This document shows, piece after piece, positions 1 to 64,000 of a stretch of 64,000 nucleotides of DNA (the first letter of the stretch is position 1; every line of letters begins with the position of its first letter). The notes under the pieces were generated by a model. That model saw nothing but the letters and a program-made list of their open reading frames with translations, was not told the DNA's origin and searched no databases. The stretch lies in assembly GCF_019297835.1 (NCBI RefSeq), contig NZ_CP079203.1, forward strand, positions 1,089,001 to 1,153,000, given 5' to 3'. Source of the DNA: Sphingomonas sanguinis. Lineage in GTDB: Bacteria; Pseudomonadota; Alphaproteobacteria; Sphingomonadales; Sphingomonadaceae. The position numbers and the translations under genes are program-made.

Positions 1-325
1 CGGTGCGGCCACGCAGATAGTACAGCTTCGCGCGACGCACGGCGCCCTTGCGGACGACATCGATCGAGTCGACGTTCGGCGAGTAGAGCGGGAAGACGCG
101 CTCCACGCCCTCACCGAAGGAGATCTTGCGGACGGTGAACGACGAGCCCATGCCCTTGTTCGAGCGGGCGATGCAGACGCCCTCATAGAACTGGACGCGG
201 GTACGCTCGCCTTCGACGACCTTCACACCGACCTTCAGCGTGTCGCCGGGGCGGAATTCGGGGATCTTCTTCGTCTCGTTGAACTTGGCGATCTGCTCAG
301 CTTCGATCTGCTGGATCACGTTCAT
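1..325 (-). CDS. rplS: 50S ribosomal protein L19 (C-terminus off window)
   Basis: The reverse strand encodes about 108 residues beginning [11 protein letters not shown] and containing [16 protein letters not shown] and [12 protein letters not shown], which are typical of L19, a protein at the interface of the ribosomal subunits. The reading frame runs off the left edge, so only the last residues are missing. A GAGGAA ribosome-binding site lies just before the ATG at 325. It is the last gene of the trmD-rplS pair, 11 nt after the trmD stop. Identification is firm. Confidence 0.97.
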
Positions 326-336
326 GACACTATTCC

Positions 337-1056
337 TCAATCGTCGCCGCGCGCCAGAGGGCGACCGACCCGAACGCCCTCATGACGTTCCCAAAGGTCC
401 GGCCGCCTTGACCGTGTATCCTCGCAAGCCCTGGCATGACGCCATTTTGCGATTTTCGCATGATCCCCCGATCGCAGCACTTCAGGGATCGTGCGCCCTT
501 CCCACTCCGCAGGTCGGGTATATTGCGGATATTCGAGAAGGCCACTTTCGAAGCTTTCCTCGACTCCACTGGAAGCCGCGCCCATTACGCCGGGAAGCAG
601 CCGAACGCAAGCGTCGAGCAGCACCAGCGCGCCCATCTCGCCACCCGACAGGATATAGTCGCCGATCGACACCTGCTCGATGCCCCGCGCCTCGAACAGA
701 CGCTCGTCAAAGCCCTCGAACCGGCCGCACAGCACGGTGAGGCCCGGTCCCGCCGCCAGCTCGCGGACGCGCGGCTGGGTGAACGGCTTCCCTCGCGGCG
801 TCATCGCCAGAACGGGTCGGTCGTCTGCGACCGAATCCACCGCCGCTGCCAGCACATCGGCGCGCAGGACCATGCCCGCGCCGCCCCCCGCAGGCGTATC
901 GTCGACCGAACGATGCTTGTCGGTCGCGAAGTCGCGGATCTGCACCGTCTCCAGCGCCCAGCGATCCTCCCGCAGCGCCCGCCCCGCCAGCGAATAGCCG
1001 AGAGGACCGGGAAACATCTCCGGATAGAGCGTCAATATCGTCGCGCGGAAGGTCAC
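337..1056 (-). CDS. trmD: tRNA (guanine-37-N1)-methyltransferase TrmD
   Basis: This 239-residue protein methylates G37 of tRNAs using S-adenosylmethionine. The trefoil-knot SPOUT motifs are visible: [13 protein letters not shown] near residue 55, [12 protein letters not shown] near residue 110 and [11 protein letters not shown] near residue 130. Length is normal for the family. Its ATG overlaps the vapC stop in an ATGA (1053-1056), so its translation looks coupled to the toxin gene. In most bacteria rimM lies directly upstream; here vapBC and an opposite-strand reductase gene lie between them. Confidence 0.97.
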
Positions 1057-1439
1057 AGCGTCCAGTTCTCGATGGTCAGGCCGGGGATGTCGGCGAAGTC
1101 GGCTTCATTATCGGTAATGACGATGCTGCCCAGGCTAAGGGCATGAGCACCGAGCAGCCGGTCGAAACGTCCCCGTCGAAACGGAAGGGTCGCATAGCAG
1201 CGCGCTGCCGCTTCGTCGAACGGCAGGATAGGCATCTGCCTGGCGAGTTGCTCCAACTGGCGCTCCAGAGGCGGTTTGCCGTGGCGAACACCCAGAGCCA
1301 ACTCGGCAAAAACGATGCTGGAAAGGCCGATCTCCCCCACCGGCGTCGCCGATACTCGGTTGAGTAATGCCGGATATTCACCTGCAAACAGGAAGATGCA
1401 GCAGTTGGTGTCGATCAGATAGCGCACCCACTCAGGCAT
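1053..1439 (-). CDS. vapC: VapC-type PIN-domain ribonuclease toxin
   Basis: This 128-residue PIN-domain protein is the expected toxic RNase of a type II toxin-antitoxin pair. The acidic metal-binding residues appear intact: D10 in LIDTN, E46 in FAEL, D93 in FDRLLGAHA, and D110/D114 in ITDNEADF. The start overlaps the end of the AbrB-type antitoxin gene by 8 nt, and the stop overlaps the trmD start by 4 nt. The toxin therefore sits in one translationally coupled chain with an essential tRNA-modification gene. The RNA target cannot be told from sequence. Confidence 0.92.
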
Positions 1440-1698
1440 CCTTGCCGTTCAGAAGGTGCCATGGCCGCTCGGGATCGTCAAAATCCTCGCGCTCTATCGG
1501 CTTCAACCAAGGCATCGAACCCGCAATACCGGTCAGGTCAATCGTCTTGGGCAATTCGCGAACGGGCTCGAAGACATAGCGCCCCTGCTCTTCCCGCAGG
1601 GTCATTTCCGTTCCCTCGGCCAATCCCAGCGCCGCGGGCAGGCGCAATGCCAGCGAATTGCCCGAGCGGAAGACCTTTGCTTGATAATCCTTGCCCAT
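1432..1698 (-). CDS. vapB: VapB/AbrB-type antitoxin
   Basis: This 88-residue protein has an N-terminal AbrB/SpoVT-like DNA-binding half ([21 protein letters not shown]) followed by a tail that should bind and neutralise VapC. I chose the ATG at 1698 because a strong GGAGG lies 5 nt upstream; longer versions of the frame would run through the palindrome at 1708-1728. The palindrome directly upstream is the likely autoregulatory operator. The downstream gene overlaps by 8 nt, as is usual for such pairs. Confidence 0.9.
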
Positions 1699-1707
1699 AC
1701 AACCTCC

Positions 1708-1728
1708 GTATATACGCGACGTATATAC
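1708..1728. promoter_or_regulatory. Perfect inverted repeat, probable VapB(C) operator
   Basis: The arms GTATATACG and CGTATATAC are exact reverse complements separated by 3 nt. The site lies 9 nt upstream of the vapB start and 56 nt upstream of the chosen start of the divergent reductase gene. VapB proteins of the AbrB type commonly repress their own promoter by binding such palindromes; that this one does so is inference. Confidence 0.7.
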
Positions 1729-1784
1729 ACGATCCGATGGGCGATACCAAGGAACGTTGCGAACGCTCACGCTTTGCCCACGCC

Positions 1785-2693
1785 ATGGACGATTGCATCA
1801 TCATCGGCGCGGGACCGGCAGGGCTGACGGCGGCCATCTACCTGGCCCGCTATCATCTGCGCATCCATATGTTCGACAGCGGGTCGAGCCGTGCGGCGAT
1901 GATCCCGTGCACGCACAATCATGCCGGTTTCCCCGAGGGGATTAGCGGCAAGGCGCTGCTGGGACGGATGCATGACCAGGCGCGTCGCTACGGCGCGCAT
2001 TGTACGCCGCACCGGGTCACGGCGATCCACCCCGAAAACGGCCATTTCCGGGTCATCGCGGACGACATCGAATATCGCACCCGAACCGTTCTGCTCGCCA
2101 CCGGCGTCGTCAATCATCGGCCCCGCAGGCTCCTGCCCGACGTTCACGACCCGGCGCTGGAGCGCGGGCTGATCCGCTATTGCCCGGTTTGCGATGGCTA
2201 TGAAGTCACCGACAAGCGTGTCGGCGTCATCGGCACCAGCGACCATGGCATGCGCGAGGCGCTGTTCCTGCGCGGTTTTACCAAAGACGTGACGCTAATC
2301 GCACCCGATGCCGCGCATGACCTCGACCCGGCATGTGCCAAAGCGCTGGACGAAGCTGGCGTGGCCCGCGTGGATGGGCCCTGTGGCGGCTGGGCGATCG
2401 AGGGCGAGCAGATCGCGCTCGACACCGCGAATGGCCGGATGCGCTTCGACAGCGTCTATCCAGCGATGGGCTCCCGCATCCGGTCGGAGCTGGCGGTATC
2501 GGCAGGCGCCAAGGCGGACCCCAGCGGATGCCTAGAGGTCGACGACCACCAGCGGACCTCGGTCCCCGGCCTGTTCGCGGCGGGTGACGTGGTGAAAGGG
2601 CTGGATCAGATCAGCCATGCAATGGGCGAGGCAGGCGTCGCGGCCACGACGATCCGCAACCTGTTGAACGAGCAACGCCCGATCAGGCGATGA
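1785..2693 (+). CDS. Thioredoxin-reductase-like FAD/NAD(P) oxidoreductase
   Basis: A 302-residue flavoprotein of the thioredoxin reductase fold. It opens with the FAD-binding motif [10 protein letters not shown] (residues 4-13), has a redox CPVC pair at C133 and C136 followed by DGYE, and ends with an FAD motif GLFAAGDVV. The second nucleotide-binding loop reads [16 protein letters not shown] instead of the usual GGGxSA form, so NADPH use is uncertain. The ATG at 1785 fits the family's N-terminus; an in-frame ATG at 1737 is possible but neither has a good ribosome-binding site. It is divergent from vapB and overlaps the end of rimM by 11 nt. No thioredoxin gene is adjacent. Confidence 0.85.
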
Positions 2694-3243
2694 AGGCACG
2701 CTCCACGATCAGGCGGTCCTGATCCCATTCGGGCACGGCCTGCGCGTTCATCGGCACCATGAAGCGGCGACCGTCGGGACGTTCGATTTCGAGCACGTCA
2801 CCGGCGCCAAAATTCTCGATCAGCGCGACATGACCCAGTTCCTCGCCATCGCTGGCGATGGCGGGCAGACCAATAATGTCGGCATGATAATATTCGCCTT
2901 CCTCCAACGGAGGCAAAGCGGAGCGCGGCACCGTCAGTTCCGTGCCGCGAAGCGCCTCGGCAGCGTTGCGGTCGGTGACTTCGGCGAAGCGGGCGATGAC
3001 GCCGTTCGAACCGTCACGCGCCGACTTCAGCGTCAGCGCGCCGTCATTGAACGCGCGATAGTCCGACAGATCGTCGGCAAAGACCTTGAGCCGAACCTCG
3101 CCCGTAATGCCGTGCGCGCCGACGATCACAGCCAGCGTGACGCGCGGCTCACCCGTTGGGCGAGTTGCCGTCCCCATCGGGGGCGTCGTCTCCGCCTTCG
3201 GCGGGGTCTGGCGCGGAGACGCCTTGGTTGGTCGCGTCGTCAT
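2683..3243 (-). CDS. rimM: Ribosome maturation factor RimM
   Basis: RimM assists 30S assembly and binds S19. The conserved body begins at [19 protein letters not shown] (around residue 35) and continues to the PRC-barrel segment near [11 protein letters not shown] and the end of the 186-residue frame. The first 22 residues are Pro/Thr-rich and unlike RimM, so the real start may be the internal ATG at residue 23 (3177). A second frame with a better ribosome-binding site overlaps this N-terminus (3149-3289). The 3' end overlaps the convergent reductase gene. Confidence 0.94.
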
Positions 3244-3289
3244 GGTCGTCGGGGGCGGTCCGGGGATCGGGTTCGGTCGGCGGGGTCAT
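3149..3289 (-). CDS. Possible 46-aa leader ORF overlapping rimM start
   Basis: The ATG at 3289 follows an AGGAG at 3298-3302 with good spacing. It opens a 46-codon frame ([18 protein letters not shown]..., acidic and Pro-rich) whose TGA falls where the conserved part of RimM begins. It is in a different frame from rimM. It could be a leader that couples rimM translation to rpsP, or the true N-terminal coding sequence separated from rimM by a frame difference. No homologue is recognised. Confidence 0.35.
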   Translation of the reverse strand: MTPPTEPDPRTAPDDHDDATNQGVSAPDPAEGGDDAPDGDGNSPNG

Positions 3290-3397
3290 GCGCATATCTC
3301 CTGAAGCCATGAGGCCTCAAGAAACGCATGACCCCGTATCCGGTGCCTTGCCCTGCCCCGATCGCGATCGACCGAGGCAGCGCAAAGCCGAAAGCCA

Positions 3398-3784
3398 TTA
3401 GGCTTCGGCGGTCTCTTCGGCCGGAGCGTTGGCAGCTTCCTGAGCGGCCTTCAGCTTCTCGGCACGCTCTTCGGCGCGCTCGGTGGCCTTTTCGCCGGGC
3501 TTCGCCTTGTTCGGGTTGTTGCGAGCGGCGCGCTCACGAACGCCGGCGGCGTCCAGGAAGCGGGCGACGCGGTCGGTCGGCTGCGCGCCATTGGCGAGCC
3601 AGTGCTTCGCGCGCTCGGCGTCGAGCTGCACGCGCTGGTCATTGTCCTTGGCGAGGAGCGGGTTGTAGTTGCCGATCTTCTCGATGAACTTGCCGTCGCG
3701 CGGCGCACGGGCGTCGGCGACCACGATGCGGTAGTAAGGGCGCTTCTTCGAGCCACCACGCGACAGACGAATGCTGAGAGCCAT
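3398..3784 (-). CDS. rpsP: 30S ribosomal protein S16
   Basis: The 128-residue product starts [24 protein letters not shown], the S16 signature. After about residue 80 it carries a charged Ala/Glu/Lys-rich tail, the extended form usual in alphaproteobacteria. It lies 57 nt downstream of ffh and upstream of rimM on the same strand, so ffh-rpsP-rimM is a likely transcript. Confidence 0.97.
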
Positions 3785-3841
3785 ATTTCAGTCCTTGAGT
3801 TAAAACGTTCAAATCCACCGGCATTCCGTCCGGCGCGGGGG

Positions 3842-5365
3842 TTATTTCTTCTTCAGAAGATTTTCGAAGCCGGGGGGCAGTTTCGGCATGCCCTCGGGCA
3901 GCTTGCCGCCGCCTGCACCCATGCCGCCGATGCCCGGCAGGCCGCCACCGCCGCCCGCCTTGTTGAGCATCTCGCCCATCTGCGGACCGCCCAGCGCGTT
4001 GCCCAGGCCGCCGAGGCCGCCCTTGCCCAGCATCGACATCATGCCCTTGATGCCGCCCATCTTCTTGATCTTCTTCATCGCCGTGGCCATTTCCTGATGC
4101 ATCTTCAGGAGCTTGTTCACGTCCTGGACCGTGGTGCCGGAACCCTTGGCGATGCGGATCTTGCGCTTGGCGTTGACCAGTTCGGGCTTGGCCCGCTCCT
4201 TGACCGTCATCGACGTGATGATCGCGTCCATGCGGAGCAGGATCTTGTCGCCACCGGCATCGTTCAGCGCGTTCTGCGCCTTCTTCATGCCCGGCATCAT
4301 GCCCGCCAGCGCGCCCAGCCCGCCCATGCGGCGCATCTGGGCCAACTGGCCGCGCAGGTCGTTCAGATCGAACTGACCCTTGGCCATCTTCATGGCCATG
4401 CGCTCGGCATCTTCCTGCTGGATCGTCTCGGCCGCGCGCTCGACCAGCGACACGACGTCGCCCATGCCGAGGATGCGGCCCGCGACACGCTCCGGATGGA
4501 AGGCCTCCAGCGCGTCCATCTTTTCGCCGACACCGGCGAACTTGATGGGCTTGCCGGTGACGGCGCGCATCGACAGCGCCGCACCACCGCGCGCATCGCC
4601 GTCCATACGGGTCAGCACCACGCCGGTCAGCGGCACCTGCTCCGAGAAGCTGGTCGCCACGTTCACCGCGTCCTGTCCGGTCAGCGAGTCGACGACGAGG
4701 AGGATTTCCTGGGGCTGGGCGATCTCCGCCACCGCCTTCATCTCGTCCATCAGCGCCTGGTCGACGTGCAGACGACCGGCGGTGTCGAGCATCAGGACGT
4801 CATAGCCCTGCAGCTTGGCGGCCTGCATCGCGCGGCGCGCGATCTCGACCGGCTGCTGCCCGGCGATGATCGGCAGGGTCGAAACCTCGACCTGGGTACC
4901 CAGCGTCGCCAGCTGCTCCTGTGCGGCAGGGCGATTGACGTCGAGCGACGCCATCAGCACCTTCTTGCGATCACGGCCCATCGCCCCGCTCGACAGGCGG
5001 CGGGCGATCTTGGCGGTGGTCGTGGTCTTACCCGAGCCCTGAAGACCGACCATCATCACGACGGCAGGCGGCGTGACGTCGAGCAGCAGCTCGCTGGCAT
5101 CGGCGCCCAGCATCGCGACCAGCGCGTCGTGGACGATCTTGACGACCTGCTGGCCCGGCGTGATCGAGCGCAGGACGTTCTGGCCGATCGCCTGTTCGGT
5201 GACCTTGTCGACGAAATCGCGCGCGACGGGCAGCGCGACGTCGGCTTCCAGCAGGGCCACGCGCACTTCGCGCATCGCGGTGCGGACATCCGCCTCGGTC
5301 AGCGCGCCACGGCCGCGAAGGCGGTCGAATACGCCGCCAAGCCGATCGCTCAAGCTGTCGAACAT
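3842..5365 (-). CDS. ffh: Signal recognition particle GTPase Ffh (SRP54)
   Basis: This 507-residue protein binds signal peptides and SRP RNA and targets nascent membrane proteins. It has the N domain, then the GTPase domain with GLQGSGKTTTTAKIA, DTAGRLHVD and TRMDGDARGG. The C-terminal M domain is rich in methionine and glycine (MGGIKGMMSMLGKGG). Its partner receptor ftsY lies at 8949-9884 and its RNA at about 35918. Length and motifs are normal. Confidence 0.98.
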   Translation of the reverse strand: MFDSLSDRLGGVFDRLRGRGALTEADVRTAMREVRVALLEADVALPVARDFVDKVTEQAIGQNVLRSITPGQQVVKIVHDALVAMLGADASELLLDVTPPAVVMMVGLQGSGKTTTTAKIARRLSSGAMGRDRKKVLMASLDVNRPAAQEQLATLGTQVEVSTLPIIAGQQPVEIARRAMQAAKLQGYDVLMLDTAGRLHVDQALMDEMKAVAEIAQPQEILLVVDSLTGQDAVNVATSFSEQVPLTGVVLTRMDGDARGGAALSMRAVTGKPIKFAGVGEKMDALEAFHPERVAGRILGMGDVVSLVERAAETIQQEDAERMAMKMAKGQFDLNDLRGQLAQMRRMGGLGALAGMMPGMKKAQNALNDAGGDKILLRMDAIITSMTVKERAKPELVNAKRKIRIAKGSGTTVQDVNKLLKMHQEMATAMKKIKKMGGIKGMMSMLGKGGLGGLGNALGGPQMGEMLNKAGGGGGLPGIGGMGAGGGKLPEGMPKLPPGFENLLKKK

Positions 5366-5617
5366 CGCCTCACCTCGTCAACGCCGGTCCCGAAAGCCCG
5401 GCCACAAAACCATGCCGCATCGCCAAACGCAAAAGCGCCGGCGGGCGAAACCTCGCCGGCCAGCGTGCACCCTTGGGCGCTTCACTTTCACATTCCGAAA
5501 CGGAACTTGGGTGCGCTCTTATGGGAAAAGGCGGACCGGCGCAAGTCATGCGCGATCGGACCCGATCGGCGGCCCACGTTAACTTATTGTACACACCTGA
5601 CATGCGACCGCTATGCC
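5366..5617. promoter_or_regulatory. Divergent intergenic region between ffh and GGDEF-EAL gene
   Basis: This 252-nt stretch separates two divergent genes and no gene is supported in it. It holds a hairpin at about 5435-5460 (GCCGGCG and CGCCGGC arms) within the presumed ffh leader. On the minus strand a TACAAT near 5585-5590 resembles a -10 element for ffh, without a convincing -35. The promoter reading is tentative. Confidence 0.35.
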
Positions 5618-7159
5618 ATGTCCGGGTCGCGCCCCATTGCTGCCAACACCCCTGCTTCCGCTCGCTTTTCGGGCGTGGCGGTGACGGGCGGCGTTTTGCT
5701 GCTGGCGGTCGCGATCGTCCTGATCCAGCTCGGGCTGGATTTCCCCGCCAAGATCATACTTTCCGCGACCGCGCTCGCCGCGATCATCGTCCATTGGCGG
5801 ATGCCCGCGTCGCACGCCCGTTCGCCGGATGCCGAGCAGATCGATCCGCTGACCGGACTGACCAACCGCCGTTATTTCCATGACGCGGGACAGGAAATGA
5901 TCGAGAGTGTGCAGCGCCGCCATCGCGGCATCGCGCTGATGCTGGTCGATATCGACCGTTTCCGCGCCATCGCCGGATCGCTGGGTCATGAGGCGGGCGA
6001 CCTGCTGCTGCGTCATGTCGCCAAGATCATCCGCGACGAGGCCCCGTCCGAGGCGATCGTCGCGCGGTTCGAGGGCGATTGCTTCGGCTGCCTCATCCCC
6101 TTCGACCCGCGCGGACGCGACCGGGTAGAGCGGCTGGCCGAACGGCTGGCGGTGCGACTCGGCCAGCCGGTGCGGCTGGTCGAGCAGGAACTGACGCCGC
6201 GCGCCGCCATTGCGCTGACCCGCATCGACGACGGCAGCGCGACGATCGACCGACTGGTCCGCCAGGCTGACCTCGCGCTGATCGCCGCCAAGGCGCGCAG
6301 CGACGGCAAGCCGCTCTGGTTCGCCCCCGCGATGGAAGAGGCGATGGCCGAGCGCAATGCCATCATCACCGACCTGCGCCACGCCCTGACGCATGGCGAC
6401 ATCCAGCCCCGCTTCGAGGCGCAGGTCGATCTGGGCACCGCGCGGCTGACCGGGTTCGAGGTGTCGGGCCATTGGGACCATCCCAGCTTGGGCGCGATGA
6501 CCGCCGAGCGCTTCATGCCGGTCGCCGAAGCCTGCGGCCTGTCGGGCGAGGTTTCGCTGTCGTTGATGCGGCAGGCGATGGCGGCAGCGCGCGACTGGGA
6601 CCCGTCGATCACGCTGTCGATCCCGCTGGCCGCGTCGCAATTCCAGGATGCGTGGCTGGCGCAGAAGGTCATCAAGACGCTGACCGAATGCGGCTTTCCC
6701 GCGCATCGGCTGGAAATCGAAATTACCGAGAATGCGCTGTTCGCCAATCTGGCGCTGGCGCAGTCGATCGTCATCAGCTTGAAGAATCAGGGCATCGCAC
6801 TGGCGCTGGATGCGTTCGGGCGCGGCTATTCCAGCCTCGCCCATTTGCGCGCCCTACCCTTCGACCGGGTGCGGATCGATCCCAACTTCATTCGGAACAT
6901 GGCCGCCGACCCGGATTGCTGCGCGATCGTCACCGCGATCGTCAATCTGGGCGACAGCCTGCACCTGCCGATCGCGGCCAAGGGCGTGCGCGACCTGGAT
7001 ATCGAGACGCGGCTGCGCGACATCGGTTGCTCGCACGGGCAAGGCTCGCTCTACGGCCCGCCGCTCGATCTGGCGCAGGTGCGTCAGTTGCTGGCCGAAA
7101 AGCGCCTGCTGGCGGGCATCACCGCCGCCCCCGTCACCACCCCGCGTCTGGCTGGCTGA
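5618..7159 (+). CDS. Membrane GGDEF-EAL protein with degenerate active sites
   Basis: A 513-residue protein with two membrane segments (about residues 20-40 and 45-60), a GGDEF domain (about 76-235) and an EAL domain (about 250-495). The GGDEF motif reads EGDCF at 152-156. In the EAL domain E281, E368, E371, D398 and Q475 remain. However, the usual catalytic Asn is P336, the second Asp of DDFG is A399, the IKID lysine is R419, and EGVE reads KGVR with K455. Both cyclic-di-GMP activities are therefore probably lost, suggesting a binding or scaffold role. The chosen ATG lacks a clear ribosome-binding site. It converges with, and overlaps, the DUF924 gene. Confidence 0.9.
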   Translation: MSGSRPIAANTPASARFSGVAVTGGVLLLAVAIVLIQLGLDFPAKIILSATALAAIIVHWRMPASHARSPDAEQIDPLTGLTNRRYFHDAGQEMIESVQRRHRGIALMLVDIDRFRAIAGSLGHEAGDLLLRHVAKIIRDEAPSEAIVARFEGDCFGCLIPFDPRGRDRVERLAERLAVRLGQPVRLVEQELTPRAAIALTRIDDGSATIDRLVRQADLALIAAKARSDGKPLWFAPAMEEAMAERNAIITDLRHALTHGDIQPRFEAQVDLGTARLTGFEVSGHWDHPSLGAMTAERFMPVAEACGLSGEVSLSLMRQAMAAARDWDPSITLSIPLAASQFQDAWLAQKVIKTLTECGFPAHRLEIEITENALFANLALAQSIVISLKNQGIALALDAFGRGYSSLAHLRALPFDRVRIDPNFIRNMAADPDCCAIVTAIVNLGDSLHLPIAAKGVRDLDIETRLRDIGCSHGQGSLYGPPLDLAQVRQLLAEKRLLAGITAAPVTTPRLAG

Positions 7160-7709
7160 GATAGTCGCGCTCCGCCTCGGTCGAGGCGCGGCCCAGTGCA
7201 GCATTGCGGCTGGGATAACGGCCGTAAAGCCGGATGACCGCGCGATGGTCGCGGGCGAAGGAGAGGTTTTCCTCACGCCCCAGTTCGGCGAATTTGGCTA
7301 CGCTCAAATCCTGCATTGCGCGCGACTCGGCATGCATCAACGGCATATAGACAAAGGCCAGGCGCTCGGGCGGATAATGCTCCTCCCACCCCGCGTCGAT
7401 CGCGGTCAGGCAGAGGTCGAGCGCCAGCGGATCGGCGGCATAGGCTTGCGCCGAGCCCCGGTGCAGGTTGCGTGAGAACTGGTCGAGCAGCAGGACGGCC
7501 GCCAGCAGCGTATAAGGATCGTCGCGCCACCCGATCGCCTCAGTCGCCAGCACCTGATCGCGCAAGGTCCCGAACCGCTCGGCGATCACTCGATCCAGGG
7601 CATCGTCCTTGGCGAAATGCTTTTCGGGCGGCAAACCGAACCAGAAGTCTAGAATGTCCTGCGTCTCCGCGTGGACACGTCGTTCATCCATCCCTAGATC
7701 GGCGGTCAT
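7134..7709 (-). CDS. DUF924 family protein
   Basis: A 191-residue protein with the DUF924 pattern: ILDFWFGLPPEKHF near residue 17, LLLDQFSRNLHRG near residue 73 and FVYMPLMHAESRAMQD near residue 115. The family is alpha-helical with a TPR-like fold and no settled biochemical role. The ATG at 7709 shares the CATG of 7707-7710 with the mtaB start on the other strand. An alternative in-frame ATG at 7691 is possible. The 3' end overlaps the GGDEF-EAL gene by 26 nt. Confidence 0.88.
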   Translation of the reverse strand: MTADLGMDERRVHAETQDILDFWFGLPPEKHFAKDDALDRVIAERFGTLRDQVLATEAIGWRDDPYTLLAAVLLLDQFSRNLHRGSAQAYAADPLALDLCLTAIDAGWEEHYPPERLAFVYMPLMHAESRAMQDLSVAKFAELGREENLSFARDHRAVIRLYGRYPSRNAALGRASTEAERDYLSQPDAGW

Positions 7710-8952
7710 GTCGTCCCTCCCTGGCCCCGAGATTATCAGTCTGGGCTGTCGCCTCAACATCGCCGAGAGCGAAACGATCCGCGCGCTCGCCGCCGGGCGG
7801 GAGGACATGGTCGTCGTCAACAGCTGCGCCGTTACCAACGAGGCGGTGAAACAGACCCGCGCCGCGATCCGCCGCGCGGCCAAGGCGCGCCCCGATGCGC
7901 AGATCGTCGTGACGGGGTGCGCCGCGCAGATCGACCCGGCCAGCTTCGCCGCCATGCCCGAGGTCGCGCGCGTGCTGGGCAATGTCGACAAGCTGCGCCC
8001 CGAAAGCTGGGCCTCGGCCGAGCCGATGCTGGTCACCGATATGTCGCGCGTGGTCGAGACCGCGCCGCATCTGGCGTCGGCCTTTGCGGGCCATGCACGA
8101 GCGTTCGTCGAGGTTCAGAATGGCTGCGACCATAGTTGCACCTTCTGCATTATTCCCACGGGGCGCGGGCCGAGCCGCTCGGTGCCTGCCGGTCTCGTAA
8201 TCGAACGCATCGCGCGCGCGGTCGAGCTGGGCCACCGCGAAGTGGTGCTGACCGGCGTCGATCTGACCAGCTATGGCCACGACCTGCCCGGCCAGCCCAG
8301 CCTGGGCCTGCTGGTCGAGCGTATCCTGACCCATGTCCCTGCCCTGCCCCGGCTGCGACTATCCTCGCTCGACTCGATCGAGATCGACGACAGACTGTTC
8401 GAACTGGTGACGGGCGAGGCACGGGTGATGCCGCACCTCCACCTATCGCTCCAGGCGGGCAACGACCTGATCCTCAAGCGGATGAAGCGCCGCCATAGCC
8501 GCGCCCAGTCGGTCGCCATCGTCGAGCGCTTGTTGACTGCCCGACCCGAGATCGCGATCGGCGCGGACCTGATCGCAGGCTTTCCGACCGAAGACGAGGC
8601 GATGGCGGCGGACACGCTGGCGCTGATCGACGACGCCCATATCGTCCACGCGCATATCTTTCCCTATTCGGCGCGCGACGGCACCCCCGCCGCCCGGATG
8701 CCGCAGGTGCCCCACCCCCTCCGCCGCGAGAGGGCAGCGAAGCTTCGCGAGGCCGCCGCGCGCCGCCGTCGCGACTGGCTGGCGGCACAAATCGGCCAGA
8801 CCCGCGACGTGCTGGTCGAGCGACCCGGCACGCGCGGCCATGCGCCCGACTTTGCCGACATTCATTTTTCCCCTGCCGTCGAACCGGGCCGTATCGCCCG
8901 CGTTCGGGTCACGGCGGCGACCGAAACCCATCTGATCGGACACTTGGCATGA
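7708..8952 (+). CDS. mtaB: tRNA t6A37 methylthiotransferase MtaB
   Basis: This 414-residue radical-SAM enzyme converts t6A37 to ms2t6A37 in tRNA. It has the N-terminal UPF0004 domain (ISLGCRLNIAESE, NSCAVTNEA, VTGCAAQ supplying three cysteines), the radical-SAM cluster motif NGCDHSCTFCIIP, and a C-terminal TRAM region. The start at 7708 abuts the family's conserved N-terminus, and its codon overlaps the start codon of the divergent DUF924 gene. The end overlaps ftsY by 4 nt. Confidence 0.94.
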   Translation: MSSLPGPEIISLGCRLNIAESETIRALAAGREDMVVVNSCAVTNEAVKQTRAAIRRAAKARPDAQIVVTGCAAQIDPASFAAMPEVARVLGNVDKLRPESWASAEPMLVTDMSRVVETAPHLASAFAGHARAFVEVQNGCDHSCTFCIIPTGRGPSRSVPAGLVIERIARAVELGHREVVLTGVDLTSYGHDLPGQPSLGLLVERILTHVPALPRLRLSSLDSIEIDDRLFELVTGEARVMPHLHLSLQAGNDLILKRMKRRHSRAQSVAIVERLLTARPEIAIGADLIAGFPTEDEAMAADTLALIDDAHIVHAHIFPYSARDGTPAARMPQVPHPLRRERAAKLREAAARRRRDWLAAQIGQTRDVLVERPGTRGHAPDFADIHFSPAVEPGRIARVRVTAATETHLIGHLA

Positions 8953-9884
8953 GTTCTTCCTCCTCCTGGCACGAAAAGCTGCTCGGCGGTTTCCGTCGCA
9001 CCTCCGACCGGCTGGTCGGCAATCTGGCGGGGCTCGGCACCGCGCGGCTCGACGAGGGCACGCTGGACGAGATCGAGGAGGCGCTGATCGCCTCCGACCT
9101 CGGCCCGGAGACGGCGGGCCATATCCGCACCCGGCTGTCCGAGGGCAGCTTCGAGCGGAACATGGAGGAGCTGGGCATCCGCCTGGTCGTCGCTGAGGAG
9201 GTAGAGAAGGCGCTCGCCAAGGTGGCGACCCCGCTGGAGATCGACGCCTTTCCCCGGCCGCAGGTGATCCTGGTCATCGGCGTCAATGGATCGGGTAAGA
9301 CGACGACCATCGCCAAGCTGGCGCATCTGTTCATGGAGCAGGATTACGGCGTGATGCTGGCGGCGGGCGACACGTTCCGCGCCGCCGCCATCGGCCAGCT
9401 CGCCACCTGGGCCGAGCGGGTCGGCGTGCCGATCGTGTCGGGCAAGGAAGGCGGCGACGCGGCAGGCATCGTCTATGAGGCGGTGAAGCAGGCGACCGCG
9501 ACCGGCATCGACGTGCTGATCGTCGACACCGCCGGGCGCCTCCAGAACAAGCGCGAGCTGATGGACGAACTGTCCAAGATCCGCCGCGTCCTCGGCCGCC
9601 TGAACCCCGAGGCGCCGCATGACATCCTGCTGGTCCTCGACGCGACCACCGGCCAGAACGCGCTCAACCAGATCGAGGTGTTCAAGGACGTGGCGGGTGT
9701 CACCGGGCTGGTCATGACCAAGCTGGACGGCACGGCGCGCGGCGGCGTGCTGGTCGCGGCGGCGGAGAAATACGGCCTGCCCATCCACGCCATCGGCGTC
9801 GGCGAAGGCATGACCGACCTGCGTCCCTTCGACGCCAACGAAGTCAGCCGGATCATCGCGGGCATCGAGGGAGGCCGGAAGTGA
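8949..9884 (+). CDS. ftsY: SRP receptor FtsY
   Basis: This 311-residue GTPase docks Ffh-ribosome complexes at the membrane. The NG domain has GVNGSGKTTTIAKLA, DTAGRLQNKRELMDEL and TKLDGTARGG. The long acidic N-terminal region found in E. coli is absent, as is common in alphaproteobacteria. It overlaps mtaB by ATGA and its TGA overlaps the GTG start of ispZ, so the three genes form a coupled operon. Confidence 0.97.
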   Translation: MSSSSSWHEKLLGGFRRTSDRLVGNLAGLGTARLDEGTLDEIEEALIASDLGPETAGHIRTRLSEGSFERNMEELGIRLVVAEEVEKALAKVATPLEIDAFPRPQVILVIGVNGSGKTTTIAKLAHLFMEQDYGVMLAAGDTFRAAAIGQLATWAERVGVPIVSGKEGGDAAGIVYEAVKQATATGIDVLIVDTAGRLQNKRELMDELSKIRRVLGRLNPEAPHDILLVLDATTGQNALNQIEVFKDVAGVTGLVMTKLDGTARGGVLVAAAEKYGLPIHAIGVGEGMTDLRPFDANEVSRIIAGIEGGRK

Positions 9885-10498
9885 GCACCGCCCCCAAGAC
9901 CGAAGCCGGTCCCGGCCTGAAGGCGGGCATCGAATATGGCCCGCTGGTCCTGTTCTTCGCGGTCAATTTCCTCGCCCCGATCGGCCCGCTGACCCGTGTG
10001 CTGGTGGCGACGGGTGTGTTCATGGCGGCGACCGTGGTGGCGATGATCGTCAGCAAGGTGAAGCTGGGCCGCATCTCGCCGATGCTGTGGATGTCGGGCA
10101 TCCTCGTCGTCGTGTTCGGCGGCCTGACCCTCTATTTCCACGACGAACGCTTCATCAAGATGAAGCCGACCATCGTCTATGCCATGTTCTCGGCGCTGCT
10201 GTTCTTCGGGCTGGCGACCGGGCGGCCGCTGATCCAGATGGTGCTGGGCAATGTCTATCCGGGGCTGACCGAGCTGGGCTGGCGCAAGCTGACGCGCAAC
10301 TGGGCCTGTTTCTTCGCCTTCATGGCGGTGCTGAACGAAGCGGTGTGGCGCAATTCGACCTGGGATTTCTGGGTCGGCTTCAAGCTGTGGGGCGCGATGC
10401 CGCTGACCATCGGCTTTGCGATCGCGAATATTCCGATGCTGTTGAAGCACGGGCTGAATGCGGATGCCGCCAAGGTCGACGAACCGCCGGTCGAATAA
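9881..10498 (+). CDS. ispZ: Septation protein A / IspZ-YciB family membrane protein
   Basis: A 205-residue inner-membrane protein with five or so hydrophobic segments. It carries the family features GPLVLFFAVNF near residue 20, KPTIVYAMFSALLF near residue 90 and a NEAVWRNSTWDFWVGFK stretch near residue 148. The family is linked to septation and envelope integrity. The start is GTG at 9881, overlapping the ftsY TGA, with a GGAGG shortly upstream. It ends just before a palindromic repeat. Confidence 0.92.
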   Translation: MSTAPKTEAGPGLKAGIEYGPLVLFFAVNFLAPIGPLTRVLVATGVFMAATVVAMIVSKVKLGRISPMLWMSGILVVVFGGLTLYFHDERFIKMKPTIVYAMFSALLFFGLATGRPLIQMVLGNVYPGLTELGWRKLTRNWACFFAFMAVLNEAVWRNSTWDFWVGFKLWGAMPLTIGFAIANIPMLLKHGLNADAAKVDEPPVE

Positions 10499-10500
10499 CA

Positions 10501-10630
10501 ATCCTCCCCGGCACGGGGAGGGGGACCGCCGCGAAGCGGTGGTGGAGGGGGCGTGCGGCAAAGGTCATCCCTTGCTGAAGCCCCCCTCCGTCAGGCCTTC
10601 GGCCTGCCACCTCCCCGTGCCGGGGAGGAT
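10501..10630. repeat. Intergenic inverted-repeat element, family A, copy 1
   Basis: A 130-nt element bounded by perfect 21-nt inverted repeats (10501-10521 and 10610-10630). Each arm is itself a hairpin, CCTCCCCG and CGGGGAGG around a 3-nt loop. Two inner hairpins follow (ACCGC/GCGGT and AGGCC/GGCCT). It occupies almost the whole gap between ispZ and the sod terminator. A related copy in the opposite orientation is at 44887-45018. It resembles a pair of REP-type units. Confidence 0.85.
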
Positions 10631-10632
10631 CG

Positions 10633-10665
10633 AAAAAAGGACGGCCCCAGTGGAGCCGCCCTTTC
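10633..10665 (-). terminator. Rho-independent terminator of the superoxide dismutase gene
   Basis: On the minus strand a GC-rich stem (GGGCGGCTCC pairing imperfectly with GGGGCCGTCC around ACT) is followed by six T residues. It lies 25 nt beyond the stop of the superoxide dismutase gene. Confidence 0.8.
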
Positions 10666-10689
10666 CCTTATCCGAAACGGATCGCGAAA

Positions 10690-11301
10690 TTACGCCACCG
10701 CCGCCTCATACCGGCGACCGGCCTCGTCCCAGTTCACGACGTCCCACCAGGCCTTCAGATAGCCCGGGCGGTCGTTCATGTAGGTCAGGTAATAGGCGTG
10801 CTCCCACACGTCGTTGCCCAGGATCGGCGTGCCCTTGTCGGCGACGACGTCCATCAGGGGGTTGTCCTGGTTCGGGGTCGAGGTGACCTTCAGCTTGCCC
10901 TCGGCATCCGCGATCACCCAGGCCCAGCCCGAACCGAACTGGCCCGCGCCCTTGGTGTTGAACTCTTCCTTCAGCTTGTCGAGACCACCGAACGCCTCGA
11001 TCGCCTCGGCCAGCTTGCCCGAGGGCTGGGTCGTGCCGGGCTTGGTCATGATCTTCCAGAAGAAGTCATGGTTCCAGAAGCCGCCGCCATTGTTGCGGAC
11101 GGCGGCGGGTGCCGACGAGATGTTCGCCAGGATGTCCTCGATCGACTTGCCCTGAAGCGACGAGTCCGCGGCAACCGCCTCGTTCAGCTTGTTGGTGTAG
11201 GCGGCGTGATGCTTGTCGTGGTGGAAGGTCATCGTCTCCTTGGAGATGACCGGCTCCAGCGCGTCATAGTCGTACGGAAGGGGCGGCAGTTCGAAAGCCA
11301 T
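10690..11301 (-). CDS. Superoxide dismutase, Fe/Mn family, Mn-type residues
   Basis: A 203-residue cytoplasmic enzyme that dismutates superoxide. The metal ligands are H27, H77, D163 and H167. The metal-tuning positions look Mn-type: NNGGG before the second histidine, and Q144 in PNQDNP, where Fe enzymes carry the glutamine in the earlier helix. It may still be cambialistic. The ATG at 11301 has AAGGAG upstream. A terminator follows, so it is probably monocistronic. Confidence 0.95.
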   Translation of the reverse strand: MAFELPPLPYDYDALEPVISKETMTFHHDKHHAAYTNKLNEAVAADSSLQGKSIEDILANISSAPAAVRNNGGGFWNHDFFWKIMTKPGTTQPSGKLAEAIEAFGGLDKLKEEFNTKGAGQFGSGWAWVIADAEGKLKVTSTPNQDNPLMDVVADKGTPILGNDVWEHAYYLTYMNDRPGYLKAWWDVVNWDEAGRRYEAAVA

Positions 11302-11367
11302 CGTGATTGCTCCTTTGGGGTTTGCCTGTGGCAACGCCGGGCGCCTCAAATGGCTCCCCGAACGCGG

Positions 11368-12414
11368 TTACGCAACCGTTCCGATCAGATCATGGCGACG
11401 AAGCGCATGACGAAGCTGGTCGTATGAAAGCCCTAGCGCCTCGGCCGTGGTCCGCTGGTTGAAGCGGTTGTCAGCCAGCGCCTTGGTCAGCAGCTCGCGC
11501 TCGAAGCGCGCGACGCGCGATTTGAAGTCGGACGGGCCTACATCGCAGGCCGCCACCTCGTCGCCGTCGCTCACCGGCTCGGCGGAGGCCGGCGCACTCC
11601 CCTGCTCGTTCCGCGCGGCGGCGGGCGACTGACCCTGCGGGCGATAGGGCGAGCGGAACGGGTCGATCTCGATCGCATCGACCGGCCCCTCGCGATCCCA
11701 GCGATAGACGGCACGCTCGACGACGTTGCGCAGTTCGCGGACATTGCCGGGCCAGCGATGCTCCATCAGCGCATCGGTCGCCGCCGCCCCGAAACCGGGC
11801 CACTCGTTCCAGCCGATCTCGGCGGCCATGCGCCGCCCGAAATGATTGGCCAGCACCATGATATCGCTCTTGCGCGCGCGAAGCGGCGGCAGTGTGACCA
11901 CCTCGAAGCACAGTCGGTCGAGCAGATCGGCGCGAAACTGATGCGCGGCGACCTTGTCGGGCAGATGCTCGTTGGTCGCCGCCACGATACGCACATCGAC
12001 CCGCAGGGGCCGTGACGATCCGATCCGCGTGACCTCGCCATATTCGACCGCGCGCAGCAGCCGGTCCTGCGCCGCCATCGATAGCGTGCCCAGTTCGTCG
12101 AGAAATAGCGTACCGCCGCTCGCCTCCTCGAACCGCCCCGCCCGCGCCTTGGTCGCCCCGGTAAAGGCGCCAGCCTCATGCCCGAAGAGTTCGGCCTCGA
12201 TCAGCGTCTCCGGCAACGCGGCGCAGTTCATGATGACCAAAGGCTGGTCCCAGCGTCCGCTCAGGCGATGGAGGCGTTCGGCGACCAGCTCCTTGCCGGT
12301 CCCGCGTTCGCCGATGACCAGCACGGGACGGTCGAGCGCGGCGGCGCGACTGGCCCGTTCCAGCGCATCCAGAAAGGCCCCCGACTGGCCAATGACCTGA
12401 CTCGTTCGCTCCAT
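11368..12414 (-). CDS. pspF: Sigma-54-dependent phage shock activator PspF
   Basis: A 348-residue AAA+ activator lacking a receiver or sensor domain, as in PspF. It has Walker A GERGTGKE (about residue 35), the sigma-54 contact loop GAFTGA, Walker B GGTLFLDELG, and a C-terminal Fis-like helix-turn-helix (NQRTTAEALGLSYDQLRHAL). The ATG at 12414 starts at MERTSQVIGQS; longer starts would run toward the divergent promoter. It is divergent from the psp operon and should activate the sigma-54 promoter at 12515-12530 when released from PspA. Confidence 0.93.
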   Translation of the reverse strand: MERTSQVIGQSGAFLDALERASRAAALDRPVLVIGERGTGKELVAERLHRLSGRWDQPLVIMNCAALPETLIEAELFGHEAGAFTGATKARAGRFEEASGGTLFLDELGTLSMAAQDRLLRAVEYGEVTRIGSSRPLRVDVRIVAATNEHLPDKVAAHQFRADLLDRLCFEVVTLPPLRARKSDIMVLANHFGRRMAAEIGWNEWPGFGAAATDALMEHRWPGNVRELRNVVERAVYRWDREGPVDAIEIDPFRSPYRPQGQSPAAARNEQGSAPASAEPVSDGDEVAACDVGPSDFKSRVARFERELLTKALADNRFNQRTTAEALGLSYDQLRHALRRHDLIGTVA

Positions 12415-12514
12415 TCCCAACAGGTGGCGGATTTTCCCAACGCTTGGCAAGAGTGCAATCGTTGTTTTCCCGCAACTATTACAGAAACCCTTGGATTTCC
12501 GCCATTTTTGAAAC

Positions 12515-12530
12515 TGGCACGGCTCCTGCA
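12515..12530 (+). promoter_or_regulatory. Sigma-54 (-24/-12) promoter of the psp operon
   Basis: TGGCACG followed by 4 nt and CTGCA matches the sigma-54 consensus TGGCACG-N4-TTGCA at all but one base. It lies between pspF and the first gene of the psp operon and predicts transcription from about 12540. Confidence 0.82.
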
Positions 12531-12590
12531 ATGCTTCTGGCATCCCGCCGACGAGCGGACCGAAACAAAAGAATTCAGGGAGTTTCCACC

Positions 12591-12737
12591 ATGTTCGCCA
12601 CCGACATCACCCGCCAGATCGCCGCCATCGCCTGCACCGTCGTCATGAGCGCCACCTGCCTGCTGGGCGCCCTCGCCCCCGCGCATGTCGCTCCTGCACA
12701 GACTTCGGTTGCGGCGATCGAGGCACCGACCGCATAA
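12591..12737 (+). CDS. Small hydrophobic peptide at head of psp operon (48 aa)
   Basis: Begins MFATDITRQIAAIACTVVMS and has one hydrophobic segment (about residues 8-30) followed by an Ala/Pro-rich tail, so it could be a membrane peptide or a short secreted one. GGGAG lies 9 nt before the ATG at 12591. It is the first frame after the sigma-54 promoter and 31 nt before pspA. No family is recognised. Confidence 0.65.
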   Translation: MFATDITRQIAAIACTVVMSATCLLGALAPAHVAPAQTSVAAIEAPTA

Positions 12738-12768
12738 TCCCCGAATAGCCGCCATCAAGGAGTATCCG

Positions 12769-13437
12769 ATGGGCATTTTCTCCCGCACCCGCGACATCGT
12801 CGCCGCCAACTTCGCCGACCTGCTGGACAAGGCGGAAGACCCCGCGAAGATGATCCGCATGATCATCCTCGAAATGGAGGAAACGCTTGTCGAGGTGCGC
12901 GCCTCTGCCGCCCGCACGATCGCCGATCAGAAGGAAATCCGCCGCCACATCATGAAGCTGGACCAGCTTCAGGACAGCTGGACCGAAAAGGCCGAGCTGG
13001 CGCTGTCGAAGGACCGCGAAGACCTCGCCAAGGCCGCGCTGATCGAGCGTCAGAAGGCCGCCGACATGGCCGACCAGCTGAAGGCCGAAGTCCAGGTGCT
13101 CGACGATGCGCTGCGCGCGTCGGAAGAGGACATCGCCAAGCTGCAGAACAAGCTGCGCGAGGCGCGGACCAAGCAGAATGCGGTCCAGACCCGTCTGGAA
13201 AGCGCCAACAACCGCTATCGCCTCCGCGAGATGTGGAACGGCCCGAAGACGCACGACGCGTTCAGCCGCTTCGACGTGCTGGAGCGCAAGGTGGACGAGG
13301 CCGAGGGTCGCGCGGAAGCGCTGGGCTTGGGCGCGAACCCCAAGACGCTCGAGGACGAGATCGCCGAACTGCGCGCCTCGGACCGGGTCGACGCCGAACT
13401 CGCTGCGCTCAAGGCGCGCCTGAACAAGGGGGAGTGA
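12769..13437 (+). CDS. pspA: Phage shock protein A
   Basis: A 222-residue PspA/IM30 protein, almost entirely coiled coil, that binds stressed inner membrane and inhibits PspF. It opens MGIFSRTRDIVAANFADLLDKAEDPAKMIRMII in three conserved blocks: the amphipathic N-terminal helix, the ANFADLL segment and the EDP-K-I motif. The ATG at 12769 has AAGGAG upstream. It is followed immediately by pspB. Confidence 0.96.
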   Translation: MGIFSRTRDIVAANFADLLDKAEDPAKMIRMIILEMEETLVEVRASAARTIADQKEIRRHIMKLDQLQDSWTEKAELALSKDREDLAKAALIERQKAADMADQLKAEVQVLDDALRASEEDIAKLQNKLREARTKQNAVQTRLESANNRYRLREMWNGPKTHDAFSRFDVLERKVDEAEGRAEALGLGANPKTLEDEIAELRASDRVDAELAALKARLNKGE

Positions 13438-13438
13438 G

Positions 13439-13729
13439 ATGGAGGATATCGTCACTCCCGGCATCGCGATCACCACGATCTTCATCGCGCTGCCCTGGCT
13501 GATCCTGCACTATATGACGAAGTGGAAGCAGGCGCCCAAGATCACCCATGAGGACGAGCAGCTGCTCGACGAGTTGCACCTCCTCGCGCGTCGCCTGGAG
13601 GACCGGGTCAACACCGTCGAACGGATCGTCGCCGCCGACAATCCCAACTTCAAACCCGGTCTTCAGTCCGATTGGCGCCCCGAACCGCGCCTGGGCCAGA
13701 CCGACTATAGCCTCGATCGGAGGAATTGA
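13439..13729 (+). CDS. pspB: Phage shock protein B
   Basis: A 96-residue protein with one N-terminal membrane helix ending in WLILHYMTKWK and then a soluble coiled coil (LHLLARRLEDRVNTVERIV). It is longer than the E. coli protein (about 75 residues) because of a C-terminal extension. It starts one nt after the pspA stop. With PspC it should relay envelope stress to PspA. Its coiled-coil motif recurs in the four small genes downstream. Confidence 0.92.
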   Translation: MEDIVTPGIAITTIFIALPWLILHYMTKWKQAPKITHEDEQLLDELHLLARRLEDRVNTVERIVAADNPNFKPGLQSDWRPEPRLGQTDYSLDRRN

Positions 13730-13730
13730 G

Positions 13731-14114
13731 ATGACCGCCAGCCGCACCAATTTCTACCTCGACAAGCAGAATGCCAAGTTCAAGGGCGTCTGCTCCGGCA
13801 TCGCCGACTATACCGGCGTCGATGTGATGTGGGTCCGCGTCGCCGCGGTCCTGCTTACCCTGACCGGGGTCGGCATGCCCTGGGTCCCGCTCGCCTATAT
13901 GCTGATCGCCTGGATGGCGACCGCCAAGCCGATCGGCCTCTACCAGTCGGACGAGGATGCCAAGTTCTGGCAGGGCGTGCGCAGCAATCCGCGCCGCTCG
14001 ACCGCCGAGGTCCGCTCGAAGTTCCGCGATCTCGACCGTCGCCTGGCCGATATCGAACTGCATTATACCAGCCGCAACCGTCAGCTCGCCGACGAGATCG
14101 ACAGCCTGCGCTGA
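13731..14114 (+). CDS. pspC: Phage shock protein C
   Basis: A 127-residue PspC-domain protein: KFKGVCSGIADYTGVD near residue 16, a hydrophobic stretch at about 35-62 (VRVAAVLLTLTG and LAYMLIAWM), then a coiled C-terminus ending RQLADEIDSLR. That ending resembles EIDALRDR and DEIDALR in the small proteins downstream. CGGAGG precedes the ATG at 13731. Confidence 0.93.
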   Translation: MTASRTNFYLDKQNAKFKGVCSGIADYTGVDVMWVRVAAVLLTLTGVGMPWVPLAYMLIAWMATAKPIGLYQSDEDAKFWQGVRSNPRRSTAEVRSKFRDLDRRLADIELHYTSRNRQLADEIDSLR

Positions 14115-14155
14115 GACCGCGCTGACACATCAACTATCCTATGGGAGTATGGATT

Positions 14156-14452
14156 ATGGCTTGGGGAGGACCGGGTTTCGTCCTGGCGATCATCGCAATG
14201 TCGACGATCGGTTGGGTCGTCACGACCTGGATCCGTGCGAAGCACGGTTACAGCCTGGAAAATGACTGGGGCGGGATGACGCACAAGAGCGACATCGCCG
14301 ATGGCCGCAAGGTCGAACTGCTGACCGCCGAGAACCACAAGCTGGTCGGCCAGGTCTCTCGACTGGAAGAGCGGATCGCGGTGCTGGAGCGGATCGCCAC
14401 CGACCCCGCCGAGCGGACCGCGCGCGAAATCGACGCGCTGCGCGATCGCTGA
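14156..14452 (+). CDS. PspB-like small membrane coiled-coil protein 1
   Basis: 98 residues: one membrane helix (GFVLAIIAMSTIGWVVTTW), a basic turn, then a coiled coil with LEERIAVLERIATD and the end EIDALRDR. I chose the ATG at 14156 because GGGAG at 14143-14147 is well spaced for it; an ATG at 14141 would add five residues. Layout and heptad motif match PspB, but overall similarity looks too low to call it a PspB. It lies 41 nt after pspC. Confidence 0.85.
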   Translation: MAWGGPGFVLAIIAMSTIGWVVTTWIRAKHGYSLENDWGGMTHKSDIADGRKVELLTAENHKLVGQVSRLEERIAVLERIATDPAERTAREIDALRDR

Positions 14453-14464
14453 GGGAGAGGCAAG

Positions 14465-14752
14465 ATGAACAATATCGCTATCCTGATCCCCATCATGGGC
14501 ATCAGTTGCGGCCTGGTCGCCATTATCGGTGGCGTCTTTCTGAAGCCCTGGTTCGCCCTTCGCGAAAAGCAGCTGGCCACCGAAGCCTCGATGGTTGCCG
14601 AAAAAGCCGCGCAATATGCGGCACAGACCGAAAAGCTGGAACAGCGAGTCCGGGTGCTGGAGCGGATCATCACCGATCGCGGCCTGGCGCTCAGCGACGA
14701 GATCGATGCCCTGCGCATCGGCGGCGAAGCGCCCGCCCGCATCGAACACTGA
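14465..14752 (+). CDS. PspB-like small membrane coiled-coil protein 2
   Basis: 95 residues: N-terminal membrane helix (ILIPIMGISCGLVAIIGGVF), basic KPWFALREK turn, then a helix with LEQRVRVLERIITD and DEIDALR. GAGGGAGAGG precedes the ATG. It has the same architecture as the preceding gene and follows it by 12 nt. Likely an inner-membrane partner within the Psp response (inference). Confidence 0.85.
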   Translation: MNNIAILIPIMGISCGLVAIIGGVFLKPWFALREKQLATEASMVAEKAAQYAAQTEKLEQRVRVLERIITDRGLALSDEIDALRIGGEAPARIEH

Positions 14753-14780
14753 CATAAGATTTTAGAGGGGAGTTACCGCT

Positions 14781-15038
14781 ATGTCCGGCGGACAGTTCAT
14801 GACCGTTCTGATCGTCGCGATCGTGATGGTCGCCAGCATCTTCAAGGCCAAGCATCGCCGTTCGCCCGGCCTCGACATGGTCGAGCATCTGCGCGGAGAT
14901 GCCTCCCGCGACACCCAGGCACTGCGGGCCGAGGTGCAGCAGCTCAAGGAGCGTATCCAGGTTCTGGAGCGCGTCATCACCGACGAACGCAAGAGCATCG
15001 ATCTCGATCGCGAGATCGAGCGGCTGCGCGACCGTTAA
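14781..15038 (+). CDS. PspB-like small membrane coiled-coil protein 3
   Basis: 85 residues: membrane helix (FMTVLIVAIVMVASIF), KAKHRR turn, and a coiled coil with LKERIQVLERVITDER and EIERLRDR. GAGGGGAG lies before the ATG. It is the third member of the tandem set and shares the LxERI-x-VLER-[IV]-ITD signature with its neighbours. Confidence 0.85.
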   Translation: MSGGQFMTVLIVAIVMVASIFKAKHRRSPGLDMVEHLRGDASRDTQALRAEVQQLKERIQVLERVITDERKSIDLDREIERLRDR

Positions 15039-15071
15039 GCCAACCATTGATACGGACAGGGAGCCCGGATC

Positions 15072-15311
15072 ATGACCGACACCAATCTCTACATCGTGAT
15101 CGCGACCGCCGGCTTGGCGGGTCTGGCGATGATCGTCACCGCCGGTCTGGCAGGCTGGCGCGGCTGGTTGCAGCTGAAGAACCGCGAGTTCGAGCGTAGC
15201 CACGACAATCCCTACCCGCCCGCCGCCTCAGCTGCGTCGCGGATCGAGATGGCCGACCTGAAGGAGCGCATCCGCAAGCTCGAAGCCATCGCCGCCGGCG
15301 TCGATCTCTGA
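15072..15311 (+). CDS. PspB-like small membrane coiled-coil protein 4
   Basis: 79 residues: membrane segment (VIATAGLAGLAMIVTAGLAG), a linker LQLKNREFERSHDNPYP and a short final helix with LKERIRKLEAIAAG. It is the most diverged and shortest of the set and ends the array, 33 nt after the preceding gene. Function unknown; position suggests it belongs to the psp transcript. Confidence 0.8.
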   Translation: MTDTNLYIVIATAGLAGLAMIVTAGLAGWRGWLQLKNREFERSHDNPYPPAASAASRIEMADLKERIRKLEAIAAGVDL

Positions 15312-15410
15312 CGCCCTGCGGGGGATGACGGGGGAATGGCCCTCCCCCGCCCCGATCACGGCCGACCCACGGCTTGTCGCGAGCCGATGCACGGAGTAGC
15401 GGACCAAGCC

Positions 15411-15812
15411 ATGTCCGACCTTGCCGAAATCCGCGACGAATATGAATTTCTTGACGCTGACGATCGCTATCGCCTGCTGATCGATCTGGGTCGTGCGTTG
15501 GAGCCAATGCCCGAGGCGCTGAAGACCGACGCGACGCTGGTGCGGGGGTGTTCGGCCTCGGTCTGGGTCTATCCGACCAAAAGCGACGGCGCGGGGCTGC
15601 ACTTTCTGGCGGATTCGAACGCGGCGATCACCAAGGGGATCATCGCGCTCGTGCTCAAGACGGTGCAGGACAAGACGCCTGCCGAGATACTCGCGACGGA
15701 TATCGAGGGCGAACTGGCGCCGTTCGATTTGCGGAACCAGTTGAGTTCCAACCGGACGCAGGGGATTCCCAACATGATCGCGCTGATCCGGGAGACGGCT
15801 GGGCGGTATTGA
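15411..15812 (+). CDS. sufE: SufE-like cysteine desulfuration protein
   Basis: 133 residues. SufE accepts sulfur from a cysteine desulfurase; the acceptor is C47 in VRGCSASVW. The rest (LLIDLGRALEPMP, LSSNRTQGIPNMI) fits the family. The ATG at 15411 matches the usual N-terminus, although its GGAG is about 15 nt away; an upstream in-frame ATG is possible. Two cysteine desulfurase genes lie at 33-35 kb. A palindromic repeat follows. Confidence 0.92.
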   Translation: MSDLAEIRDEYEFLDADDRYRLLIDLGRALEPMPEALKTDATLVRGCSASVWVYPTKSDGAGLHFLADSNAAITKGIIALVLKTVQDKTPAEILATDIEGELAPFDLRNQLSSNRTQGIPNMIALIRETAGRY

Positions 15813-15824
15813 TTGGGCGGCGGC

Positions 15825-16020
15825 GGGCTCGGTGAGACACCTGCCCTCCCCCATCCCCTCCCGCCTGCGGGAGGGGCGTGTTACGTGGCAGTCCTGAGCC
15901 CGCTCCACAAGCGCCTGTCCCGGTTTTAACGATCGATAAAGGAACCTGCCCGCGCCTCTGAGCGCTCCCCTCCCGCAAGCGGGAGGGGATGGGGGAGGGC
16001 AACGGTGTCTCACCGAGCCC
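15825..16020. repeat. Intergenic inverted-repeat element, family B, copy 1
   Basis: A 196-nt element whose outer arms (GGGCTCGGTGAGACAC at 15825-15840 and its exact complement at 16005-16020) continue inward into complementary GCCCTCCCCCATCCCC tracts and CTCCCGC/GCGGGAG hairpins. The central stretch of about 90 nt is unrelated to the arms and holds no gene. A second copy is at 38998-39146 and a fragment at 42323-42354. Confidence 0.85.
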
Positions 16021-16031
16021 CCGCTAAACCC

Positions 16032-16328
16032 CTAACTCCCCCGCCCCAACCGCGCCGCGATCGCCTCGACATCCTCGTCCGGCGTCACCACCAGCCATTC
16101 GCCCGGCCTGCGCCCATCGACCAGGGTCACCGCATTCTTCGGGCACAGCCCCAGGCACTTGGTCTCCACGACCCCGACCGACGCCTTGCGCCCCTTGCCG
16201 AAAATCCGCTTGAGCGCCTTCGCGAGCGGGGTCTTGCCCTTCGGCCCAAAACCGCCGCCGACCTTTTTCGAGCACTTGCCGCAGACCAGGACCGTCGCTT
16301 CCCATTCCGCCTTGGCGCGGCGGATCAT
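16032..16328 (-). CDS. Thioredoxin-like [2Fe-2S] ferredoxin-domain protein
   Basis: 98 residues with cysteines C16 and C19 (CGKC) and C58 and C62 (CLGLC), the spacing seen in thioredoxin-fold [2Fe-2S] proteins. A final segment LVDGRRPGEWLVVTPDEDVEAI matches the usual end of such domains. The role is probably electron transfer; the partner is unknown. Its start overlaps the end of the J-domain gene by 4 nt. Confidence 0.82.
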   Translation of the reverse strand: MIRRAKAEWEATVLVCGKCSKKVGGGFGPKGKTPLAKALKRIFGKGRKASVGVVETKCLGLCPKNAVTLVDGRRPGEWLVVTPDEDVEAIAARLGRGS

Positions 16329-16864
16329 TCGGGCTTCCAGCTGCGACGTTCCTCGGCGGCGCGCAGGACTTCGTAGGCTGCCTGTACCTGCTGGAACTTG
16401 GTCGCCGCCTCGGGGTCGTTGGGGCGGATATCGGGATGGTTCGCCTTGGCGAGGCCGCGCCAGGTCGCGCGGATCAGGTCGAACTCGGCATCCGGCTCCA
16501 GCCCCAGCGCGTCCAGTGCACGCATCTCGTCGCGCGATCGGCTGCCGTCGCCCGGCCCGGCCCAGGCCTGGTGCTTGGACTGGGCATAGCCTGCGCTGGT
16601 CTGCCGTTCCGAGGCTTCGCGCGCGGCGGCTTCCTCAGCACTGAGGCCCTGAAAATAGTCCCAACCACGATTATACTCGGCGGCATGCGCCTCGCAGAAA
16701 TACCAGCGGTCGGGGCTGTTGGGGGACTTGGGGGCCGGGCAATTTCCTGGTTGGTCGCAGCCATGCCGGTCGCAGATGCGCACGGGCTTGGCCTCCCGCG
16801 ACGCGCCATAGCTGCGCCAGCGGGGGAAGCCCCAGTCGTTGGATCGGGTAGAAGAACGCGCCAC
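16325..16864 (-). CDS. J-domain (DnaJ-like) protein with Cys/His-rich N-terminus
   Basis: 179 residues. The C-terminal part (about 115-175) is a J domain with the HPD motif in AKANHPDIRPND, so it should stimulate an Hsp70 partner. The N-terminal third has C31, H34, C36, C42, C57 and H60, which could bind metal. There is no Gly/Phe region or canonical DnaJ zinc domain. It is translationally coupled to the [2Fe-2S] protein downstream, which hints at a link to cluster chemistry (inference). Confidence 0.87.
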   Translation of the reverse strand: MARSSTRSNDWGFPRWRSYGASREAKPVRICDRHGCDQPGNCPAPKSPNSPDRWYFCEAHAAEYNRGWDYFQGLSAEEAAAREASERQTSAGYAQSKHQAWAGPGDGSRSRDEMRALDALGLEPDAEFDLIRATWRGLAKANHPDIRPNDPEAATKFQQVQAAYEVLRAAEERRSWKPE

Positions 16865-16980
16865 GCGGTCGATTTAAGCAACTTGCGCGCCGGTGCAAGC
16901 GCGGAGGCCGCGCTTTACGCGGGAGCGCCGTCGAATACCCCTTTGAAATGCTTGACCGACAATGGTTCCCTCGTTCATGA

Positions 16981-17000
16981 AATATACGTCATCATATATT
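16981..17000. promoter_or_regulatory. AT-rich inverted repeat upstream of sulP
   Basis: AATATA and TATATT arms separated by 8 nt, in an otherwise GC-rich 185-nt gap between the divergent J-domain and SulP genes. It may be an operator or part of a promoter; nothing else in the gap is recognisable. Confidence 0.3.
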
Positions 17001-17049
17001 CATGTCCGTACCGGGCATATGCGGACGCCCAGCTTTGACAGGAGCCGTC

Positions 17050-18630
17050 ATGGCCCAAAGTCGTTCTTTCCTGGCCACCGCAAGAGCGGACGTGCCGGCC
17101 TCCATCGTGGTGGCGCTGGTCGCCCTGCCCCTCTGTCTCGGCGTCGCGGTCGCCTCCGGTGCGCCGCCCTTTGCGGGCATGATCGCCGGGATCGTGGGCG
17201 GCCTGGTCGTCGGCTTCCTTTCCAAATCGCCGCTGTCGGTCGCCGGGCCTGCCGCCGGTCTGACGGTCATCGTGTTCGAGGCGATCGAGCGGCTGCCCAG
17301 CTTTCAGGTCTTCCTGCTGGCGGTGACGCTGGCGGGCGTGCTCCAGCTCGCCTTCTCCTTCACGCGCGCGGGCGTCTTGGCGGAGTTCGTGCCCTCCTCC
17401 GTCATCACCGGAATGCTCGCGGCAATCGGCCTGATCCTGATCCTGAAGCAGATCCCCCACGCCATCGGCTATGACGGCGATTTCGAGGGCAGCTTCGAAT
17501 ATGCGAGCCGGGCGGGCGGCAACACCTTTACCGACCTGTGGACCAGCGTCAGCAACGACATCGCGCCCGGTGCGGTGCTGATCGGCGCGGTTTCGCTGGC
17601 CTTCCTGTTCTGGTGGGATCACGCCAAGCCCAAGCAAGGCCCGCTGCGGCTGCTGCCGGGGCCGCTGGTCGTCGTCGTCATCGGTGTGGTCGGCAACATG
17701 ATCCTGGGCGCGACGCGTCCCGAATGGCAGCTGGCGGGCGCGCATCTGGTGCGCGTGCCGGTCGCGGGCAGCGCGTCGCAGTTCCTGGGCCAATTCCAGC
17801 TTCCGGATTTCGGCGCGATCGGCATGGGCGCGGTGTGGACCACCGCGATCACGCTGGCGATCGTCGCCAGCCTGGAGTCGCTGCTCAGCGTCAAGGCGGT
17901 CGACGAGCTGGACCCGCGCCGCCGCACCACCGACAAGAATTGGGAGCTGATGGCGCAGGGCGGCGGCAATATCGTCTCCGGCCTGCTCGGCGGCCTGCCC
18001 GTCACCTCGGTGATCGTGCGCTCTTCAGCCAATGTCGATGCGGGCGCGGAGAGCAAGCTGTCGACCATGCTGCACGCCACCTGGCTGCTGATCTCCGTCG
18101 CGCTGATCCCGGTCGTGCTGAACCAGATTCCTCTGGCCGCGCTCGCCGCCGTGCTGATCGCCACCGGCTACAAGCTGTGCAAGCCCAAGCTGTTCACCGA
18201 ACGGTACAAGCAGGGCTGGAGCCAGTTCATCCCCTTCATCGTCACCATCCTGGCGATCCTGCGCACCGACCTGCTGATCGGCATTCTGGTCGGGCTGGTC
18301 GTCGGCTTCGTCTTCGTCGTGGCGCGCAATTTCCGCCCCGCGCTGACCTTCGCGTGCGATGACGAGGATTGCCTGATCCGCGCTCGGCGCAACCTGTACT
18401 TCATCCACAAATACGAATTGCAGAAGTCGCTGGCCAAGGTGCCGGACGGCGCCAACCTGCTGATCGACCTGTCCTCGACCTCCTATGTCGACCTGGACAA
18501 TGTCGACATCATCAACGCCTTCATCAAGGGCGCGGACTTCCGTGGGATCAGCGTGATCGTGCGCGGCGACATCGCCGAGCGGACCGCCCCGCTCATCAAT
18601 GCCCCATCGACGGGAGTGCGCTACGCATGA
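17050..18630 (+). CDS. SulP family anion transporter
   Basis: A 526-residue membrane protein with about ten to twelve hydrophobic helices. SulP signatures include VPASIVVALVALPLCLGVAVASG near residue 15-35 (in two parts), PFAGMIAGIVGG and SVAGPAAGLT. A soluble C-terminal STAS-like region occupies about 430-526 (LLIDLSSTSYVDLDN). The substrate is sulfate or, more likely given the coupled carbonic anhydrase, bicarbonate (inference). The ATG at 17050 has AGGAG upstream, and the end overlaps the next gene by ATGA. Confidence 0.92.
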   Translation: MAQSRSFLATARADVPASIVVALVALPLCLGVAVASGAPPFAGMIAGIVGGLVVGFLSKSPLSVAGPAAGLTVIVFEAIERLPSFQVFLLAVTLAGVLQLAFSFTRAGVLAEFVPSSVITGMLAAIGLILILKQIPHAIGYDGDFEGSFEYASRAGGNTFTDLWTSVSNDIAPGAVLIGAVSLAFLFWWDHAKPKQGPLRLLPGPLVVVVIGVVGNMILGATRPEWQLAGAHLVRVPVAGSASQFLGQFQLPDFGAIGMGAVWTTAITLAIVASLESLLSVKAVDELDPRRRTTDKNWELMAQGGGNIVSGLLGGLPVTSVIVRSSANVDAGAESKLSTMLHATWLLISVALIPVVLNQIPLAALAAVLIATGYKLCKPKLFTERYKQGWSQFIPFIVTILAILRTDLLIGILVGLVVGFVFVVARNFRPALTFACDDEDCLIRARRNLYFIHKYELQKSLAKVPDGANLLIDLSSTSYVDLDNVDIINAFIKGADFRGISVIVRGDIAERTAPLINAPSTGVRYA

Positions 18631-19265
18631 GGGAATATAAGCAGCTCCTGCTCGCCAATAAGGCCTGGGCCACCGAACTCCTCGAGGAGAAGACTGACTT
18701 CTTCCAGCGGCAGACGGTGGGGCAGAAGCCCGACTTTTTGTGGATCGGCTGTTCCGACAGCCGGGTGACGCCCGAGCAGATGACCATGACCCCGCCGGGC
18801 GGCATGTTCCTGCATCGCAACATCGCCAACCTGGTTCATGACGACGACCTCAACCTGTTGTCGGTCGTGCAATATGCCGTCGACGTGCTGAAGGTCCGCC
18901 ATGTCATCCTGTGCGGCCATCATGGCTGCGGCGGCGTGCAGGCGACCCTGCAGGGCGGCACGGAGGGGCCGGTCGACCGGTGGCTGGCCAATGCCCGCGA
19001 GGTGCTGCACCGCCATCAGGACGAGATCGACGCCCAGCCGGACCAGGCCGCCAGGGTCAACCGTCTGGTCGAGGTGAACGTGATGGAGCAGCTGCGCCAC
19101 CTCGCCCGGCTGGACACCATCCAGAAGGCGTTCGCCGATAAGCGCGAGCTATGGCTGCACGGCTGGGTCTATGACATTCGCGACGGGCATATCAAAACCC
19201 TGCTGGAGATCGACGCCAACACAGATCTCGACGGTATGGAGCGCCCAGACAAGGTGCTGGTCTGA
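18627..19265 (+). CDS. Beta-class carbonic anhydrase
   Basis: 212 residues. Zinc ligands are C42, H98 and C101, with the D44-R46 dyad in CSDSR and the HHGCGG motif. It interconverts CO2 and bicarbonate in the cytoplasm. The ATG overlaps the SulP stop, so the two are co-translated; a SulP transporter with a carbonic anhydrase forms a bicarbonate uptake/supply module in several bacteria. Confidence 0.95.
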   Translation: MREYKQLLLANKAWATELLEEKTDFFQRQTVGQKPDFLWIGCSDSRVTPEQMTMTPPGGMFLHRNIANLVHDDDLNLLSVVQYAVDVLKVRHVILCGHHGCGGVQATLQGGTEGPVDRWLANAREVLHRHQDEIDAQPDQAARVNRLVEVNVMEQLRHLARLDTIQKAFADKRELWLHGWVYDIRDGHIKTLLEIDANTDLDGMERPDKVLV

Positions 19266-19330
19266 TCCTGGCCGCTTGATCGCACTTAGATGACCGCCTA
19301 GCCTCCCCCTCGTCCATGGGGGAGGATCGA

Positions 19331-20410
19331 ATGCGCAAATGCTATTGGGCGGCGGCGGCCGCGTTGTTGGCGACGACGGCCGCGTCGGCGCGCGATCTGC
19401 CGGTACCGGCCGACAAGGGGTGGATGCACGCCCAAACCCGGCTGATCGTCCGCTCGACCGTCGCGGGGCTGACCCGGACCGCAATCACCGATGCGACGAC
19501 GACCGAGCATGACGTGGCGATCAAGCTAGAGAGCGCCGACAAGTCGGTCTTCGCCACCCTGTTCCTCTTCCACCCCGCCGTCCCGAGTGTTCCCTTATGG
19601 TTCGACCGTTCGCGCACCGCGATCGAGGAACGCAAGAATTTCGACAAGGGCGCGCCCGCCAGCGCCGATCCGATCGCCTTCGCACCGACCGGCACCGGCC
19701 CCGAAGTCGCCCTGCGGCAGAGTTGGTCGCTGTTGAGCAGCCCGTATCGCAGCACCTCGCTGGCCGTCTTGCCGATGGGCGAGTGGATGCTGGTCGTCCG
19801 TCTGACCGCCGAGAAACTGACCGCCGATACGCTCGACCAGAAGATGAACGAGATCATCGCCGCGCTGAGGCCCGCCATCGCGGCCACCGCCGCCTATCCC
19901 GGTCCCGCCGTGCCGATCCGGCCATGCGCCACACAGACCGATTTCGCGCATCTGCCCAAGGCCAAGCTGGACAAGTCGGGCCAGTCCAATCCGCTGTTCA
20001 CGCTTTTGATGAGCGCGGCGGTTTCCAGTCAGATCGAAAAAGACAAGTCGAACCCGAAAGCCGAGCCTGTAAAACCCGTCGCCCCACTGTGCCGCGACGG
20101 GGTCAGCGCTACCCCGTTCGGCGTCTACCGCTGGGAGAATGACGACACCGATGGCTATATGATGGCGCTTTACGATGCCGGGCGAACGATCGACATCTTT
20201 CCCGACCTGATGAGCCAGGTCGAAAATCGCAAGACCAAGTCGTACACCATCCGCCTGAACGACGTGGACGGCAGCGCGAGCAGCTATCCCTCGTTCATGA
20301 ACATGCCCCGGCCCGAACAGGTATTCGACGTGATCGCAAAAGGCACGCCGACGGCCAAGGCGCAGGGCAAAAACATCACCATCAATTCCAGCGCGCTGGG
20401 CGGGTCCTGA
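19331..20410 (+). CDS. Secreted protein of unknown function
   Basis: 359 residues with a clear signal peptide (MRKCYWAAAAALLATTAASA, cleavage near residue 20). No known domain is recognised. The middle has a Lys/Pro-rich linker (KDKSNPKAEPVKPV) and the C-terminal part a DGYMMALYDAGRTIDIFPDL stretch. GGAGG precedes the ATG at 19331. It is probably periplasmic. It stands alone between the carbonic anhydrase gene and rnpB. Confidence 0.82.
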   Translation: MRKCYWAAAAALLATTAASARDLPVPADKGWMHAQTRLIVRSTVAGLTRTAITDATTTEHDVAIKLESADKSVFATLFLFHPAVPSVPLWFDRSRTAIEERKNFDKGAPASADPIAFAPTGTGPEVALRQSWSLLSSPYRSTSLAVLPMGEWMLVVRLTAEKLTADTLDQKMNEIIAALRPAIAATAAYPGPAVPIRPCATQTDFAHLPKAKLDKSGQSNPLFTLLMSAAVSSQIEKDKSNPKAEPVKPVAPLCRDGVSATPFGVYRWENDDTDGYMMALYDAGRTIDIFPDLMSQVENRKTKSYTIRLNDVDGSASSYPSFMNMPRPEQVFDVIAKGTPTAKAQGKNITINSSALGGS

Positions 20411-20411
20411 A

Positions 20412-20437
20412 CCCGCCCGCCTCGGTCGGGGCGGCGG
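20412..20437. terminator. GC-rich hairpin between two converging transcripts
   Basis: CCGCC and GGCGG arms around an 8-nt loop directly follow the secreted-protein gene and face the 3' end of rnpB. There is no T-run on either strand, so a terminator role is only plausible. Confidence 0.3.
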
Positions 20438-20445
20438 AAGGATAA

Positions 20446-20829
20446 CAGCCAGAGGGCCTGTAAGCCGGGTTCTGTCCACCGGCGCGAGGCCGGATGGGCG
20501 ACCATTCTTCTAGGACGATGCTTGCACATCGCCTCAAGCAACCAACCCGGATAGCGGGCGGGAACGCGCCCCGACGCTTGCGCGCCATGCCATCCCTATT
20601 CGGTCTTGCTCCCGGTGGGGTTTGCCATGCCGTTTCCGTTACCGGACCCGCGGTGCGCTTTTACCGCACCCTTTCACCCTGACCTGGCCGAAGCCGTGGC
20701 CGTCTGCTCTCTGTGGCACTGTCCCTGGGGTCACCCCCGCCGGGCGTTACCCGGCACCGTTATTCCGTGGAGCCCGGACTTTCCTCGCCCCCGGTTTCCC
20801 GAGGCCGCGGCCGCCCGGCCCTCTGACTG
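20446..20829 (-). ncRNA. rnpB: RNase P RNA (bacterial type A)
   Basis: The minus strand carries the conserved core: GAGGAAAGTCCGGGCTCC near the 5' end and AACCCGGCTTACAGGCC at the 3' end. The terminal P1 helix closes with CAGTCAGAGGG (5', 20819-20829) pairing with CCCTCTGGCTG (3', 20446-20456), with one G-U pair, which sets the ends at about 384 nt. It is the catalytic RNA for tRNA 5' maturation. Confidence 0.95.
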
Positions 20830-20884
20830 CGGGCGGATGTAGCGGGAATGCGGCGGAGGGCAAGGGGTTTGTGGTTAGCCGTAT

Positions 20885-20978
20885 CGCGTGGCCTTCGACT
20901 TCGCTCAGGCTGAACGGAAGTTAGACACAGCCGCCCTTCCCCCGCCCCGTTCGGGCTGAGCGAAGTTGAAGCCCACGC
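20885..20978. repeat. Intergenic inverted repeat, family C
   Basis: Imperfect arms of about 30 nt (20885-20914 and 20947-20978). The shared core is CTTCGACTTCGCTCAGGC on the left, matching the complement of GGGCTGAGCGAAGTTGAAG on the right. It lies between rnpB and the amidase gene and holds no coding sequence. Confidence 0.7.
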
Positions 20979-20987
20979 CCATCCCCC

Positions 20988-21677
20988 TCAATCATCCCCC
21001 TGCGGACGCGGCAACAACAATGCCAACAGGATCATCCGGCACTCTGCATCGATTTCACCATCGATCAGCTCGGGGCGGAACCGCCGCTGGAACGCCATGA
21101 TCGCCGCCATTCGGTCGGTCACGTCATAGCCGAACCGCTCCAGCGCCAGACAGAAGCCCGCTTCGGTCCACATCGGGTCCATCAGGTTCTTGGTCGGGCG
21201 CGGCAGGGCCAGACGCCGCTTGGCGAGCGCCCCCCAGGGGAACAGCTCGCCCGGATCGCGCTTGCGGGCGGGGGCGATGTCGGAGTGGCCGACGATGTTG
21301 CCCCGCGTGATGCCGTGCCGCTTCTGGATGTCGCCGACCAGTTCCATCACCGCCGCGATCTGTTCGTCGGGGAACGGGCGATAGCCCCAGTCATGGCCGG
21401 GATTGACGATCTCGATCCCGATGCTCGCCGAGTTCACATCCTCGATCGCGCGCCAGTGCGAGCGGCCCGCGTGCCAGGCCCGCTCCGCCTCGTCGACCAT
21501 GCGCAGCACGGTGCCGTCCTCGGCGACGATGTAATGGCACGACACCTTCGCCTCCGGATCGCGCAGTCGCGCGATGGCCGACTCCGCGTCCTGCATCCCC
21601 GTATAGTGCAACACGATCATCGTGATGGGCAGGCTACGCGCGTCGAAATTGGGTGACGGCGTGTCGACGATCGTCAT
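20988..21677 (-). CDS. N-acetylmuramoyl-L-alanine amidase with peptidoglycan-binding domain
   Basis: A 229-residue amidase_2 (AmpD-like) enzyme. Zinc ligands include H24 in IVLHYTGM and the His of GNIVGHSDIAPARKRDPG. A C-terminal segment from about residue 165 resembles a peptidoglycan-binding domain (FGYDVTDRMAAIMAFQRRF). No signal peptide is visible, consistent with cytoplasmic recycling of anhydro-muropeptides. The ATG has CAGGAGG upstream. It follows cheR on the same strand. Confidence 0.92.
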   Translation of the reverse strand: MTIVDTPSPNFDARSLPITMIVLHYTGMQDAESAIARLRDPEAKVSCHYIVAEDGTVLRMVDEAERAWHAGRSHWRAIEDVNSASIGIEIVNPGHDWGYRPFPDEQIAAVMELVGDIQKRHGITRGNIVGHSDIAPARKRDPGELFPWGALAKRRLALPRPTKNLMDPMWTEAGFCLALERFGYDVTDRMAAIMAFQRRFRPELIDGEIDAECRMILLALLLPRPQGDD

Positions 21678-21744
21678 GCAACCTCCTGAACGACCCCGGT
21701 TCGTCCGCCCCTGTTAGCGGGAAGCCGGGGCCAAGGATATGGCT

Positions 21745-22587
21745 TCATGCATGGGCGGCGGGATCGGGCCTGTCGCTTTTCTGGTACACCCCGCGCCCGA
21801 CCGAGGCGAGCTGGAACAGGTCGGTCTGCCCCATCACCGTCTCGCCCGCCCCCAGGATCAGCAGGCCGTTGGGCCGCATCGCCCCGGCCAGGGCGCGAAA
21901 GGCGCGTTTCTTGGGTTCCGGCGCGAAATAGAGCATGACGTTGCGGCACAGCACCAGATCGAAGGATCCGCCGGGCGCCGGGTCGACCGTCAGGTTCATC
22001 TGACGGAAGGAGATGTGGCGGACCAGTTCGGGCCGGGCCACCCATTCATTGCCGGGCCGCCCCTCGAACCAGCGGACCATCTGGCGGATCGGCAGGCCGC
22101 GCTGCACCTCGAACTGGGTGTAGCAGCCGCTTCGCGCCCGCGCGATGGCGGCTTCGGACACGTCGGTCGCGACGATCTCGGGCATCGGCGTCCCCTGCGC
22201 CTGGTGTCGCTCGGCGAACATCATCGCCAGCGACAAGGGCTCCTGGCCGGTCGAGCAGCCCGCGCTCCAGATGCGGGCGCGCCGCCCGTCGCGTTCCACC
22301 TCGGCCACCAGCTCGACGATATGGTCGAAGACATGCTGGTCCCGGAAGAAGGAGGTCTCGCAATTGACCAGCGCGTCGATGACCCGGCCCGCCAGTTGCG
22401 GATCGCGCCCGTCGAGCACGGCATAGACAAGCTGGTCCAGCGTCTCGATCCGCCGCTCGCGCATCAGGGGCAGCAGCACGGTGTCGACGCGGGTGGAGCG
22501 GTGGCTGGCGATATGCTGGCCGGTGCGCGCCTCCAGCAGCGCGCTCAGCACGGCGAGCGACTGGCCCGACAGGGGGGACTGCGTCAT
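21745..22587 (-). CDS. cheR: Chemotaxis protein methyltransferase CheR
   Basis: About 280 residues. CheR methylates glutamates of chemoreceptors using SAM; the SAM motif is WSAGCSTGQEP and DLVLCRNVMLYF follows. I chose the ATG at 22587 because GGGAG lies 7 nt upstream. An ATG at 22644 overlapping the cheB stop (TGATG) would add 19 residues and imply coupling. It is the last gene of the che operon. Confidence 0.94.
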   Translation of the reverse strand: MTQSPLSGQSLAVLSALLEARTGQHIASHRSTRVDTVLLPLMRERRIETLDQLVYAVLDGRDPQLAGRVIDALVNCETSFFRDQHVFDHIVELVAEVERDGRRARIWSAGCSTGQEPLSLAMMFAERHQAQGTPMPEIVATDVSEAAIARARSGCYTQFEVQRGLPIRQMVRWFEGRPGNEWVARPELVRHISFRQMNLTVDPAPGGSFDLVLCRNVMLYFAPEPKKRAFRALAGAMRPNGLLILGAGETVMGQTDLFQLASVGRGVYQKSDRPDPAAHA

Positions 22588-22643
22588 CGCCATGCTCCCG
22601 GATCGCAAGGGGTGTGCGGGCGTCCAGCTAGAGGCCAGGACCA

Positions 22644-23732
22644 TCAGCAGAGCCCTCCCGCCGCGATCATCGCGCCGATCGCATCCGGGGCCATCACGGC
22701 ATCGGCCAGGCCGTCGGTCACGACGGCACCGGGCATACCCCAGACGACCGCGCTTTCGCGATCCTGGGCGATGATCGTCGCCCCTGCGGCCTTCAGCATC
22801 CGCGCTCCCTCCAGTCCGTCGCGCCCCATCCCCGTCAGCACGATACCCCAGGCCCGCCCACCCCATAGGTCGGCCATCGAGGCGAACATCGGATCGACCG
22901 AAGGCAGGCAGCCGCTGCGCGCCCGCTCATGCTTCAGCCGGATCGCCGCGCTGCCATCGGTCAGCCGAACGAAGGTGACATGCGCATCGCCGGGGGCCAC
23001 CAGGATCTGGCCGGGCCGGACGCGCATCCGGTCCTCGGCCATCACGCTCGGGCGGCCGGCCACGGCGGTCAACTGAGCGGCGAAAAAGGGGATGAAGGTG
23101 GCGGGCAGATGCTGCGTCACCACGATCGGCACCGTCATCGTCGCGGGAATGCGGGCGAGCAGCTTGGCCAGCGCATGGATACCGCCGGTCGAGGCGCCGA
23201 TGCCGATGACTTCGGGCAACGCACTCTGCACCGGCCCGCGCGCCCTGCCGACCGGCGGGACAGGCGTCGGGGCAGCCGGGGCGGCGGAATGGGCCAGCCC
23301 GTCAAGCTTCTGGAGCAACGCATCCCCGAACTCGGCCAGCCCCTGCGGCCGGGGTTTGTCGAGCGTGTCGGCCGCACCGTGCGCCAGCGCCTGCACCGCC
23401 GCCGCGCCACCTGCCGGGGTGGATGCCGAGACGATGATGATTCGTGCACCCGCCCCGGCCGCGATCAGCCGGGGGAGCGCGGTGATGCCGTCCATGCCCG
23501 GCATGGCGACGTCGAGCAGGATGATGTCGGCGCTCTGTTCGCCAAGAAAGGCCAGCGCCGCCTCGACATGGCTGACGGCACCGACGACGCGGAACCGCGC
23601 ATGGGGCTCGATCTGCCGTGCGATCAGGGCGCGCGCGACGGCCGAATCATCGACGATCAGCACCCGCGTCACCCCGCTTTGGTCTATCGCGGGCGGCGAT
23701 GCCTGGATGGCGCTCGGGGGGATGAAGGCCAT
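22644..23732 (-). CDS. cheB: Chemotaxis protein-glutamate methylesterase CheB
   Basis: 362 residues: receiver domain (about 21-135) with phosphoacceptor D74 in LLDVAMPGMDG, a Pro-rich linker (about 150-165), and the methylesterase domain with catalytic S181 (GASTGG), H208 (QHLP) and D305 (GMGRDG). It removes methyl groups from receptors when phosphorylated by CheA. It lies between cheY and cheR. Confidence 0.96.
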   Translation of the reverse strand: MAFIPPSAIQASPPAIDQSGVTRVLIVDDSAVARALIARQIEPHARFRVVGAVSHVEAALAFLGEQSADIILLDVAMPGMDGITALPRLIAAGAGARIIIVSASTPAGGAAAVQALAHGAADTLDKPRPQGLAEFGDALLQKLDGLAHSAAPAAPTPVPPVGRARGPVQSALPEVIGIGASTGGIHALAKLLARIPATMTVPIVVTQHLPATFIPFFAAQLTAVAGRPSVMAEDRMRVRPGQILVAPGDAHVTFVRLTDGSAAIRLKHERARSGCLPSVDPMFASMADLWGGRAWGIVLTGMGRDGLEGARMLKAAGATIIAQDRESAVVWGMPGAVVTDGLADAVMAPDAIGAMIAAGGLC

Positions 23733-23763
23733 GCCGCTACGATCCGAACGGATGCCGTTCCGG

Positions 23764-24129
23764 TCAGATCATGCCGACGAGCTGGAGCTTGCTTTCCAGC
23801 GTGTCGCGGTCGAACGGCTTCATGATATATTCGTCGGCCCCCGCATCGATCGCCGCACGGATATGTGCCATGCCGTTTTCGGTGGTGCAGAAGACGATTC
23901 GCGGCCGCCGCGCCAGATTGGCGTCGCGCAACGCGCGCAGGAAATCCATGCCGCTCATCACGGGCATGTTCCAGTCGAGCAGGATGACGTCGGGAACCTC
24001 TTCCAGGCACGCTTCCAGCGCCTCGCGACCGTCCCCGGCCTCGCGCACCTGCAGGTCGAGCGTTTCCAATATGTGGCGCGCAACCTTGCGGATCACCTTG
24101 GAGTCATCGACGACGAGACAGGTCTTCAT
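23764..24129 (-). CDS. cheY: Chemotaxis response regulator CheY
   Basis: A 121-residue single receiver domain with the acid pocket D8/D9, phosphoacceptor D52 in LLDWNMP, and the conserved lysine in YIMKPFD. There is no output domain. Phosphorylated by CheA, such proteins act on the motor or, in alphaproteobacteria, as phosphate sinks. It lies in the operon between cheW and cheB. Confidence 0.94.
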   Translation of the reverse strand: MKTCLVVDDSKVIRKVARHILETLDLQVREAGDGREALEACLEEVPDVILLDWNMPVMSGMDFLRALRDANLARRPRIVFCTTENGMAHIRAAIDAGADEYIMKPFDRDTLESKLQLVGMI

Positions 24130-24212
24130 GCGGTACGCCCTATTCCTACCGGAGGTCTCAACGGGACCTGCCCTTCGGAATAGCCACGATAAGTAACGGC
24201 CGGGTTAATCGG

Positions 24213-24641
24213 TCAAGCCACCAGGGCGACGGGCTGCGGCACCAGTTTCGCCAAATCGAGGACCAGCAACGGCTCGCCATCGCGGAAGACCATGCCGTTG
24301 GCGGCGCGCGACCAGCGGCCTTCCTTGGGCGCGACATGCGGCATGGGCTTCATCTCGAAGGTTTCGATATCGTCCAGCGCATCGACCAGCATGGCGTAGT
24401 AATGGCCGTCCTGCTGGGTGATGACCGCGCGGCGGACATGCGAGGCGGTCGGCTCCAGCCCCAGCGCGCGGCGGGTGTCGACGACGGTGATGACCCGGCT
24501 GCGCAGTGCGGTCAGACCGCGCACCGACGGCTCGGCGCGCGGCACCGCGACGACCTCGCCGATATCGACGACCGAGTCGACCTGGTCGGCGTCGAACACC
24601 ACGCCCTGCCCGGCAATGGTGGCGATCAGGAAGAGCGCCAT
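24213..24641 (-). CDS. cheW: CheW coupling protein
   Basis: A 142-residue single CheW domain (VPRAEPSVRGLTALRSRVITVVDTRRALGL is the central SH3-like signature, in two parts around residues 34-62). It links CheA to receptors. The ATG overlaps the cheA stop in TGATG, so it is coupled to cheA. No receptor gene lies in the window. Confidence 0.92.
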   Translation of the reverse strand: MALFLIATIAGQGVVFDADQVDSVVDIGEVVAVPRAEPSVRGLTALRSRVITVVDTRRALGLEPTASHVRRAVITQQDGHYYAMLVDALDDIETFEMKPMPHVAPKEGRWSRAANGMVFRDGEPLLVLDLAKLVPQPVALVA

Positions 24642-26965
24642 CAGCGGCCTCCCCGGCGCGCATAACCCGCCAGCGCGGCGATCAGCGCGGAACGGTCATA
24701 GCGATAGATGCTGTCGGGATCGGCCGGCCCCTCCCGGTCGCGGCGCAGGCGTACCACGGGGGCGTCCGATGGCGCAGCGGCGACCGCATCCTCCTCCATC
24801 ATCAGGCGGACGGCGGGGCTTTCGTCGCTACCGGGCTGGAGCGTGCAGCGATAGCCGTGCGCCTCCAGAACGGGGCGCAGGAAACGGTCCATCCAGGCCG
24901 CACCCGCGCCATCGAGCAGGCAGAGCGGCGCGGTGGACCCCGTATCGGCCACGCCGGAATCGAGGAAGAAGGCCAAGGGGTCCAGAATCTCCAGCGCCCG
25001 GCCTTCCCATACGGCCACGCCCAGAACCGGGCCGCCGGTGGCGGGCGCGATCTCGGCGGGGAGATGGATGATCTCCAGCGCGCCGCCGATCGCATAGGCG
25101 CATTCGGCCTCGCCATCGGTCAGGCGCAACACCTCGATCTCGCCATGCGCCAGCGCCTCGTCGAGGGCGAGCTGATCGACATGATGAAGCGGCATGGTCG
25201 TACCATCCACGATCAACCGCATCCGGCCGCCCGAACGGTGGACGGCCTCCGCGCGGGCCTTCTCGACACGGTCGATCGCCCCCAGCGGAATGGCGCGGCG
25301 GGCGCCGTCCAGGTCGTCGAACAGCAGCGCGGGATTGGCCGGTTCCTGCGTCGCAGCCTCGGCGGCGGCGATGACGTCCCGCTGGAACCGCAGCCCCGCC
25401 GCCAGCGCCAGACCGCCGCCATCCAGCAACAGCATCGGCAGGCCACTGTCGGGCAGCGTCTGCCCGGCATAAAGCCCGCTGCCCATCACTGCAGGCGCGG
25501 CGGGCTTGACCACCACCTCCTCGGTGTCGAGCACGTCGTCGACGCCCAGTGCATATTCGCCCTCGCGCGTCGAGACGATCACCAGCGTGGACGGATCCCC
25601 CTGCCCGATCTCCAGGAAGGACCCGAGCGGCAGCATCGGCAGGCGACGACCGCGCACGGTCGCGACCCGGATGTCCCCGACCGGATCGATCCGCACCTGA
25701 TCGCCGCGAACCTTGACGATCTCCTCGATCGCCTGGCGGGCAATGGCGAAACGCTGGTCGGCGACAGCGACGATCAGGGTCGACATGATCGACAGGGTCA
25801 GCGGAATCTGGATGGTGATGGTCAGCCCGCGACCGGGACGGTTGTCCAGCGCGATGCGGCCGCCGACATGCTCGATATTGGCGCGCACCACGTCCATGCC
25901 GACGCCGCGCCCCGATACCGCGGACACCGTGTCACGGCTCGACAGGCCCGGCTCGAACACCAGCTTCAGCTTTTCGGCCGGGCTCATCCCCGCAACCTCG
26001 GCGGCGGAGCGGACGTCGTTCTCGACCGCCTTGGCGGCGATGCGGGCGACGTCGATCCCGGCGCCGTCATCCTCGATCTCGATCAGGATCTGATTGCCCG
26101 ACTGGCGCGCGGTGACGCCGATCTGGCCGGTCGGCGCCTTGCCCAGGCTGCGCCGCCGGGCGGGTGCCTCGATGCCGTGGTCGATCGCGTTGCGGATGAT
26201 ATGGACCAGCGGGTCGCGCATCATCTCGATCATCTCGCGGTCGAGATCGACGTCCGATCCCTCGATACGCAGACTGACCGCCTTGCCCAGCTCCGCCGCC
26301 GTGTCGCGGACCATGCGGGGCAGCGCGGAGAACAGGCCCTCGACCTTCTGCATCCGGGTGCGCGTCACCGTGTCGCGCATATCGGCGACGGTCAGCGACA
26401 ACTGGTCGAGCGCGGCCTCGACACGCGGGTCGAGCACATCGTCGCGCAGGCGGCGGGCCAGTTCGTTGCGGGCCAGCACCATGTCGGACATGCCGCTCAT
26501 CATCCGGTCGAGCAGATCGACGTTCAGCCGGATGCTGCGCGGCGCGATACGCGGTGCGGCCGCGACGCGCGGGGCGGGAGCGGCCGGAACCGCCTCTTCC
26601 ACGCGGGTCAGCGCGGCGATCAGCGCCGCGTCGTCCGCATCGTCCAGCGGCACATCCGCCGCAATCCCCTCGACCACCGCACCGATCCGGTCGACGATCG
26701 CCAGCACGGCATCGACCAGCGCCGTATCGGGCATACGCTTGCCGTCCCGCGCATCGGCCAGCACATCCTCGGCGGCATGGCTCAGCCGCGCCAGGCGTGG
26801 CAGGTCGAGAAAGCCGCAGCTTCCCTTGACGGTGTGGACGAACCGGAAAATCGCATCCAGCCGCGCGCGGTCACCGGGCGCAGCCTCCCACGCGACGATC
26901 TCGCTGGACAGCGCCTCCAGCGTTTCGCGGGTCTCGGCAATGAATTCCTGCAGCAGGTCGTCCAT
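24641..26965 (-). CDS. cheA: Chemotaxis histidine kinase CheA
   Basis: 774 residues. The HPt domain has the phosphorylated H44 in FVHTVKGSCGF. A dimerisation helix (about 190-250) is followed by the ATPase with NAIDHGIEAP (N box) and DDGAGID (G1 box), then a CheW-like regulatory domain. After it comes a further region of about 200 residues that looks like a second, diverged CheW-like unit and a receiver-like tail. The ATG at 26965 (MDDLLQEFIAETRE) has GGGGA upstream. It lies 59 nt after chpT. Confidence 0.95.
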   Translation of the reverse strand: MDDLLQEFIAETRETLEALSSEIVAWEAAPGDRARLDAIFRFVHTVKGSCGFLDLPRLARLSHAAEDVLADARDGKRMPDTALVDAVLAIVDRIGAVVEGIAADVPLDDADDAALIAALTRVEEAVPAAPAPRVAAAPRIAPRSIRLNVDLLDRMMSGMSDMVLARNELARRLRDDVLDPRVEAALDQLSLTVADMRDTVTRTRMQKVEGLFSALPRMVRDTAAELGKAVSLRIEGSDVDLDREMIEMMRDPLVHIIRNAIDHGIEAPARRRSLGKAPTGQIGVTARQSGNQILIEIEDDGAGIDVARIAAKAVENDVRSAAEVAGMSPAEKLKLVFEPGLSSRDTVSAVSGRGVGMDVVRANIEHVGGRIALDNRPGRGLTITIQIPLTLSIMSTLIVAVADQRFAIARQAIEEIVKVRGDQVRIDPVGDIRVATVRGRRLPMLPLGSFLEIGQGDPSTLVIVSTREGEYALGVDDVLDTEEVVVKPAAPAVMGSGLYAGQTLPDSGLPMLLLDGGGLALAAGLRFQRDVIAAAEAATQEPANPALLFDDLDGARRAIPLGAIDRVEKARAEAVHRSGGRMRLIVDGTTMPLHHVDQLALDEALAHGEIEVLRLTDGEAECAYAIGGALEIIHLPAEIAPATGGPVLGVAVWEGRALEILDPLAFFLDSGVADTGSTAPLCLLDGAGAAWMDRFLRPVLEAHGYRCTLQPGSDESPAVRLMMEEDAVAAAPSDAPVVRLRRDREGPADPDSIYRYDRSALIAALAGYARRGGR

Positions 26966-27024
26966 AAGTCCCCGAGGGCACGTCCTTTCGCCACCCTCTT
27001 GCCGCCACAAGATTAAAAGGGCGT

Positions 27025-27669
27025 TTACCCCGCCCGGATCGCCGCGCCCAGGATCATCGTGTTGGGGGCCGGCTCCGTCACCAGCGTCATGCCGCCCAGT
27101 TCGGTGGTCAGCGTATGGACCAGGAAGGCGGGCGCGGTGCGCGACGCCAGCGGCTCGGCGCCGCGACCTTCCATCAGGGTGCGACGGATTTCGGGGTCGA
27201 GCAGGATGCGCGGCCCCTCGATACGGATCGCGATCTCGATCGCCTCGCGGCCGACCTCCGCGCCGATGTCGATCGTCCCGCCGCGCGCCAGCGCCTCCGT
27301 CGCGATCAGCGCCAGGTTCATCAGGATGCGCACGGCGGGCTTGGGCAAGGCGGGCGATTCGACCAGCCAGCCCAGCGTGGTGCGGCGATTGTCGACCAGC
27401 AGCCCCTCGATCGCCGCCTTGGCCTCGCCCGTATCCACCCGGTCGGCAAAGCCGCCGCCCGCGCCGAAGGCCAGGCGGAAGAATTTCAGCTTGTTGGCCG
27501 AGGCCCGCGCGCTGTCCGCCAGCAGCTCCATGCACCGTTCGCGCATTGCCGGATCGGTTTCGTCGGCGAGCAGCTCCAGCCCGTTGTTGAGCGCCCCCAC
27601 CGGCGACAAAAGATCGTGGCACAGTCGCGAACACAACAGGCTCGCGAAATCCACCGGGCTGATGGTCAT
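27025..27669 (-). CDS. chpT: Histidine phosphotransferase ChpT
   Basis: 214 residues. The N-terminal helical hairpin carries H18 in SRLCHDLLSPVGALNNGLELL (split here around residues 15-35), the hallmark of ChpT, which passes phosphate from CckA to CtrA and CpdR. The C-terminal half is a degenerate HATPase fold. The ATG at 27669 has AGGGA upstream and overlaps the JAMM gene by 4 nt. Its place beside cheA suggests it could also exchange phosphate with the chemotaxis system (inference). Confidence 0.9.
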   Translation of the reverse strand: MTISPVDFASLLCSRLCHDLLSPVGALNNGLELLADETDPAMRERCMELLADSARASANKLKFFRLAFGAGGGFADRVDTGEAKAAIEGLLVDNRRTTLGWLVESPALPKPAVRILMNLALIATEALARGGTIDIGAEVGREAIEIAIRIEGPRILLDPEIRRTLMEGRGAEPLASRTAPAFLVHTLTTELGGMTLVTEPAPNTMILGAAIRAG

Positions 27670-28118
27670 GAAAAATCCCTCGACAAACTGGCCCTTTCTG
27701 ACGCGGGCATGCGCTCTGCGCAAGCAAGGGCGAGCGGATCGAAGCGTCCATGACGCTCACCCGCCGCCACCGCGCGCCAGGCGGTGACGACCCCGCCCCC
27801 GGCGATCAGCCAGATACTGCCATCGGGCGCGGCATCGGCGGCGTCGCGCGGCGAAGGCTCGGCACGCCCGGTCGGGTGCGAATGATAATGGCCGATCACC
27901 GCCGGGCCACCGCCCCGCGCGGCCCGGTGCGCGGCGATCAGCGCGGCGGGATCGATCTCGAAACGGTGGCTCGGCTCGGCCGAGACATTCGCGCAAGGCA
28001 CCGCCCGCGCGATGCGGTCGCCCTCCCCCAGCAGCAATCCGCACACCTCATAATCGGGTGAAGCGGCCGCGCTTTTGCAAATCAGGTCCAGCGCATCGCT
28101 TGAAATCGTTACGGTCAT
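27666..28118 (-). CDS. JAMM/Mov34 metalloprotease-fold protein
   Basis: 150 residues with a complete JAMM zinc motif: E24 in YEVCGLLLGE, H79 and H81 in HYHSHP, S89 and D92. Prokaryotic members remove C-terminal residues from small sulfur-carrier or ubiquitin-like proteins, or act as peptidases; the substrate here is unknown. The ATG at 28118 is preferred over a TTG six nt upstream. It starts the che transcript and lies 18 nt from the divergent rluD start. Confidence 0.88.
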   Translation of the reverse strand: MTVTISSDALDLICKSAAASPDYEVCGLLLGEGDRIARAVPCANVSAEPSHRFEIDPAALIAAHRAARGGGPAVIGHYHSHPTGRAEPSPRDAADAAPDGSIWLIAGGGVVTAWRAVAAGERHGRFDPLALACAERMPASERASLSRDFS

Positions 28119-28136
28119 GCCCAATTACCCTATTCT

Positions 28137-29084
28137 ATGGACCGGGGGGTTTCCATCATCGATGCGCGGATCGCGCCCACAGCGGACGGCTGGCGGTTGG
28201 ACCGCGCGCTGGCCGATGCGGTGCCGACCCTGTCGCGCGAACGGCTGAAGGTGCTGATCGCCAGCGGCGCGGTGACGCGCGACGGCGTGATGGCGCGCGA
28301 CCCTGCCAAGCGGGCGGCGGGCGGCGATCTGTTCCAGGTCGCGGTGCCTGCCCCGGCCCCGGCGCATAACGAAGCGCAGGATATTCCGCTCGTCATCGCT
28401 TACGAGGACGAACATCTCATCGTCATCGACAAGCCCGCCGGGCTGGTCGTGCATCCCGCCGCTGGTAATTTCGACGGCACCCTGGTCAACGCGCTGCTCC
28501 ACCATTGCGGCGGATCGCTGTCGGGCATCGGCGGCGTCGCGCGACCGGGTATCGTCCACCGGATCGACAAGGACACTTCCGGTCTGATGGTCGCGGCCAA
28601 GACCGACCGGACGCATGAGGGGCTGGCCAAGCAGTTCGCGGCGCACTCGATCGACCGCCGCTACCGCGCGATCACCGGGGGCATCCCCCGCCCCGCCGAC
28701 GGCACCGTCGACGCGCCGCTCGCGCGCAGTCCGCAGAACCGCAAGAAGGTGGCGATCGTGCAGGGCGGCAAGCGCGCCGTGACCCATTACCGCACCATCG
28801 AAAAGCTGAACAACGCCGCGCTGGTCGAATGCCGCCTGGAGACGGGCCGCACGCATCAGGTTCGCGTGCATATGCAATCGCTGGGTCACGCCTTGCTGGG
28901 CGACCCGGTTTATGGTAGAACAAAGGGTGCTCAAAAAGCCCTGCTCGATGAACTCGAATTCCGGCGCCAAGCCCTGCACGCGGCGCATCTGGGCTTTATT
29001 CATCCCATAAGCGGCAACGCTTTGGCGTTTGAGAGCCCGATGCCGCCCGACATGCAGGAACTGTTCAGTCGGCTTCACGTATAG
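28137..29084 (+). CDS. rluD: RluD/RluC-family 23S rRNA pseudouridine synthase
   Basis: 315 residues: N-terminal S4 domain (about 16-70), then the pseudouridine synthase domain with catalytic D144 in HRIDKDTSGL and the end motif TGRTHQVRVHMQSLGHALLGDP (in two parts). It modifies uridines in 23S rRNA; RluD against RluC cannot be settled by eye. It starts 18 nt from the divergent JAMM gene. Confidence 0.92.
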   Translation: MDRGVSIIDARIAPTADGWRLDRALADAVPTLSRERLKVLIASGAVTRDGVMARDPAKRAAGGDLFQVAVPAPAPAHNEAQDIPLVIAYEDEHLIVIDKPAGLVVHPAAGNFDGTLVNALLHHCGGSLSGIGGVARPGIVHRIDKDTSGLMVAAKTDRTHEGLAKQFAAHSIDRRYRAITGGIPRPADGTVDAPLARSPQNRKKVAIVQGGKRAVTHYRTIEKLNNAALVECRLETGRTHQVRVHMQSLGHALLGDPVYGRTKGAQKALLDELEFRRQALHAAHLGFIHPISGNALAFESPMPPDMQELFSRLHV

Positions 29085-29151
29085 CAGAAGACCGCCTCGA
29101 CCCGAGTGGTGGGCCAGACGGAATGACGCTCCAGAAAGGGAGATAAGGATC

Positions 29152-30057
29152 ATGGCAAAAGGCAGCAACGTCCCGGCGACGATTCCTGCACTGGGCGGGG
29201 AGCAGTCGCTCAACCGCTATCTCGCCGAGATCAAGAAATTCCCGATCCTTGCCCCGGAGCAGGAATATATGCTCGCCAAGCGCTTCCAAGAGCATGGCGA
29301 CCCGGAGGCGGCGGCGCAGCTCGTCACCTCGCACCTGCGTCTCGTGGCGAAGATCGCGATGGGTTATCGCGGCTATGGCCTGCCCACCTCCGAACTGATC
29401 TCGGAGGGCAATATCGGCCTGATGCAGGGCGTGAAGAAGTTCGAGCCGGATCGCGGCTTCCGCCTGGCGACCTATGCGATGTGGTGGATCCGCGCCTCGA
29501 TCCAGGAATATATTCTGCGTTCGTGGAGCCTGGTGAAGATGGGCACCACCGCCGCCCAGAAGAAGCTGTTCTTCAACCTGCGCCGGATGAAGTCGAAGCT
29601 CGACGCGTTCGAGGACGGCGACCTGCGGCCCGAGGACGTGACCAAGATCGCCACCGATCTGGGCGTCAACGAGGACGAGGTCATCAGCATGAACCGCCGC
29701 ATGGCGATGGGGGGCGACACGTCGCTCAACGTCTCGATGCGCGAGGATGGCGAGGGCCAGTGGCAGGACTGGCTGGCCGATGATGCGCCGCTTCAGGACA
29801 GTGTCGTCGCCGAGCAGCAGGAGGCGGATGTCCGCCACGACATGCTGGTCAGCGCGATGGACGATCTGAACGACCGCGAGAAACACATCCTGACCGAGCG
29901 TCGCCTGACCGACGATCCTAAGACGCTGGAAGAGCTGAGCCAGGTTTACGGCGTCAGCCGCGAACGCGTCCGCCAGATCGAGGTGCGCGCGTTCGAGAAG
30001 CTGCAAAAGGCGATGATGCGCATCGCCGGTGAAAAGCGGTTGTTGGCGGCCGCCTGA
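29152..30057 (+). CDS. rpoH: RNA polymerase heat-shock sigma factor RpoH (sigma-32)
   Basis: 301 residues with sigma regions 2 (ISEGNIGLMQGVKKFEPDRGFRLATYAMWWIR, residues about 80-112, in parts) and 4 (VSRERVRQIEVRAFEKL). The RpoH box is visible as QKKLFFNLRR near residue 137. There is no region 1.1. The ATG at 29152 has AAGG just upstream. Sphingomonads often carry two rpoH genes; which paralogue this is cannot be told. Confidence 0.95.
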   Translation: MAKGSNVPATIPALGGEQSLNRYLAEIKKFPILAPEQEYMLAKRFQEHGDPEAAAQLVTSHLRLVAKIAMGYRGYGLPTSELISEGNIGLMQGVKKFEPDRGFRLATYAMWWIRASIQEYILRSWSLVKMGTTAAQKKLFFNLRRMKSKLDAFEDGDLRPEDVTKIATDLGVNEDEVISMNRRMAMGGDTSLNVSMREDGEGQWQDWLADDAPLQDSVVAEQQEADVRHDMLVSAMDDLNDREKHILTERRLTDDPKTLEELSQVYGVSRERVRQIEVRAFEKLQKAMMRIAGEKRLLAAA

Positions 30058-30059
30058 AC

Positions 30060-31289
30060 ATGACCGGCCGCACCGTCGTTATCGGCGGCGGCGCGGCCGG
30101 GATTGCGGCGGCGCGCACGCTGCATGACGCGGGGCGAGAGGTCCTGCTGATCGAGGCGGCGGACCGGCTGGGTGGGCGGGCGCACAGCGTCCGTTTGCCG
30201 ACCGGCCATGTCGTCGATCATGGCTGCGGGTGGCTCCATTCGGCGGGGCGCAATCCCTGGACCGCCATAGCCGAACAGGCAGGCTTCACCATCGACCGCC
30301 GCTCGCCCAATTGGCAGGTCCAGTGGAATGACCTAAGCTTTCCCCCTGATGAAAAGCGCGCCTCTGGTGAGGCTTATGCCCGGTTCGAGGACGCGGCGAT
30401 GGCCGCGCTCCACGGGCCTGATCGACCGTTATCCGGCTTTGTCGACGCCCATGATCCCTGGCGGCCGATGATCGACGCGATCTCGGGCTATGCCAATGGC
30501 GCGTCGCTGGCCGAGGTGTCGCTGCACGATTGGGCTGCTTATGAGAATGCCGCGACCGACGACAATTGGGCGGTGGTCGAGGGCTATGGCACCGTCGTCG
30601 CGCATCACGCCGCCGGACTGCCCGTCCGTACCGGCGTCGCCGCTACGCGGATCGATCATCGCGACCGGACGATCCGCATCGACACCTCGGCGGGTACGAT
30701 CGAGGCGGATCACGTCATCGTCGCGGTCCCGACCCCGGTCTTGGCTGAGGGCAAGCTGACCTTCGACCCGCCACTCCCCGCCAAGCGGGACGCCGCCGCC
30801 GCCCTTCCGCTCGGGATCGCCGACAAGGTCTTTTTGTCGGTCGAAGGCCCCCTGCCCTGGCCCGCCCATGCGCATCTGACCGGCAACCCGCACAAGCGCT
30901 GCACCGCCAGCCACCGCCTCTCGCCCTTCGGCTGGCCGATCGTCGAGAGTTTCTTCGGCGGCCCCTGCGCCGAGGCACTGGAGGAAGACGGCGCGGCGGC
31001 GGCCTTCGCCATCGACGAGTTGGTGGCGTTGCTGGGAAGTGACTGGCGGCGGCGCTTTACCCCACTGGACGCGACGCGCTGGCGGCATGTGCCGTTGATC
31101 GGCGGCAGCTACAGCCATGCCAAGGTGGGCCATGCCGGGGCACGGCAGACGCTGGCCGAGCCGATTGACGGCCGCCTGTTCTTCGCGGGCGAGGCTTGCT
31201 CGCATGACGATTTTTCGGCCGCGCATGGCGCCTATGAAACCGGCGTGTACGCGGCTCGGCTGCTATTGGCCGATCACACCCGGCTCTAA
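30060..31289 (+). CDS. FAD-dependent amine-oxidase-like protein
   Basis: 409 residues. It opens with the dinucleotide-binding VVIGGGAAGIAAARTL (6-21), followed by the IEAADRLGGRAHS motif typical of flavin amine oxidases, and ends with FFAGEACSHDDF, which binds the FAD ribityl chain. The substrate is unknown. It starts 2 nt after the rpoH stop, so it could share that transcript. It converges with the DUF4253 gene, overlapping by 4 nt. Confidence 0.88.
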   Translation: MTGRTVVIGGGAAGIAAARTLHDAGREVLLIEAADRLGGRAHSVRLPTGHVVDHGCGWLHSAGRNPWTAIAEQAGFTIDRRSPNWQVQWNDLSFPPDEKRASGEAYARFEDAAMAALHGPDRPLSGFVDAHDPWRPMIDAISGYANGASLAEVSLHDWAAYENAATDDNWAVVEGYGTVVAHHAAGLPVRTGVAATRIDHRDRTIRIDTSAGTIEADHVIVAVPTPVLAEGKLTFDPPLPAKRDAAAALPLGIADKVFLSVEGPLPWPAHAHLTGNPHKRCTASHRLSPFGWPIVESFFGGPCAEALEEDGAAAAFAIDELVALLGSDWRRRFTPLDATRWRHVPLIGGSYSHAKVGHAGARQTLAEPIDGRLFFAGEACSHDDFSAAHGAYETGVYAARLLLADHTRL

Positions 31290-32143
31290 TCCCACCAGAA
31301 AAACCACCAGTCAGTCCGCATCAACTCGCTGGCAAACGCCGCCATCGACCCCAGCCCCTGATCGACGATATCGGGGCAATAGGCATGGAGCTCATGCGCC
31401 AGCTGCCACGCCTGACGTCGGTCCTTGGGACGGTTCCGTATCCGAACGTTCATCGTATCGCCGTTGAGACCGGCCAGTTCCGCGCCGAAACGCTCATGCC
31501 AGGATCGTAACGCCGCGACATGAAGCTCGGGGTCGGGGCAGGCATTCCAGCCGCCCCAACGAAGATAGGCGGGCACTTCCCAACTCTTTTCGGTCGGGAG
31601 GATCAGGATGTGCACCTTCTCAAGCGGCCGCCCCGTCTGCAACTCTTCTGCCACCGTCAGCCCCGGTGGCGCGTCGTCCGAGGTTACAGGCCAAGTGTTC
31701 GGGAGCGCTTCGCCGTCCCCGGGCGGTGACGTCTCCGCCACCTTGTAGAGATCGGCGGGAAATTGCACTTTTGCCGCCGCCGCCAAAAGCTGATCGGTCG
31801 AACGCAGCGCGATGCGCCCGGCAGGTAAGCCGGACACGGCGGGATCGTCCAGGCTGAGCTGCTCCGCGATGCGCTCCAGATCGGCATCATCTCCGATCAC
31901 GACGGGCCATCCCCGTTTCGCGGCCCGGAGCTTTTCCCATTCGGCCAGCGCCTTGGTCCCCAGAACCGTGACTTTTTCATAGCGGAGCAACGCCATCGCC
32001 CGGTCCCGCATGGCTTGCGCCGCTGCCTCTAAATCGGGACGGGGCGGCGGTAAGTCCTGCGACATAGGCTGATCCTTCCAGACATTTCCGGCCAGACCGA
32101 AAGCGGCCAGTCCACTGATCAACAAACGCCGCGTCGGCTCCAT
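31286..32143 (-). CDS. DUF4253 domain protein with probable export signal
   Basis: 285 residues. The N-terminus has twin arginines and a hydrophobic stretch (TRRLLISGLAAFGLAG), suggesting Tat export. The C-terminal 110 residues have the DUF4253 pattern, with GGWNACPDPELHVAALRSWHERFGAE (in parts) and a final WWFFWWD. The family has no known biochemical role. An internal ATG at residue 27 could give a cytoplasmic form. Confidence 0.85.
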   Translation of the reverse strand: MEPTRRLLISGLAAFGLAGNVWKDQPMSQDLPPPRPDLEAAAQAMRDRAMALLRYEKVTVLGTKALAEWEKLRAAKRGWPVVIGDDADLERIAEQLSLDDPAVSGLPAGRIALRSTDQLLAAAAKVQFPADLYKVAETSPPGDGEALPNTWPVTSDDAPPGLTVAEELQTGRPLEKVHILILPTEKSWEVPAYLRWGGWNACPDPELHVAALRSWHERFGAELAGLNGDTMNVRIRNRPKDRRQAWQLAHELHAYCPDIVDQGLGSMAAFASELMRTDWWFFWWD

Positions 32144-32200
32144 ATCGTCCCCCCGATACCCCGACCGCCATCATGCCATCGGCTATGCGATAGAGATATG

Positions 32201-32232
32201 AAAAAGGCCCCGGCTTTCGCCGAGGCCCTTTT
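32201..32232 (-). terminator. Rho-independent terminator of the alpha/beta hydrolase gene
   Basis: On the minus strand GGCCTCGGC, a GAAA loop and GCCGGGGCC (one mismatch) are followed by five T residues. It lies about 20 nt past the hydrolase stop. The plus strand also ends in TTTT, so it could act both ways. Confidence 0.88.
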
Positions 32233-32253
32233 CCATTCCGTATTCCGTCAAAC

Positions 32254-32910
32254 TCACCGGATCGGCGAGTTCGGGTCCAGGCGCATATCCAGATACCGGT
32301 CCACCGACCCCATCAGCTCGGGCATTTCATGCTCGAAGAAGTGGTTGGCCTTCGGGATCGTATCGTGATGGATGGTGATGTGCTTCTGGGTGCGCAGCTT
32401 GTCGACCAGCTTCTGGGTCGCCGCCGGGGTCGCGACCTCGTCGGCCTCACCCTGGATGATGATGCCCGAGGAGGGGCACGGCGCCAGGAAGGTGAAGTCG
32501 TACATGTTGGCGGGCGGCGCGACCGAGATGAAGCCGCGAATTTCGGGGCGGCGCATCAGCAGCTGCATCCCGATCCACGCGCCGAAGCTGACGCCCGCGA
32601 TCCAGGTGGTCGAGGCTTCGGGGTGGAAGCTCTGCACCCAGTCGAGCGCCGAGGCGGCGTCGGACAGTTCGCCGATGCCGTTGTCGAACACGCCCTGGCT
32701 CTTGCCCACGCCGCGGAAGTTGAAGCGCAGCGTGGCGAAGCCGCGCCGCTGAAAGGTCTTGTAGAGTTCCTGCACGATGCGGTTGTTCATCGTGCCGCCC
32801 GCATTCGGGTGCGGGTGCAGGATCATGGCGACGGGCGCGCGCGGACGCGGAGCGGGAGCGAAACGGCCTTCGAGGCGGCCTTCGGGGCCAGGAAAAATGA
32901 CTTCAGGCAT
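32254..32910 (-). CDS. Alpha/beta hydrolase
   Basis: 218 residues with the nucleophile elbow GVSFGAW and a final NHFF region holding the catalytic histidine. The segment MILHPHPNAGGTMNNRIV near residue 30 and RFNFRGVGKSQG are typical of a conserved bacterial family of small cytoplasmic hydrolases. The ATG at 32910 (MPEVIFPGPEG) matches the family start. Substrate unknown. Confidence 0.9.
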   Translation of the reverse strand: MPEVIFPGPEGRLEGRFAPAPRPRAPVAMILHPHPNAGGTMNNRIVQELYKTFQRRGFATLRFNFRGVGKSQGVFDNGIGELSDAASALDWVQSFHPEASTTWIAGVSFGAWIGMQLLMRRPEIRGFISVAPPANMYDFTFLAPCPSSGIIIQGEADEVATPAATQKLVDKLRTQKHITIHHDTIPKANHFFEHEMPELMGSVDRYLDMRLDPNSPIR

Positions 32911-33032
32911 CAAAACTCGCCGATCTGGATGCGCGCTGGTGGAGCGCCGGGAACGTTGCGCTATATAGGCCGACACGCCATTTTCGCAATTGTTCGATCA
33001 TTTCAGCGACGGAACAAACCCTGCCCCCGCTT

Positions 33033-34079
33033 ATGCAACGCCTCTATCTGGACCACGCCGCCACGACCCCGATGACCCAGGCGGCACGCGCGGCGCTGAC
33101 CCAGGGTTGCGCGATCTGGGCCAACCCCTCTTCCCCGCATGCCGAGGGACGCGCCGCCAGGCGCGCGCTGGAGGATGCCCGCGCCGCCGTCGCCCGGTCG
33201 CTCGGCTGGAGCCACGAGATCCTGTTCACCAGTGGGGCCAGCGAATCGCTGGCGATCGCACTGACCCGCGCCATGACCGAACGATGCTTGGTCGGGGCCA
33301 TCGACCATGACGCGGTGCTGCGCGCGGCACCCGACGCCATCGTGATGCCGGTCGGGCCGGACGGCGTGTTGCGCCTTCCCGACCTGAGCGGCGACCGCGC
33401 GATCGTGACGGTGCAATGGGCGAACAGCGAAACGGGCGTCCGCCAGCCCATCGCGCAAATGGCCGAGGCCATTCATGCCGCCGGACATATCATGCTGGTC
33501 GACGCGGCGCAGATGCCCGCTGGCGCCGATCCGGAGGTGATCGAGCATGCCGATCTGGTCGCCCTGTCGGCGCATAAGCGCGGCGGGCCGCCGGGGATCG
33601 GTGCGCTGCTGGTCCGCGATCTCGCACTGCTGGAGCCGACCGGCGGGCAGGAGCGCGGCTATCGCCCCGGCACCGAGAATATGCCGGGCGTGCTCGCCTA
33701 TGCCGCCGCGCTGGCGGAACCGGAACCGGACCACGAAGAGCTTCGCGCGCATCTGGACGATGCGATCCGCCGCTCGGGCGGGACGGTGGTGGCGGACGAA
33801 AGCCGCCGCCACCCGGCCATCGCCAGCTACCACATGCCCGGCAAGCCCTCCGCCGCGCAGCTGATCCAGTTCGACCTCGCGCAGATTTCGGTGTCGGCGG
33901 GCAGCGCCTGCGCCAGCGGTAGCCTGAAGCCCAGCCATGTGCTCGCCGCGCTCGGCTGGGACTTGGAGGCGGGCCGCGAGGTGGTGCGGGTCAGTTTCGG
34001 CCGGACGACGACGCGCGAGGATGTCGACCGCTTCGTCACCGCTTGGCGGGCGATCGCGCGGGGGCGGCGGGTCGCATGA
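33033..34079 (+). CDS. Cysteine desulfurase, IscS/NifS family (copy 1)
   Basis: A 348-residue class V aminotransferase-fold enzyme. PLP lysine K182 in SAHKRGG and catalytic C293 in SAGSACASGS are both present, so it should take sulfur from cysteine. It is shorter than housekeeping IscS (about 400). The TTG/ATG context is weak; I use the ATG at 33033 (MQRLYLDHAATTPMT). Its end overlaps the second copy by ATGA. Confidence 0.93.
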   Translation: MQRLYLDHAATTPMTQAARAALTQGCAIWANPSSPHAEGRAARRALEDARAAVARSLGWSHEILFTSGASESLAIALTRAMTERCLVGAIDHDAVLRAAPDAIVMPVGPDGVLRLPDLSGDRAIVTVQWANSETGVRQPIAQMAEAIHAAGHIMLVDAAQMPAGADPEVIEHADLVALSAHKRGGPPGIGALLVRDLALLEPTGGQERGYRPGTENMPGVLAYAAALAEPEPDHEELRAHLDDAIRRSGGTVVADESRRHPAIASYHMPGKPSAAQLIQFDLAQISVSAGSACASGSLKPSHVLAALGWDLEAGREVVRVSFGRTTTREDVDRFVTAWRAIARGRRVA

Positions 34080-35137
34080 TCTATCTCGACTATCAGGCGA
34101 CGACCCCGCTCGCGCCCGAGGCTTTGAAAGCGATGCTCCCCTGGCTGGAGCAGGGCCATGCCAACCCCCATTCCCCCCACCGCGCCGGGCGACAGGCGCG
34201 CGCCGCCGTCGAGGTCGCGCGCGATCAGGTCGCGGCCTTGCTCCCCGCTGGCGGCCGGGTGGTCTTCACCAGCGGCGCGACCGAGGCGCTGAACTGGGCG
34301 ATCAAGGGCGTCAGCGGCGGGATCGTCACGACCGCGATCGAACACGCCGCCGTGCTCGACACCACCGCCGCAACGGGGCGACCCCTGACCATATTGCCGG
34401 TCGTTAGTGAGGGATTGGTGACGCCTGCCCCGATCCCGACGGACACCAGACTGGTCGCCGCGATGCTGCTCAACAATGAGGTCGGCACCATCCAGCCGGT
34501 CGCCGCTCTGGCCGAACACGCCCACCATGCAGGCGCGCTCATGCTGTGCGATGCGGTGCAGGGTTACGGCCGGATCGCCATTCCCGCGTCGGTCGATCTG
34601 GTCGCAATCTCCGCGCACAAGATCCACGGCCCCAAGGGGATCGGCGCGCTCTGGATACGCGACGGCATCACCCTGCCCCCGCTGCTGCATGGCGGGGATC
34701 AGGAGGGCGGGCGTTCGGGTACGCTCAGCCCCGCGCTCTGCGCCGGGTTCGGTGCAGCGGCGCGGCTGATGGCAATGCGGGCCGAGGAGGATTCCGCGCA
34801 CGTCGAACGGCTCTGGTCGTTGGCGGTCGAACGGCTGGGCAGCGGATGGACGATCAACGGATCGGTGGAGCAGCGCTATCACGGCAACCTCAATGTCCGC
34901 CGCGACGGACTGGACGTCGCGCGGCTGATGTCCGATTGTCGCGACATTGCCTTTTCGGCCGGGAGCGCCTGCGCCAGCGGATCGGGGCGACCCAGCCATG
35001 TGCTCACCGCACTGGGGCTGAGCGACCGTGAAGCCAAATCCTCGATCCGCATCGGCTTTGGCCGTTACACCAGCGAGGTCGAGCTGGTCGAAGCGATCGA
35101 CCGGATCAACGCAGCAGCCAGGGCGCAGGGCCTATGA
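34076..35137 (+). CDS. Cysteine desulfurase, IscS/NifS family (copy 2)
   Basis: 353 residues, clearly related to the gene before it (YLDYQATTP start; K182 in SAHKIHGPKG; C299 in SAGSACASGS). It keeps the SAHKIHGPKGIG form seen in IscS/NifS, while copy 1 has SAHKRGGPPGIG, so the two may have split roles. It overlaps copy 1 and the ferredoxin gene by ATGA on both sides. Confidence 0.93.
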   Translation: MIYLDYQATTPLAPEALKAMLPWLEQGHANPHSPHRAGRQARAAVEVARDQVAALLPAGGRVVFTSGATEALNWAIKGVSGGIVTTAIEHAAVLDTTAATGRPLTILPVVSEGLVTPAPIPTDTRLVAAMLLNNEVGTIQPVAALAEHAHHAGALMLCDAVQGYGRIAIPASVDLVAISAHKIHGPKGIGALWIRDGITLPPLLHGGDQEGGRSGTLSPALCAGFGAAARLMAMRAEEDSAHVERLWSLAVERLGSGWTINGSVEQRYHGNLNVRRDGLDVARLMSDCRDIAFSAGSACASGSGRPSHVLTALGLSDREAKSSIRIGFGRYTSEVELVEAIDRINAAARAQGL

Positions 35138-35439
35138 TCGCGCTGACCTTTCAGACACCCGACGGAAAGAAGACCAGCGCCGAAGCCCAACCCGGTGAAA
35201 CGCTGCTCCGCGTCGGGCAGCGGGCCGGGCAACCGCTGGAGGGCACCTGCGGCGGCCAGATGGCCTGTGCGACCTGCCATGTCCTGATCGATCCGAACTA
35301 TCTCGGCCATCTTCCCACGCCCTCGGCAGAGGAGGAGGACATGCTCGACCTAGTCCCCGACGCCACCCGCTCCAGCCGCCTCGCCTGCCAGATCGTGATG
35401 ACCGAGCGGCTGGCCGATATGGTCGTCCGCCTTCCATGA
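35134..35439 (+). CDS. [2Fe-2S] ferredoxin, adrenodoxin type
   Basis: 101 residues with cluster ligands C39, C45, C48 and C85 (C-x5-C-x2-C-x36-C), as in Isc-type ferredoxins. The ATGA overlap with copy 2 of the desulfurase gene suggests it supplies electrons for Fe-S assembly. There is no iscU, iscA or hsc gene next to it. Confidence 0.93.
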   Translation: MIALTFQTPDGKKTSAEAQPGETLLRVGQRAGQPLEGTCGGQMACATCHVLIDPNYLGHLPTPSAEEEDMLDLVPDATRSSRLACQIVMTERLADMVVRLP

Positions 35440-35535
35440 ACCTTTGATAACAAAGGGGTTCAGGGATCGATCATCGGCGATTCGCCATTCTTCTCCCATG
35501 CTCGCCGTCAGGCGGGATTATCGGGAGTAAGCGTT

Positions 35536-35844
35536 ATGAAACTTCTTGCTGTCTTGGGCGCCGGTCTGATCGCGGTGTCCGGCGTCGCCGCCGCCACCCC
35601 TGCCGATGCCGCCCCGCACGACCGCTGGGGCCGGGGTCCGGGTTGGGATCGCGGGCCGGGCTGGCATCATCGTGGTCCGGGCTGGGATCGTGGTCCCGGC
35701 TGGCATCGCCGCGGTGGCCCCCGTTGGGATCGCGGCCCCGGCTGGCGCGGTCCGCGCTATGCCTATAACCGTCCGCGCGTGACCTGCCGCTGGGTGCGCA
35801 CTTGGAACGGGCCGCAGCGCCAATGCTTCAACACCTATCGTTGA
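35536..35844 (+). CDS. Small secreted Trp/Gly/Arg-repeat protein
   Basis: 102 residues: signal peptide (about 1-25, cleavage near ADAA), then about 50 residues of GPGWDRGPGWHHRG-like repeats, and a C-terminal tail with two cysteines (TCRWVRTWNGPQRQCFN) that could form a disulfide. GGGAG precedes the ATG. Such proteins are common in sphingomonads; function unknown. Confidence 0.82.
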   Translation: MKLLAVLGAGLIAVSGVAAATPADAAPHDRWGRGPGWDRGPGWHHRGPGWDRGPGWHRRGGPRWDRGPGWRGPRYAYNRPRVTCRWVRTWNGPQRQCFNTYR

Positions 35845-35917
35845 GCCAAAAGTTCGTCACGGATGGGGCCGGTAGGATAAGGACTTGATCCCCCGGCCCC
35901 GTTTCGCCATATGCGCG

Positions 35918-36015
35918 GCGGGAGTCGGGCGGACGTAGTCGTCGCCAACCCGGTCAGGTCCTGACGGAAGCAGCCGTAACGATTTCGCTGCGGGTCGTTC
36001 CGGCTCCCACCCTCC
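35918..36015 (+). ncRNA. ffs: Signal recognition particle RNA (small, 4.5S-like)
   Basis: The conserved Ffh-binding loop is visible as GGTCAGGTCCTGACGGAAGC followed by AGCC. The ends pair as GGGAGTCGG (35920-35928) with CCGGCTCCC (36000-36008), one G-U pair included. A T-run at 36021-36025 follows. The exact ends are estimated. Its protein partner ffh is at 3842-5365. Confidence 0.9.
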
Positions 36016-36040
36016 GCACATTTTTGGTCGCCTTTGGCTT

Positions 36041-36059
36041 GATACGCCGTCGGCGTATC
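36041..36059. promoter_or_regulatory. Perfect inverted repeat between SRP RNA and dnaX
   Basis: GATACGCC and GGCGTATC are exact complements with a 3-nt spacer, 77 nt before the dnaX start. It could be an operator or a short hairpin terminator without its own T-run. Confidence 0.4.
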
Positions 36060-36135
36060 CGTGGGTGACGCCGCGCGCCCGAGCGCCTATGTTGGTCAGC
36101 GATGCTTTCCGACACCCCGACCATCCAGACCCGTC

Positions 36136-37827
36136 ATGGCTGATTCGTTCGACCTGGGCGAACCGCCCCAGCCCACGCAGGCGCCCTCCAAGGCCGAAGC
36201 CTATCGCGTCCTTGCGCGCAAATACCGGCCGCAGACCTTCGAGGCGCTGATCGGGCAGGATGCGATGGTCCAGACGCTGGGCAACGCGATCAAGCGCGAC
36301 CGGCTGGCCCATGCCTTTCTGATGACCGGCGTGCGCGGGGTCGGCAAGACCTCGACCGCGCGGCTGATCGCCAAGGCGCTGAACTGTGTCGGCCCGGACG
36401 GTAATGGCGGCCCGACGATCAGCCCTTGCGGCCAGTGCGAGCCGTGCCGCGCCATCGCGGAGGGCCGCCATATCGACGTGATCGAGATGGACGCCGCCAG
36501 CCATACCGGCGTCGACGACGTGCGCGAGATCATCGAAGCGTCGCGCTATGCCGCCGTTTCGGCGCGTTTCAAAATCTATATCGTCGACGAAGTGCACATG
36601 CTTTCCAAGAACGCCTTCAACGCGCTGTTGAAGACGCTGGAGGAACCGCCTGCCCATGTGAAGTTCCTGTTCGCCACTACGGAAGTGAACAAGGTCCCGA
36701 TCACCGTCCTGTCCCGCTGCCAGCGTTTCGACCTGCGGCGGATCACGGCGGACAAGCTGGCCGACCATTTTGCGAAGATATGCAAGCTGGAGAACGTCAC
36801 CGCCGAGGACGAGGCGCTGATGCTGGTCGCCCGCGCGGCGGAAGGCTCGGCGCGCGACGGCCTGTCGATCCTGGACCAGGCGATCGCCCATGCCGATCTG
36901 GAGGGCAGCGGCGTCACGGCGGCGGCGGTGCGCGAGATGCTCGGCCTGTCGGATCGCGGCGCGGTGCGTGACCTGCTGGGACTGGTGCTCAACGGCGACG
37001 GTGCGGGCGCACTGACGTCGCTGCGGCGGCAATATGATTATGGTGTCGATCCGCAATCAGTGCTCCGCTCGCTGCTGGAGACGGTGCACGGCATCACCCT
37101 GACCAAGGTCGGCACGCCGCCCGATGCCGCCCAGCCGCTGGAGGAGCGCGCCGCGCGCGAGGAATGGGCGGGTTCGCTTAGTTTCCCGGCGCTGCACCGG
37201 CTGTGGCAGCTGTTCCTGAAGGGCCATGACGAAGTCGCCCGCGCCGCCTTGCCCATCGAGGCGGCCGAAATGGCGCTGCTCCGCGCGATCCATGCCTCTA
37301 GCCTGCCCGATCCGGGCGAGTTGGCGCGGCAGATCCGCGACGGCAGCGTGTCGGCACCCGGCGCCCCGGCGGTGACGCATCAGGCGGCCCCCGCAGCGGC
37401 CCCGGTCGCCATCGCCCCGCCCCCTCCGCCCGTCGAGCCGGAACCACCCAAGCTACCCGACAGCTTCGTCGCGATGATCGACCGGCTGGACGATATGGGG
37501 CAGCTCGCGCTTGCGGCGCGGATGCGCCACGGTGCGCGTCTCGTGCGTTATGCCCCGCCGGAGATGGTGTTCAGCGGATCGCGTCCGATCGCGGCCGATA
37601 CGCTGAGCGAACTGATCGCAGCGCTGAAGACGGCGACGGGCCAGAACTGGCGCGTTACGCTGGAGGATGTCCCCGGCGCGCCGACCCTGCACGAGCAGCA
37701 GGTCGCCGCCGAGGAAGCAATCAAGACCGCCGCGTGGGAATCGGACATGGTCCGCGCCGCGCGAGAGGCTTTCCCCGAGGCCGAATTGATGGAATGGCCC
37801 GGCAAACGCAGTGTGAACGGAGCATGA
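36136..37827 (+). CDS. dnaX: DNA polymerase III subunits tau/gamma
   Basis: 563 residues. The clamp-loader ATPase has Walker A GVRGVGKTST, a zinc site with CGQCEPC, DEVHMLSKNAFNALLKTLEEPP (Walker B and after, residues about 145-166 in parts) and the sensor SRCQRFDLRR. Pro/Ala-rich linker at about 425-450 precedes the tau-specific domain. The ATG at 36136 lacks a strong ribosome-binding site. No obvious frameshift signal for gamma was seen. ybaB follows directly. Confidence 0.96.
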   Translation: MADSFDLGEPPQPTQAPSKAEAYRVLARKYRPQTFEALIGQDAMVQTLGNAIKRDRLAHAFLMTGVRGVGKTSTARLIAKALNCVGPDGNGGPTISPCGQCEPCRAIAEGRHIDVIEMDAASHTGVDDVREIIEASRYAAVSARFKIYIVDEVHMLSKNAFNALLKTLEEPPAHVKFLFATTEVNKVPITVLSRCQRFDLRRITADKLADHFAKICKLENVTAEDEALMLVARAAEGSARDGLSILDQAIAHADLEGSGVTAAAVREMLGLSDRGAVRDLLGLVLNGDGAGALTSLRRQYDYGVDPQSVLRSLLETVHGITLTKVGTPPDAAQPLEERAAREEWAGSLSFPALHRLWQLFLKGHDEVARAALPIEAAEMALLRAIHASSLPDPGELARQIRDGSVSAPGAPAVTHQAAPAAAPVAIAPPPPPVEPEPPKLPDSFVAMIDRLDDMGQLALAARMRHGARLVRYAPPEMVFSGSRPIAADTLSELIAALKTATGQNWRVTLEDVPGAPTLHEQQVAAEEAIKTAAWESDMVRAAREAFPEAELMEWPGKRSVNGA

Positions 37828-37828
37828 T

Positions 37829-38152
37829 GTGAAGAATCTCGACGAAATCCTGGCAATGGCCCAGAACGTCCAGAACGAGCTGGAAAAGGCGCAGGCCAAT
37901 CTCGACAATATCGAGGTCGAGGGCGTCTCCGGCGGCGGTCTGGTCAAGGTGAAGGCGTCCGCGAAAGGCCGGATCATCGGCATCGCCATCGACGACTCGC
38001 TGATGCAGCCGTCGGAAAAGGGCATGCTGGAAGACCTGCTCGCCGCCGCGATCAACGATGCGCGGACCAAGGCCGATGCCGCCTCGGGCAGCGAAATGTC
38101 CAAGATGACCAGCGGCCTGCCGCTGCCGCCGGGCTTCAAGCTGCCCTTCTGA
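37829..38152 (+). CDS. ybaB: YbaB/EbfC nucleoid-associated protein
   Basis: 107 residues (LDEILAMAQNVQNELEKAQANL at the start in family style, LPLPPGFKLPF at the end). These small dimers bind DNA and commonly sit after dnaX. The start is GTG at 37829, with GGAG 7 nt upstream; the nearby ATG at 37827 is followed at once by a stop and cannot be used. Confidence 0.94.
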   Translation: MKNLDEILAMAQNVQNELEKAQANLDNIEVEGVSGGGLVKVKASAKGRIIGIAIDDSLMQPSEKGMLEDLLAAAINDARTKADAASGSEMSKMTSGLPLPPGFKLPF

Positions 38153-38171
38153 TCCGGTCTCGTTCGTTTCG

Positions 38172-38196
38172 GGAACGGTATGTCGGCCTTGGCGTT
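38172..38196 (+). promoter_or_regulatory. EcfG-type general stress promoter
   Basis: GGAAC at 38172-38176, 16 nt, then CGTT at 38193-38196 is an exact match to the alphaproteobacterial EcfG (general stress sigma factor) consensus. It gives a leader of about 25 nt before the small membrane protein at 38227. Confidence 0.8.
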
Positions 38197-38226
38197 GCTT
38201 CCTCCATCGAAATAGGAGGGAATGTC

Positions 38227-38481
38227 ATGGCCGACGAACGCGTTACCGAAACCTATGGCACGCAACAGCCGCATACCACGGTGATCGAGCGCCGCAGCGG
38301 CGGCGGCGGTGGCATGGCGATCGCCATCGTCCTGCTGATCGCGGTGCTGGTCGGCGGCTTCTATCTGTTCAGCCGGGGCGGCGCGGAAAACCGCCGCGAC
38401 GCCGCCGTGACCTCGGCCGCCAAGAGCGTCGGCGACACGGCCAAGAAGGCCGGTGATGCTATTTCCGGCGACGCCAAGTAA
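38227..38481 (+). CDS. Small stress-linked membrane protein
   Basis: 84 residues: polar N-terminus, a Gly-rich turn, one membrane helix (AIAIVLLIAVLVGGFYLF, about residues 32-49) and an amphipathic Ala/Lys/Asp tail (SAAKSVGDTAKKAGDAI) recalling LEA-type 11-mer helices. AGGAGG precedes the ATG. The EcfG promoter upstream indicates general stress control. No named family is recognised. Confidence 0.82.
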   Translation: MADERVTETYGTQQPHTTVIERRSGGGGGMAIAIVLLIAVLVGGFYLFSRGGAENRRDAAVTSAAKSVGDTAKKAGDAISGDAK

Positions 38482-38489
38482 TATTATCC

Positions 38490-38906
38490 CTACCGGCCGG
38501 GCTGCTTTGGCTCGGCCGGTGAATGGGACAGCGGATCGATCTCGGCATCCGGATCGACCAAGCGCTTGAGGATTTTTGTCCCCAAAGTCAGCGGATCACG
38601 ACCGCCGCCATAACCAGCCTCACGCGCCTCGCTATACGAACAGCGCCTCTGACCGGCAAATATGCCGCAAGGCCCAGCCCCTCCGAGGACTTGGGTGCCG
38701 CTCAAGCCATTGCCTGCGCCACCTGCTTCCTTGTCCATGCGGCGGACCGATGGCGGTATGCGATAACGATCGGACGCACCACGACGTCCGCATACGACCA
38801 CCTCGTCCCGGCTCATCGAACAGTCTGCTCGTGGGGTGATGCGCGGTAGCGACAAGTCCGGTGGCGCGGCTTGCACCATCATGATCAGGACCATGGCTGC
38901 ACTCAT
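38490..38906 (-). CDS. Small exported protein of unknown function
   Basis: About 138 residues: a short hydrophobic N-terminus (MSAAMVLIMMVQAAPP), then EVVVCGRRGASDRYRIP and four cysteines in total in the mature part. The V-V-C-x-R-R...RYR-[IL]-P block recurs in uncharacterised sphingomonad proteins, as I recall. An ATG at 38927 would add seven residues. It converges with the stress protein gene, 8 nt apart. Confidence 0.68.
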   Translation of the reverse strand: MSAAMVLIMMVQAAPPDLSLPRITPRADCSMSRDEVVVCGRRGASDRYRIPPSVRRMDKEAGGAGNGLSGTQVLGGAGPCGIFAGQRRCSYSEAREAGYGGGRDPLTLGTKILKRLVDPDAEIDPLSHSPAEPKQPGR

Positions 38907-38997
38907 CCCCGGGTTCTCGCCTCCCATGATTGAAGGGTGTTGCGGGATCGTGGCTTTTGAGAGGCAATCTTTTCGAAGGGCATCGTGCGTGGCGGCT

Positions 38998-39146
38998 GCC
39001 CTCCCCCATCCCCTCCCGCCTGCGGGAGGGGCGTGTTCCTATCAGGCGACACAAACTATCAAAGACGTTGTGGGATGGGCGGGCGGCCCCGTGCACGCCC
39101 CTCCCGCAAGCGGGAGGGGATGGGGGAGGGAAAGGTGTCTCACCGA
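38998..39146. repeat. Intergenic inverted-repeat element, family B, copy 2
   Basis: Left arm GCCCTCCCCCATCCCC continuing into CTCCCGC and GCGGGAG hairpins, right arm complementary, ending GGTGTCTCACCGAG. The outer GGTGAGAC sequence is missing on the left here, and the central filler of about 60 nt differs wholly from copy 1 (15825-16020). Confidence 0.82.
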
Positions 39147-39157
39147 GACTCCCACCC

Positions 39158-39832
39158 TCATGAAATACAGCTATCCAGCCCCTGCCGCCGAACCACACCC
39201 ACATAGCGCGCGATCACATTGCCATGCTTGCGCACGAATCCGGTCGGCGCCACCGCCGCACGCTTTTTCGGCAGCGGCAGGACGGCGGCGATCCGTGCGG
39301 CCTCGGTCGGTGAGAGATGCGAGGCGTCATGCCCGAAATAGCGCATCGCCCCGGCATTGGCGCCGTACGTCCCGATGCCCGTCTCTGCGATGTTGAGATA
39401 CACCTCCATGATCCGCCGCTTGCCCCACAGCGTCTCGATCAGGAAGGTGAACCACGCCTCGAACGCCTTGCGGACGTACCCCCCATTCTGGAACAGGAAG
39501 GCGTTCTTCGCGGTCTGCTGGCTGATCGTCGAGCCGCCGCGGATGCGGCCGCCCTTGGCGTTGCGATAGGCCGCGCTCGCCATCGCCTTGAAGTCGAAGC
39601 CGTTATGCGAACAGAAACGCGCATCCTCACCCGCGATCGCGGCGCGCGCCATGTTCGGGTCCATCTCGGACAGTGGCATCCAGTCCTTGGTCACGCCATG
39701 GCCGCCGATCACGTCCCCCAACATGGTGAAGGTGATCGGCGGCGGCACGAAGCGATAGATGCCGACCCAGACGACACTGAGGATCACAAAGGCGAGCACG
39801 GCCTTCAGGGCCCAGCGAGCGATGCGGAACAT
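39158..39832 (-). CDS. mtgA: Monofunctional peptidoglycan glycosyltransferase MtgA
   Basis: A 224-residue GT51 enzyme that polymerises lipid II. It has one N-terminal membrane helix (about 8-28), the catalytic glutamate in AGEDARFCSHNGFD, and GGSTISQQTAKN followed by EVYLNIAETG. No transpeptidase domain follows. The ATG at 39832 has AAGGA 8 nt upstream; a longer start adds ten residues. Confidence 0.94.
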   Translation of the reverse strand: MFRIARWALKAVLAFVILSVVWVGIYRFVPPPITFTMLGDVIGGHGVTKDWMPLSEMDPNMARAAIAGEDARFCSHNGFDFKAMASAAYRNAKGGRIRGGSTISQQTAKNAFLFQNGGYVRKAFEAWFTFLIETLWGKRRIMEVYLNIAETGIGTYGANAGAMRYFGHDASHLSPTEAARIAAVLPLPKKRAAVAPTGFVRKHGNVIARYVGVVRRQGLDSCIS

Positions 39833-39891
39833 GGGCGCGGTCCTTAGCGGGGTTTGGCGCACGCGTCACTCGCTCCGCACCCCGCGCCGGT

Positions 39892-40869
39892 TCAGGGTTG
39901 CAGGGTCTGCGCGATCCAGCGGTCGAACAGGTCGGGCCAGAGGCGGGCCGGCGCGCCTTCCGGGGCACTCATCGCGCCGAAGCCGTGCCCGCCCTTCTCG
40001 AAGAAATGCGCCTCGATCGGCACCTTGGCCGCCCGTGCCTGGGTCAGCACGTCGATCGACTGGTCGAGCGGGACCAGACCGTCATCGACCGCGTGAACGA
40101 GGAAAAGCGGCGGCGTGCTCGCATTGATCCGGCGCGGCGTGTCGTAGCGCGCCTTGGTCGCCGGATCGGGATTGGGGCCAAGCAGATTATCGCGCGATCC
40201 CGGATGGGTGTTCGGCGTCGACAGGCTCGCCACCGGATAGACGAGGCCCGAAAAGCGCGGTTTGGCTGACTGGCGATCGGCGGCATCGACGGCGTTATAG
40301 ACCTTGTCGTCATAACCCACGGTCAACGACGCGGCGAGATGTCCGCCCGCCGAAAAGCCGACGATGCCGAGCTTGGTCGGGTCGATGCCATAGCGCGCCG
40401 CATTGGTGCGGATCAGCCGCATCGCGCGCTGCGCATCCTGTAGCGGCACATTCGCCTGATTGTCCCAACCCTCGGACGGGAGGCGATAGGACAGCGCGAA
40501 AACGGTGATGCCATGCGGGTTCAGCGTCTTGGCAACGTCGATCCCCTCGTTCTGGATCGACACGAAGCCATAGCCGCCGCCCGGAATGGTCAGCACGGCG
40601 CGGCCATCGGGGCGTTCGGGGCGGAAGACCGCAACGATCGGATCGGCGGTGCCGCGCAGCCACAATTCCTGCCGACCGGCGGGGCCGTTCATCGACGGAT
40701 TGGGCTTGGGCAGGATCGCGCGCGCGCCGGGCGGACGGCCGGGCCAGAGCGAAAAATGTTCGGCGGGCGGCCAGGGCGTCATCGTCGCGGCGGAAGCGGC
40801 CTGCGCCGCCGCGCGGCCAGCCAACGGAACGGTGGCCATGGCCCCGATCAGAGAGCGTCGGTCGATCAT
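39892..40869 (-). CDS. Exported alpha/beta hydrolase (acetyl-xylan-esterase-like)
   Basis: 325 residues with a Tat-type signal (DRRSLIGAMATVPLAG). It has the oxyanion region IPGGGYGFVS, the nucleophile motif GFSAGGH, and the Asp/His pair in AVDDGLVP and KGGHGFG. This layout fits BD-FAE/pectin-acetylesterase-like carbohydrate esterases. The start six nt downstream of the first ATG has the better-spaced GAGGGG. Substrate unknown. Confidence 0.87.
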   Translation of the reverse strand: MIDRRSLIGAMATVPLAGRAAAQAASAATMTPWPPAEHFSLWPGRPPGARAILPKPNPSMNGPAGRQELWLRGTADPIVAVFRPERPDGRAVLTIPGGGYGFVSIQNEGIDVAKTLNPHGITVFALSYRLPSEGWDNQANVPLQDAQRAMRLIRTNAARYGIDPTKLGIVGFSAGGHLAASLTVGYDDKVYNAVDAADRQSAKPRFSGLVYPVASLSTPNTHPGSRDNLLGPNPDPATKARYDTPRRINASTPPLFLVHAVDDGLVPLDQSIDVLTQARAAKVPIEAHFFEKGGHGFGAMSAPEGAPARLWPDLFDRWIAQTLQP

Positions 40870-40962
40870 TGGCATCCCCTCATCCTCAGCACCTGATAGC
40901 GCTATTCCGGAACAAGGGTGCCGATGCGGCGCGCGCCGATCAAGTGAAAAGGCCGCACAAGG

Positions 40963-40995
40963 AAAAGGGGCGGAAACCTCTCAGTCCCGCCCCTC
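40963..40995 (-). terminator. Terminator after the polyamine genes
   Basis: On the minus strand GGGGCGG and CCGCCCC pair around a loop of about 13 nt and are followed by TTTT. It lies just past the 48-aa microprotein gene. Confidence 0.7.
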
Positions 40996-40998
40996 GTC

Positions 40999-41145
40999 TC
41001 AATGACCGTATTTCTTGATCCCGCGTCGCCGCAGCTTCTCGCGCTTGCGGCGACGGCTATACGGGATCGCGAAAGCCAACCCGGCAATCAGAACCACGCC
41101 GATGATCACATAGGCCAGCTGTTCGCGTTCGAGAAAATCCAGCAT
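40999..41145 (-). CDS. 48-aa membrane microprotein coupled to the DHS-like gene
   Basis: It reads MLDFLEREQLAYVIIGVVLI, then a hydrophobic end and a very basic tail (RRRKREKLRRRGIKKYGH). One membrane helix (about 11-27) with the positive tail predicted inside. Its ATG overlaps the stop of the upstream gene in TAATG, so translation is coupled. Family unknown. Confidence 0.7.
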   Translation of the reverse strand: MLDFLEREQLAYVIIGVVLIAGLAFAIPYSRRRKREKLRRRGIKKYGH

Positions 41146-42194
41146 TAGTCGAAAATCGCTCCCCAACGACGCTTCACGCGCTCACGCCAGTGACCGCGAT
41201 GATAGGCGTCCGACGCGAGCAGCGGCATCACCGAGCCTGCTTCCGCGAACACCATCTGTTCGAGCGCGGTGTCGACCTTGCCCCAGCTCGCCGCTTCCTT
41301 GAGCGTCGAGGACGAGCAGGCGCCGTCACGAACATCGGCCACCGTGATCTGCACCGCGTACTTGTGCATTTCGACGTCGTCATGGCCCAGGATTTCCGCG
41401 CAGACAACCGTGTCCTGAATGAAATTCTTCGGAACGCCGCCGCCGATCATCAGCAGGCCGGTGGTGCCTGCCTTGATCTTGATGTCGGTCAGTTCGCGGA
41501 AATCAGCGATGGCGTCGAGCACCATGTAGGGCTTGCCTTCCTTGGCGCGCTCGACCTGATGCTTCACCAGACCGAAACCGGCCGACGAATCAACGAACGC
41601 CGGGCAGAAGATCGGCACGTCATGCTCATAGGCGAGCTTGACGAGGCTGTTTTCCTTCTTGCCATGCTCGACCAGATACTTGCCCATCTCGCGGATGAAG
41701 GCGCGGCTCGAATAGGGCTTGGGCTCCAACGAGTCGGCGATCTTGCCGATCGTGTGGTCGCAGTCCTGCAGCTGCTCTTCGTCGATATAGGTGTCGTAGA
41801 TGCGGTCGATATACAGCGAACGCAGCGTGTTATCGTCCGGGATTTCCAGCGCCTGATAATGCTTGTGGCCCAGGCCCTCGAAGAAATCCATGTCGACGAT
41901 CGACGCGCCGGTCGCGACGATGCCGTCGATCATGTTCGAGCGCAGCAGCTCGGCATACAGGTCCATGCAGCCGCCCGCCGAGGTCGAACCGGCGATGACG
42001 AGGAAGATCGAGCAGTCCTTGTCGGCCAGCATCTGGTTGTAGATGCCGGTCGCGCGCGCCAGGTCGCGGCTGGTGAAGCTCATCTTGCCCATCGAATCGA
42101 TGATAGGACGGGCGTCGAACGAGGTGATGTCGATATGCTCGACCACGCTGGAGAGCAGCTCGGCCTTGCGGGTGTCGTTGATCGTGTCGGTCAT
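41145..42194 (-). CDS. Deoxyhypusine-synthase-like protein (probable homospermidine synthase)
   Basis: 349 residues homologous to eukaryotic/archaeal deoxyhypusine synthase. It has SIFLVIAGSTSAGGCMDLY (NAD region), HDVPIFCPAFVDSSAGFG, GGGVPKNF and, near the end, KEAASWGKVDTALEQ, which carries the lysine that forms the imine with the aminobutyl group. Bacteria lack eIF5A, so the bacterial family is thought to make homospermidine by moving aminobutyl from spermidine to putrescine. Putrescine would come from the decarboxylase next door. Confidence 0.9.
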   Translation of the reverse strand: MTDTINDTRKAELLSSVVEHIDITSFDARPIIDSMGKMSFTSRDLARATGIYNQMLADKDCSIFLVIAGSTSAGGCMDLYAELLRSNMIDGIVATGASIVDMDFFEGLGHKHYQALEIPDDNTLRSLYIDRIYDTYIDEEQLQDCDHTIGKIADSLEPKPYSSRAFIREMGKYLVEHGKKENSLVKLAYEHDVPIFCPAFVDSSAGFGLVKHQVERAKEGKPYMVLDAIADFRELTDIKIKAGTTGLLMIGGGVPKNFIQDTVVCAEILGHDDVEMHKYAVQITVADVRDGACSSSTLKEAASWGKVDTALEQMVFAEAGSVMPLLASDAYHRGHWRERVKRRWGAIFD

Positions 42195-42322
42195 GATGGT
42201 TCCATCATCATCGAGAAGCCGTCGTCGTTATTGGGGACGCGGTAACCCGGCTGGCCCGGTCCTGCGGCCAAGCGCTGGAACGGGTATGGGAAAGGGCCTT
42301 ATCGCGGTCGAAACCGCAATGC

Positions 42323-42354
42323 CACCCCATTCCCCTCCCGCCGGAGCGGGAGGG
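42323..42354. repeat. Hairpin, probable fragment of repeat family B
   Basis: CCCTCCCGC, CGGA loop, GCGGGAGGG: a perfect 9-bp stem (42333-42354) preceded by CCACCCCATTCC, as in family B arms. It follows the decarboxylase stop on the minus strand but has no T-run. Confidence 0.5.
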
Positions 42355-42380
42355 TTATGAAGATTGCTAGTCGGGCTGGG

Positions 42381-43616
42381 TTACAGCTTGACGACGTTGG
42401 CGGGCAGCGCAGGCTCGATCTCGTCGCGATAGACCGAGAACATCGGTTCATCGTCTGTGACGACGAATTCGTGGCAGGTGAAGCCGTTGAACTGCGTCCG
42501 CATCGCCTGGCCGTAGGCGCCGAGCATACCGATCTCGAAATAATCGCCGGTGTTCGTGTCCGCGGGCAGCGGGAACGGACCCTGCATGAAGTCGAGATCG
42601 TCACAGGTCGGGCCCCAGAAGCTGAAGTCCATGTCGCGCGCGTCGGAAGCCGGCTCACGCAGCAGCTGGACCGGATACTTCCAACCGATATGCGCCGCAT
42701 CGAACAGCGCGCCGTACGCGCCGTCGTTGATGTACAGCTCGTTGCCGCGACGACGCTCGACGCGCACCACGACGGACGAATATTCCGCACACAGCGCCCG
42801 GCCCGGCTCGGCCCAGAGCTCGGCCGAGTAGGACACCGGCAGGCTCTCGAACGCGCGGTGGATCGTCTCGAAGAAACACTCCAGCGGCGGCGGGGTCATG
42901 CCCGGATAGGCCGAGGGGAAACCGCCGCCGACATCGATCACATCAACGGTCACCGCCGCGCCGACGATCACCGCCCGCACACGCTCCATCGCCGCCGAAT
43001 AGGCGTCGGGGGTCATGGTCTGGCTGCCGACATGGAAGCAGATGCCCAGCGCGTCGGCGACCTGGCGGGTCGCGATCAGCAGGTCCTTCGACTCTTCCAC
43101 GCTGACGCCGAACTTCGACCCCAAGCTCAGCTTGGCGTATTCGGACGACACGCGGATGCGGACGCACAGGGTCAGGTCGGTCGCGCCGTTCGTGGCGCGG
43201 ACGATCTTCTCCAGCTCTTCCATGCTGTCGAGCGAATAGGTGCGGACGCCGTGCGTGAAATAGGCCTCGGCAATCGCCTCTTCCGACTTCACCGGATGCA
43301 TGAAGCAGCAGACGGCCTGCGGGGCGACCGACTTCACCATACGAACTTCCGCGATCGAGGCGGTGTCGAAATGGGTGATGCCATTGTCCCACAGGATCTG
43401 GATCAGATCCGCAGACGGATTCGCCTTCACCGCATACATCGGCCGACCCGGAAACTTCTCGACGAAGAATCGGGCGGCGCGCGCAGCGGCATGCGGGCGA
43501 AGCAGCGTGACCGGATCAGCCGGACGACGCTTGGCGATGTCGATGCCGCGCTCCAGATTGGAGGGGACGGCGGTCGAGTGGGCAGCTAGCCCCAGCGCGC
43601 GATGATTCTGGTGCAA
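42381..43616 (-). CDS. Ornithine/lysine-type PLP decarboxylase (alanine racemase fold)
   Basis: About 411 residues, group IV decarboxylase. The PLP lysine is in MYAVKANP, the glycine loop in VDVIDVGGGFPSAYPG, and the active-site cysteine in FWGPTCDDLD. Ornithine to putrescine is the likely reaction, feeding the DHS-like enzyme. I prefer the TTG start at 43616 because TGGAGG lies 9 nt upstream; the ATG at 43646 would place that site inside the gene and has none of its own. Confidence 0.92.
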   Translation of the reverse strand: MHQNHRALGLAAHSTAVPSNLERGIDIAKRRPADPVTLLRPHAAARAARFFVEKFPGRPMYAVKANPSADLIQILWDNGITHFDTASIAEVRMVKSVAPQAVCCFMHPVKSEEAIAEAYFTHGVRTYSLDSMEELEKIVRATNGATDLTLCVRIRVSSEYAKLSLGSKFGVSVEESKDLLIATRQVADALGICFHVGSQTMTPDAYSAAMERVRAVIVGAAVTVDVIDVGGGFPSAYPGMTPPPLECFFETIHRAFESLPVSYSAELWAEPGRALCAEYSSVVVRVERRRGNELYINDGAYGALFDAAHIGWKYPVQLLREPASDARDMDFSFWGPTCDDLDFMQGPFPLPADTNTGDYFEIGMLGAYGQAMRTQFNGFTCHEFVVTDDEPMFSVYRDEIEPALPANVVKL

Positions 43617-43757
43617 CTCAAGGGACCTCCAATTGCCTGACGGCATACGGTGACAAAAAGCTGCCTTGCGGTTGGAAGTCCCATGGGGCAGCGGAGGCGC
43701 GAAATAGGGTCGGCGTTTTCGAATGTAAAGCGGTAGAAAGCCCGTCGGAGATAAAAA

Positions 43758-44720
43758 GTGACAATCTTAAGACAGCCGACAAAAGCAGGGGTCCGCGACG
43801 CCGCCGAAAAGATCGCCCGCATCCTGCCGCCATCCCCAATATTCCCTTTGAAAATCAATGGGAAGACTGTGGTTTTCAAGGCGGAAAATCTGCAACCCGT
43901 GGGCGCGTTCAAACTGCGCGGCGCATGGCACCGATTAACCGCTTTGGACGCGGATTCGCGAGGACGCGGCGTGGTCGCTTTCTCGTCCGGCAACCATGCC
44001 CAGGGAATCGCCTGGGCCGCGCGGCGATTGGGAATCGCGGCGACGATCGTGATGCCTGCCGACGCGCCACCATCGAAGCGCGAAGGCACCTTGGCGCTAG
44101 GCGCGGAGATCGTCGATTACGACCGCGCGACCGAAAGCCGCGAGTTGATCGCCCGTCGCCTGGCCGAGGCACGGGGCGCGACGCTGGTGCCCAGTTTCGA
44201 TGACCCCTGGGTGATCGAGGGACAGGGTTCCGCAGGCATCGAGGCGGCGGCGCAGATGGCCGCGCTGGGCCTGCCCGCGCCCACGCATGTCGTGTCGCCC
44301 TGTGGCGGCGGCGGGCTGGCGGCGGGGCTGACGCTGGCCCTGCCCGAAGCGCGGATCACGGTGGTCGAGCCGGTGGGCTGGGACGATATGCGTCGCTCGC
44401 TGGAGGCGGGGTGGATCGAGCCGGTGGGCGACAATCCGCCGCCGACCGCGTGCGACTCGCTCCAGACGACGCGGGTATCGCCGCTGACCTTCGACGTGCT
44501 GGCGCGGCGCGGGGCGGAGGGCGTTGCGGTCAGCGAGGCCGAAGTGGCCGCGGCACAACGTTTCGCGGCGGAGCGGCTGCGTCTGGTGGTCGAACCCGGC
44601 GGCGCGGTGGCGCTGGCGGCGCTGCTGGCGGGCAAGGTCGCGGCGGCGGAGGGCATGCTGATCCTGCTGTCGGGCGGCAATGTTGATCGCGCGGCCTATG
44701 CACGGGTGCTGGCGGGCTGA
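43758..44720 (+). CDS. Threonine dehydratase / serine racemase-like PLP enzyme
   Basis: A 320-residue fold-type II PLP enzyme. The lysine is K52 in GAFKLRGA; FSSGNHAQGIAWAAR and the phosphate loop CGGGGLAAG are typical. There is no C-terminal ACT regulatory domain, so it resembles the catabolic or racemase-like forms rather than biosynthetic IlvA. The start is GTG at 43758 with GGAG 7 nt upstream. It is divergent from the decarboxylase. Confidence 0.9.
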   Translation: MTILRQPTKAGVRDAAEKIARILPPSPIFPLKINGKTVVFKAENLQPVGAFKLRGAWHRLTALDADSRGRGVVAFSSGNHAQGIAWAARRLGIAATIVMPADAPPSKREGTLALGAEIVDYDRATESRELIARRLAEARGATLVPSFDDPWVIEGQGSAGIEAAAQMAALGLPAPTHVVSPCGGGGLAAGLTLALPEARITVVEPVGWDDMRRSLEAGWIEPVGDNPPPTACDSLQTTRVSPLTFDVLARRGAEGVAVSEAEVAAAQRFAAERLRLVVEPGGAVALAALLAGKVAAAEGMLILLSGGNVDRAAYARVLAG

Positions 44721-44884
44721 TGCAGGGGATCGCGAACGCCGCGCCGGGGCTGGCGATGCTGGCCGCCTTTGCCTGTGTCGCGGGCGGTGCCGTCACGATC
44801 CGGCGCGGGGATCGCCGTAAAGGCGCGCTGATGCTGGTGATGGCGGTGGTGTTGGTCGGGAATGTCCTTATCTCGACGATCTGA
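44720..44884 (+). CDS. 54-aa membrane microprotein coupled to the dehydratase gene
   Basis: It starts MQGIANAAPGLAMLAAFACV and has two hydrophobic segments (about 10-27 and 36-53) split by RRGDRRKG. The ATG overlaps the dehydratase TGA (TGATG). Probably a two-helix inner-membrane protein; no family recognised. Confidence 0.65.
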   Translation: MQGIANAAPGLAMLAAFACVAGGAVTIRRGDRRKGALMLVMAVVLVGNVLISTI

Positions 44885-44886
44885 CG

Positions 44887-45018
44887 ATCCCCCCCCCCGG
44901 TACGGGGAGGTGGCAGGCCGAAGACCTGACGGAGGGGGGACTTCCTCATCGGACGCCCCTTGTGGCGATCCCCCCTCCACCATGCTTCGCATGGTCCCCC
45001 TCCCCGTACCGGGGAGGA
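44887..45018. repeat. Intergenic inverted-repeat element, family A, copy 2
   Basis: Same layout as 10501-10630 but inverted. Outer hairpins use CCCCGGTACGGGG. The inner hairpin ACCATGC/GCATGGT replaces ACCGC/GCGGT of copy 1, a paired change that keeps the stem. The left outer arm has decayed to a run of ten C residues. It fills the gap before the amidotransferase gene. Confidence 0.83.
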
Positions 45019-45019
45019 T

Positions 45020-46906
45020 TTAGGCGAACAGCCGTGCCAGACTCCGCTCCAGCATCAGCATCTGCCACAGGGTCCGGCCATGTTCGGCGCGACCGGCGCG
45101 GTGATCGGCGGCCAGCCGCCCCAATTCCGTCAGGTCGAACCAGCCGGTTTCTCGGAGCAGCCCCGACTTCTCCAGCCGCCCCGCCTCATCCGCCAGCGCC
45201 CCCCGGAACCAAGCGCTGATCGGCGTGACGAACCCCATTTTGAGGCGATACAAGATGTCGCGCGGCAGATAAGGCTCGAGCGCCTTCTTCATCAGCCATT
45301 TGCCCTGGCCGCCCCGCAACCGCATCGAGACGGGCAGGCGCGCGGCATATTCGACCAGCCGGTGATCGAGCAGCGGCTCGCGCGCTTCCAGACCAACGGC
45401 CATCGACATGCGATCGGTCTTAGTCAGGATATCTCCGGGCAGCCAGATCTTCATATCCGCATATTGCACCCGGTCCATCGCGTCGCGGGCGGGCGCATCG
45501 CGCATCGCGGCGATATAGCGATCCTCCGCTCGGTGCCCGCCCAGCGCCGCCTTAGCCTCGGCCGAGAACAGCCGCCCGCGCGCCTCCGGCCCCGTCACGC
45601 CGACCGCACGGGCATAGGCCTCCGCGCCGTCCATCCCCAGCGCCTGCAATGTCGTCTTGGCGCGCAAGGGGCGCGGCGCCCAGTCGGCCTTGGGATAGAG
45701 CCGGCCCAGCGTCCCGAACACGCTGCGGCGAAACTCCGCCGGGAACAGGCCGCGCACCCGCTCCTCGCCCGCGTGGAAGATGTGGCGGCGATAACCCATC
45801 AGGATTTCATCCGCGCCGTCCCCCGCCAGCGCGACCGTGACATGCTCGCGCGCCATCTCGCACAGCCGATAGGTGGCCAGTGCCGAGGCATCGGCAAAGG
45901 GCTCGTCGAACTGCGCGACCAGCCTGTCGATCAGCGCGAAATCATCCGGCTGGACGACCCGCTCGGCATGGTCGGTCGCAAAACGCTGGGCGATGATGCG
46001 GGCATGGCTGCGCTCGTCCAGGCCCGCCTCGTCGAAGCCGATGGTGCAGGTCCGCACGGCGCGCGGGGACGCTTCCGCCATCAGCGCGACCACACCCGAG
46101 CTGTCGACGCCGCCCGACAGGAAGGCGCCCAGCGGCACATCGGCGACCATGCGGCTGACGACGCCCTCGCGCATCCGGGCAAGCAGCCCTTCGCCCAGCT
46201 GCGCGGCCGAGCCGCTTTCCCGGTTGGAGAAGTCGACATCCCACCATTGGCGCGGCCGGGGAATGGCGCGGCCCCGCTCGATCAGCAGGAAATGCCCGGC
46301 GGGCAGCTTGTGAACGCCTGCCACCATGCTGGCATCGTCGGGCACATAGCCGAAGGCCAGATAATCCTCGACCGCGCGGATATCGGGACGACGGCGGAAC
46401 AGCGGATGCGCCAGCACTCCCTTCATCTCCGAGGCGAAGGCGACCGCGCCATCGGGCAGTTCGGCCCAGTGGAGCGGCTTCACCCCCAGCCGGTCGCGCG
46501 CGAGGAACAGCGCTCCCGCCTTTGCGTCGTGCACGGCAAAGGCGAACATGCCGACCAGCCGGTCGAGCATCGACGGCCCCCAGTGCCGCCAGCCGTGCAG
46601 CAGCACCTCGGTATCGCCATCGGTGTGGAAAACCGCGCCCCTGGCGCGCAATTCCTCGCGCAGCTCGCGGTAATTATAGATTTCGCCGTTGAAGCAGACC
46701 GCGACCTCGCCATCGACCATCGGCTGGGGCGAGCCCGCCACGTCGATGATCGACAACCGGGCATGGGCGAAGCCGACGCCGGGCGCGGTCCAGATCCCCT
46801 GCCCGTCCGGCCCGCGATGCGCCTGCGCGCCGATCATCGCGCGCAGTCGGGCAGGATCGACCGGCTTGGGCGTAGCGGGATGGAAAAGACCGGCGATGCC
46901 GCACAT
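45020..46906 (-). CDS. XrtA-associated asparagine-synthase-like amidotransferase
   Basis: 628 residues: N-terminal class II glutaminase with nucleophile C2 (MCGIAGLFHP) and an asparagine-synthase domain with the ATP pyrophosphatase loop SGGVDSSG near residue 260. In exosortase A loci this protein is a conserved member and probably amidates a sugar or precursor of the exopolysaccharide; true asparagine synthesis is the alternative. It is the last gene of the cluster, 6 nt after xrtA. Confidence 0.9.
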   Translation of the reverse strand: MCGIAGLFHPATPKPVDPARLRAMIGAQAHRGPDGQGIWTAPGVGFAHARLSIIDVAGSPQPMVDGEVAVCFNGEIYNYRELREELRARGAVFHTDGDTEVLLHGWRHWGPSMLDRLVGMFAFAVHDAKAGALFLARDRLGVKPLHWAELPDGAVAFASEMKGVLAHPLFRRRPDIRAVEDYLAFGYVPDDASMVAGVHKLPAGHFLLIERGRAIPRPRQWWDVDFSNRESGSAAQLGEGLLARMREGVVSRMVADVPLGAFLSGGVDSSGVVALMAEASPRAVRTCTIGFDEAGLDERSHARIIAQRFATDHAERVVQPDDFALIDRLVAQFDEPFADASALATYRLCEMAREHVTVALAGDGADEILMGYRRHIFHAGEERVRGLFPAEFRRSVFGTLGRLYPKADWAPRPLRAKTTLQALGMDGAEAYARAVGVTGPEARGRLFSAEAKAALGGHRAEDRYIAAMRDAPARDAMDRVQYADMKIWLPGDILTKTDRMSMAVGLEAREPLLDHRLVEYAARLPVSMRLRGGQGKWLMKKALEPYLPRDILYRLKMGFVTPISAWFRGALADEAGRLEKSGLLRETGWFDLTELGRLAADHRAGRAEHGRTLWQMLMLERSLARLFA

Positions 46907-46912
46907 GGGGGT

Positions 46913-48436
46913 TCAGCGCTGCCCCGTCAGACGGTCGGCAAAGGCGTCGATCGGCCCCAACGCGCGGACGAACGCCTCGATCGCGTGAGGGTCGTCGCCC
47001 TCGCTCGACACATGCACCGCCACCGCCGTCTGACGCTGCCCCAGTAGCCGGGCCTTCATCGTTTCCAGTTTCACGCGACGCATATCCGGGGTCAGCGTAT
47101 CGCCGATCCGGTACCATGTCGCAACGTCGCGCTCGACCGGCTGGCCGCTCGGCCCCGTCGTCGTCAGCCGCATGGCGTCGCCGCCCGCGACCCGGCCCAG
47201 ATCGGCGACCCGAATCCAGCGGTCGTCCTCGTGCAGCACGCCGGTCCCGAACGCGCCCAGCTTGCCGCCCTCCCGCTGACGGGAAAAGATGCCGACCGCC
47301 AGATCGACCTGATGCCCCTGCCCGTCGCGATAGCTGCGCAAGAGCACCGCATCGGCGCCCGGATAATTGGGGCTCCACGCCGTCATCTGCTGCGCCGGGG
47401 TCCAGCCGGGCACGTCGGGCAAGGTCGTGCCGGCGGGCAGCTCCGCCGCGCGCGATCCGGCAAAGGCGCTCCAGCTGGGGAAGACGGCCGCGATCGCGAC
47501 CGCGAGCAGCGCGGCGAGCAACGGATCGATCCGACGGCGCGGCATGGCCGAGAGCCGTGCCGGATCGAAAGCGAGATCGTCCGGCGAACGGTCGAAGAAT
47601 TGCCACCCGATCGCCAACACCGCCGCCATGACGATGGCGAAGAACACCCAGCCGAAGATGATGTGATCGACCCCGCCCGCCACCTCGATCGAGGTCTTGT
47701 CGGCGGCGAAGATCGTCCCCCAGGCGCGTACGCCATTGGCGAGCACCGGCACGATCAGCGAGACGATCATGAAGATCGCCCGCCGCCAGGGTGAGCGGAA
47801 ACATAGATTGGCGACCAGCGCTGCGAAGGCGACCATGGCGAGGACGAATTTCGACCCCGAACAGGCCTCCGCCACCTCGAACCAATAGCGCCCTGCATGG
47901 ATCAGCACGCCGTCTGCGGAGGCGGGGATGCCGCTCCAGTCGAGCAGCGGCATGACGATCGACACGGTGATCTGTTGCAGCGGCTTTTCCAGCTCGGCGC
48001 CGAACGGCACCAGGAACCAGGCATAGGCGAGCGGGAACAATATGCCCCGCGCGACCATCGGGCCGAGCAGCGTCAGGACCGCGCCCTCCAGCATCGCGAT
48101 CAGCCCCATCTGGCGGATCAGCGCGACCGTCGCGGACTCGCCGAGCAGCCAGAGCAGCCCCCCGCCGCCCACGACGACCAGTCCCGGCCACCAGGCGGTC
48201 GGGGTCAACTGCGTCAGTTCCGCCCGCCGTTGCCAGATCAGCCAGCCGACGACCGGCCCGATGAACAGGCAATGCCCATAGGTGGTGCTAGTCCACCAGA
48301 TATCGACCAGATGCGCGACATCGGTGCGGAACAGTAGCAGAAGGAGCAGCGCCGCCCCGGCCAGCAACGCGAGGTGATAGGTCCAGCGTCCCGGCTTCGC
48401 GCCTGCGCCGACGCGCGTCATATCCCCTGCGCTCAC
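46913..48436 (-). CDS. xrtA: Exosortase A with C-terminal EpsI-like domain
   Basis: 507 residues. The exosortase part (about 1-290) has some eight membrane helices and the triad C192 (EACSGSK), R237 (NGVRAWG) and H258 (GVDHIIFG). It should cleave PEP-CTERM tails and anchor proteins during export. After about residue 300 comes an EpsI-type (DUF3485) soluble domain, the fused form known from sphingomonads. Overlaps the glycosyltransferase gene by 4 nt. Confidence 0.93.
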   Translation of the reverse strand: MSAGDMTRVGAGAKPGRWTYHLALLAGAALLLLLLFRTDVAHLVDIWWTSTTYGHCLFIGPVVGWLIWQRRAELTQLTPTAWWPGLVVVGGGGLLWLLGESATVALIRQMGLIAMLEGAVLTLLGPMVARGILFPLAYAWFLVPFGAELEKPLQQITVSIVMPLLDWSGIPASADGVLIHAGRYWFEVAEACSGSKFVLAMVAFAALVANLCFRSPWRRAIFMIVSLIVPVLANGVRAWGTIFAADKTSIEVAGGVDHIIFGWVFFAIVMAAVLAIGWQFFDRSPDDLAFDPARLSAMPRRRIDPLLAALLAVAIAAVFPSWSAFAGSRAAELPAGTTLPDVPGWTPAQQMTAWSPNYPGADAVLLRSYRDGQGHQVDLAVGIFSRQREGGKLGAFGTGVLHEDDRWIRVADLGRVAGGDAMRLTTTGPSGQPVERDVATWYRIGDTLTPDMRRVKLETMKARLLGQRQTAVAVHVSSEGDDPHAIEAFVRALGPIDAFADRLTGQR

Positions 48437-49593
48437 GATGCGATGTCCCCCAGCAATCGATCGAGCGGCGCCAGCCGCGCCGTCCAGTCATAGCGTTCCA
48501 GCACCCGCGCTCGCGCCGCCGGATTGTCCGCCGGGCCGTTCAGCGCGGCGATGACCCGATCGGCGAAGTCACGGTCGTCGCCTGCGACCGCGATGGTACC
48601 GCCATGGTCGATCCCTTCCGCCGCGGCAATCGACGCCACGATCGGCCGCGCCATCGCCATCGCCTCCAGCAGCTTGTTCTGGATACCCCGCGCCAGATCG
48701 AGCGGGGCGACACAGACGGCGGCACGGGCCAGCCAGAGGCGGGTGTCAGGCACTTCGCCGGTCACGATCACCGCGTCGCTCACCAGCCGCCGCACCGCCG
48801 GAGCCGGCGCGCGGCCGACAATGGCGAAACGCGCCGCCGGGCAGGCCTTGCGGACCAGCGGCAGGATATGCTCGGCAAAGCGCGTCACCGCGTCGATATT
48901 GGGGCGGTAGTCCATCTGGCCGGTGAAGACGATCAGCGGAGCTTCATGGGGACCGGATTCGACCGTGGCGGGATCATAGCGGGCGGCGTCGATGCCGTTC
49001 TCGATTGCGAGCACATTCCCCTGCCCGCCACCGGAGCGGAACAGGGCTGCCTCCGCCTCGCTGACGAACAGGGTCGCGGTGACGGACTGCGCCACCTCGC
49101 GTTCATAGCGGCCGAGCAGACGGGCCTCGCGCTTCAGGACCGACCGCATTCCCGGCCCGGCGGTCTGCGACAGGCTGGCGAATTTGGCGGAGTCGACATC
49201 GACCATGTCCATGATCGTCGGCTCGGCCCCGCGATACTGCGCCATCTGGCCGGAGAAGATATAGGTCGCGGCGATGGGGTGCCGTGCTCGCACGTCCGCG
49301 ACCGCGCGCGCCATGCCGGGATGGGCGAAGGCGGTCAGCGAGATAGGCTTGCCCGTCGCCAGCGCCTGCATCGCCGCCACCGGCATCGGCTTGGTCCGGC
49401 GCAGGATGTGATCGCTGGCGAGCTCGGCTTTCAGCTCTGGCGGCAGCTCCTCTTCTCCCGCCTGCTCGGCAAAGGCGCAGAGATGGACGCGCCAGTCGCG
49501 TGCCAGATGGCGCAGCACATGATAGCTGCGGATCTTGTCGCCGCGATCGGGTGGAAAGGGCGCACGGTGCGCAAGGAACAGCAGGTCTCTCAA
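48433..49593 (-). CDS. Glycosyltransferase of the XrtA locus (TIGR03087-like)
   Basis: About 386 residues, GT4-like. It opens LRDLLFLAHRAPFPPDRGDKIRS (in parts; the first residue is coded by TTG) and has the C-terminal donor-binding region with GIQNKLLEAMAMARP. The start is TTG at 49593, overlapping the stop of the FemAB-like gene; no ATG fits the conserved N-terminus. It should add a sugar to the exopolysaccharide unit. Confidence 0.9.
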   Translation of the reverse strand: MRDLLFLAHRAPFPPDRGDKIRSYHVLRHLARDWRVHLCAFAEQAGEEELPPELKAELASDHILRRTKPMPVAAMQALATGKPISLTAFAHPGMARAVADVRARHPIAATYIFSGQMAQYRGAEPTIMDMVDVDSAKFASLSQTAGPGMRSVLKREARLLGRYEREVAQSVTATLFVSEAEAALFRSGGGQGNVLAIENGIDAARYDPATVESGPHEAPLIVFTGQMDYRPNIDAVTRFAEHILPLVRKACPAARFAIVGRAPAPAVRRLVSDAVIVTGEVPDTRLWLARAAVCVAPLDLARGIQNKLLEAMAMARPIVASIAAAEGIDHGGTIAVAGDDRDFADRVIAALNGPADNPAARARVLERYDWTARLAPLDRLLGDIAS

Positions 49594-50627
49594 CCCAGGC
49601 CCCGCGCGATCGGCGGGCCGACGATCCGCGCGACACGGACCGGCAGGCGCTTCCACACCGCGATCATCAGCGCATATTTGGGGTTGAGCGGGTTGATCGC
49701 GCGCGGGCCATGGACGCTGCGGCTGGCATAGACCAGCGGTTGCCCCTCGAACCCCCAATTCTTCTTGAACGCCGCCGCCCCCGTCCCGACCTTCGACCGG
49801 CCGAAATCGAAGCGGTGGCAGCCGCGCTGGCGGGCATGGCGCATCAGCGCGAAATACATCAGGTCATTGGCGCGCAGCCCCCGCGCAGCCTGCGTGCCCC
49901 CACCCCAATAGGGATAGACGGTGCCGCCGTGATAGAGGTTGAGCACGCTCGCCACCGCCCGCCCTTCATGGCGCACGGTCAGCACATCGGCATCGAGCCG
50001 CGCCACCGCCTCGCGGAACAGCTTGGCCGGAAAGACCGGTGTGCCGAGATTGCGGACCGACTCGGCATAGACGCGGTAATGCTCGGCCAGCATTCGGGAA
50101 TCACGGCCGGTGACCACCTTCAGATCCTGCGCCAGCGCCTTGCGAAGTTCGGCGCGCTGCTTGCGGGGAATGGCCTTCATCTCGGTCTCGTCATCCACCG
50201 CGATAGGGCGGACGAAACCCAGATAGCTCTCCACATCCGCCGTCCAGCCGTCGGGCACCGGACCACCGCGCAGTTCGACCGAATGGATGCCCTTCTCGCC
50301 CGCCAGGCCCCACGCCGCTTCCGCCAGCGCATCGCCCCCCTCGCCCAGCACGCCGCCATCGACGCCGAAGCCGGTAGACACCATCGCCGCACCGAAGAGA
50401 GGCGAGCGGATTTCGCTAAGCGGCAAAACGCCGACAATCGCACCGTCAGCCCCTTCGGCCACCAGATAATGCGCCGTCTGGCCGCAGCCATTCGCCCCCG
50501 CCTTCAGCCAGCCGGTCAGGTGAAAGGGCGTCCCCTCCGCCTGTGCGCCGACAAAAGCATCGATCCGCGCGCACTCGGCCTCGCTCGCCAGATCGGCGAT
50601 GCGGATCGTCGGCGGAAGCGCGGTCAT
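49590..50627 (-). CDS. FemAB-like GNAT protein of the XrtA locus
   Basis: 345 residues related to FemA/FemB peptidyl transferases, the PEP-CTERM-associated subgroup. The double GNAT fold is seen in VELRGGPVP, RNLGTPVFPAKLFREA and HRFDFGRSKVGTGAAAFKKNWGF (in parts). It may transfer an aminoacyl or acyl group onto the polysaccharide or peptidoglycan. The ATG at 50627 overlaps the deacetylase stop. Confidence 0.88.
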   Translation of the reverse strand: MTALPPTIRIADLASEAECARIDAFVGAQAEGTPFHLTGWLKAGANGCGQTAHYLVAEGADGAIVGVLPLSEIRSPLFGAAMVSTGFGVDGGVLGEGGDALAEAAWGLAGEKGIHSVELRGGPVPDGWTADVESYLGFVRPIAVDDETEMKAIPRKQRAELRKALAQDLKVVTGRDSRMLAEHYRVYAESVRNLGTPVFPAKLFREAVARLDADVLTVRHEGRAVASVLNLYHGGTVYPYWGGGTQAARGLRANDLMYFALMRHARQRGCHRFDFGRSKVGTGAAAFKKNWGFEGQPLVYASRSVHGPRAINPLNPKYALMIAVWKRLPVRVARIVGPPIARGLG

Positions 50628-51505
50628 GCCAGCCGCGCCGCTTCCTCGGCCGCGACCTGATCGACCCGGCCCCAATCATGACGGCCGAGCAGCCCGCGCA
50701 GCTTGCCCGCCATCGCGCCCAATCGGCTGTAATGCCGCACACGCGAGCGGAGCGGCGCGTGGGTGACGCGCGGCTGGTCGGGATCGACCTCCCAGGGGTG
50801 GAAATAGAAGATTGCACCGTGGCGGTCGCGATTGACCTGCCCTACCGCGATATCGGTCAGCTTGGCGGGCAGCATCCGAAAAAAGCCGCCGCCGGTCGCC
50901 AGCCGCCGGCTGCCCCACTGCGCCACCGTCACCGGCAGCTCGACCAGACCGGAGTCCGTCAGCGGCCGCCACGCGTAACGTGGCGACTCCGCCCAGCCAT
51001 AATGGTCGTGGCGCAGCGGCGCGACGCTGGAGGAATAGCGATAACCCGCCTCCGCCAGCACCGGATGTGCCCAGGGGGTGCGCGTATCGATCGAGAAGCT
51101 CGGCGCGCGATATCCGGTCACGGCCTGCCCGCCCGCATCCTCAATCGCTGCCTGGGCGCGGGCCAGATCGGCGCGGAACTGGTCGGCGGTCATGGTGAAG
51201 ACGCGCTGATGGTCCCAGCCATGGCTCGCCATCTCATGCCCCGCATCGACGATCCGGCGGATCAGACCCGGATGGCGATGCGCTACCCAGCCGAGCGTGA
51301 AGAAGGTCGCGCGGGTTCCCGTCTCGGCGAACAGCGACAGGACGGCATCGGTATTGGCCTCGACCCGGCTGTCCAGCCGGTCCCAGTCGCCCTTGTCGAT
51401 CGTCCGCTCGAACGCGCCGACCTGAAACCATTCCTCGACATCGACCGACATGCCGTTGAGCGGCAAGGATTTTGCCGGGGACTTTGCCCCAGACTCAGGC
51501 GGCAT
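50624..51505 (-). CDS. Polysaccharide deacetylase of the XrtA locus
   Basis: 293 residues, NodB-like. The metal site includes SVDVEEWFQ (Asp) and MASHGWDHQRV (His pair), with GYRAPSFSID as the third motif. A C-terminal DUF3473-like extension ends in FYFHPWEVDPDQPR. It should remove N-acetyl groups from the exopolysaccharide. The ATG at 51505 has GGAG at good spacing; one at 51541 is possible. Confidence 0.91.
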   Translation of the reverse strand: MPPESGAKSPAKSLPLNGMSVDVEEWFQVGAFERTIDKGDWDRLDSRVEANTDAVLSLFAETGTRATFFTLGWVAHRHPGLIRRIVDAGHEMASHGWDHQRVFTMTADQFRADLARAQAAIEDAGGQAVTGYRAPSFSIDTRTPWAHPVLAEAGYRYSSSVAPLRHDHYGWAESPRYAWRPLTDSGLVELPVTVAQWGSRRLATGGGFFRMLPAKLTDIAVGQVNRDRHGAIFYFHPWEVDPDQPRVTHAPLRSRVRHYSRLGAMAGKLRGLLGRHDWGRVDQVAAEEAARLA

Positions 51506-52808
51506 GGCCCCAGGCTCCCGGTCGGATCGTGGCACCGGCATCGCGGCGCGCCTCGCCGCCGCGATTGTCGATCTCGGACCAGTCGACCAGCAGGGTCAGG
51601 ACACGGCGCAGCGCGGCTTCCTGCTGCTCCAGCCGTGCTTCGAGTTGCGCGACACGGGTTTCTAGCGCGGCGACCGGCGATGCTTCGGCGGCAGGCGCGG
51701 GCTTTTCCTCCGCAACGGGCGATGGCGGCGCGGCAGGCTCGGGCATCGGCCGCAGCGACACCGGCTCGGGCGCGGGCGGCGGAGCGACGACGCGGTGCGT
51801 GCTGCGCGGAGCCTCCTGGCGTTCGGGCATGACGCGGGTGATCGGATCGGCGGCATGGCCGTTCAGCCCCAGTCCGCTGCGCAGCGTGCCCGCCGAAAAC
51901 AGCGGATCGCCCATCCGGGCGGAGGTGTTGAAGATCGGCGCGACGGGTTCAGGCTCCGCCGCGATGGGCATCGGCGGCTCGCGACCCGCGCCCATATCGG
52001 CGGCCATATCGGCGGCGACGCTCTCGACCGTCTGGCGGCCGATCAGCTCGACACCCTCGATCGCGGCCTGCAGCAGGACGCGGCCCGCCAGCACGTTCAA
52101 CCGGCGCGGCACACCGCCCGACGCGTCGTACAGCGCGTCGAAGGCATCGGCGGCGAAATCGGGGCGTCCCGTCCAGCCCGCGACCGCCAGGCGATGCGCG
52201 ATGTAGTCGGGGACTTCCTCCGGTTCCATCGGGTCGAGGTGATGGATGGCGATGACGCGCTGGCGCAGCTGCTCGACGGCGGCCGAGCCCAGCAGGCGCT
52301 CGCGGAACTCGGGCTGCCCGACCAGCAGAATCTGGAGCAGCGCATGGCCACCCGCCTGAAAGTTGGACAACATGCGCAATTCTTCGAGCGAGGCGAGCGG
52401 CAGCGCCTGCGCCTCGTCGACGATCAGCAGGATACGACGCCCCTCACGCGCCACGCCGTTCAGCGCGCGTTCGATCGCGGCCAGCAGCGCGGCCTTGGTC
52501 AGCCCCTGCGCATCGACGCCCAGTTGACCGGCCAGAACCCGCAGCAGATCCTGCGGCTCGACCGCCGTGGACACGATATGAAGGACGCGCAGCCGCTTGG
52601 TGTCTAGCGTCTCGACCAGATGGCCGACCAGCGTGGTCTTGCCCGCACCGACATCGCCGGTGATGACGATAAAGCCCTCACCCTGCGCCAGCCCATAGCC
52701 GAGATAGGCCATCGCCTTGCCATGGGTCGCCGTCTGGAACCAGAAACGCGGGTCCGGCGTCAGTTGAAACGGGCGTTCGCCCAGACCGAAATGGGTCTCG
52801 TACATCAT
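51495..52808 (-). CDS. XrtA-associated AAA+ ATPase
   Basis: 437 residues, ExeA/GspA-like. Walker A is GDVGAGKTT (about residue 51), Walker B LLIVDEAQALPL. After about residue 285 a Pro/Ala-rich linker leads to a coiled coil (LETRVAQLEARLEQQEAALR). This protein is constant in exosortase A loci; it probably powers or organises export. Overlaps the deacetylase gene by 11 nt. Confidence 0.92.
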   Translation of the reverse strand: MMYETHFGLGERPFQLTPDPRFWFQTATHGKAMAYLGYGLAQGEGFIVITGDVGAGKTTLVGHLVETLDTKRLRVLHIVSTAVEPQDLLRVLAGQLGVDAQGLTKAALLAAIERALNGVAREGRRILLIVDEAQALPLASLEELRMLSNFQAGGHALLQILLVGQPEFRERLLGSAAVEQLRQRVIAIHHLDPMEPEEVPDYIAHRLAVAGWTGRPDFAADAFDALYDASGGVPRRLNVLAGRVLLQAAIEGVELIGRQTVESVAADMAADMGAGREPPMPIAAEPEPVAPIFNTSARMGDPLFSAGTLRSGLGLNGHAADPITRVMPERQEAPRSTHRVVAPPPAPEPVSLRPMPEPAAPPSPVAEEKPAPAAEASPVAALETRVAQLEARLEQQEAALRRVLTLLVDWSEIDNRGGEARRDAGATIRPGAWGHAA

Positions 52809-52824
52809 CGTGCCTTTCGGCCGG

Positions 52825-54537
52825 TCAGAATTGATACCGCGCGGCGATCATGGCCTGTGCCGACAAGGCACTGGACAGGTCGCCGACCTGGAAGTGGTAC
52901 AATCCAACCGACGCGGTTGTTCCGAGCCGACCGAAGTTGCGGTAATAGCTGGCGGTCGACCCCAGCGATACCACGTCCTCGGCCCCCGCCAGCCTAGAGA
53001 CGTAATAGTTAACGAAGCCATTCACGTTAAGCCCCGAATTGGGACCAAAGGCGCGGCCGAGGAAGATATGGCCGTAATAGCTGTCGTCCTGCGCGCCCGC
53101 GACGATCAGGCCCGGCGCGCCATCGGGCGCGAACAGTCGGCGGCTGGTATAGCCCAGCCCGAAGCCCAGCGTGGATCGCCCCCGCCGGTAGGACATGATC
53201 GCATCGATCCCGCGCGCCCGGTACACGGCGGTCTGCACCGATTGCAGCGCATCGTTCAGGCATCCGCCCGGCGACGTCCCGCCCGCCGAAAAGACGCATC
53301 CGTTGAACTGCTGCGCAAAGGCGTCGCGCGTCTCGACGAAATCGGTGGGCAGGCTGGACAGCCCGTTGCGAAGCTGGCGTCCGAAGGTCTGGATGCCGTC
53401 ATAGACCGCCGCCTGGAACACGACGTCGCGCGACGCCTGATAGCGCGCCTGCCCCGTAACGCTGAGCGAGCCGTAACGCTGCCCGACATGCCCCTCCACC
53501 GAGGTCCGCCGGTCGGGCCGCCAGATCACGCCTGCATCGTAATAAACCCCGTCAGTGCGATAGGCGATGCGGCGCGGGCCGTCTGGGTTGGTGATGAACC
53601 GGCCCCGGCTGTCCACCAGCGGGCGTCCGGCGGCATCGACTTCGGGGTCGCGCTGGCTCGACTCGATCCGCTCGTACCCGATCCCGGCGGTCAGCGCGAC
53701 ATAGGGTGAAATCGGCTTCAGCACGTCGCCGCGCGCGAACCAGCCCTCGTAACGCTGGGCGAGCTGTCCGGCATCGTCGCGGTCGTAGGAGGCGTTGAAC
53801 GACAGGCCGACCGGGGCGATCGCCCCCGGTCGCACGGTCGCCCCGACGCTCGCCATCTGGTTCCAGCTGTCGCTGAAATAATCGATACGGGGCTGGCCCG
53901 GCGCGAGGCCGCCGATGCTGGGGGTGTCGGCCCGGCTATAGCCCAGCCGGTAATTCGCGCCGATCTGCACCGGCCCCGCAAGCGTCGTCAGCGACGGCCC
54001 GGCATAAAGCGAATAGATTTGCGAGATGTTGGCGACATCGCCGACCAACACGCCCGGAGCCGCGCCCCGGATATCGGCCCGCGTCCGCGTCGCCAGCGCA
54101 CCCGCCTCCAGACGCAGATCGCGCGTGACCGCATAGGATCCCCGCGCCAGCCCGCTATGGATATCGCCGTCACCGGCACGGTCGCCCCAGCCGATCCGGT
54201 GTTCGTAACGATAGCTGACCTGCCCCTGCGCCCGCGCGGTCTGCACCTGCGCGTTCACGCCCGCCGCCAGCGTCGTATAGGTCACGCTGTCGCCACCGTT
54301 CAGATCGGCGATCAGCACCTGCCCCAGCTCGACATAGGGGGCCAGCTGCGCGCGGCGGCGTTGCGGCGCGGCATGGGACGGGGCCTGCCCGGTCTGGTCC
54401 GACGACGCGCTATCCTGCGTCGCCGGGGGAGTCCCCCCCGCCATCGGCGGCATGGCCTGCCCCTGCGCGACAAGCGCGCCCGGCCAGGCGGCCAGCGCGC
54501 ATGTCAGACCGGTCAGGACGGGCCGCGTCAGGCTCAC
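52825..54537 (-). CDS. XrtA-associated outer-membrane beta-barrel protein
   Basis: 570 residues with a signal peptide (cleavage near residue 25), a Gln/Ser/Pro-rich stretch to about 60, then alternating hydrophobic strands rich in Tyr and Gly up to a terminal phenylalanine (AARYQF), the outer-membrane insertion signal. It fits the TIGR03016-type protein of these loci, a candidate outer-membrane pore or assembly factor. Overlaps cpsD-like gene by 4 nt. Confidence 0.88.
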   Translation of the reverse strand: MSLTRPVLTGLTCALAAWPGALVAQGQAMPPMAGGTPPATQDSASSDQTGQAPSHAAPQRRRAQLAPYVELGQVLIADLNGGDSVTYTTLAAGVNAQVQTARAQGQVSYRYEHRIGWGDRAGDGDIHSGLARGSYAVTRDLRLEAGALATRTRADIRGAAPGVLVGDVANISQIYSLYAGPSLTTLAGPVQIGANYRLGYSRADTPSIGGLAPGQPRIDYFSDSWNQMASVGATVRPGAIAPVGLSFNASYDRDDAGQLAQRYEGWFARGDVLKPISPYVALTAGIGYERIESSQRDPEVDAAGRPLVDSRGRFITNPDGPRRIAYRTDGVYYDAGVIWRPDRRTSVEGHVGQRYGSLSVTGQARYQASRDVVFQAAVYDGIQTFGRQLRNGLSSLPTDFVETRDAFAQQFNGCVFSAGGTSPGGCLNDALQSVQTAVYRARGIDAIMSYRRGRSTLGFGLGYTSRRLFAPDGAPGLIVAGAQDDSYYGHIFLGRAFGPNSGLNVNGFVNYYVSRLAGAEDVVSLGSTASYYRNFGRLGTTASVGLYHFQVGDLSSALSAQAMIAARYQF

Positions 54538-55613
54538 CGCGCGGCGTCCTGACCATATCTGCCATAATAGCCGAACCGGCGGCTGCCCGGCACGAAGGCG
54601 ACGCTGTTCAGCACCAGCTGGATATGCTCGCAGGCATCCAGCAGCGCGATCGCGGCGGTCACTTCGCTTTCGGGCGTACGGTCAGCGCGGACCACCATCA
54701 TCACCTGCCCGGCCAGCATCGCCAGCACCGAGGCGGGCGACGCCGCCAGCGCGGGCGGCGAGTCGAAGATCACCAGACGGCGCGGATTGGCTGATAACAG
54801 CCGCTGCACCGCCGCGCGCGTCCGGGCAGAGGCGAGCAGTTCGGTATCATTGGCCGTCCGCGTGCCGCAAGGCAGCACCGCCAGATGCGGAACGTCGGTG
54901 CGCATCACCAGCGACTCGACGTCGATGCTGGTATCGACCAGCGCATCGAGCAGCCCCGGCCCCTCGCTCAGGCCCAGCCGCCCGAGAACGTCGGGCTTGG
55001 CGACATCGGCGTCGATCAGCAGCACCTCGGTATCGCGCTCAGCCGCCAGCGACAGAGCGAGGTTGACCGAGCAGAAGGTCTTGCCGTCCTGCGGCCGCGC
55101 CGAACAGACCAGCACGACCCGCGCCTTGTCCTCATCGCCACCCTCGACCAGACGCTGGCTGGTGATGATGAGCTGGCGCTTGACCAGCCGGAACTCCTCG
55201 GCCAGCGGCCCGATCGGCGCACCGGGCACGATCATCCCGTTTTCCGCCAGCATCGCGCGATCGACCATCGCAACATCGGAAAGGCCCGGATCATATTCCG
55301 TCGCCAGAAATTCCTCGTCGCCCGGCTGGGCGAGGAATTCGGCCGGAATGGCGCTGAGCGAGGTATCGATCGGGGCGGAATCGGAGACTATAGGCTCGGG
55401 ATCGGCCTGCGGCTGGACGACCGGCGGGGCGGCCTCGACTGGCGGAGGCGGCGGCGCCCATTCCGGCTCCTCGCGCACCGGCGCCGGTTCAGGCGCAGGC
55501 GCATCGTGAGCCTCGGGCACGCGAACATAGGACTGGAAGTCGTACACATTCGCCGCCCTTTCGAGCAGCGAGGGTTCCCGACGGGGTCTGGAAGGTTTCA
55601 CCGTTTCGTTCAC
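54534..55613 (-). CDS. Tyrosine autokinase (CpsD/BY-kinase) of the XrtA locus
   Basis: 359 residues. The Pro-rich N-terminal third (about 40-80) is followed by the P-loop ATPase: Walker A SARPQDGKTF with K178 and Walker A' LLIDADVAKPD. The C-terminus has a small Tyr cluster (FGYYGRYG) that may be autophosphorylated. It should cycle with the chain-length protein to control polymer length. The Walker A lacks the usual GEGKT glycine pattern but keeps GKT. Confidence 0.92.
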   Translation of the reverse strand: MNETVKPSRPRREPSLLERAANVYDFQSYVRVPEAHDAPAPEPAPVREEPEWAPPPPPVEAAPPVVQPQADPEPIVSDSAPIDTSLSAIPAEFLAQPGDEEFLATEYDPGLSDVAMVDRAMLAENGMIVPGAPIGPLAEEFRLVKRQLIITSQRLVEGGDEDKARVVLVCSARPQDGKTFCSVNLALSLAAERDTEVLLIDADVAKPDVLGRLGLSEGPGLLDALVDTSIDVESLVMRTDVPHLAVLPCGTRTANDTELLASARTRAAVQRLLSANPRRLVIFDSPPALAASPASVLAMLAGQVMMVVRADRTPESEVTAAIALLDACEHIQLVLNSVAFVPGSRRFGYYGRYGQDAAR

Positions 55614-57121
55614 GCGGCCATTCCCCGCTGCAATAGCTCGATTGCCAGGACCAGCCCATAGGCCCCGCCCAGCGCCGCCGTCCCGCCGAGGAACAGTTTC
55701 ATCCGCTGCGCCCGCGCCTTGGCCTGGCCGCGCGTGACGACTTCACCGATCGCGCCGATCACCGGCATCCCCAGCGACCGCTGGAGCGACTGCGGCGTGG
55801 TGAAGGTCTGGCGCAGCTTTGACAGGGCGAAGGCCGCACCGACGCCTAGCCCCAGCCCGGCGGCGAACACCACGCTGAGCAACAGCAGGCGATTGGGCGC
55901 GGTCGGTGCGCGCGGATAGGTGGGCGGATCGATGACGCTGAACCGCATCGAGTCGGTCTGGTTCTGTGCCTGCCCCCGCAGCGCGACCTGCTCACGCTGT
56001 CTTAGCAGCTGGTCGTAACTATCCTTGAGCACCTGATAATCGCGGTCGATCGCCCCCTGCGCCGCCGCTGCCTCGGGATCAGTCGCCAGGCTGGCGTTCA
56101 GCCGGTCGAGGTCGTTCTGCAACTGGCTCTTGCGGATCTTCAGGCTGGCAAGCTGCGACTGCTTTTCCGCCGCCATGGACTGGAGCGACATATAGAGCGG
56201 ATTGGGCTGCCCGCCCGGCCCGCCCCCGGCAGGCTCGGCCCGGACGGCCGCCTGGGCGGCGCCGAGCTGGTTCTTCAGCGCGATCACATCGGGGTGGTTT
56301 TCGGTATAGCCGCGCGCACGGGCATCGGCGAGCTGGCCCTGGATCGCCGCCAGCCGCGCGCGCGCCGGGCTGACCGCGACGCCGCCGCCTTCGCTGACCG
56401 TACGCGGGGTGCCCGCGAGCTGGCCCTGCACCGCCGCGAAGCTGGACTGCGCCGCCGCCAGATCGCTGTCGACCTGCGCCATTTGCGAGCGGGCCAGACC
56501 GATACGGTCGGCGACCGATCCGCTGCCCGGCAGGCCGCCGGCGAACTGATTCAGATACTGGGCGCGCTTCGCCTCGGCCATCTGGAGCTGTTTCTGGCGC
56601 TCGTTCAACTGCTTGTCGAGAAAGGCCAGGCTCTGGCTGGTATTGTTGCGATCGCCGAGCAGGTTGGATTCGACGAAGATGTCGATCAGTTTCTGCGCGA
56701 CCTGCTGGGCCAGCTTGGGGCTGGACTGGGTCACGGTCAGCTGGAAGATCGTATCCTGCTGGTTCTCGATCTTGATCGCCTGCGCCAGCTGCGCGACGCG
56801 TGCCGCGACATCGGCGTCGCTCGACACGGTGCTGGCCAGATCGGTGCCGCGCACCACCTTCTGCAGGTTGATCGCCGAGATCAGCGTCTGACGGACCTGA
56901 TCGACCGAATCCATCTGGCTGTTCGGCCCGGTCGCCATGCCGTCGGGCAGAAGCTGGGAGTTCTGAACCGCGATGCGCGCGCGGGATTCATATTTGCTGG
57001 GAATCTGGGCGACGAACAGCCACCCCAGGATGCACACGGTCCACGCCACCGCCAGCGCCAGCCAGCGGCGTATCCATATCGCGTGGATCGCGATCCTGAT
57101 CTCGTCCTGAATACTCGACAC
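55610..57121 (-). CDS. Polysaccharide chain-length determinant (Wzz/GumC-like)
   Basis: 503 residues: membrane helices near 17-35 and 430-450, and a long periplasmic coiled coil between (LNERQKQLQMAEAKRAQYL, KSQLQNDLDRLNASL). The Pro-rich motif before the second helix is visible as DPPTYPRAPTAPNR. It sits in the inner membrane and regulates polymer length with the kinase downstream. A final helix (about 475-497) is present. Confidence 0.93.
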   Translation of the reverse strand: MSSIQDEIRIAIHAIWIRRWLALAVAWTVCILGWLFVAQIPSKYESRARIAVQNSQLLPDGMATGPNSQMDSVDQVRQTLISAINLQKVVRGTDLASTVSSDADVAARVAQLAQAIKIENQQDTIFQLTVTQSSPKLAQQVAQKLIDIFVESNLLGDRNNTSQSLAFLDKQLNERQKQLQMAEAKRAQYLNQFAGGLPGSGSVADRIGLARSQMAQVDSDLAAAQSSFAAVQGQLAGTPRTVSEGGGVAVSPARARLAAIQGQLADARARGYTENHPDVIALKNQLGAAQAAVRAEPAGGGPGGQPNPLYMSLQSMAAEKQSQLASLKIRKSQLQNDLDRLNASLATDPEAAAAQGAIDRDYQVLKDSYDQLLRQREQVALRGQAQNQTDSMRFSVIDPPTYPRAPTAPNRLLLLSVVFAAGLGLGVGAAFALSKLRQTFTTPQSLQRSLGMPVIGAIGEVVTRGQAKARAQRMKLFLGGTAALGGAYGLVLAIELLQRGMAA

Positions 57122-57133
57122 GCGCGCGCTGCC

Positions 57134-57772
57134 TCAGAACATCGATTCGGGGATGATGATGACGTCACCCGGTTCCAGCCGGACATTGGCGCTGGAGTCG
57201 CCCTTGCGTAGCAGGTCATTGATCTGAAGCGCATATTCGCGCTGCTTGCCGGTATCGCGGTCGGTGCGCACCAGCTTGGCCTTGTTGCCCGCCGCGAACT
57301 GGTTCAGCCCGCCCACCGCGATCATCGCGTCGAGCAGCGTCATGTTGGCGCGGTAGGGGATGGAGGCGGGTCGCTCGGTCGCGCCGACGATGCGGACCTG
57401 CTGGCTATAGGTGCCGGAGAAATTCTCGACGATCACCGACACGATCGGGTTGGAGACATATTCCGACAGCGCCTTCTTCATGTCGTCGGCCAGCATCGCG
57501 GGCGTCTTGCCGACGGCGGGCATGTCGTTGACCAGCGGCGTGGTGATCCGGCCGTCGGGGCGCACCTGTACCTTGGCCGACAGATCCGGGTTTCGCCAGA
57601 CGAAGATGTTCAGCGAGTCGAGCGGGCCGATGACATATTCTTCGCCCGGCTGCTCCTTGCGCGCGACATAACCAGCCGACGGCAGCTCGGTCTTGGGCCG
57701 GGCCGTCGTACAGGCGGTCAGCGTCGAGGCACAGAGGCCAGCGAGCAAGAGGGGGCGGGCGAACGGTGCCAT
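57134..57772 (-). CDS. Polysaccharide export lipoprotein (Wza-like)
   Basis: 212 residues. A lipoprotein signal ends in LTAC with C21 as the acylated residue. The polysaccharide-export domain follows (YVIGPLDSLNIFVWRNPDLS, VQVRPDGRITTPLVND) and a SLBB unit (RIVGATERPASIPYRANMTLLDAM, in parts). It forms the outer-membrane export channel or its periplasmic part. It is probably the first gene of the export operon, preceded by a palindrome. Confidence 0.93.
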   Translation of the reverse strand: MAPFARPLLLAGLCASTLTACTTARPKTELPSAGYVARKEQPGEEYVIGPLDSLNIFVWRNPDLSAKVQVRPDGRITTPLVNDMPAVGKTPAMLADDMKKALSEYVSNPIVSVIVENFSGTYSQQVRIVGATERPASIPYRANMTLLDAMIAVGGLNQFAAGNKAKLVRTDRDTGKQREYALQINDLLRKGDSSANVRLEPGDVIIIPESMF

Positions 57773-57823
57773 GCGAGCGTTTCTCCTGGACCCCTCGCCT
57801 CCCAGGGTACGGAGACGAAAGGC

Positions 57824-57837
57824 AAATTGCGCAATTT
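57824..57837. promoter_or_regulatory. 14-nt palindrome upstream of the export operon
   Basis: AAATTGCGCAATTT is a perfect palindrome 52 nt before the export-lipoprotein start, in the 95-nt gap that is the first sizeable break in the XrtA gene chain. It looks like a regulator binding site; the regulator is unknown. Confidence 0.5.
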
Positions 57838-57867
57838 CGCTATGCCACCCAAGAGGTGAACAGAGCG

Positions 57868-59088
57868 TTATGCAGTTCCGCCCAAAATCTCGTCGGCGGG
57901 CGGATGCCCCAGAAACGCCGAAGGGCTGGCCGTCGCTCCATAGGCCCCGGCCAGAAACACCGCGACGATGTCGCCGACCCGCGCCATCGGCAGCGCGACC
58001 CGATCGCCCAGCCGGTCGAGCGGCGTGCAGAGCGGGCCGACGACCGAAACCGTCTCCACCGCCTCGGCGCCCATCGCATGGGCCACCGCCAGCGGATAGT
58101 TGCGCCGGACGACGGTGCCGAAATTGCCGCTGGCCGCCAGTTGGTGATGCAGACCACCGTCGAGGATCAGGAAGGTCTCTCCCCCGCTATCCTTCCGGTC
58201 GACGACCCGCGCCAGATAGACTCCGGCCTCGGCGACCAGCCAGCGCCCGAGTTCGATCGCGAAGCGGCTCTCCGCCAGGATCGCGGGTCGTGCGGCCAGC
58301 GCCTGCTCCAGCGCCTGGCCGACCGTCTCTACCGGCAATGGCTTGTCCCCGGAGAAATAGGGCACGCCGAACCCGCCGCCCAGATTGACCAGCGGCGGCG
58401 ATGCCCCCGCCGCGTCGGCCAGCCGGGCCGCCAGCGCGATGGTCGCGCCCTGCGTGTCGATGATCGCCTGCGGATCGAGCGCCTGGCTGCCCGCATAGAT
58501 ATGGAAACCGCGCCAATCGGCTCCGGCCGCGATCAGATCGCGGACCAGCGTCGGCACCCGCCCGGCATCGATGCCGAAAGGCGAAGGTCGCCCGCCCATC
58601 TTCATGCCCGACCCGCGCAATTCGACATCCGGGTTCACGCGCACCGCCAGACGCGGGCGCACGCCCAGATCGTCCGCGATTGTCAGCGCGCGCTTCGCCT
58701 CGCCCTCCGACTCCAGATTGAGTGTCACGCCCGCGCGGATAGCGGCGGTCAGTTCAGCATCGCGCTTGCCGGGGCCCGCGAAGCTGACCGGCTTGCCCAG
58801 CGGCATGACCTTGGCCAGTTCGCCCGCCGAGGCGACGTCGAACCCGTCGACCATCGCCGCCATCGCCTGCAGCAGCGGGACAAAGGGGTTGGCCTTGATC
58901 GCATAATGAAGGTCGATCGACGGGAATGACGCACGAAACCGCGCGACGCGGGCCGCGACGATGGCCGGGTCATAGACGAAGACCGGCCCGTCCTTGTCCG
59001 CCTTCCACGCCTCGGCACTCCGCCCGGCGATGGTCAGCGCCCCCGTCTGCCCGGCATATTCGGGGGGGATCGGCCCCATCGGCTTCAT
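57868..59088 (-). CDS. XrtA-associated PLP-dependent decarboxylase
   Basis: 406 residues of the alanine-racemase-fold decarboxylase group (as DAP decarboxylase). PLP lysine K65 in HYAIKANPFV, the glycine loop NLGGGFGVPY, and CTPLDRLG with the active-site cysteine near residue 335. In exosortase A loci this enzyme is paired with the acyl-CoA ligase; its substrate is unknown. Overlaps the ligase gene by 4 nt. Confidence 0.9.
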   Translation of the reverse strand: MKPMGPIPPEYAGQTGALTIAGRSAEAWKADKDGPVFVYDPAIVAARVARFRASFPSIDLHYAIKANPFVPLLQAMAAMVDGFDVASAGELAKVMPLGKPVSFAGPGKRDAELTAAIRAGVTLNLESEGEAKRALTIADDLGVRPRLAVRVNPDVELRGSGMKMGGRPSPFGIDAGRVPTLVRDLIAAGADWRGFHIYAGSQALDPQAIIDTQGATIALAARLADAAGASPPLVNLGGGFGVPYFSGDKPLPVETVGQALEQALAARPAILAESRFAIELGRWLVAEAGVYLARVVDRKDSGGETFLILDGGLHHQLAASGNFGTVVRRNYPLAVAHAMGAEAVETVSVVGPLCTPLDRLGDRVALPMARVGDIVAVFLAGAYGATASPSAFLGHPPADEILGGTA

Positions 59089-60575
59089 GAAATCATATCC
59101 TTATCGGCCCAGTCCCGGCGCAGCGCGGCGCGGTCCAGCTTGCCATTGGCGTTGCGGGGCAGCGCGTTCGTCCAAGCGATGTGCGACGGCTGCATGAAGT
59201 TGGGAAGGTCGCGCTTCAACCGGGCGCGAAGTGCTGGCTCCTGCGCCGGATCGCCGCCCAACACCAGCACGATCGCCTGCCCCTGCGCTTCGTCGGCGAT
59301 GCCGAAGGCCACGGCCTCGCGTGCCTCGCCACCGGACAGCGCGGCCTCCTCGACCTCCTGCGGGCTGATCCGGTTGCCCGCGACCTTGATCATCTCGTCA
59401 TCACGACCGACGAAGCGCAGCAGCCCGTCCTCGCCCTCGACCACCGTGTCGCCCGACCAGACCGCGCGCGCATGGTCCGGCGTCGGGCGGAAGCGCTGCG
59501 CCGTCCGCTCGGCATCGCGCCAATATCCTTGCGCGACCAGCGGCCCGGCATGGACCAGCTCACCCGGCTCGCCCGGTTCGGTGCGGCTGCCATCGGGGCG
59601 CAGCACCATCACCTCGGCAAAGGGGATGGCGCGGCCGATCGCATCCGGGTGCGCGTCGATCAGCGCAGGGTCCAGATAGGTCGAGCGGAACGCCTCGGTC
59701 AGGCCGTACATCGCATAGAGGTCCGCCGCCGGGAACAGCGCCCGCAACCCCCGCACCAGTCGCGGGGTCAAAGCGCCGCCCGAATTGGTCAGCCGCCGGA
59801 TCGAGGCGATCGCCTCGTCCGGCCAGTCGATGCCCAGCAACTGCGTCCAGAGCGGCGGCACCCCCGCCAGCGTCGTCGCGCCGTGGCGTACTACCGCCTT
59901 CACCACGTCACGCGGAGTCAGATAGTCGAGCGGCGCCACCGCGCCCCCCACCACCCAGGTCGAGAGAAGCTGGTTCTGGCCATAATCGAAGCTGAAGGGC
60001 AGGACGCCGAGCACCCGATCCTCTGGCGTCAACTTCAGGTAATGAGCGACCGACACCGCGCCATACCAGAGATTGGCGTGGCTCAGCATCACGCCCTTAG
60101 GCCGCCCCGTCGAGCCGGAGGTGTAGAGAATCGCCGCCAGCGCATCGGTATCCGCCGCCGAGCAGGGCAGCGCATCGCCCTCCCCCGCCTCGGTCGTCAC
60201 TCGCACGCCGCCGGGCACATCGCCTTCTTCCAGCGTCGCAGCACGGGGGGCGTGGGTCAGCAGCATCGCCGCGCCGCTATCGGCCAGGATATGCGCGACC
60301 TGCGCCCGCTTGAGCAGTGGGTTGATTGGCACATGGACCAGCCCTGCGCGCGGGGCGGCGAGCGGCATCAGCGCGGCGGTGCGCGTCTTGGGCAGCCATG
60401 TCGCCACTCGCGCGCCGGAGCCGAAACCCTGCGCCGCCAGCCATCCGGCCAGCCGTGCGACCGCCTCCTCCGCCGCGGCAAAGCTCAAACCGCCCTCGCG
60501 GTCGAGCAGCGCGGGCGCGTCGCCCGCTCCGCGCAAGACATGGTCGATCGGATACGCAGACGGATCGAGGATCAT
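59085..60575 (-). CDS. XrtA-associated acyl-CoA ligase (AMP-forming)
   Basis: 496 residues of the adenylate-forming family: LYTSGSTGRPKGVMLSHANL (P-loop, about residue 150), YGLTEAFRSTYLDP and the hinge/core RDDEMIKVAGNRISPQEVEE. It activates a carboxylic acid, perhaps for modification of a polysaccharide or lipid. An acyl carrier protein gene usually accompanies it; none was seen in the 112-nt gap before it. Confidence 0.92.
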   Translation of the reverse strand: MILDPSAYPIDHVLRGAGDAPALLDREGGLSFAAAEEAVARLAGWLAAQGFGSGARVATWLPKTRTAALMPLAAPRAGLVHVPINPLLKRAQVAHILADSGAAMLLTHAPRAATLEEGDVPGGVRVTTEAGEGDALPCSAADTDALAAILYTSGSTGRPKGVMLSHANLWYGAVSVAHYLKLTPEDRVLGVLPFSFDYGQNQLLSTWVVGGAVAPLDYLTPRDVVKAVVRHGATTLAGVPPLWTQLLGIDWPDEAIASIRRLTNSGGALTPRLVRGLRALFPAADLYAMYGLTEAFRSTYLDPALIDAHPDAIGRAIPFAEVMVLRPDGSRTEPGEPGELVHAGPLVAQGYWRDAERTAQRFRPTPDHARAVWSGDTVVEGEDGLLRFVGRDDEMIKVAGNRISPQEVEEAALSGGEAREAVAFGIADEAQGQAIVLVLGGDPAQEPALRARLKRDLPNFMQPSHIAWTNALPRNANGKLDRAALRRDWADKDMIS

Positions 60576-60687
60576 CGCGCCATCTACTAGAGCGAGCGAG
60601 GCAAAGTCGAGCGGGCGGGTGGACAGGATGGCACGAAGGGTGCCGCGCCCGGTGGCGCAACACCCTCCTTCAGGGCGATCCTCCGAT

Positions 60688-61554
60688 TTAAACCGCCGGT
60701 TTCTCGCCGATCTGTTCGGCCTGGGCGCTGCTGTCGGGGCGCGCCGGGCCCAGTACGGGCTCCTCGCCCATGGGTTCGTTGCGGAACACGGTGAACTCGC
60801 CCCGGCCGTCGACGCTCGGTCCCTGCGTCCAGCGGCCCTCGGGATAGGTGCCGTCGACCGAGGTGACGAAGAAATCGTAATTGTGGTCTTGGCTCTCCTT
60901 GGCCTGCGGGAAGGAGTTGGGGATGGGCAGCGACGCCTGTTCGCCCAGTTCCTCGATCACGGCCAGCCATTGCTCCTGGTGCATGGTGTCGCGCGCGATC
61001 ATGAAGTGGAGCATGTCCTTCATGCCCTGATCGTGCGCGGCGTTGTAGAGTCGGGTCGCCAGCACACGCCCGGTGCTTTCGGCGGCGACGTTGCAATACA
61101 TGTCGGCGGCGATGTTCCCGCTGGCATAGATATGGCTCATGTTGAACGGGATTCCGTCGGAATCCACCGGCTGCGCGGCCAAACCGGTCGACAGGATATG
61201 CTTGTGAAGCGCACCTTCGATCGCGTGGCGCGCGCTGCCGCCGCCCATCACCGCGCCGACGATGCCGTCCGCCGCGCCCTCTTCCTGAAGCGAGGCGGGC
61301 GCCTTGTCCAAGTTGAGCGCGACGGCGGTCGCCAGCATCTCGATATGCCCGATCTCCTCGGTGGCGGTATGGAGCAGCATGTCACGGTACTTGGGCGTCG
61401 GGGCACGGTTGCCCCAGGCCTGGAAGAAATATTGCATGCAGACGCGGATCTCGCCCTCCACGCCGCCGATCGCCTGTTGCAGCATGCGCGCGAACAAGGG
61501 GTCTGGGCTTTCACAACGGACGGGATATTGCAGGCGTTTGTCGTGATAATACAT
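60688..61554 (-). CDS. Manganese-catalase-family protein
   Basis: 288 residues, ferritin-like four-helix fold. Di-metal ligands appear as E in VEGEIRVCMQYFF, E and H in TATEEIGHIEM, E in NVAAESTGR and H in RDTMHQEQW. It should break down hydrogen peroxide without heme. It is third in the stress cassette; its start is 32 nt past the DUF892 gene. Confidence 0.92.
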   Translation of the reverse strand: MYYHDKRLQYPVRCESPDPLFARMLQQAIGGVEGEIRVCMQYFFQAWGNRAPTPKYRDMLLHTATEEIGHIEMLATAVALNLDKAPASLQEEGAADGIVGAVMGGGSARHAIEGALHKHILSTGLAAQPVDSDGIPFNMSHIYASGNIAADMYCNVAAESTGRVLATRLYNAAHDQGMKDMLHFMIARDTMHQEQWLAVIEELGEQASLPIPNSFPQAKESQDHNYDFFVTSVDGTYPEGRWTQGPSVDGRGEFTVFRNEPMGEEPVLGPARPDSSAQAEQIGEKPAV

Positions 61555-61586
61555 GATCGGCCTCGCTTCGTCGGTGATGGGGGAAA

Positions 61587-62108
61587 TCAGTGGCTGGCGG
61601 TTTCGCCCGCCGCGCGGCGTTCGAGATAGCGGCGGGTCAGCGCGGCGTTGTTTTCATCGACCCAGGCCGCCATCGACAGTTCCTCGTTCAGCGACTGGGT
61701 GAGCAGCGGCGTGGCGCTGCCGAAGCCGCCGACATCGGCGATGGTGATGAGCGATTTGTAACTGGCCGCCTCGAAATTCTCGAAGGCGAAATTGGCAAAG
61801 CTGTTCTTCAGGATCTCGTCGGGCGCGAAAATGTGGCCCAGCGCCGCCATGTTGCCCGAGAAGCTGAGCGCCGCGTCCTTCAGCATCGATCGGCTCTCGT
61901 TGAAGCCGTCCAATATGTCCTCCAGCCGGACGATCTGCTGCTCGGTCTCGCCCCGGTGCATCCGCAGATGATCGGCGACGTCCGGATAGTTGGACAGGTG
62001 ATCGAGTTGCCGGTCGATCAGGGCGAGTGCCTGATGCTCGACGGCATGGGCGTTCTTCAGCCCGGCGATAAAGACCGCCGCGACGACGTCATTGGGTAGG
62101 GATGCCAT
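61587..62108 (-). CDS. DUF892 (YciE/YciF) ferritin-like stress protein
   Basis: 173 residues: two repeats of helical ferritin-like sequence with metal-type Glu/His residues (KNAHAVEHQAL, HRGETEQQI, NFEAASYKSLI). The family is induced by osmotic and general stress. It lies between the SDR and Mn-catalase genes with short gaps. Confidence 0.9.
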   Translation of the reverse strand: MASLPNDVVAAVFIAGLKNAHAVEHQALALIDRQLDHLSNYPDVADHLRMHRGETEQQIVRLEDILDGFNESRSMLKDAALSFSGNMAALGHIFAPDEILKNSFANFAFENFEAASYKSLITIADVGGFGSATPLLTQSLNEELSMAAWVDENNAALTRRYLERRAAGETASH

Positions 62109-62134
62109 GGATCATCGCTCCTTTGGGTTGAGGA

Positions 62135-62992
62135 TCAGAGGAAGGGGGTGCCGCCAGTGACGGGGATGGTCGCACCGCTGATGTAGCTGGCCTCGCCGCT
62201 CGCCAGCAGGACGTAAGGCGGCGCGAGTTCGGCGGGCTGCGCGGCACGGCCCATCGGCGTCTGCTCGCCGAAGCTCTTCACCGCCTCGGGCGGCATGGTC
62301 GACGGGATCAGCGGGGTCCAGACCGGCCCCGGCGCGACCGCGTTGACGCGGATGTTCCGCTCGGCGAGCATCTGCGCGAGGCCCGCGGTGAAATTGTGGA
62401 TCGCGCCCTTCGTCGTCGCATAGGCGAGCAGTTGCTGGTTGGGCTTGTCGGCGTTGATCGAGGTCGTGTTGATGATCGACGCCCCCTCACCCATGTGTGG
62501 CAGCGCGGCCTTCACCAGATAGAACATCGCGTGGATGTTGGTGGCGAAGGTGACTTCCCATTCCTCGTCACTGATGTCCTCGACCGCCTGGAAGCTCGCC
62601 TGATGCGCGGCGTTGTTGACGAGGATATCGACCCGGCCGAAGGTCTGGACGGCGCGCTCGACGATGGTGCGGCAATGCGCGGAATCGCTGACATCGCCGG
62701 GGATCAGCAGTGCCTTGCGACCGGCCTGCTCGACCAGCCGCTGGGTTTCGGCGGCGTCTTCGTCCTCGGACAGATAGGAGATCACCACGTCCGCACCTTC
62801 GCGGGCAAAGGCGATGGCGACGGCGCGGCCGATACCGCTGTCGGCGCCGGTGATGATCGCTTTCTTGTCGGTCAGCTTGCCATGGCCGACATAGCTATGT
62901 TCGCCATGATCGGGACGCGGGTCCATCGCCTCGGTCTGGCCGGGCATGTCCTGCTGCTGTTCGGGCTGGGGTGGGGTAGGGCGTTCGTTCAT
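62135..62992 (-). CDS. Short-chain dehydrogenase/reductase, general-stress type
   Basis: 285 residues. NAD(P)-binding TGADSGIG (48-55), NNAAHQ, and the catalytic S178, Y191 and K195. A long Pro/Gln-rich N-terminal extension (1-40) matches the YghA/GS39-like group of stress-induced oxidoreductases. Substrate unknown. It is first in the three-gene stress cassette, behind an EcfG-like promoter. Confidence 0.91.
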   Translation of the reverse strand: MNERPTPPQPEQQQDMPGQTEAMDPRPDHGEHSYVGHGKLTDKKAIITGADSGIGRAVAIAFAREGADVVISYLSEDEDAAETQRLVEQAGRKALLIPGDVSDSAHCRTIVERAVQTFGRVDILVNNAAHQASFQAVEDISDEEWEVTFATNIHAMFYLVKAALPHMGEGASIINTTSINADKPNQQLLAYATTKGAIHNFTAGLAQMLAERNIRVNAVAPGPVWTPLIPSTMPPEAVKSFGEQTPMGRAAQPAELAPPYVLLASGEASYISGATIPVTGGTPFL

Positions 62993-63015
62993 TGACCGTC
63001 TCTCCTCGCCCGGTC

Positions 63016-63041
63016 CAATGGGCGGCAGAGAGAGGCGTTCC
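63016..63041 (-). promoter_or_regulatory. EcfG-like general stress promoter of the stress cassette
   Basis: On the minus strand GGAAC is followed by 16 nt and CATT, one base off the EcfG consensus GGAAC-N16-CGTT. It lies about 25-50 nt before the SDR start. The content of the cassette agrees with general stress control. Confidence 0.5.
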
Positions 63042-63067
63042 GGAAAAAATCCTGATCTTAAAACGTA

Positions 63068-63889
63068 TTAAGCTGTATTTTCAAGTTCCCCGCCCCCGTC
63101 GCGCAAAGGCTTCGCTCCGTCCGATGCAGCCGCCAGATGGGTCAGGATCACTCGCTCCAGCGCATCCATCGCATCGGCATAGCTGTGCGAGTCCGTCGCC
63201 AGCGTCTCGATCGCGAAACCGCACCCGCGCGCTGCGGCGCGAAAGGCGACGCCGGTCGCGTCCCCCTGCGCCACGATGATCGCGGCATCCTCGGCCCAGC
63301 CATGGATGGCGCGGATCAGCGGCGCGGCGGTTTCGTCCAGCGGCGAAGGAGGCGCGGCGATCTTGGTCAATCCCTGGCGCAGCTTGCCCAGATCGACCGC
63401 GCCGCGCGCCAGCCGCAGCCACTCGGCCGGATTGACCAGCTTGCGGGCATAATGGCGCCGGATCGCGGCGGCGGGGGGCAAAGCGTCGGGTTCGTCCGAC
63501 AGCCATGGGTTGGACAGCAGCACCCTGGCGAACCCGGCCTCCGCGCCGAACATCGCCAGCGCGGCGGCGGCGTCGCAATTGCCGAAGCCGATGACGCGGG
63601 TCAGGTTCGCCGCCTCGGCAAAGGCATCGATCGCGGCGGCGATGTCGGGGCCGCTCGACGCCCAACCGCCATTGACGCCTTCGCTGTCGCCGACCCCGCG
63701 CCGGTCGAAGCGGAACACCGGAAAGCCGTGGGCAGCGATCCGCGCCGCCAGCATCGCCTGTCCCCGATGCGCGCCCATGCGCGGCTCGTTACCGCCGGAG
63801 ACGATCATCAGGCCGGTGTCGCGGTCTGCCTCGTCCAGCGTGCCGACCAGCGTCGCACCCTCGCAGGGGAAGGAGATCAGCCTTCGCAT
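63068..63889 (-). CDS. XrtA-associated alpha/beta hydrolase 1
   Basis: 273 residues. RFDRRGVGDSEG and the elbow GFGNCDAAAAL (Cys where most hydrolases have Ser) identify the hydrolase-1 family of exosortase A loci (TIGR03100-like). A late His (DSHSYADAM) completes the site. The ATG at 63889 overlaps the preceding frame by 13 nt. Role in the locus unknown, perhaps thioester handling together with the acyl-CoA ligase. Confidence 0.9.
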   Translation of the reverse strand: MRRLISFPCEGATLVGTLDEADRDTGLMIVSGGNEPRMGAHRGQAMLAARIAAHGFPVFRFDRRGVGDSEGVNGGWASSGPDIAAAIDAFAEAANLTRVIGFGNCDAAAALAMFGAEAGFARVLLSNPWLSDEPDALPPAAAIRRHYARKLVNPAEWLRLARGAVDLGKLRQGLTKIAAPPSPLDETAAPLIRAIHGWAEDAAIIVAQGDATGVAFRAAARGCGFAIETLATDSHSYADAMDALERVILTHLAAASDGAKPLRDGGGELENTA

Positions 63890-64000
63890 GATGCGATCCA
63901 CTGCGCAATATCCTCGGCCAGCAGCGCGGCGAGTTCGGGGTCTTCCTGCGGCTCGGCGCGGCGCCAGGGCGGCACGGCGTCGATCAGGCGGTCGGCGGGC
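63877..64000 (-). CDS. C-terminal end of a gene, probably XrtA-associated hydrolase 2
   Basis: An open minus-strand frame enters from the right edge and ends WRRAEPQEDPELAALL, then AEDIAQWIASCEG and TGA at 63877. It overlaps the hydrolase 1 start by 13 nt, so it is surely coding. The identity rests on position: hydrolase 2 normally precedes hydrolase 1 in these loci. Confidence 0.6.
   Translation of the reverse strand, partial: PADRLIDAVPPWRRAEPQEDPELAALLAEDIAQWIASCEG

Follow-up and report, generated by a model that had tools for sequence, protein, structure and literature searches.

An ordered array of small coiled-coil genes related to PspB and the PspC tail in the psp operons of Sphingomonas and relatives

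In the 64,000-nucleotide stretch of Sphingomonas sanguinis DNA analysed here (the window), the psp operon is extended downstream of pspC by four small genes, O1 to O4. These array genes form an ordered set of paralogs that is ancient and evolves under purifying selection. The members carrying a PspC-like tail are, on balance, probably stand-alone PspC-tail domains anchored in the membrane, with PspA or PspB/PspC as their binding partners.

Operon layout and promoter

The locus is arranged as follows (window positions).

11368..12414, minus strand: pspF, sigma-54 activator, divergent (TIGR02974, 483.5 bits; cut-off 443.55)
12515..12530, plus strand: sigma-54-type -24/-12 promoter site, TGGCAC-N5-CTGCA, one mismatch
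12591..12737, plus strand: leader ORF of 48 aa from gene calling, opening the operon, with a single hydrophobic segment
12769..13437, plus strand: pspA (TIGR02977, 274.8 bits; cut-off 242.95)
13439..13729, plus strand: pspB (TIGR02976, 84.2 bits; cut-off 51.7)
13731..14114, plus strand: pspC (TIGR02978, 116.4 bits; cut-off 104)
14156..14452, plus strand: O1, class G, 98 aa; membrane helix, KHGY motif, coiled coil, PspC-like tail
14465..14752, plus strand: O2, class Q, 95 aa; membrane helix, AEKAAQYA motif, coiled coil, PspC-like tail
14781..15038, plus strand: O3, class c, 85 aa; membrane helix, coiled coil, PspC-like tail
15072..15311, plus strand: O4, class Z, 79 aa; membrane helix, short coil, no tail; closes the array
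15411..15812, plus strand: sufE (PF02657, 120.7 bits), downstream boundary of the array

An earlier note on this DNA had described pspABC followed by four small genes that each encode one N-terminal membrane helix and a coiled coil; this was confirmed, the four genes spanning 14156-15311. The narrower PRK models for pspA, pspB, pspC and pspF were also matched, under their cut-offs. Directly after the array, sufE was found in 116 of 140 loci. The leader ORF (12591-12737) lies upstream of pspA and went unmentioned in the earlier note; it gave no match in Pfam or NCBIfam, and a leader-like ORF was present in 95 of 109 strict-promoter loci (raw count).

A divergent pspF, a -24/-12 site, same-strand pspABC upstream and short gaps were all found, an arrangement that bears out the placement of O1 to O4 in a pspF/sigma-54 operon. 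Taken alone within the window, the site at 12515 was not above chance; across loci, such a site was found in 115 of 138, with 2.4 expected from mononucleotide shuffles. From pspB to the array end, 662 of 714 gaps measured at most 50 nt, with 197 being 1- or 4-nt overlaps. No Rfam match was obtained at gathering scores, and four terminator-like sites (1.8 expected) were detected, all within O2. The start coordinate of the earlier note, 12515, coincides with the -24/-12 site.

Relationship of the array proteins to PspB and PspC

Copies of the signature that had been ascribed to all four genes were found in O1 (LEERIAVLERIATD), O2 (LEQRVRVLERIITD) and O3 (LKERIQVLERVITD). O4 carries LKERIRKLEAIA alone, with neither TD nor an EIxxLR tail, so that the signature is partial there and the claim strictly holds for three genes. 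The EIDxLR end common to PspC, O1 and O2 was recovered at or near the end, and the tail of O3 reads EIERLR. A tail motif of the L-x2-EI-x2-L type occurs in nearly all of the PspC tails inspected. From the invariant Arg to the final Arg, 24 residues were counted without gaps in PspC, O1 and O2 (26 in O3). Following comparison of nine proteins, O1 matched O2 at E 1.6e-7 and O3 at E 2.1e-6; the likeness among array proteins is therefore not due to chance.

Among array proteins the R-x4-E core expression matched 558 of 572, against 19 of 572 when shuffled and 44 of 936 for other proteins; 110 of 114 PspA were matched as well. The core Arg was present in 570 and the core Glu in 569 of 572 proteins, values that are partly circular since the proteins were picked by profile. 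A hydrophobic stretch was located within the first 45 residues of 547 of 575 array proteins, and charge bias indicated a C-terminus-in orientation for 496 of 572 (opposite orientation, 21). O1 to O4 would cross the inner membrane once, leaving the N-terminus outside and the coiled coil in the cytoplasm. AlphaFold modelled O2 as a single helix (residues 3-85) at low confidence (mean pLDDT 67, pTM 0.26), and a search of solved structures with A2 returned nine weak, unconvincing matches (best E 0.031).

The profile comparison proposed in the earlier note was carried out and similarity was detected. With deep profiles, tailed members matched PspB with a probability of 94% (E 1.4e-7) and the PspC C-terminal tail with 93% (E 3.4e-7, 40 columns), whereas controls remained at or below 9% (reversed profiles, up to 8.6%). 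Membership of one protein family with PspB was thereby upheld. Judged from these alignments, tailed members are as near to the PspC C-terminal tail as to PspB, and the first three array proteins end in a PspC-like manner. The O1 profile matched the PspC profile with 89.4% (E 2.1e-6); with small alignments, probabilities for PspB and PspC were uneven (about 2.8-89%). The tail-less class (O4) reached 2.1% against PspB and 0.3% against PspC, its direct similarity being to tailed members only. A 12-row profile that included O1 to O4 was searched against the whole 4.37 Mb genome; it matched O1 to O4 and, weakly, the PspC tail (E 9e-4), with nothing further at E 1e-3.

Curated PspB and PspC models placed all four proteins under their cut-offs. 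O3 scored highest against the PspB models (PF06667, 21.3 bits, cut-off 25.6; TIGR02976, 21.5 bits, cut-off 51.7, E 2.1e-4), followed by O2 (15.3 and 13.7 bits, respectively) and O1 (13.3 bits, TIGR02976 only); O4 matched neither model. None of the four was listed for PF04024, the PspC domain, at E 10. Stand-alone relatives were likewise matched below cut-off by curated PspB and PspC models, the best PspB score being 40.7 bits (E 2.2e-10).

Distribution, order and selection

In and near the family, 139 of 140 parsed psp loci contain 1-8 array genes each. Positions counted from the array end are conserved, and the succession of classes is largely preserved throughout the family; class Z, to which O4 belongs, forms a clade of 20 out of 20 sampled members (support 0.98). 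Median dN/dS was 0.08-0.28 in the array classes, indicating purifying selection, and 0.24 in PspB; the value for O4 (0.077) was the lowest of O1 to O4. The earlier note had suggested growth by tandem duplication. Duplication stands, as ancient ordered classes; a recent tandem expansion was rejected because all 572 best matches of array proteins fall outside their own array, in other genomes, also when loci with PspC identity of at least 75% are excluded.

Three extra full-length PspC were removed from the set of 575 array proteins. Loci L012, L024 and L125 were dropped, their pspB having been missed by the gene caller (4-8 array-profile matches each, PspC included), as was L146, in which no psp gene was called; the irregular L093 was retained in counts. 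Nine of 109 PspB-bearing family genomes, several of them fragmented, lie outside the sample. Alignment A7 was excluded, as its row L016 appears out of frame. An apparent PspC-array fusion in L039 was rejected, the 199-residue 'PspC' spanning a run of X derived from N in the record, and two-part proteins P0019-P0024, mostly on small contigs, were set aside as possible read-throughs.

Among family genomes lacking a pspA match, seven out of eight also lack any O gene. The eighth (G082), a genome of 66% completeness, has an array, which reaches a contig end. In another genome (G040, a single case and the sole sampled member of its genus), pspA is followed by a PspC covering model positions 3-67 of 121, stopping short of the tail, and by two O genes, one of which covers PspC model positions 52-121; PspB was not found there. 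The arrangement looks as if PspC had been split.

Stand-alone O genes of 14 loci and of L171-L174 lie outside psp operons, in genomes of the same phylum beyond the class and in other Alphaproteobacteria. Three of these relatives adjoin large genes resembling RND pumps, as judged from sequence or size. Both pspA and pspB were present in 10 of 10 examined non-family genomes with stand-alone O genes (raw count). In a protein database, 7,386 of 8,000 scored candidates matched the profile. Among 120 listed matches, those named by their source are mostly 'hypothetical protein', so a role established for one class would annotate many.

Possible role and comparison with known systems

As proposed here, O1 to O4 would be the last members of a psp operon controlled by sigma-54 and PspF, with tail-less O4 closing the array. 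Three array proteins share the closing segment of PspC (R-x4-E ... T(D/S) ... L-x2-EI-x2-L), and the tailed proteins would be detached, membrane-anchored copies of its C-terminal binding domain. Upon membrane stress, they would pair through the coil with each other, PspB and PspC, presenting additional docking sites for PspA. With more anchors at the membrane holding PspA, PspF would be freed, and the array would tune the on/off balance governed by PspB and PspC.

In E. coli, PspC40-119, when fused to Cya at its C-terminus only, binds PspA and, when overexpressed, induces psp without PspB; a zipper mutant of this fragment did not bind PspA, and PspC1-68 neither bound PspA nor induced psp (PMC3068692). 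At low level, secretin-dependent induction was obtained with full-length PspC only, and the authors placed the zipper in the periplasm, arguing for two topologies (PMC3068692). In the assay of that study, no binding to PspA was seen for E. coli PspB (PMC3068692), so a PspB-like protein need not bind it either. In Yersinia, the PspC C-terminal domain contacts PspA in the on state (PMC5596341). So far, the discussion of how PspB and PspC relay a membrane-stress signal to PspA has relied on truncated proteins from E. coli and Yersinia. The present family holds natural separations of these parts, namely 1-8 stand-alone genes per operon, the majority resembling the PspC tail, one tail-less PspC and the loss of PspB alongside it, each being a ready comparison for which part binds PspA and which silences.

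Alternatively, the array proteins could act chiefly as PspB-like silencers on the PspC tail or on each other, a larger array giving a higher threshold. Their similarity to PspB is equal to that to PspC, and a further Yersinia paper, listed among the references of PMC5596341, has by its title cytoplasmic PspB-PspC contacts silencing the response. However, tailed members retain a PspC-type tail absent from PspB, and G040 keeps array genes although it lacks PspB as well as the PspC tail, so that a silencer of that tail would lack its target there; this reading is rather unlikely. Less likely still, the proteins may be co-regulated membrane proteins with an envelope task of their own outside PspA signalling, having only the coil type in common. 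The relatives outside psp operons, of which three adjoin RND-pump-like genes, and the divergence of O4 from the signature are consistent with this, whereas the presence of pspA and pspB in all ten examined non-family genomes with stand-alone O genes (raw count) and the co-absence of O genes from seven of the eight pspA-less family genomes argue against it.

A further reading of the tail was considered. In assemblies of the ESCRT-III type, the alpha1+2 hairpin is packed by alpha5 (PMC12358876). The L-x2-EI-x2-L(R) segment of PspC and tailed members might conceivably imitate, on a membrane anchor, the beginning of helix alpha5 of PspA. The anchors would then slot into a PspA polymer where one of its own helices would sit, nucleate or cap that polymer and displace PspF; this is speculative and we consider it doubtful. 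Residues 194-202 of the window's PspA, LEDEIAELR, are what we take to be the start of that helix. A tail matrix built from array proteins gave a median score of 11.4 in 111 PspA, which are relatives and not independent cases (95th percentiles: shuffles 8.4, reversed sequences 7.6, other proteins 4.4). With pattern-preserving shuffles, p was 0.007 for the window's PspA, 0.014-0.11 for four other family PspA and 0.02-0.59 for 24 outside the family. Mimicry of PspA by the R-x4-E core was rejected, since the core half scored no higher in PspA than in its shuffled or reversed controls, which leaves the tail part only.

That the genes are redundant PspB duplicates, retained by chance or for dosage, is very improbable: a published survey mentions PspB duplicates in an operon (PMC11237479), but dN/dS of 0.08-0.28, ordered classes, conserved end positions and 572 of 572 best matches outside the own array speak against it. 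Convergence of coiled coils without homology to PspB or PspC is the least credible, since, although the region is short and biased, reversed profiles reach 8.6% and the core expression matches PspA too, the 93-94% matches against controls of at most 9%, the gapless Arg-to-Arg segment, the curated-model match of one relative (E 2.2e-10) and the failure of O profiles to match any of 140 PspA all oppose it.

The reading of tailed members as detached PspC-tail domains can be set beside known systems. PspB duplicates in psp operons were already mentioned in the 2024 mSystems survey (PMC11237479), possibly the same phenomenon in at least one operon (AOL22920.1); that mention is one clause and describes neither a family nor its gene order, its link to the PspC tail or its distribution. 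The statement in the earlier note that no function had been described fits the literature found, with the qualification that these duplicates had been mentioned, and the ordered array family was not found described in the literature searched. PspB (PF06667, TIGR02976) resembles the array in its single N-terminal membrane helix, cytoplasmic R-x4-E coil and shared operon. Unlike the array proteins, it ends in a proline-containing stretch (P69 and P73 do not vary among ten sequences), whereas in O1 to O3 the coil runs into a PspC-type EIxxLR tail and scores fall below cut-off. The C-terminal half of PspC (TIGR02978, about 52-121) has the membrane helix, R-x4-E coil, T(D/S) and L-x2-EI-x2-L end of tailed O proteins, with spacing matching O1 and O2; the array differs in having no PF04024 domain in front and in consisting of separate genes, several per operon. 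To our knowledge, E. coli has no such array. The E. coli PspC40-119 fragment equals a tailed O protein in domain content and, unlike the natural array genes, is an artificial truncation (PMC3068692). Sphingomonas and its relatives carry, in this operon for membrane protection under stress, an ordered set of small membrane proteins that mostly resemble a detached copy of the PspA-gripping part of PspC, a natural handle on the sensor switch.

The psp operon of the window

In the 4.37-Mb genome carrying the window, the psp operon lies divergent from pspF and is ordered as follows: a -24/-12 site, a leader ORF, pspA, pspB, pspC, O1 to O4, then sufE. O1 to O4 (14156-15311) are four small genes, each encoding a membrane helix and a coil. 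Operon features upstream of pspA are:

12515-12530, -24/-12 site at the operon promoter position, upstream of the leader ORF
12591-12737, + strand, leader ORF, first operon gene, 48 codons with one hydrophobic segment, between promoter and pspA

TIGR equivalog cut-offs were passed by the window PspA, PspB, PspC, and PspF; those of the narrower PRK models were not reached by these four proteins. The window PspB is 98-99% identical to PspB of Candidatus Sphingomonas excrementigallinarum and Sphingomonas yabuuchiae. Against the PspB model, O3 matched below the cut-off over most of its length (21.5 bits, E 2.1e-4), O2 weakly and also below the cut-off, and O1 very weakly (13.3 bits); O4 gave no match. 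The sodB to sufE block is flanked on both sides by intergenic, G+C-rich stretches that look inverted-repeat-like by eye (10500-10640 and 15840-16010).

Of 109 loci whose promoter fits the strict pattern, 95 have a similar leader ORF, a count made without a shuffle control; among the cases listed, it measured 43-68 codons and had one hydrophobic stretch. In Zymomonas mobilis, ZMO1062 adjoins pspA (ZMO1063) and is named (putative) pspD. It is tabulated with pspA for temperature-dependent expression (PMC8237431) and listed as up-regulated in xylose media (PMC8645129). Judged by locus order, the leader ORF is perhaps this pspD.

Relation of the array proteins to PspB and PspC

Runs of O genes after pspC are termed arrays, and their products tailed or tail-less according to the presence of a PspC-like C-terminal tail. 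In a nine-protein comparison, O1 to O3 matched one another at E 1.2e-7 to 4.3e-6, and O4 was linked to the other O proteins mainly via O2 (E 3e-4). Profiles grown from each of O1 to O4 were run on the 2241 proteins called in 143 loci at E 0.01, yielding 791-869 matches for O1 to O3 and 594 for O4. All were array, PspB, or PspC proteins save 18 per profile (15 for O4), which lay in L012, L024, and L125, loci whose pspB was missed by the parsing script. None of 140 PspA proteins was matched, nor any shuffled sequence, and at most five reversed ones were. Within the window's own genome, a 12-row profile including O1 to O4 found these four and, weakly, the PspC tail, with no further matches at E 1e-3.

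Deep non-redundant alignments were prepared for 107 PspC, 123 PspB, 150 of the 437 tailed, and 109 tail-less proteins. The tailed profile scored 93% against PspC (E 3.4e-7, 40 columns), 94% against PspB (E 1.4e-7, 29 columns), and 94% against the tail-less profile (E 1.5e-7), whereas PspB against PspC directly scored just 13.5%; the array proteins thus bridge PspB and PspC. The tail-less class itself scored 2.1% against PspB and 0.3% against PspC. Controls gave 2.2% for PspA against tailed proteins and 0.5-6.3% against the other three profiles, 0.1% for SufE, and 0.2-8.6% for reversed profiles. Small alignments gave lower, uneven figures (54-89% for PspC, 2.8-72% for PspB).

The invariant core Arg and the final Arg are 24 residues apart in the window PspC, O1, and O2, which align without gaps, and 26 apart in O3. 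Of 572 array proteins, 570 have the core Arg and 569 the core Glu, counts that are partly circular as the set was profile-chosen. The Arg-to-Glu spacing (i, i+5) is that of g-e' ion pairs in parallel coiled coils, and the two may form such a pair here. Residues 194-202 of the window PspA (about 13348-13374), near the start of helix alpha5, resemble the tail motif with which PspC and the tailed proteins end.

Distribution and order of the array

PspB above the cut-off was present in 109 of 119 Sphingomonadaceae genomes. The 143 loci, all located via PspB, comprise 42 named loci, a further 100 (one each from 100 of the 109 genomes), and the window. PspB was parsed in 140, of which 139 carry one to eight array genes, four being commonest, and only L085 carries none; sufE follows the array in 116 of the 140. 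In one family genome (G079), an additional O match lies distant from the array.

Gene order is largely regular. Of 139 arrays, 125 end in a tail-less gene, and 423 of the 433 genes ahead of the last are tailed. Best matches were to another last gene for 132 of 139 last genes, and to another penultimate gene for 124 of 133 penultimate ones. Classes G, Q, c, and Z denote the O1, O2, O3, and O4 types, and G-Q-c-Z, the window's own arrangement, occurs more often than any other (23 of 139). In a tree built from 158 sequences over 79 columns, the last class formed a clade (20/20 members, support 0.98), all 16 Q members grouped with 11 others (0.95), and G formed a looser clade (39 and four others, 0.73); c gave no clean clade (29/51, 0.52). 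Across ten close Sphingomonas loci (nine for PspA and O3), median dN/dS was 0.24, 0.28, 0.21, and 0.08 for O1 to O4, as compared with 0.24 for PspB, 0.12 for PspC, and 0.02 for PspA.

Ten family genomes lack PspB over the cut-off, seven of them having neither a pspA match nor O genes. G082 (66% complete) has an array reaching a contig end and no pspA match; in G065, the array lies 3' of pspC at a contig start, with a 42-bit PspA match on a separate contig. The telling one is G040, a single genome and the sole member of its genus in the set compared, in which pspA precedes an 88-residue PspC and then two O genes, with no PspB found. Its PspC covers positions 3-67 of the 121 in TIGR02978 and one O gene covers 52-121.

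The order's other families contributed 16 psp loci. In L156 (3199-3661) and L162 (3136-3709), a tail-less PspC gene immediately precedes a single O gene, L163 carries a second PspB, and the remaining 13 show neither arrangement; sufE lies immediately 3' of pspC in L155, L158, L161, and L166. Of 11 psp loci retrieved from other Alphaproteobacteria, ten were parsed; all ten lack an array and have pspF and pspB-pspC, with pspA called in nine. On the simplest reading, the array grew in the interval separating pspC from sufE in the lineage leading to the family. Extra tail-less PspC genes (55-84 aa) occur in the psp operons of L071, L078, L086, L156, and L162.

Since limited candidates were scored per genome, counts of stand-alone O genes are lower bounds: at least 0 of 140 genomes in the class sample outside the genus, and at least 10 of 249, outside the family, in the phylum sample. 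Kordiimonas- and Iodidimonas-like genomes also carry them. All ten outside-family genomes with O genes have pspA and pspB, a count without a base rate. Tandem pairs outside psp operons were seen in L183 (3968-4517), L184 (3727-4209), and L171 (2213-2698). Stand-alone O relatives in L173 (2534-2767), L174 (3800-4033), and L186 (3871-4089) adjoin putative RND efflux pump genes of about 1050-1080 codons, labelled by sequence start in L173 and L174 and by size alone in L186. In another class of the phylum, G523 has two neighbouring PspB genes, both far over the cut-off (C1:1117368-1117807).

Comparison with known Psp proteins

A 2024 mSystems survey reports PspB duplicates in the psp operon and PspC sometimes fused to a divergent C-terminal PspB (PMC11237479), and a 2022 survey reports PspC and PspA paralogs (PMC9239133); "Alphaproteobacteria" and "Sphingomon-" are absent from the main text of the latter. 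Among the matches listed in searches of open papers, and in the papers cited here, no description of the O-gene array was found.

According to PMC3068692, E. coli PspC40-119 consists of the membrane helix and zipper tail. Fused to Cya at the C-terminus, this fragment binds PspA, and its overexpression induces psp in the absence of PspB; its zipper mutant fails to bind PspA, and PspC1-68 neither binds PspA nor induces psp. When expression was low, secretin stress led to induction only with full-length PspC. The zipper is assigned there to the periplasm, with a topology switch possible. A tailed O protein has domain content equal to that of PspC40-119, and we therefore propose that tailed O proteins may be detached, membrane-anchored PspC tails that would add PspA docking sites or serve as PspB/C partners.
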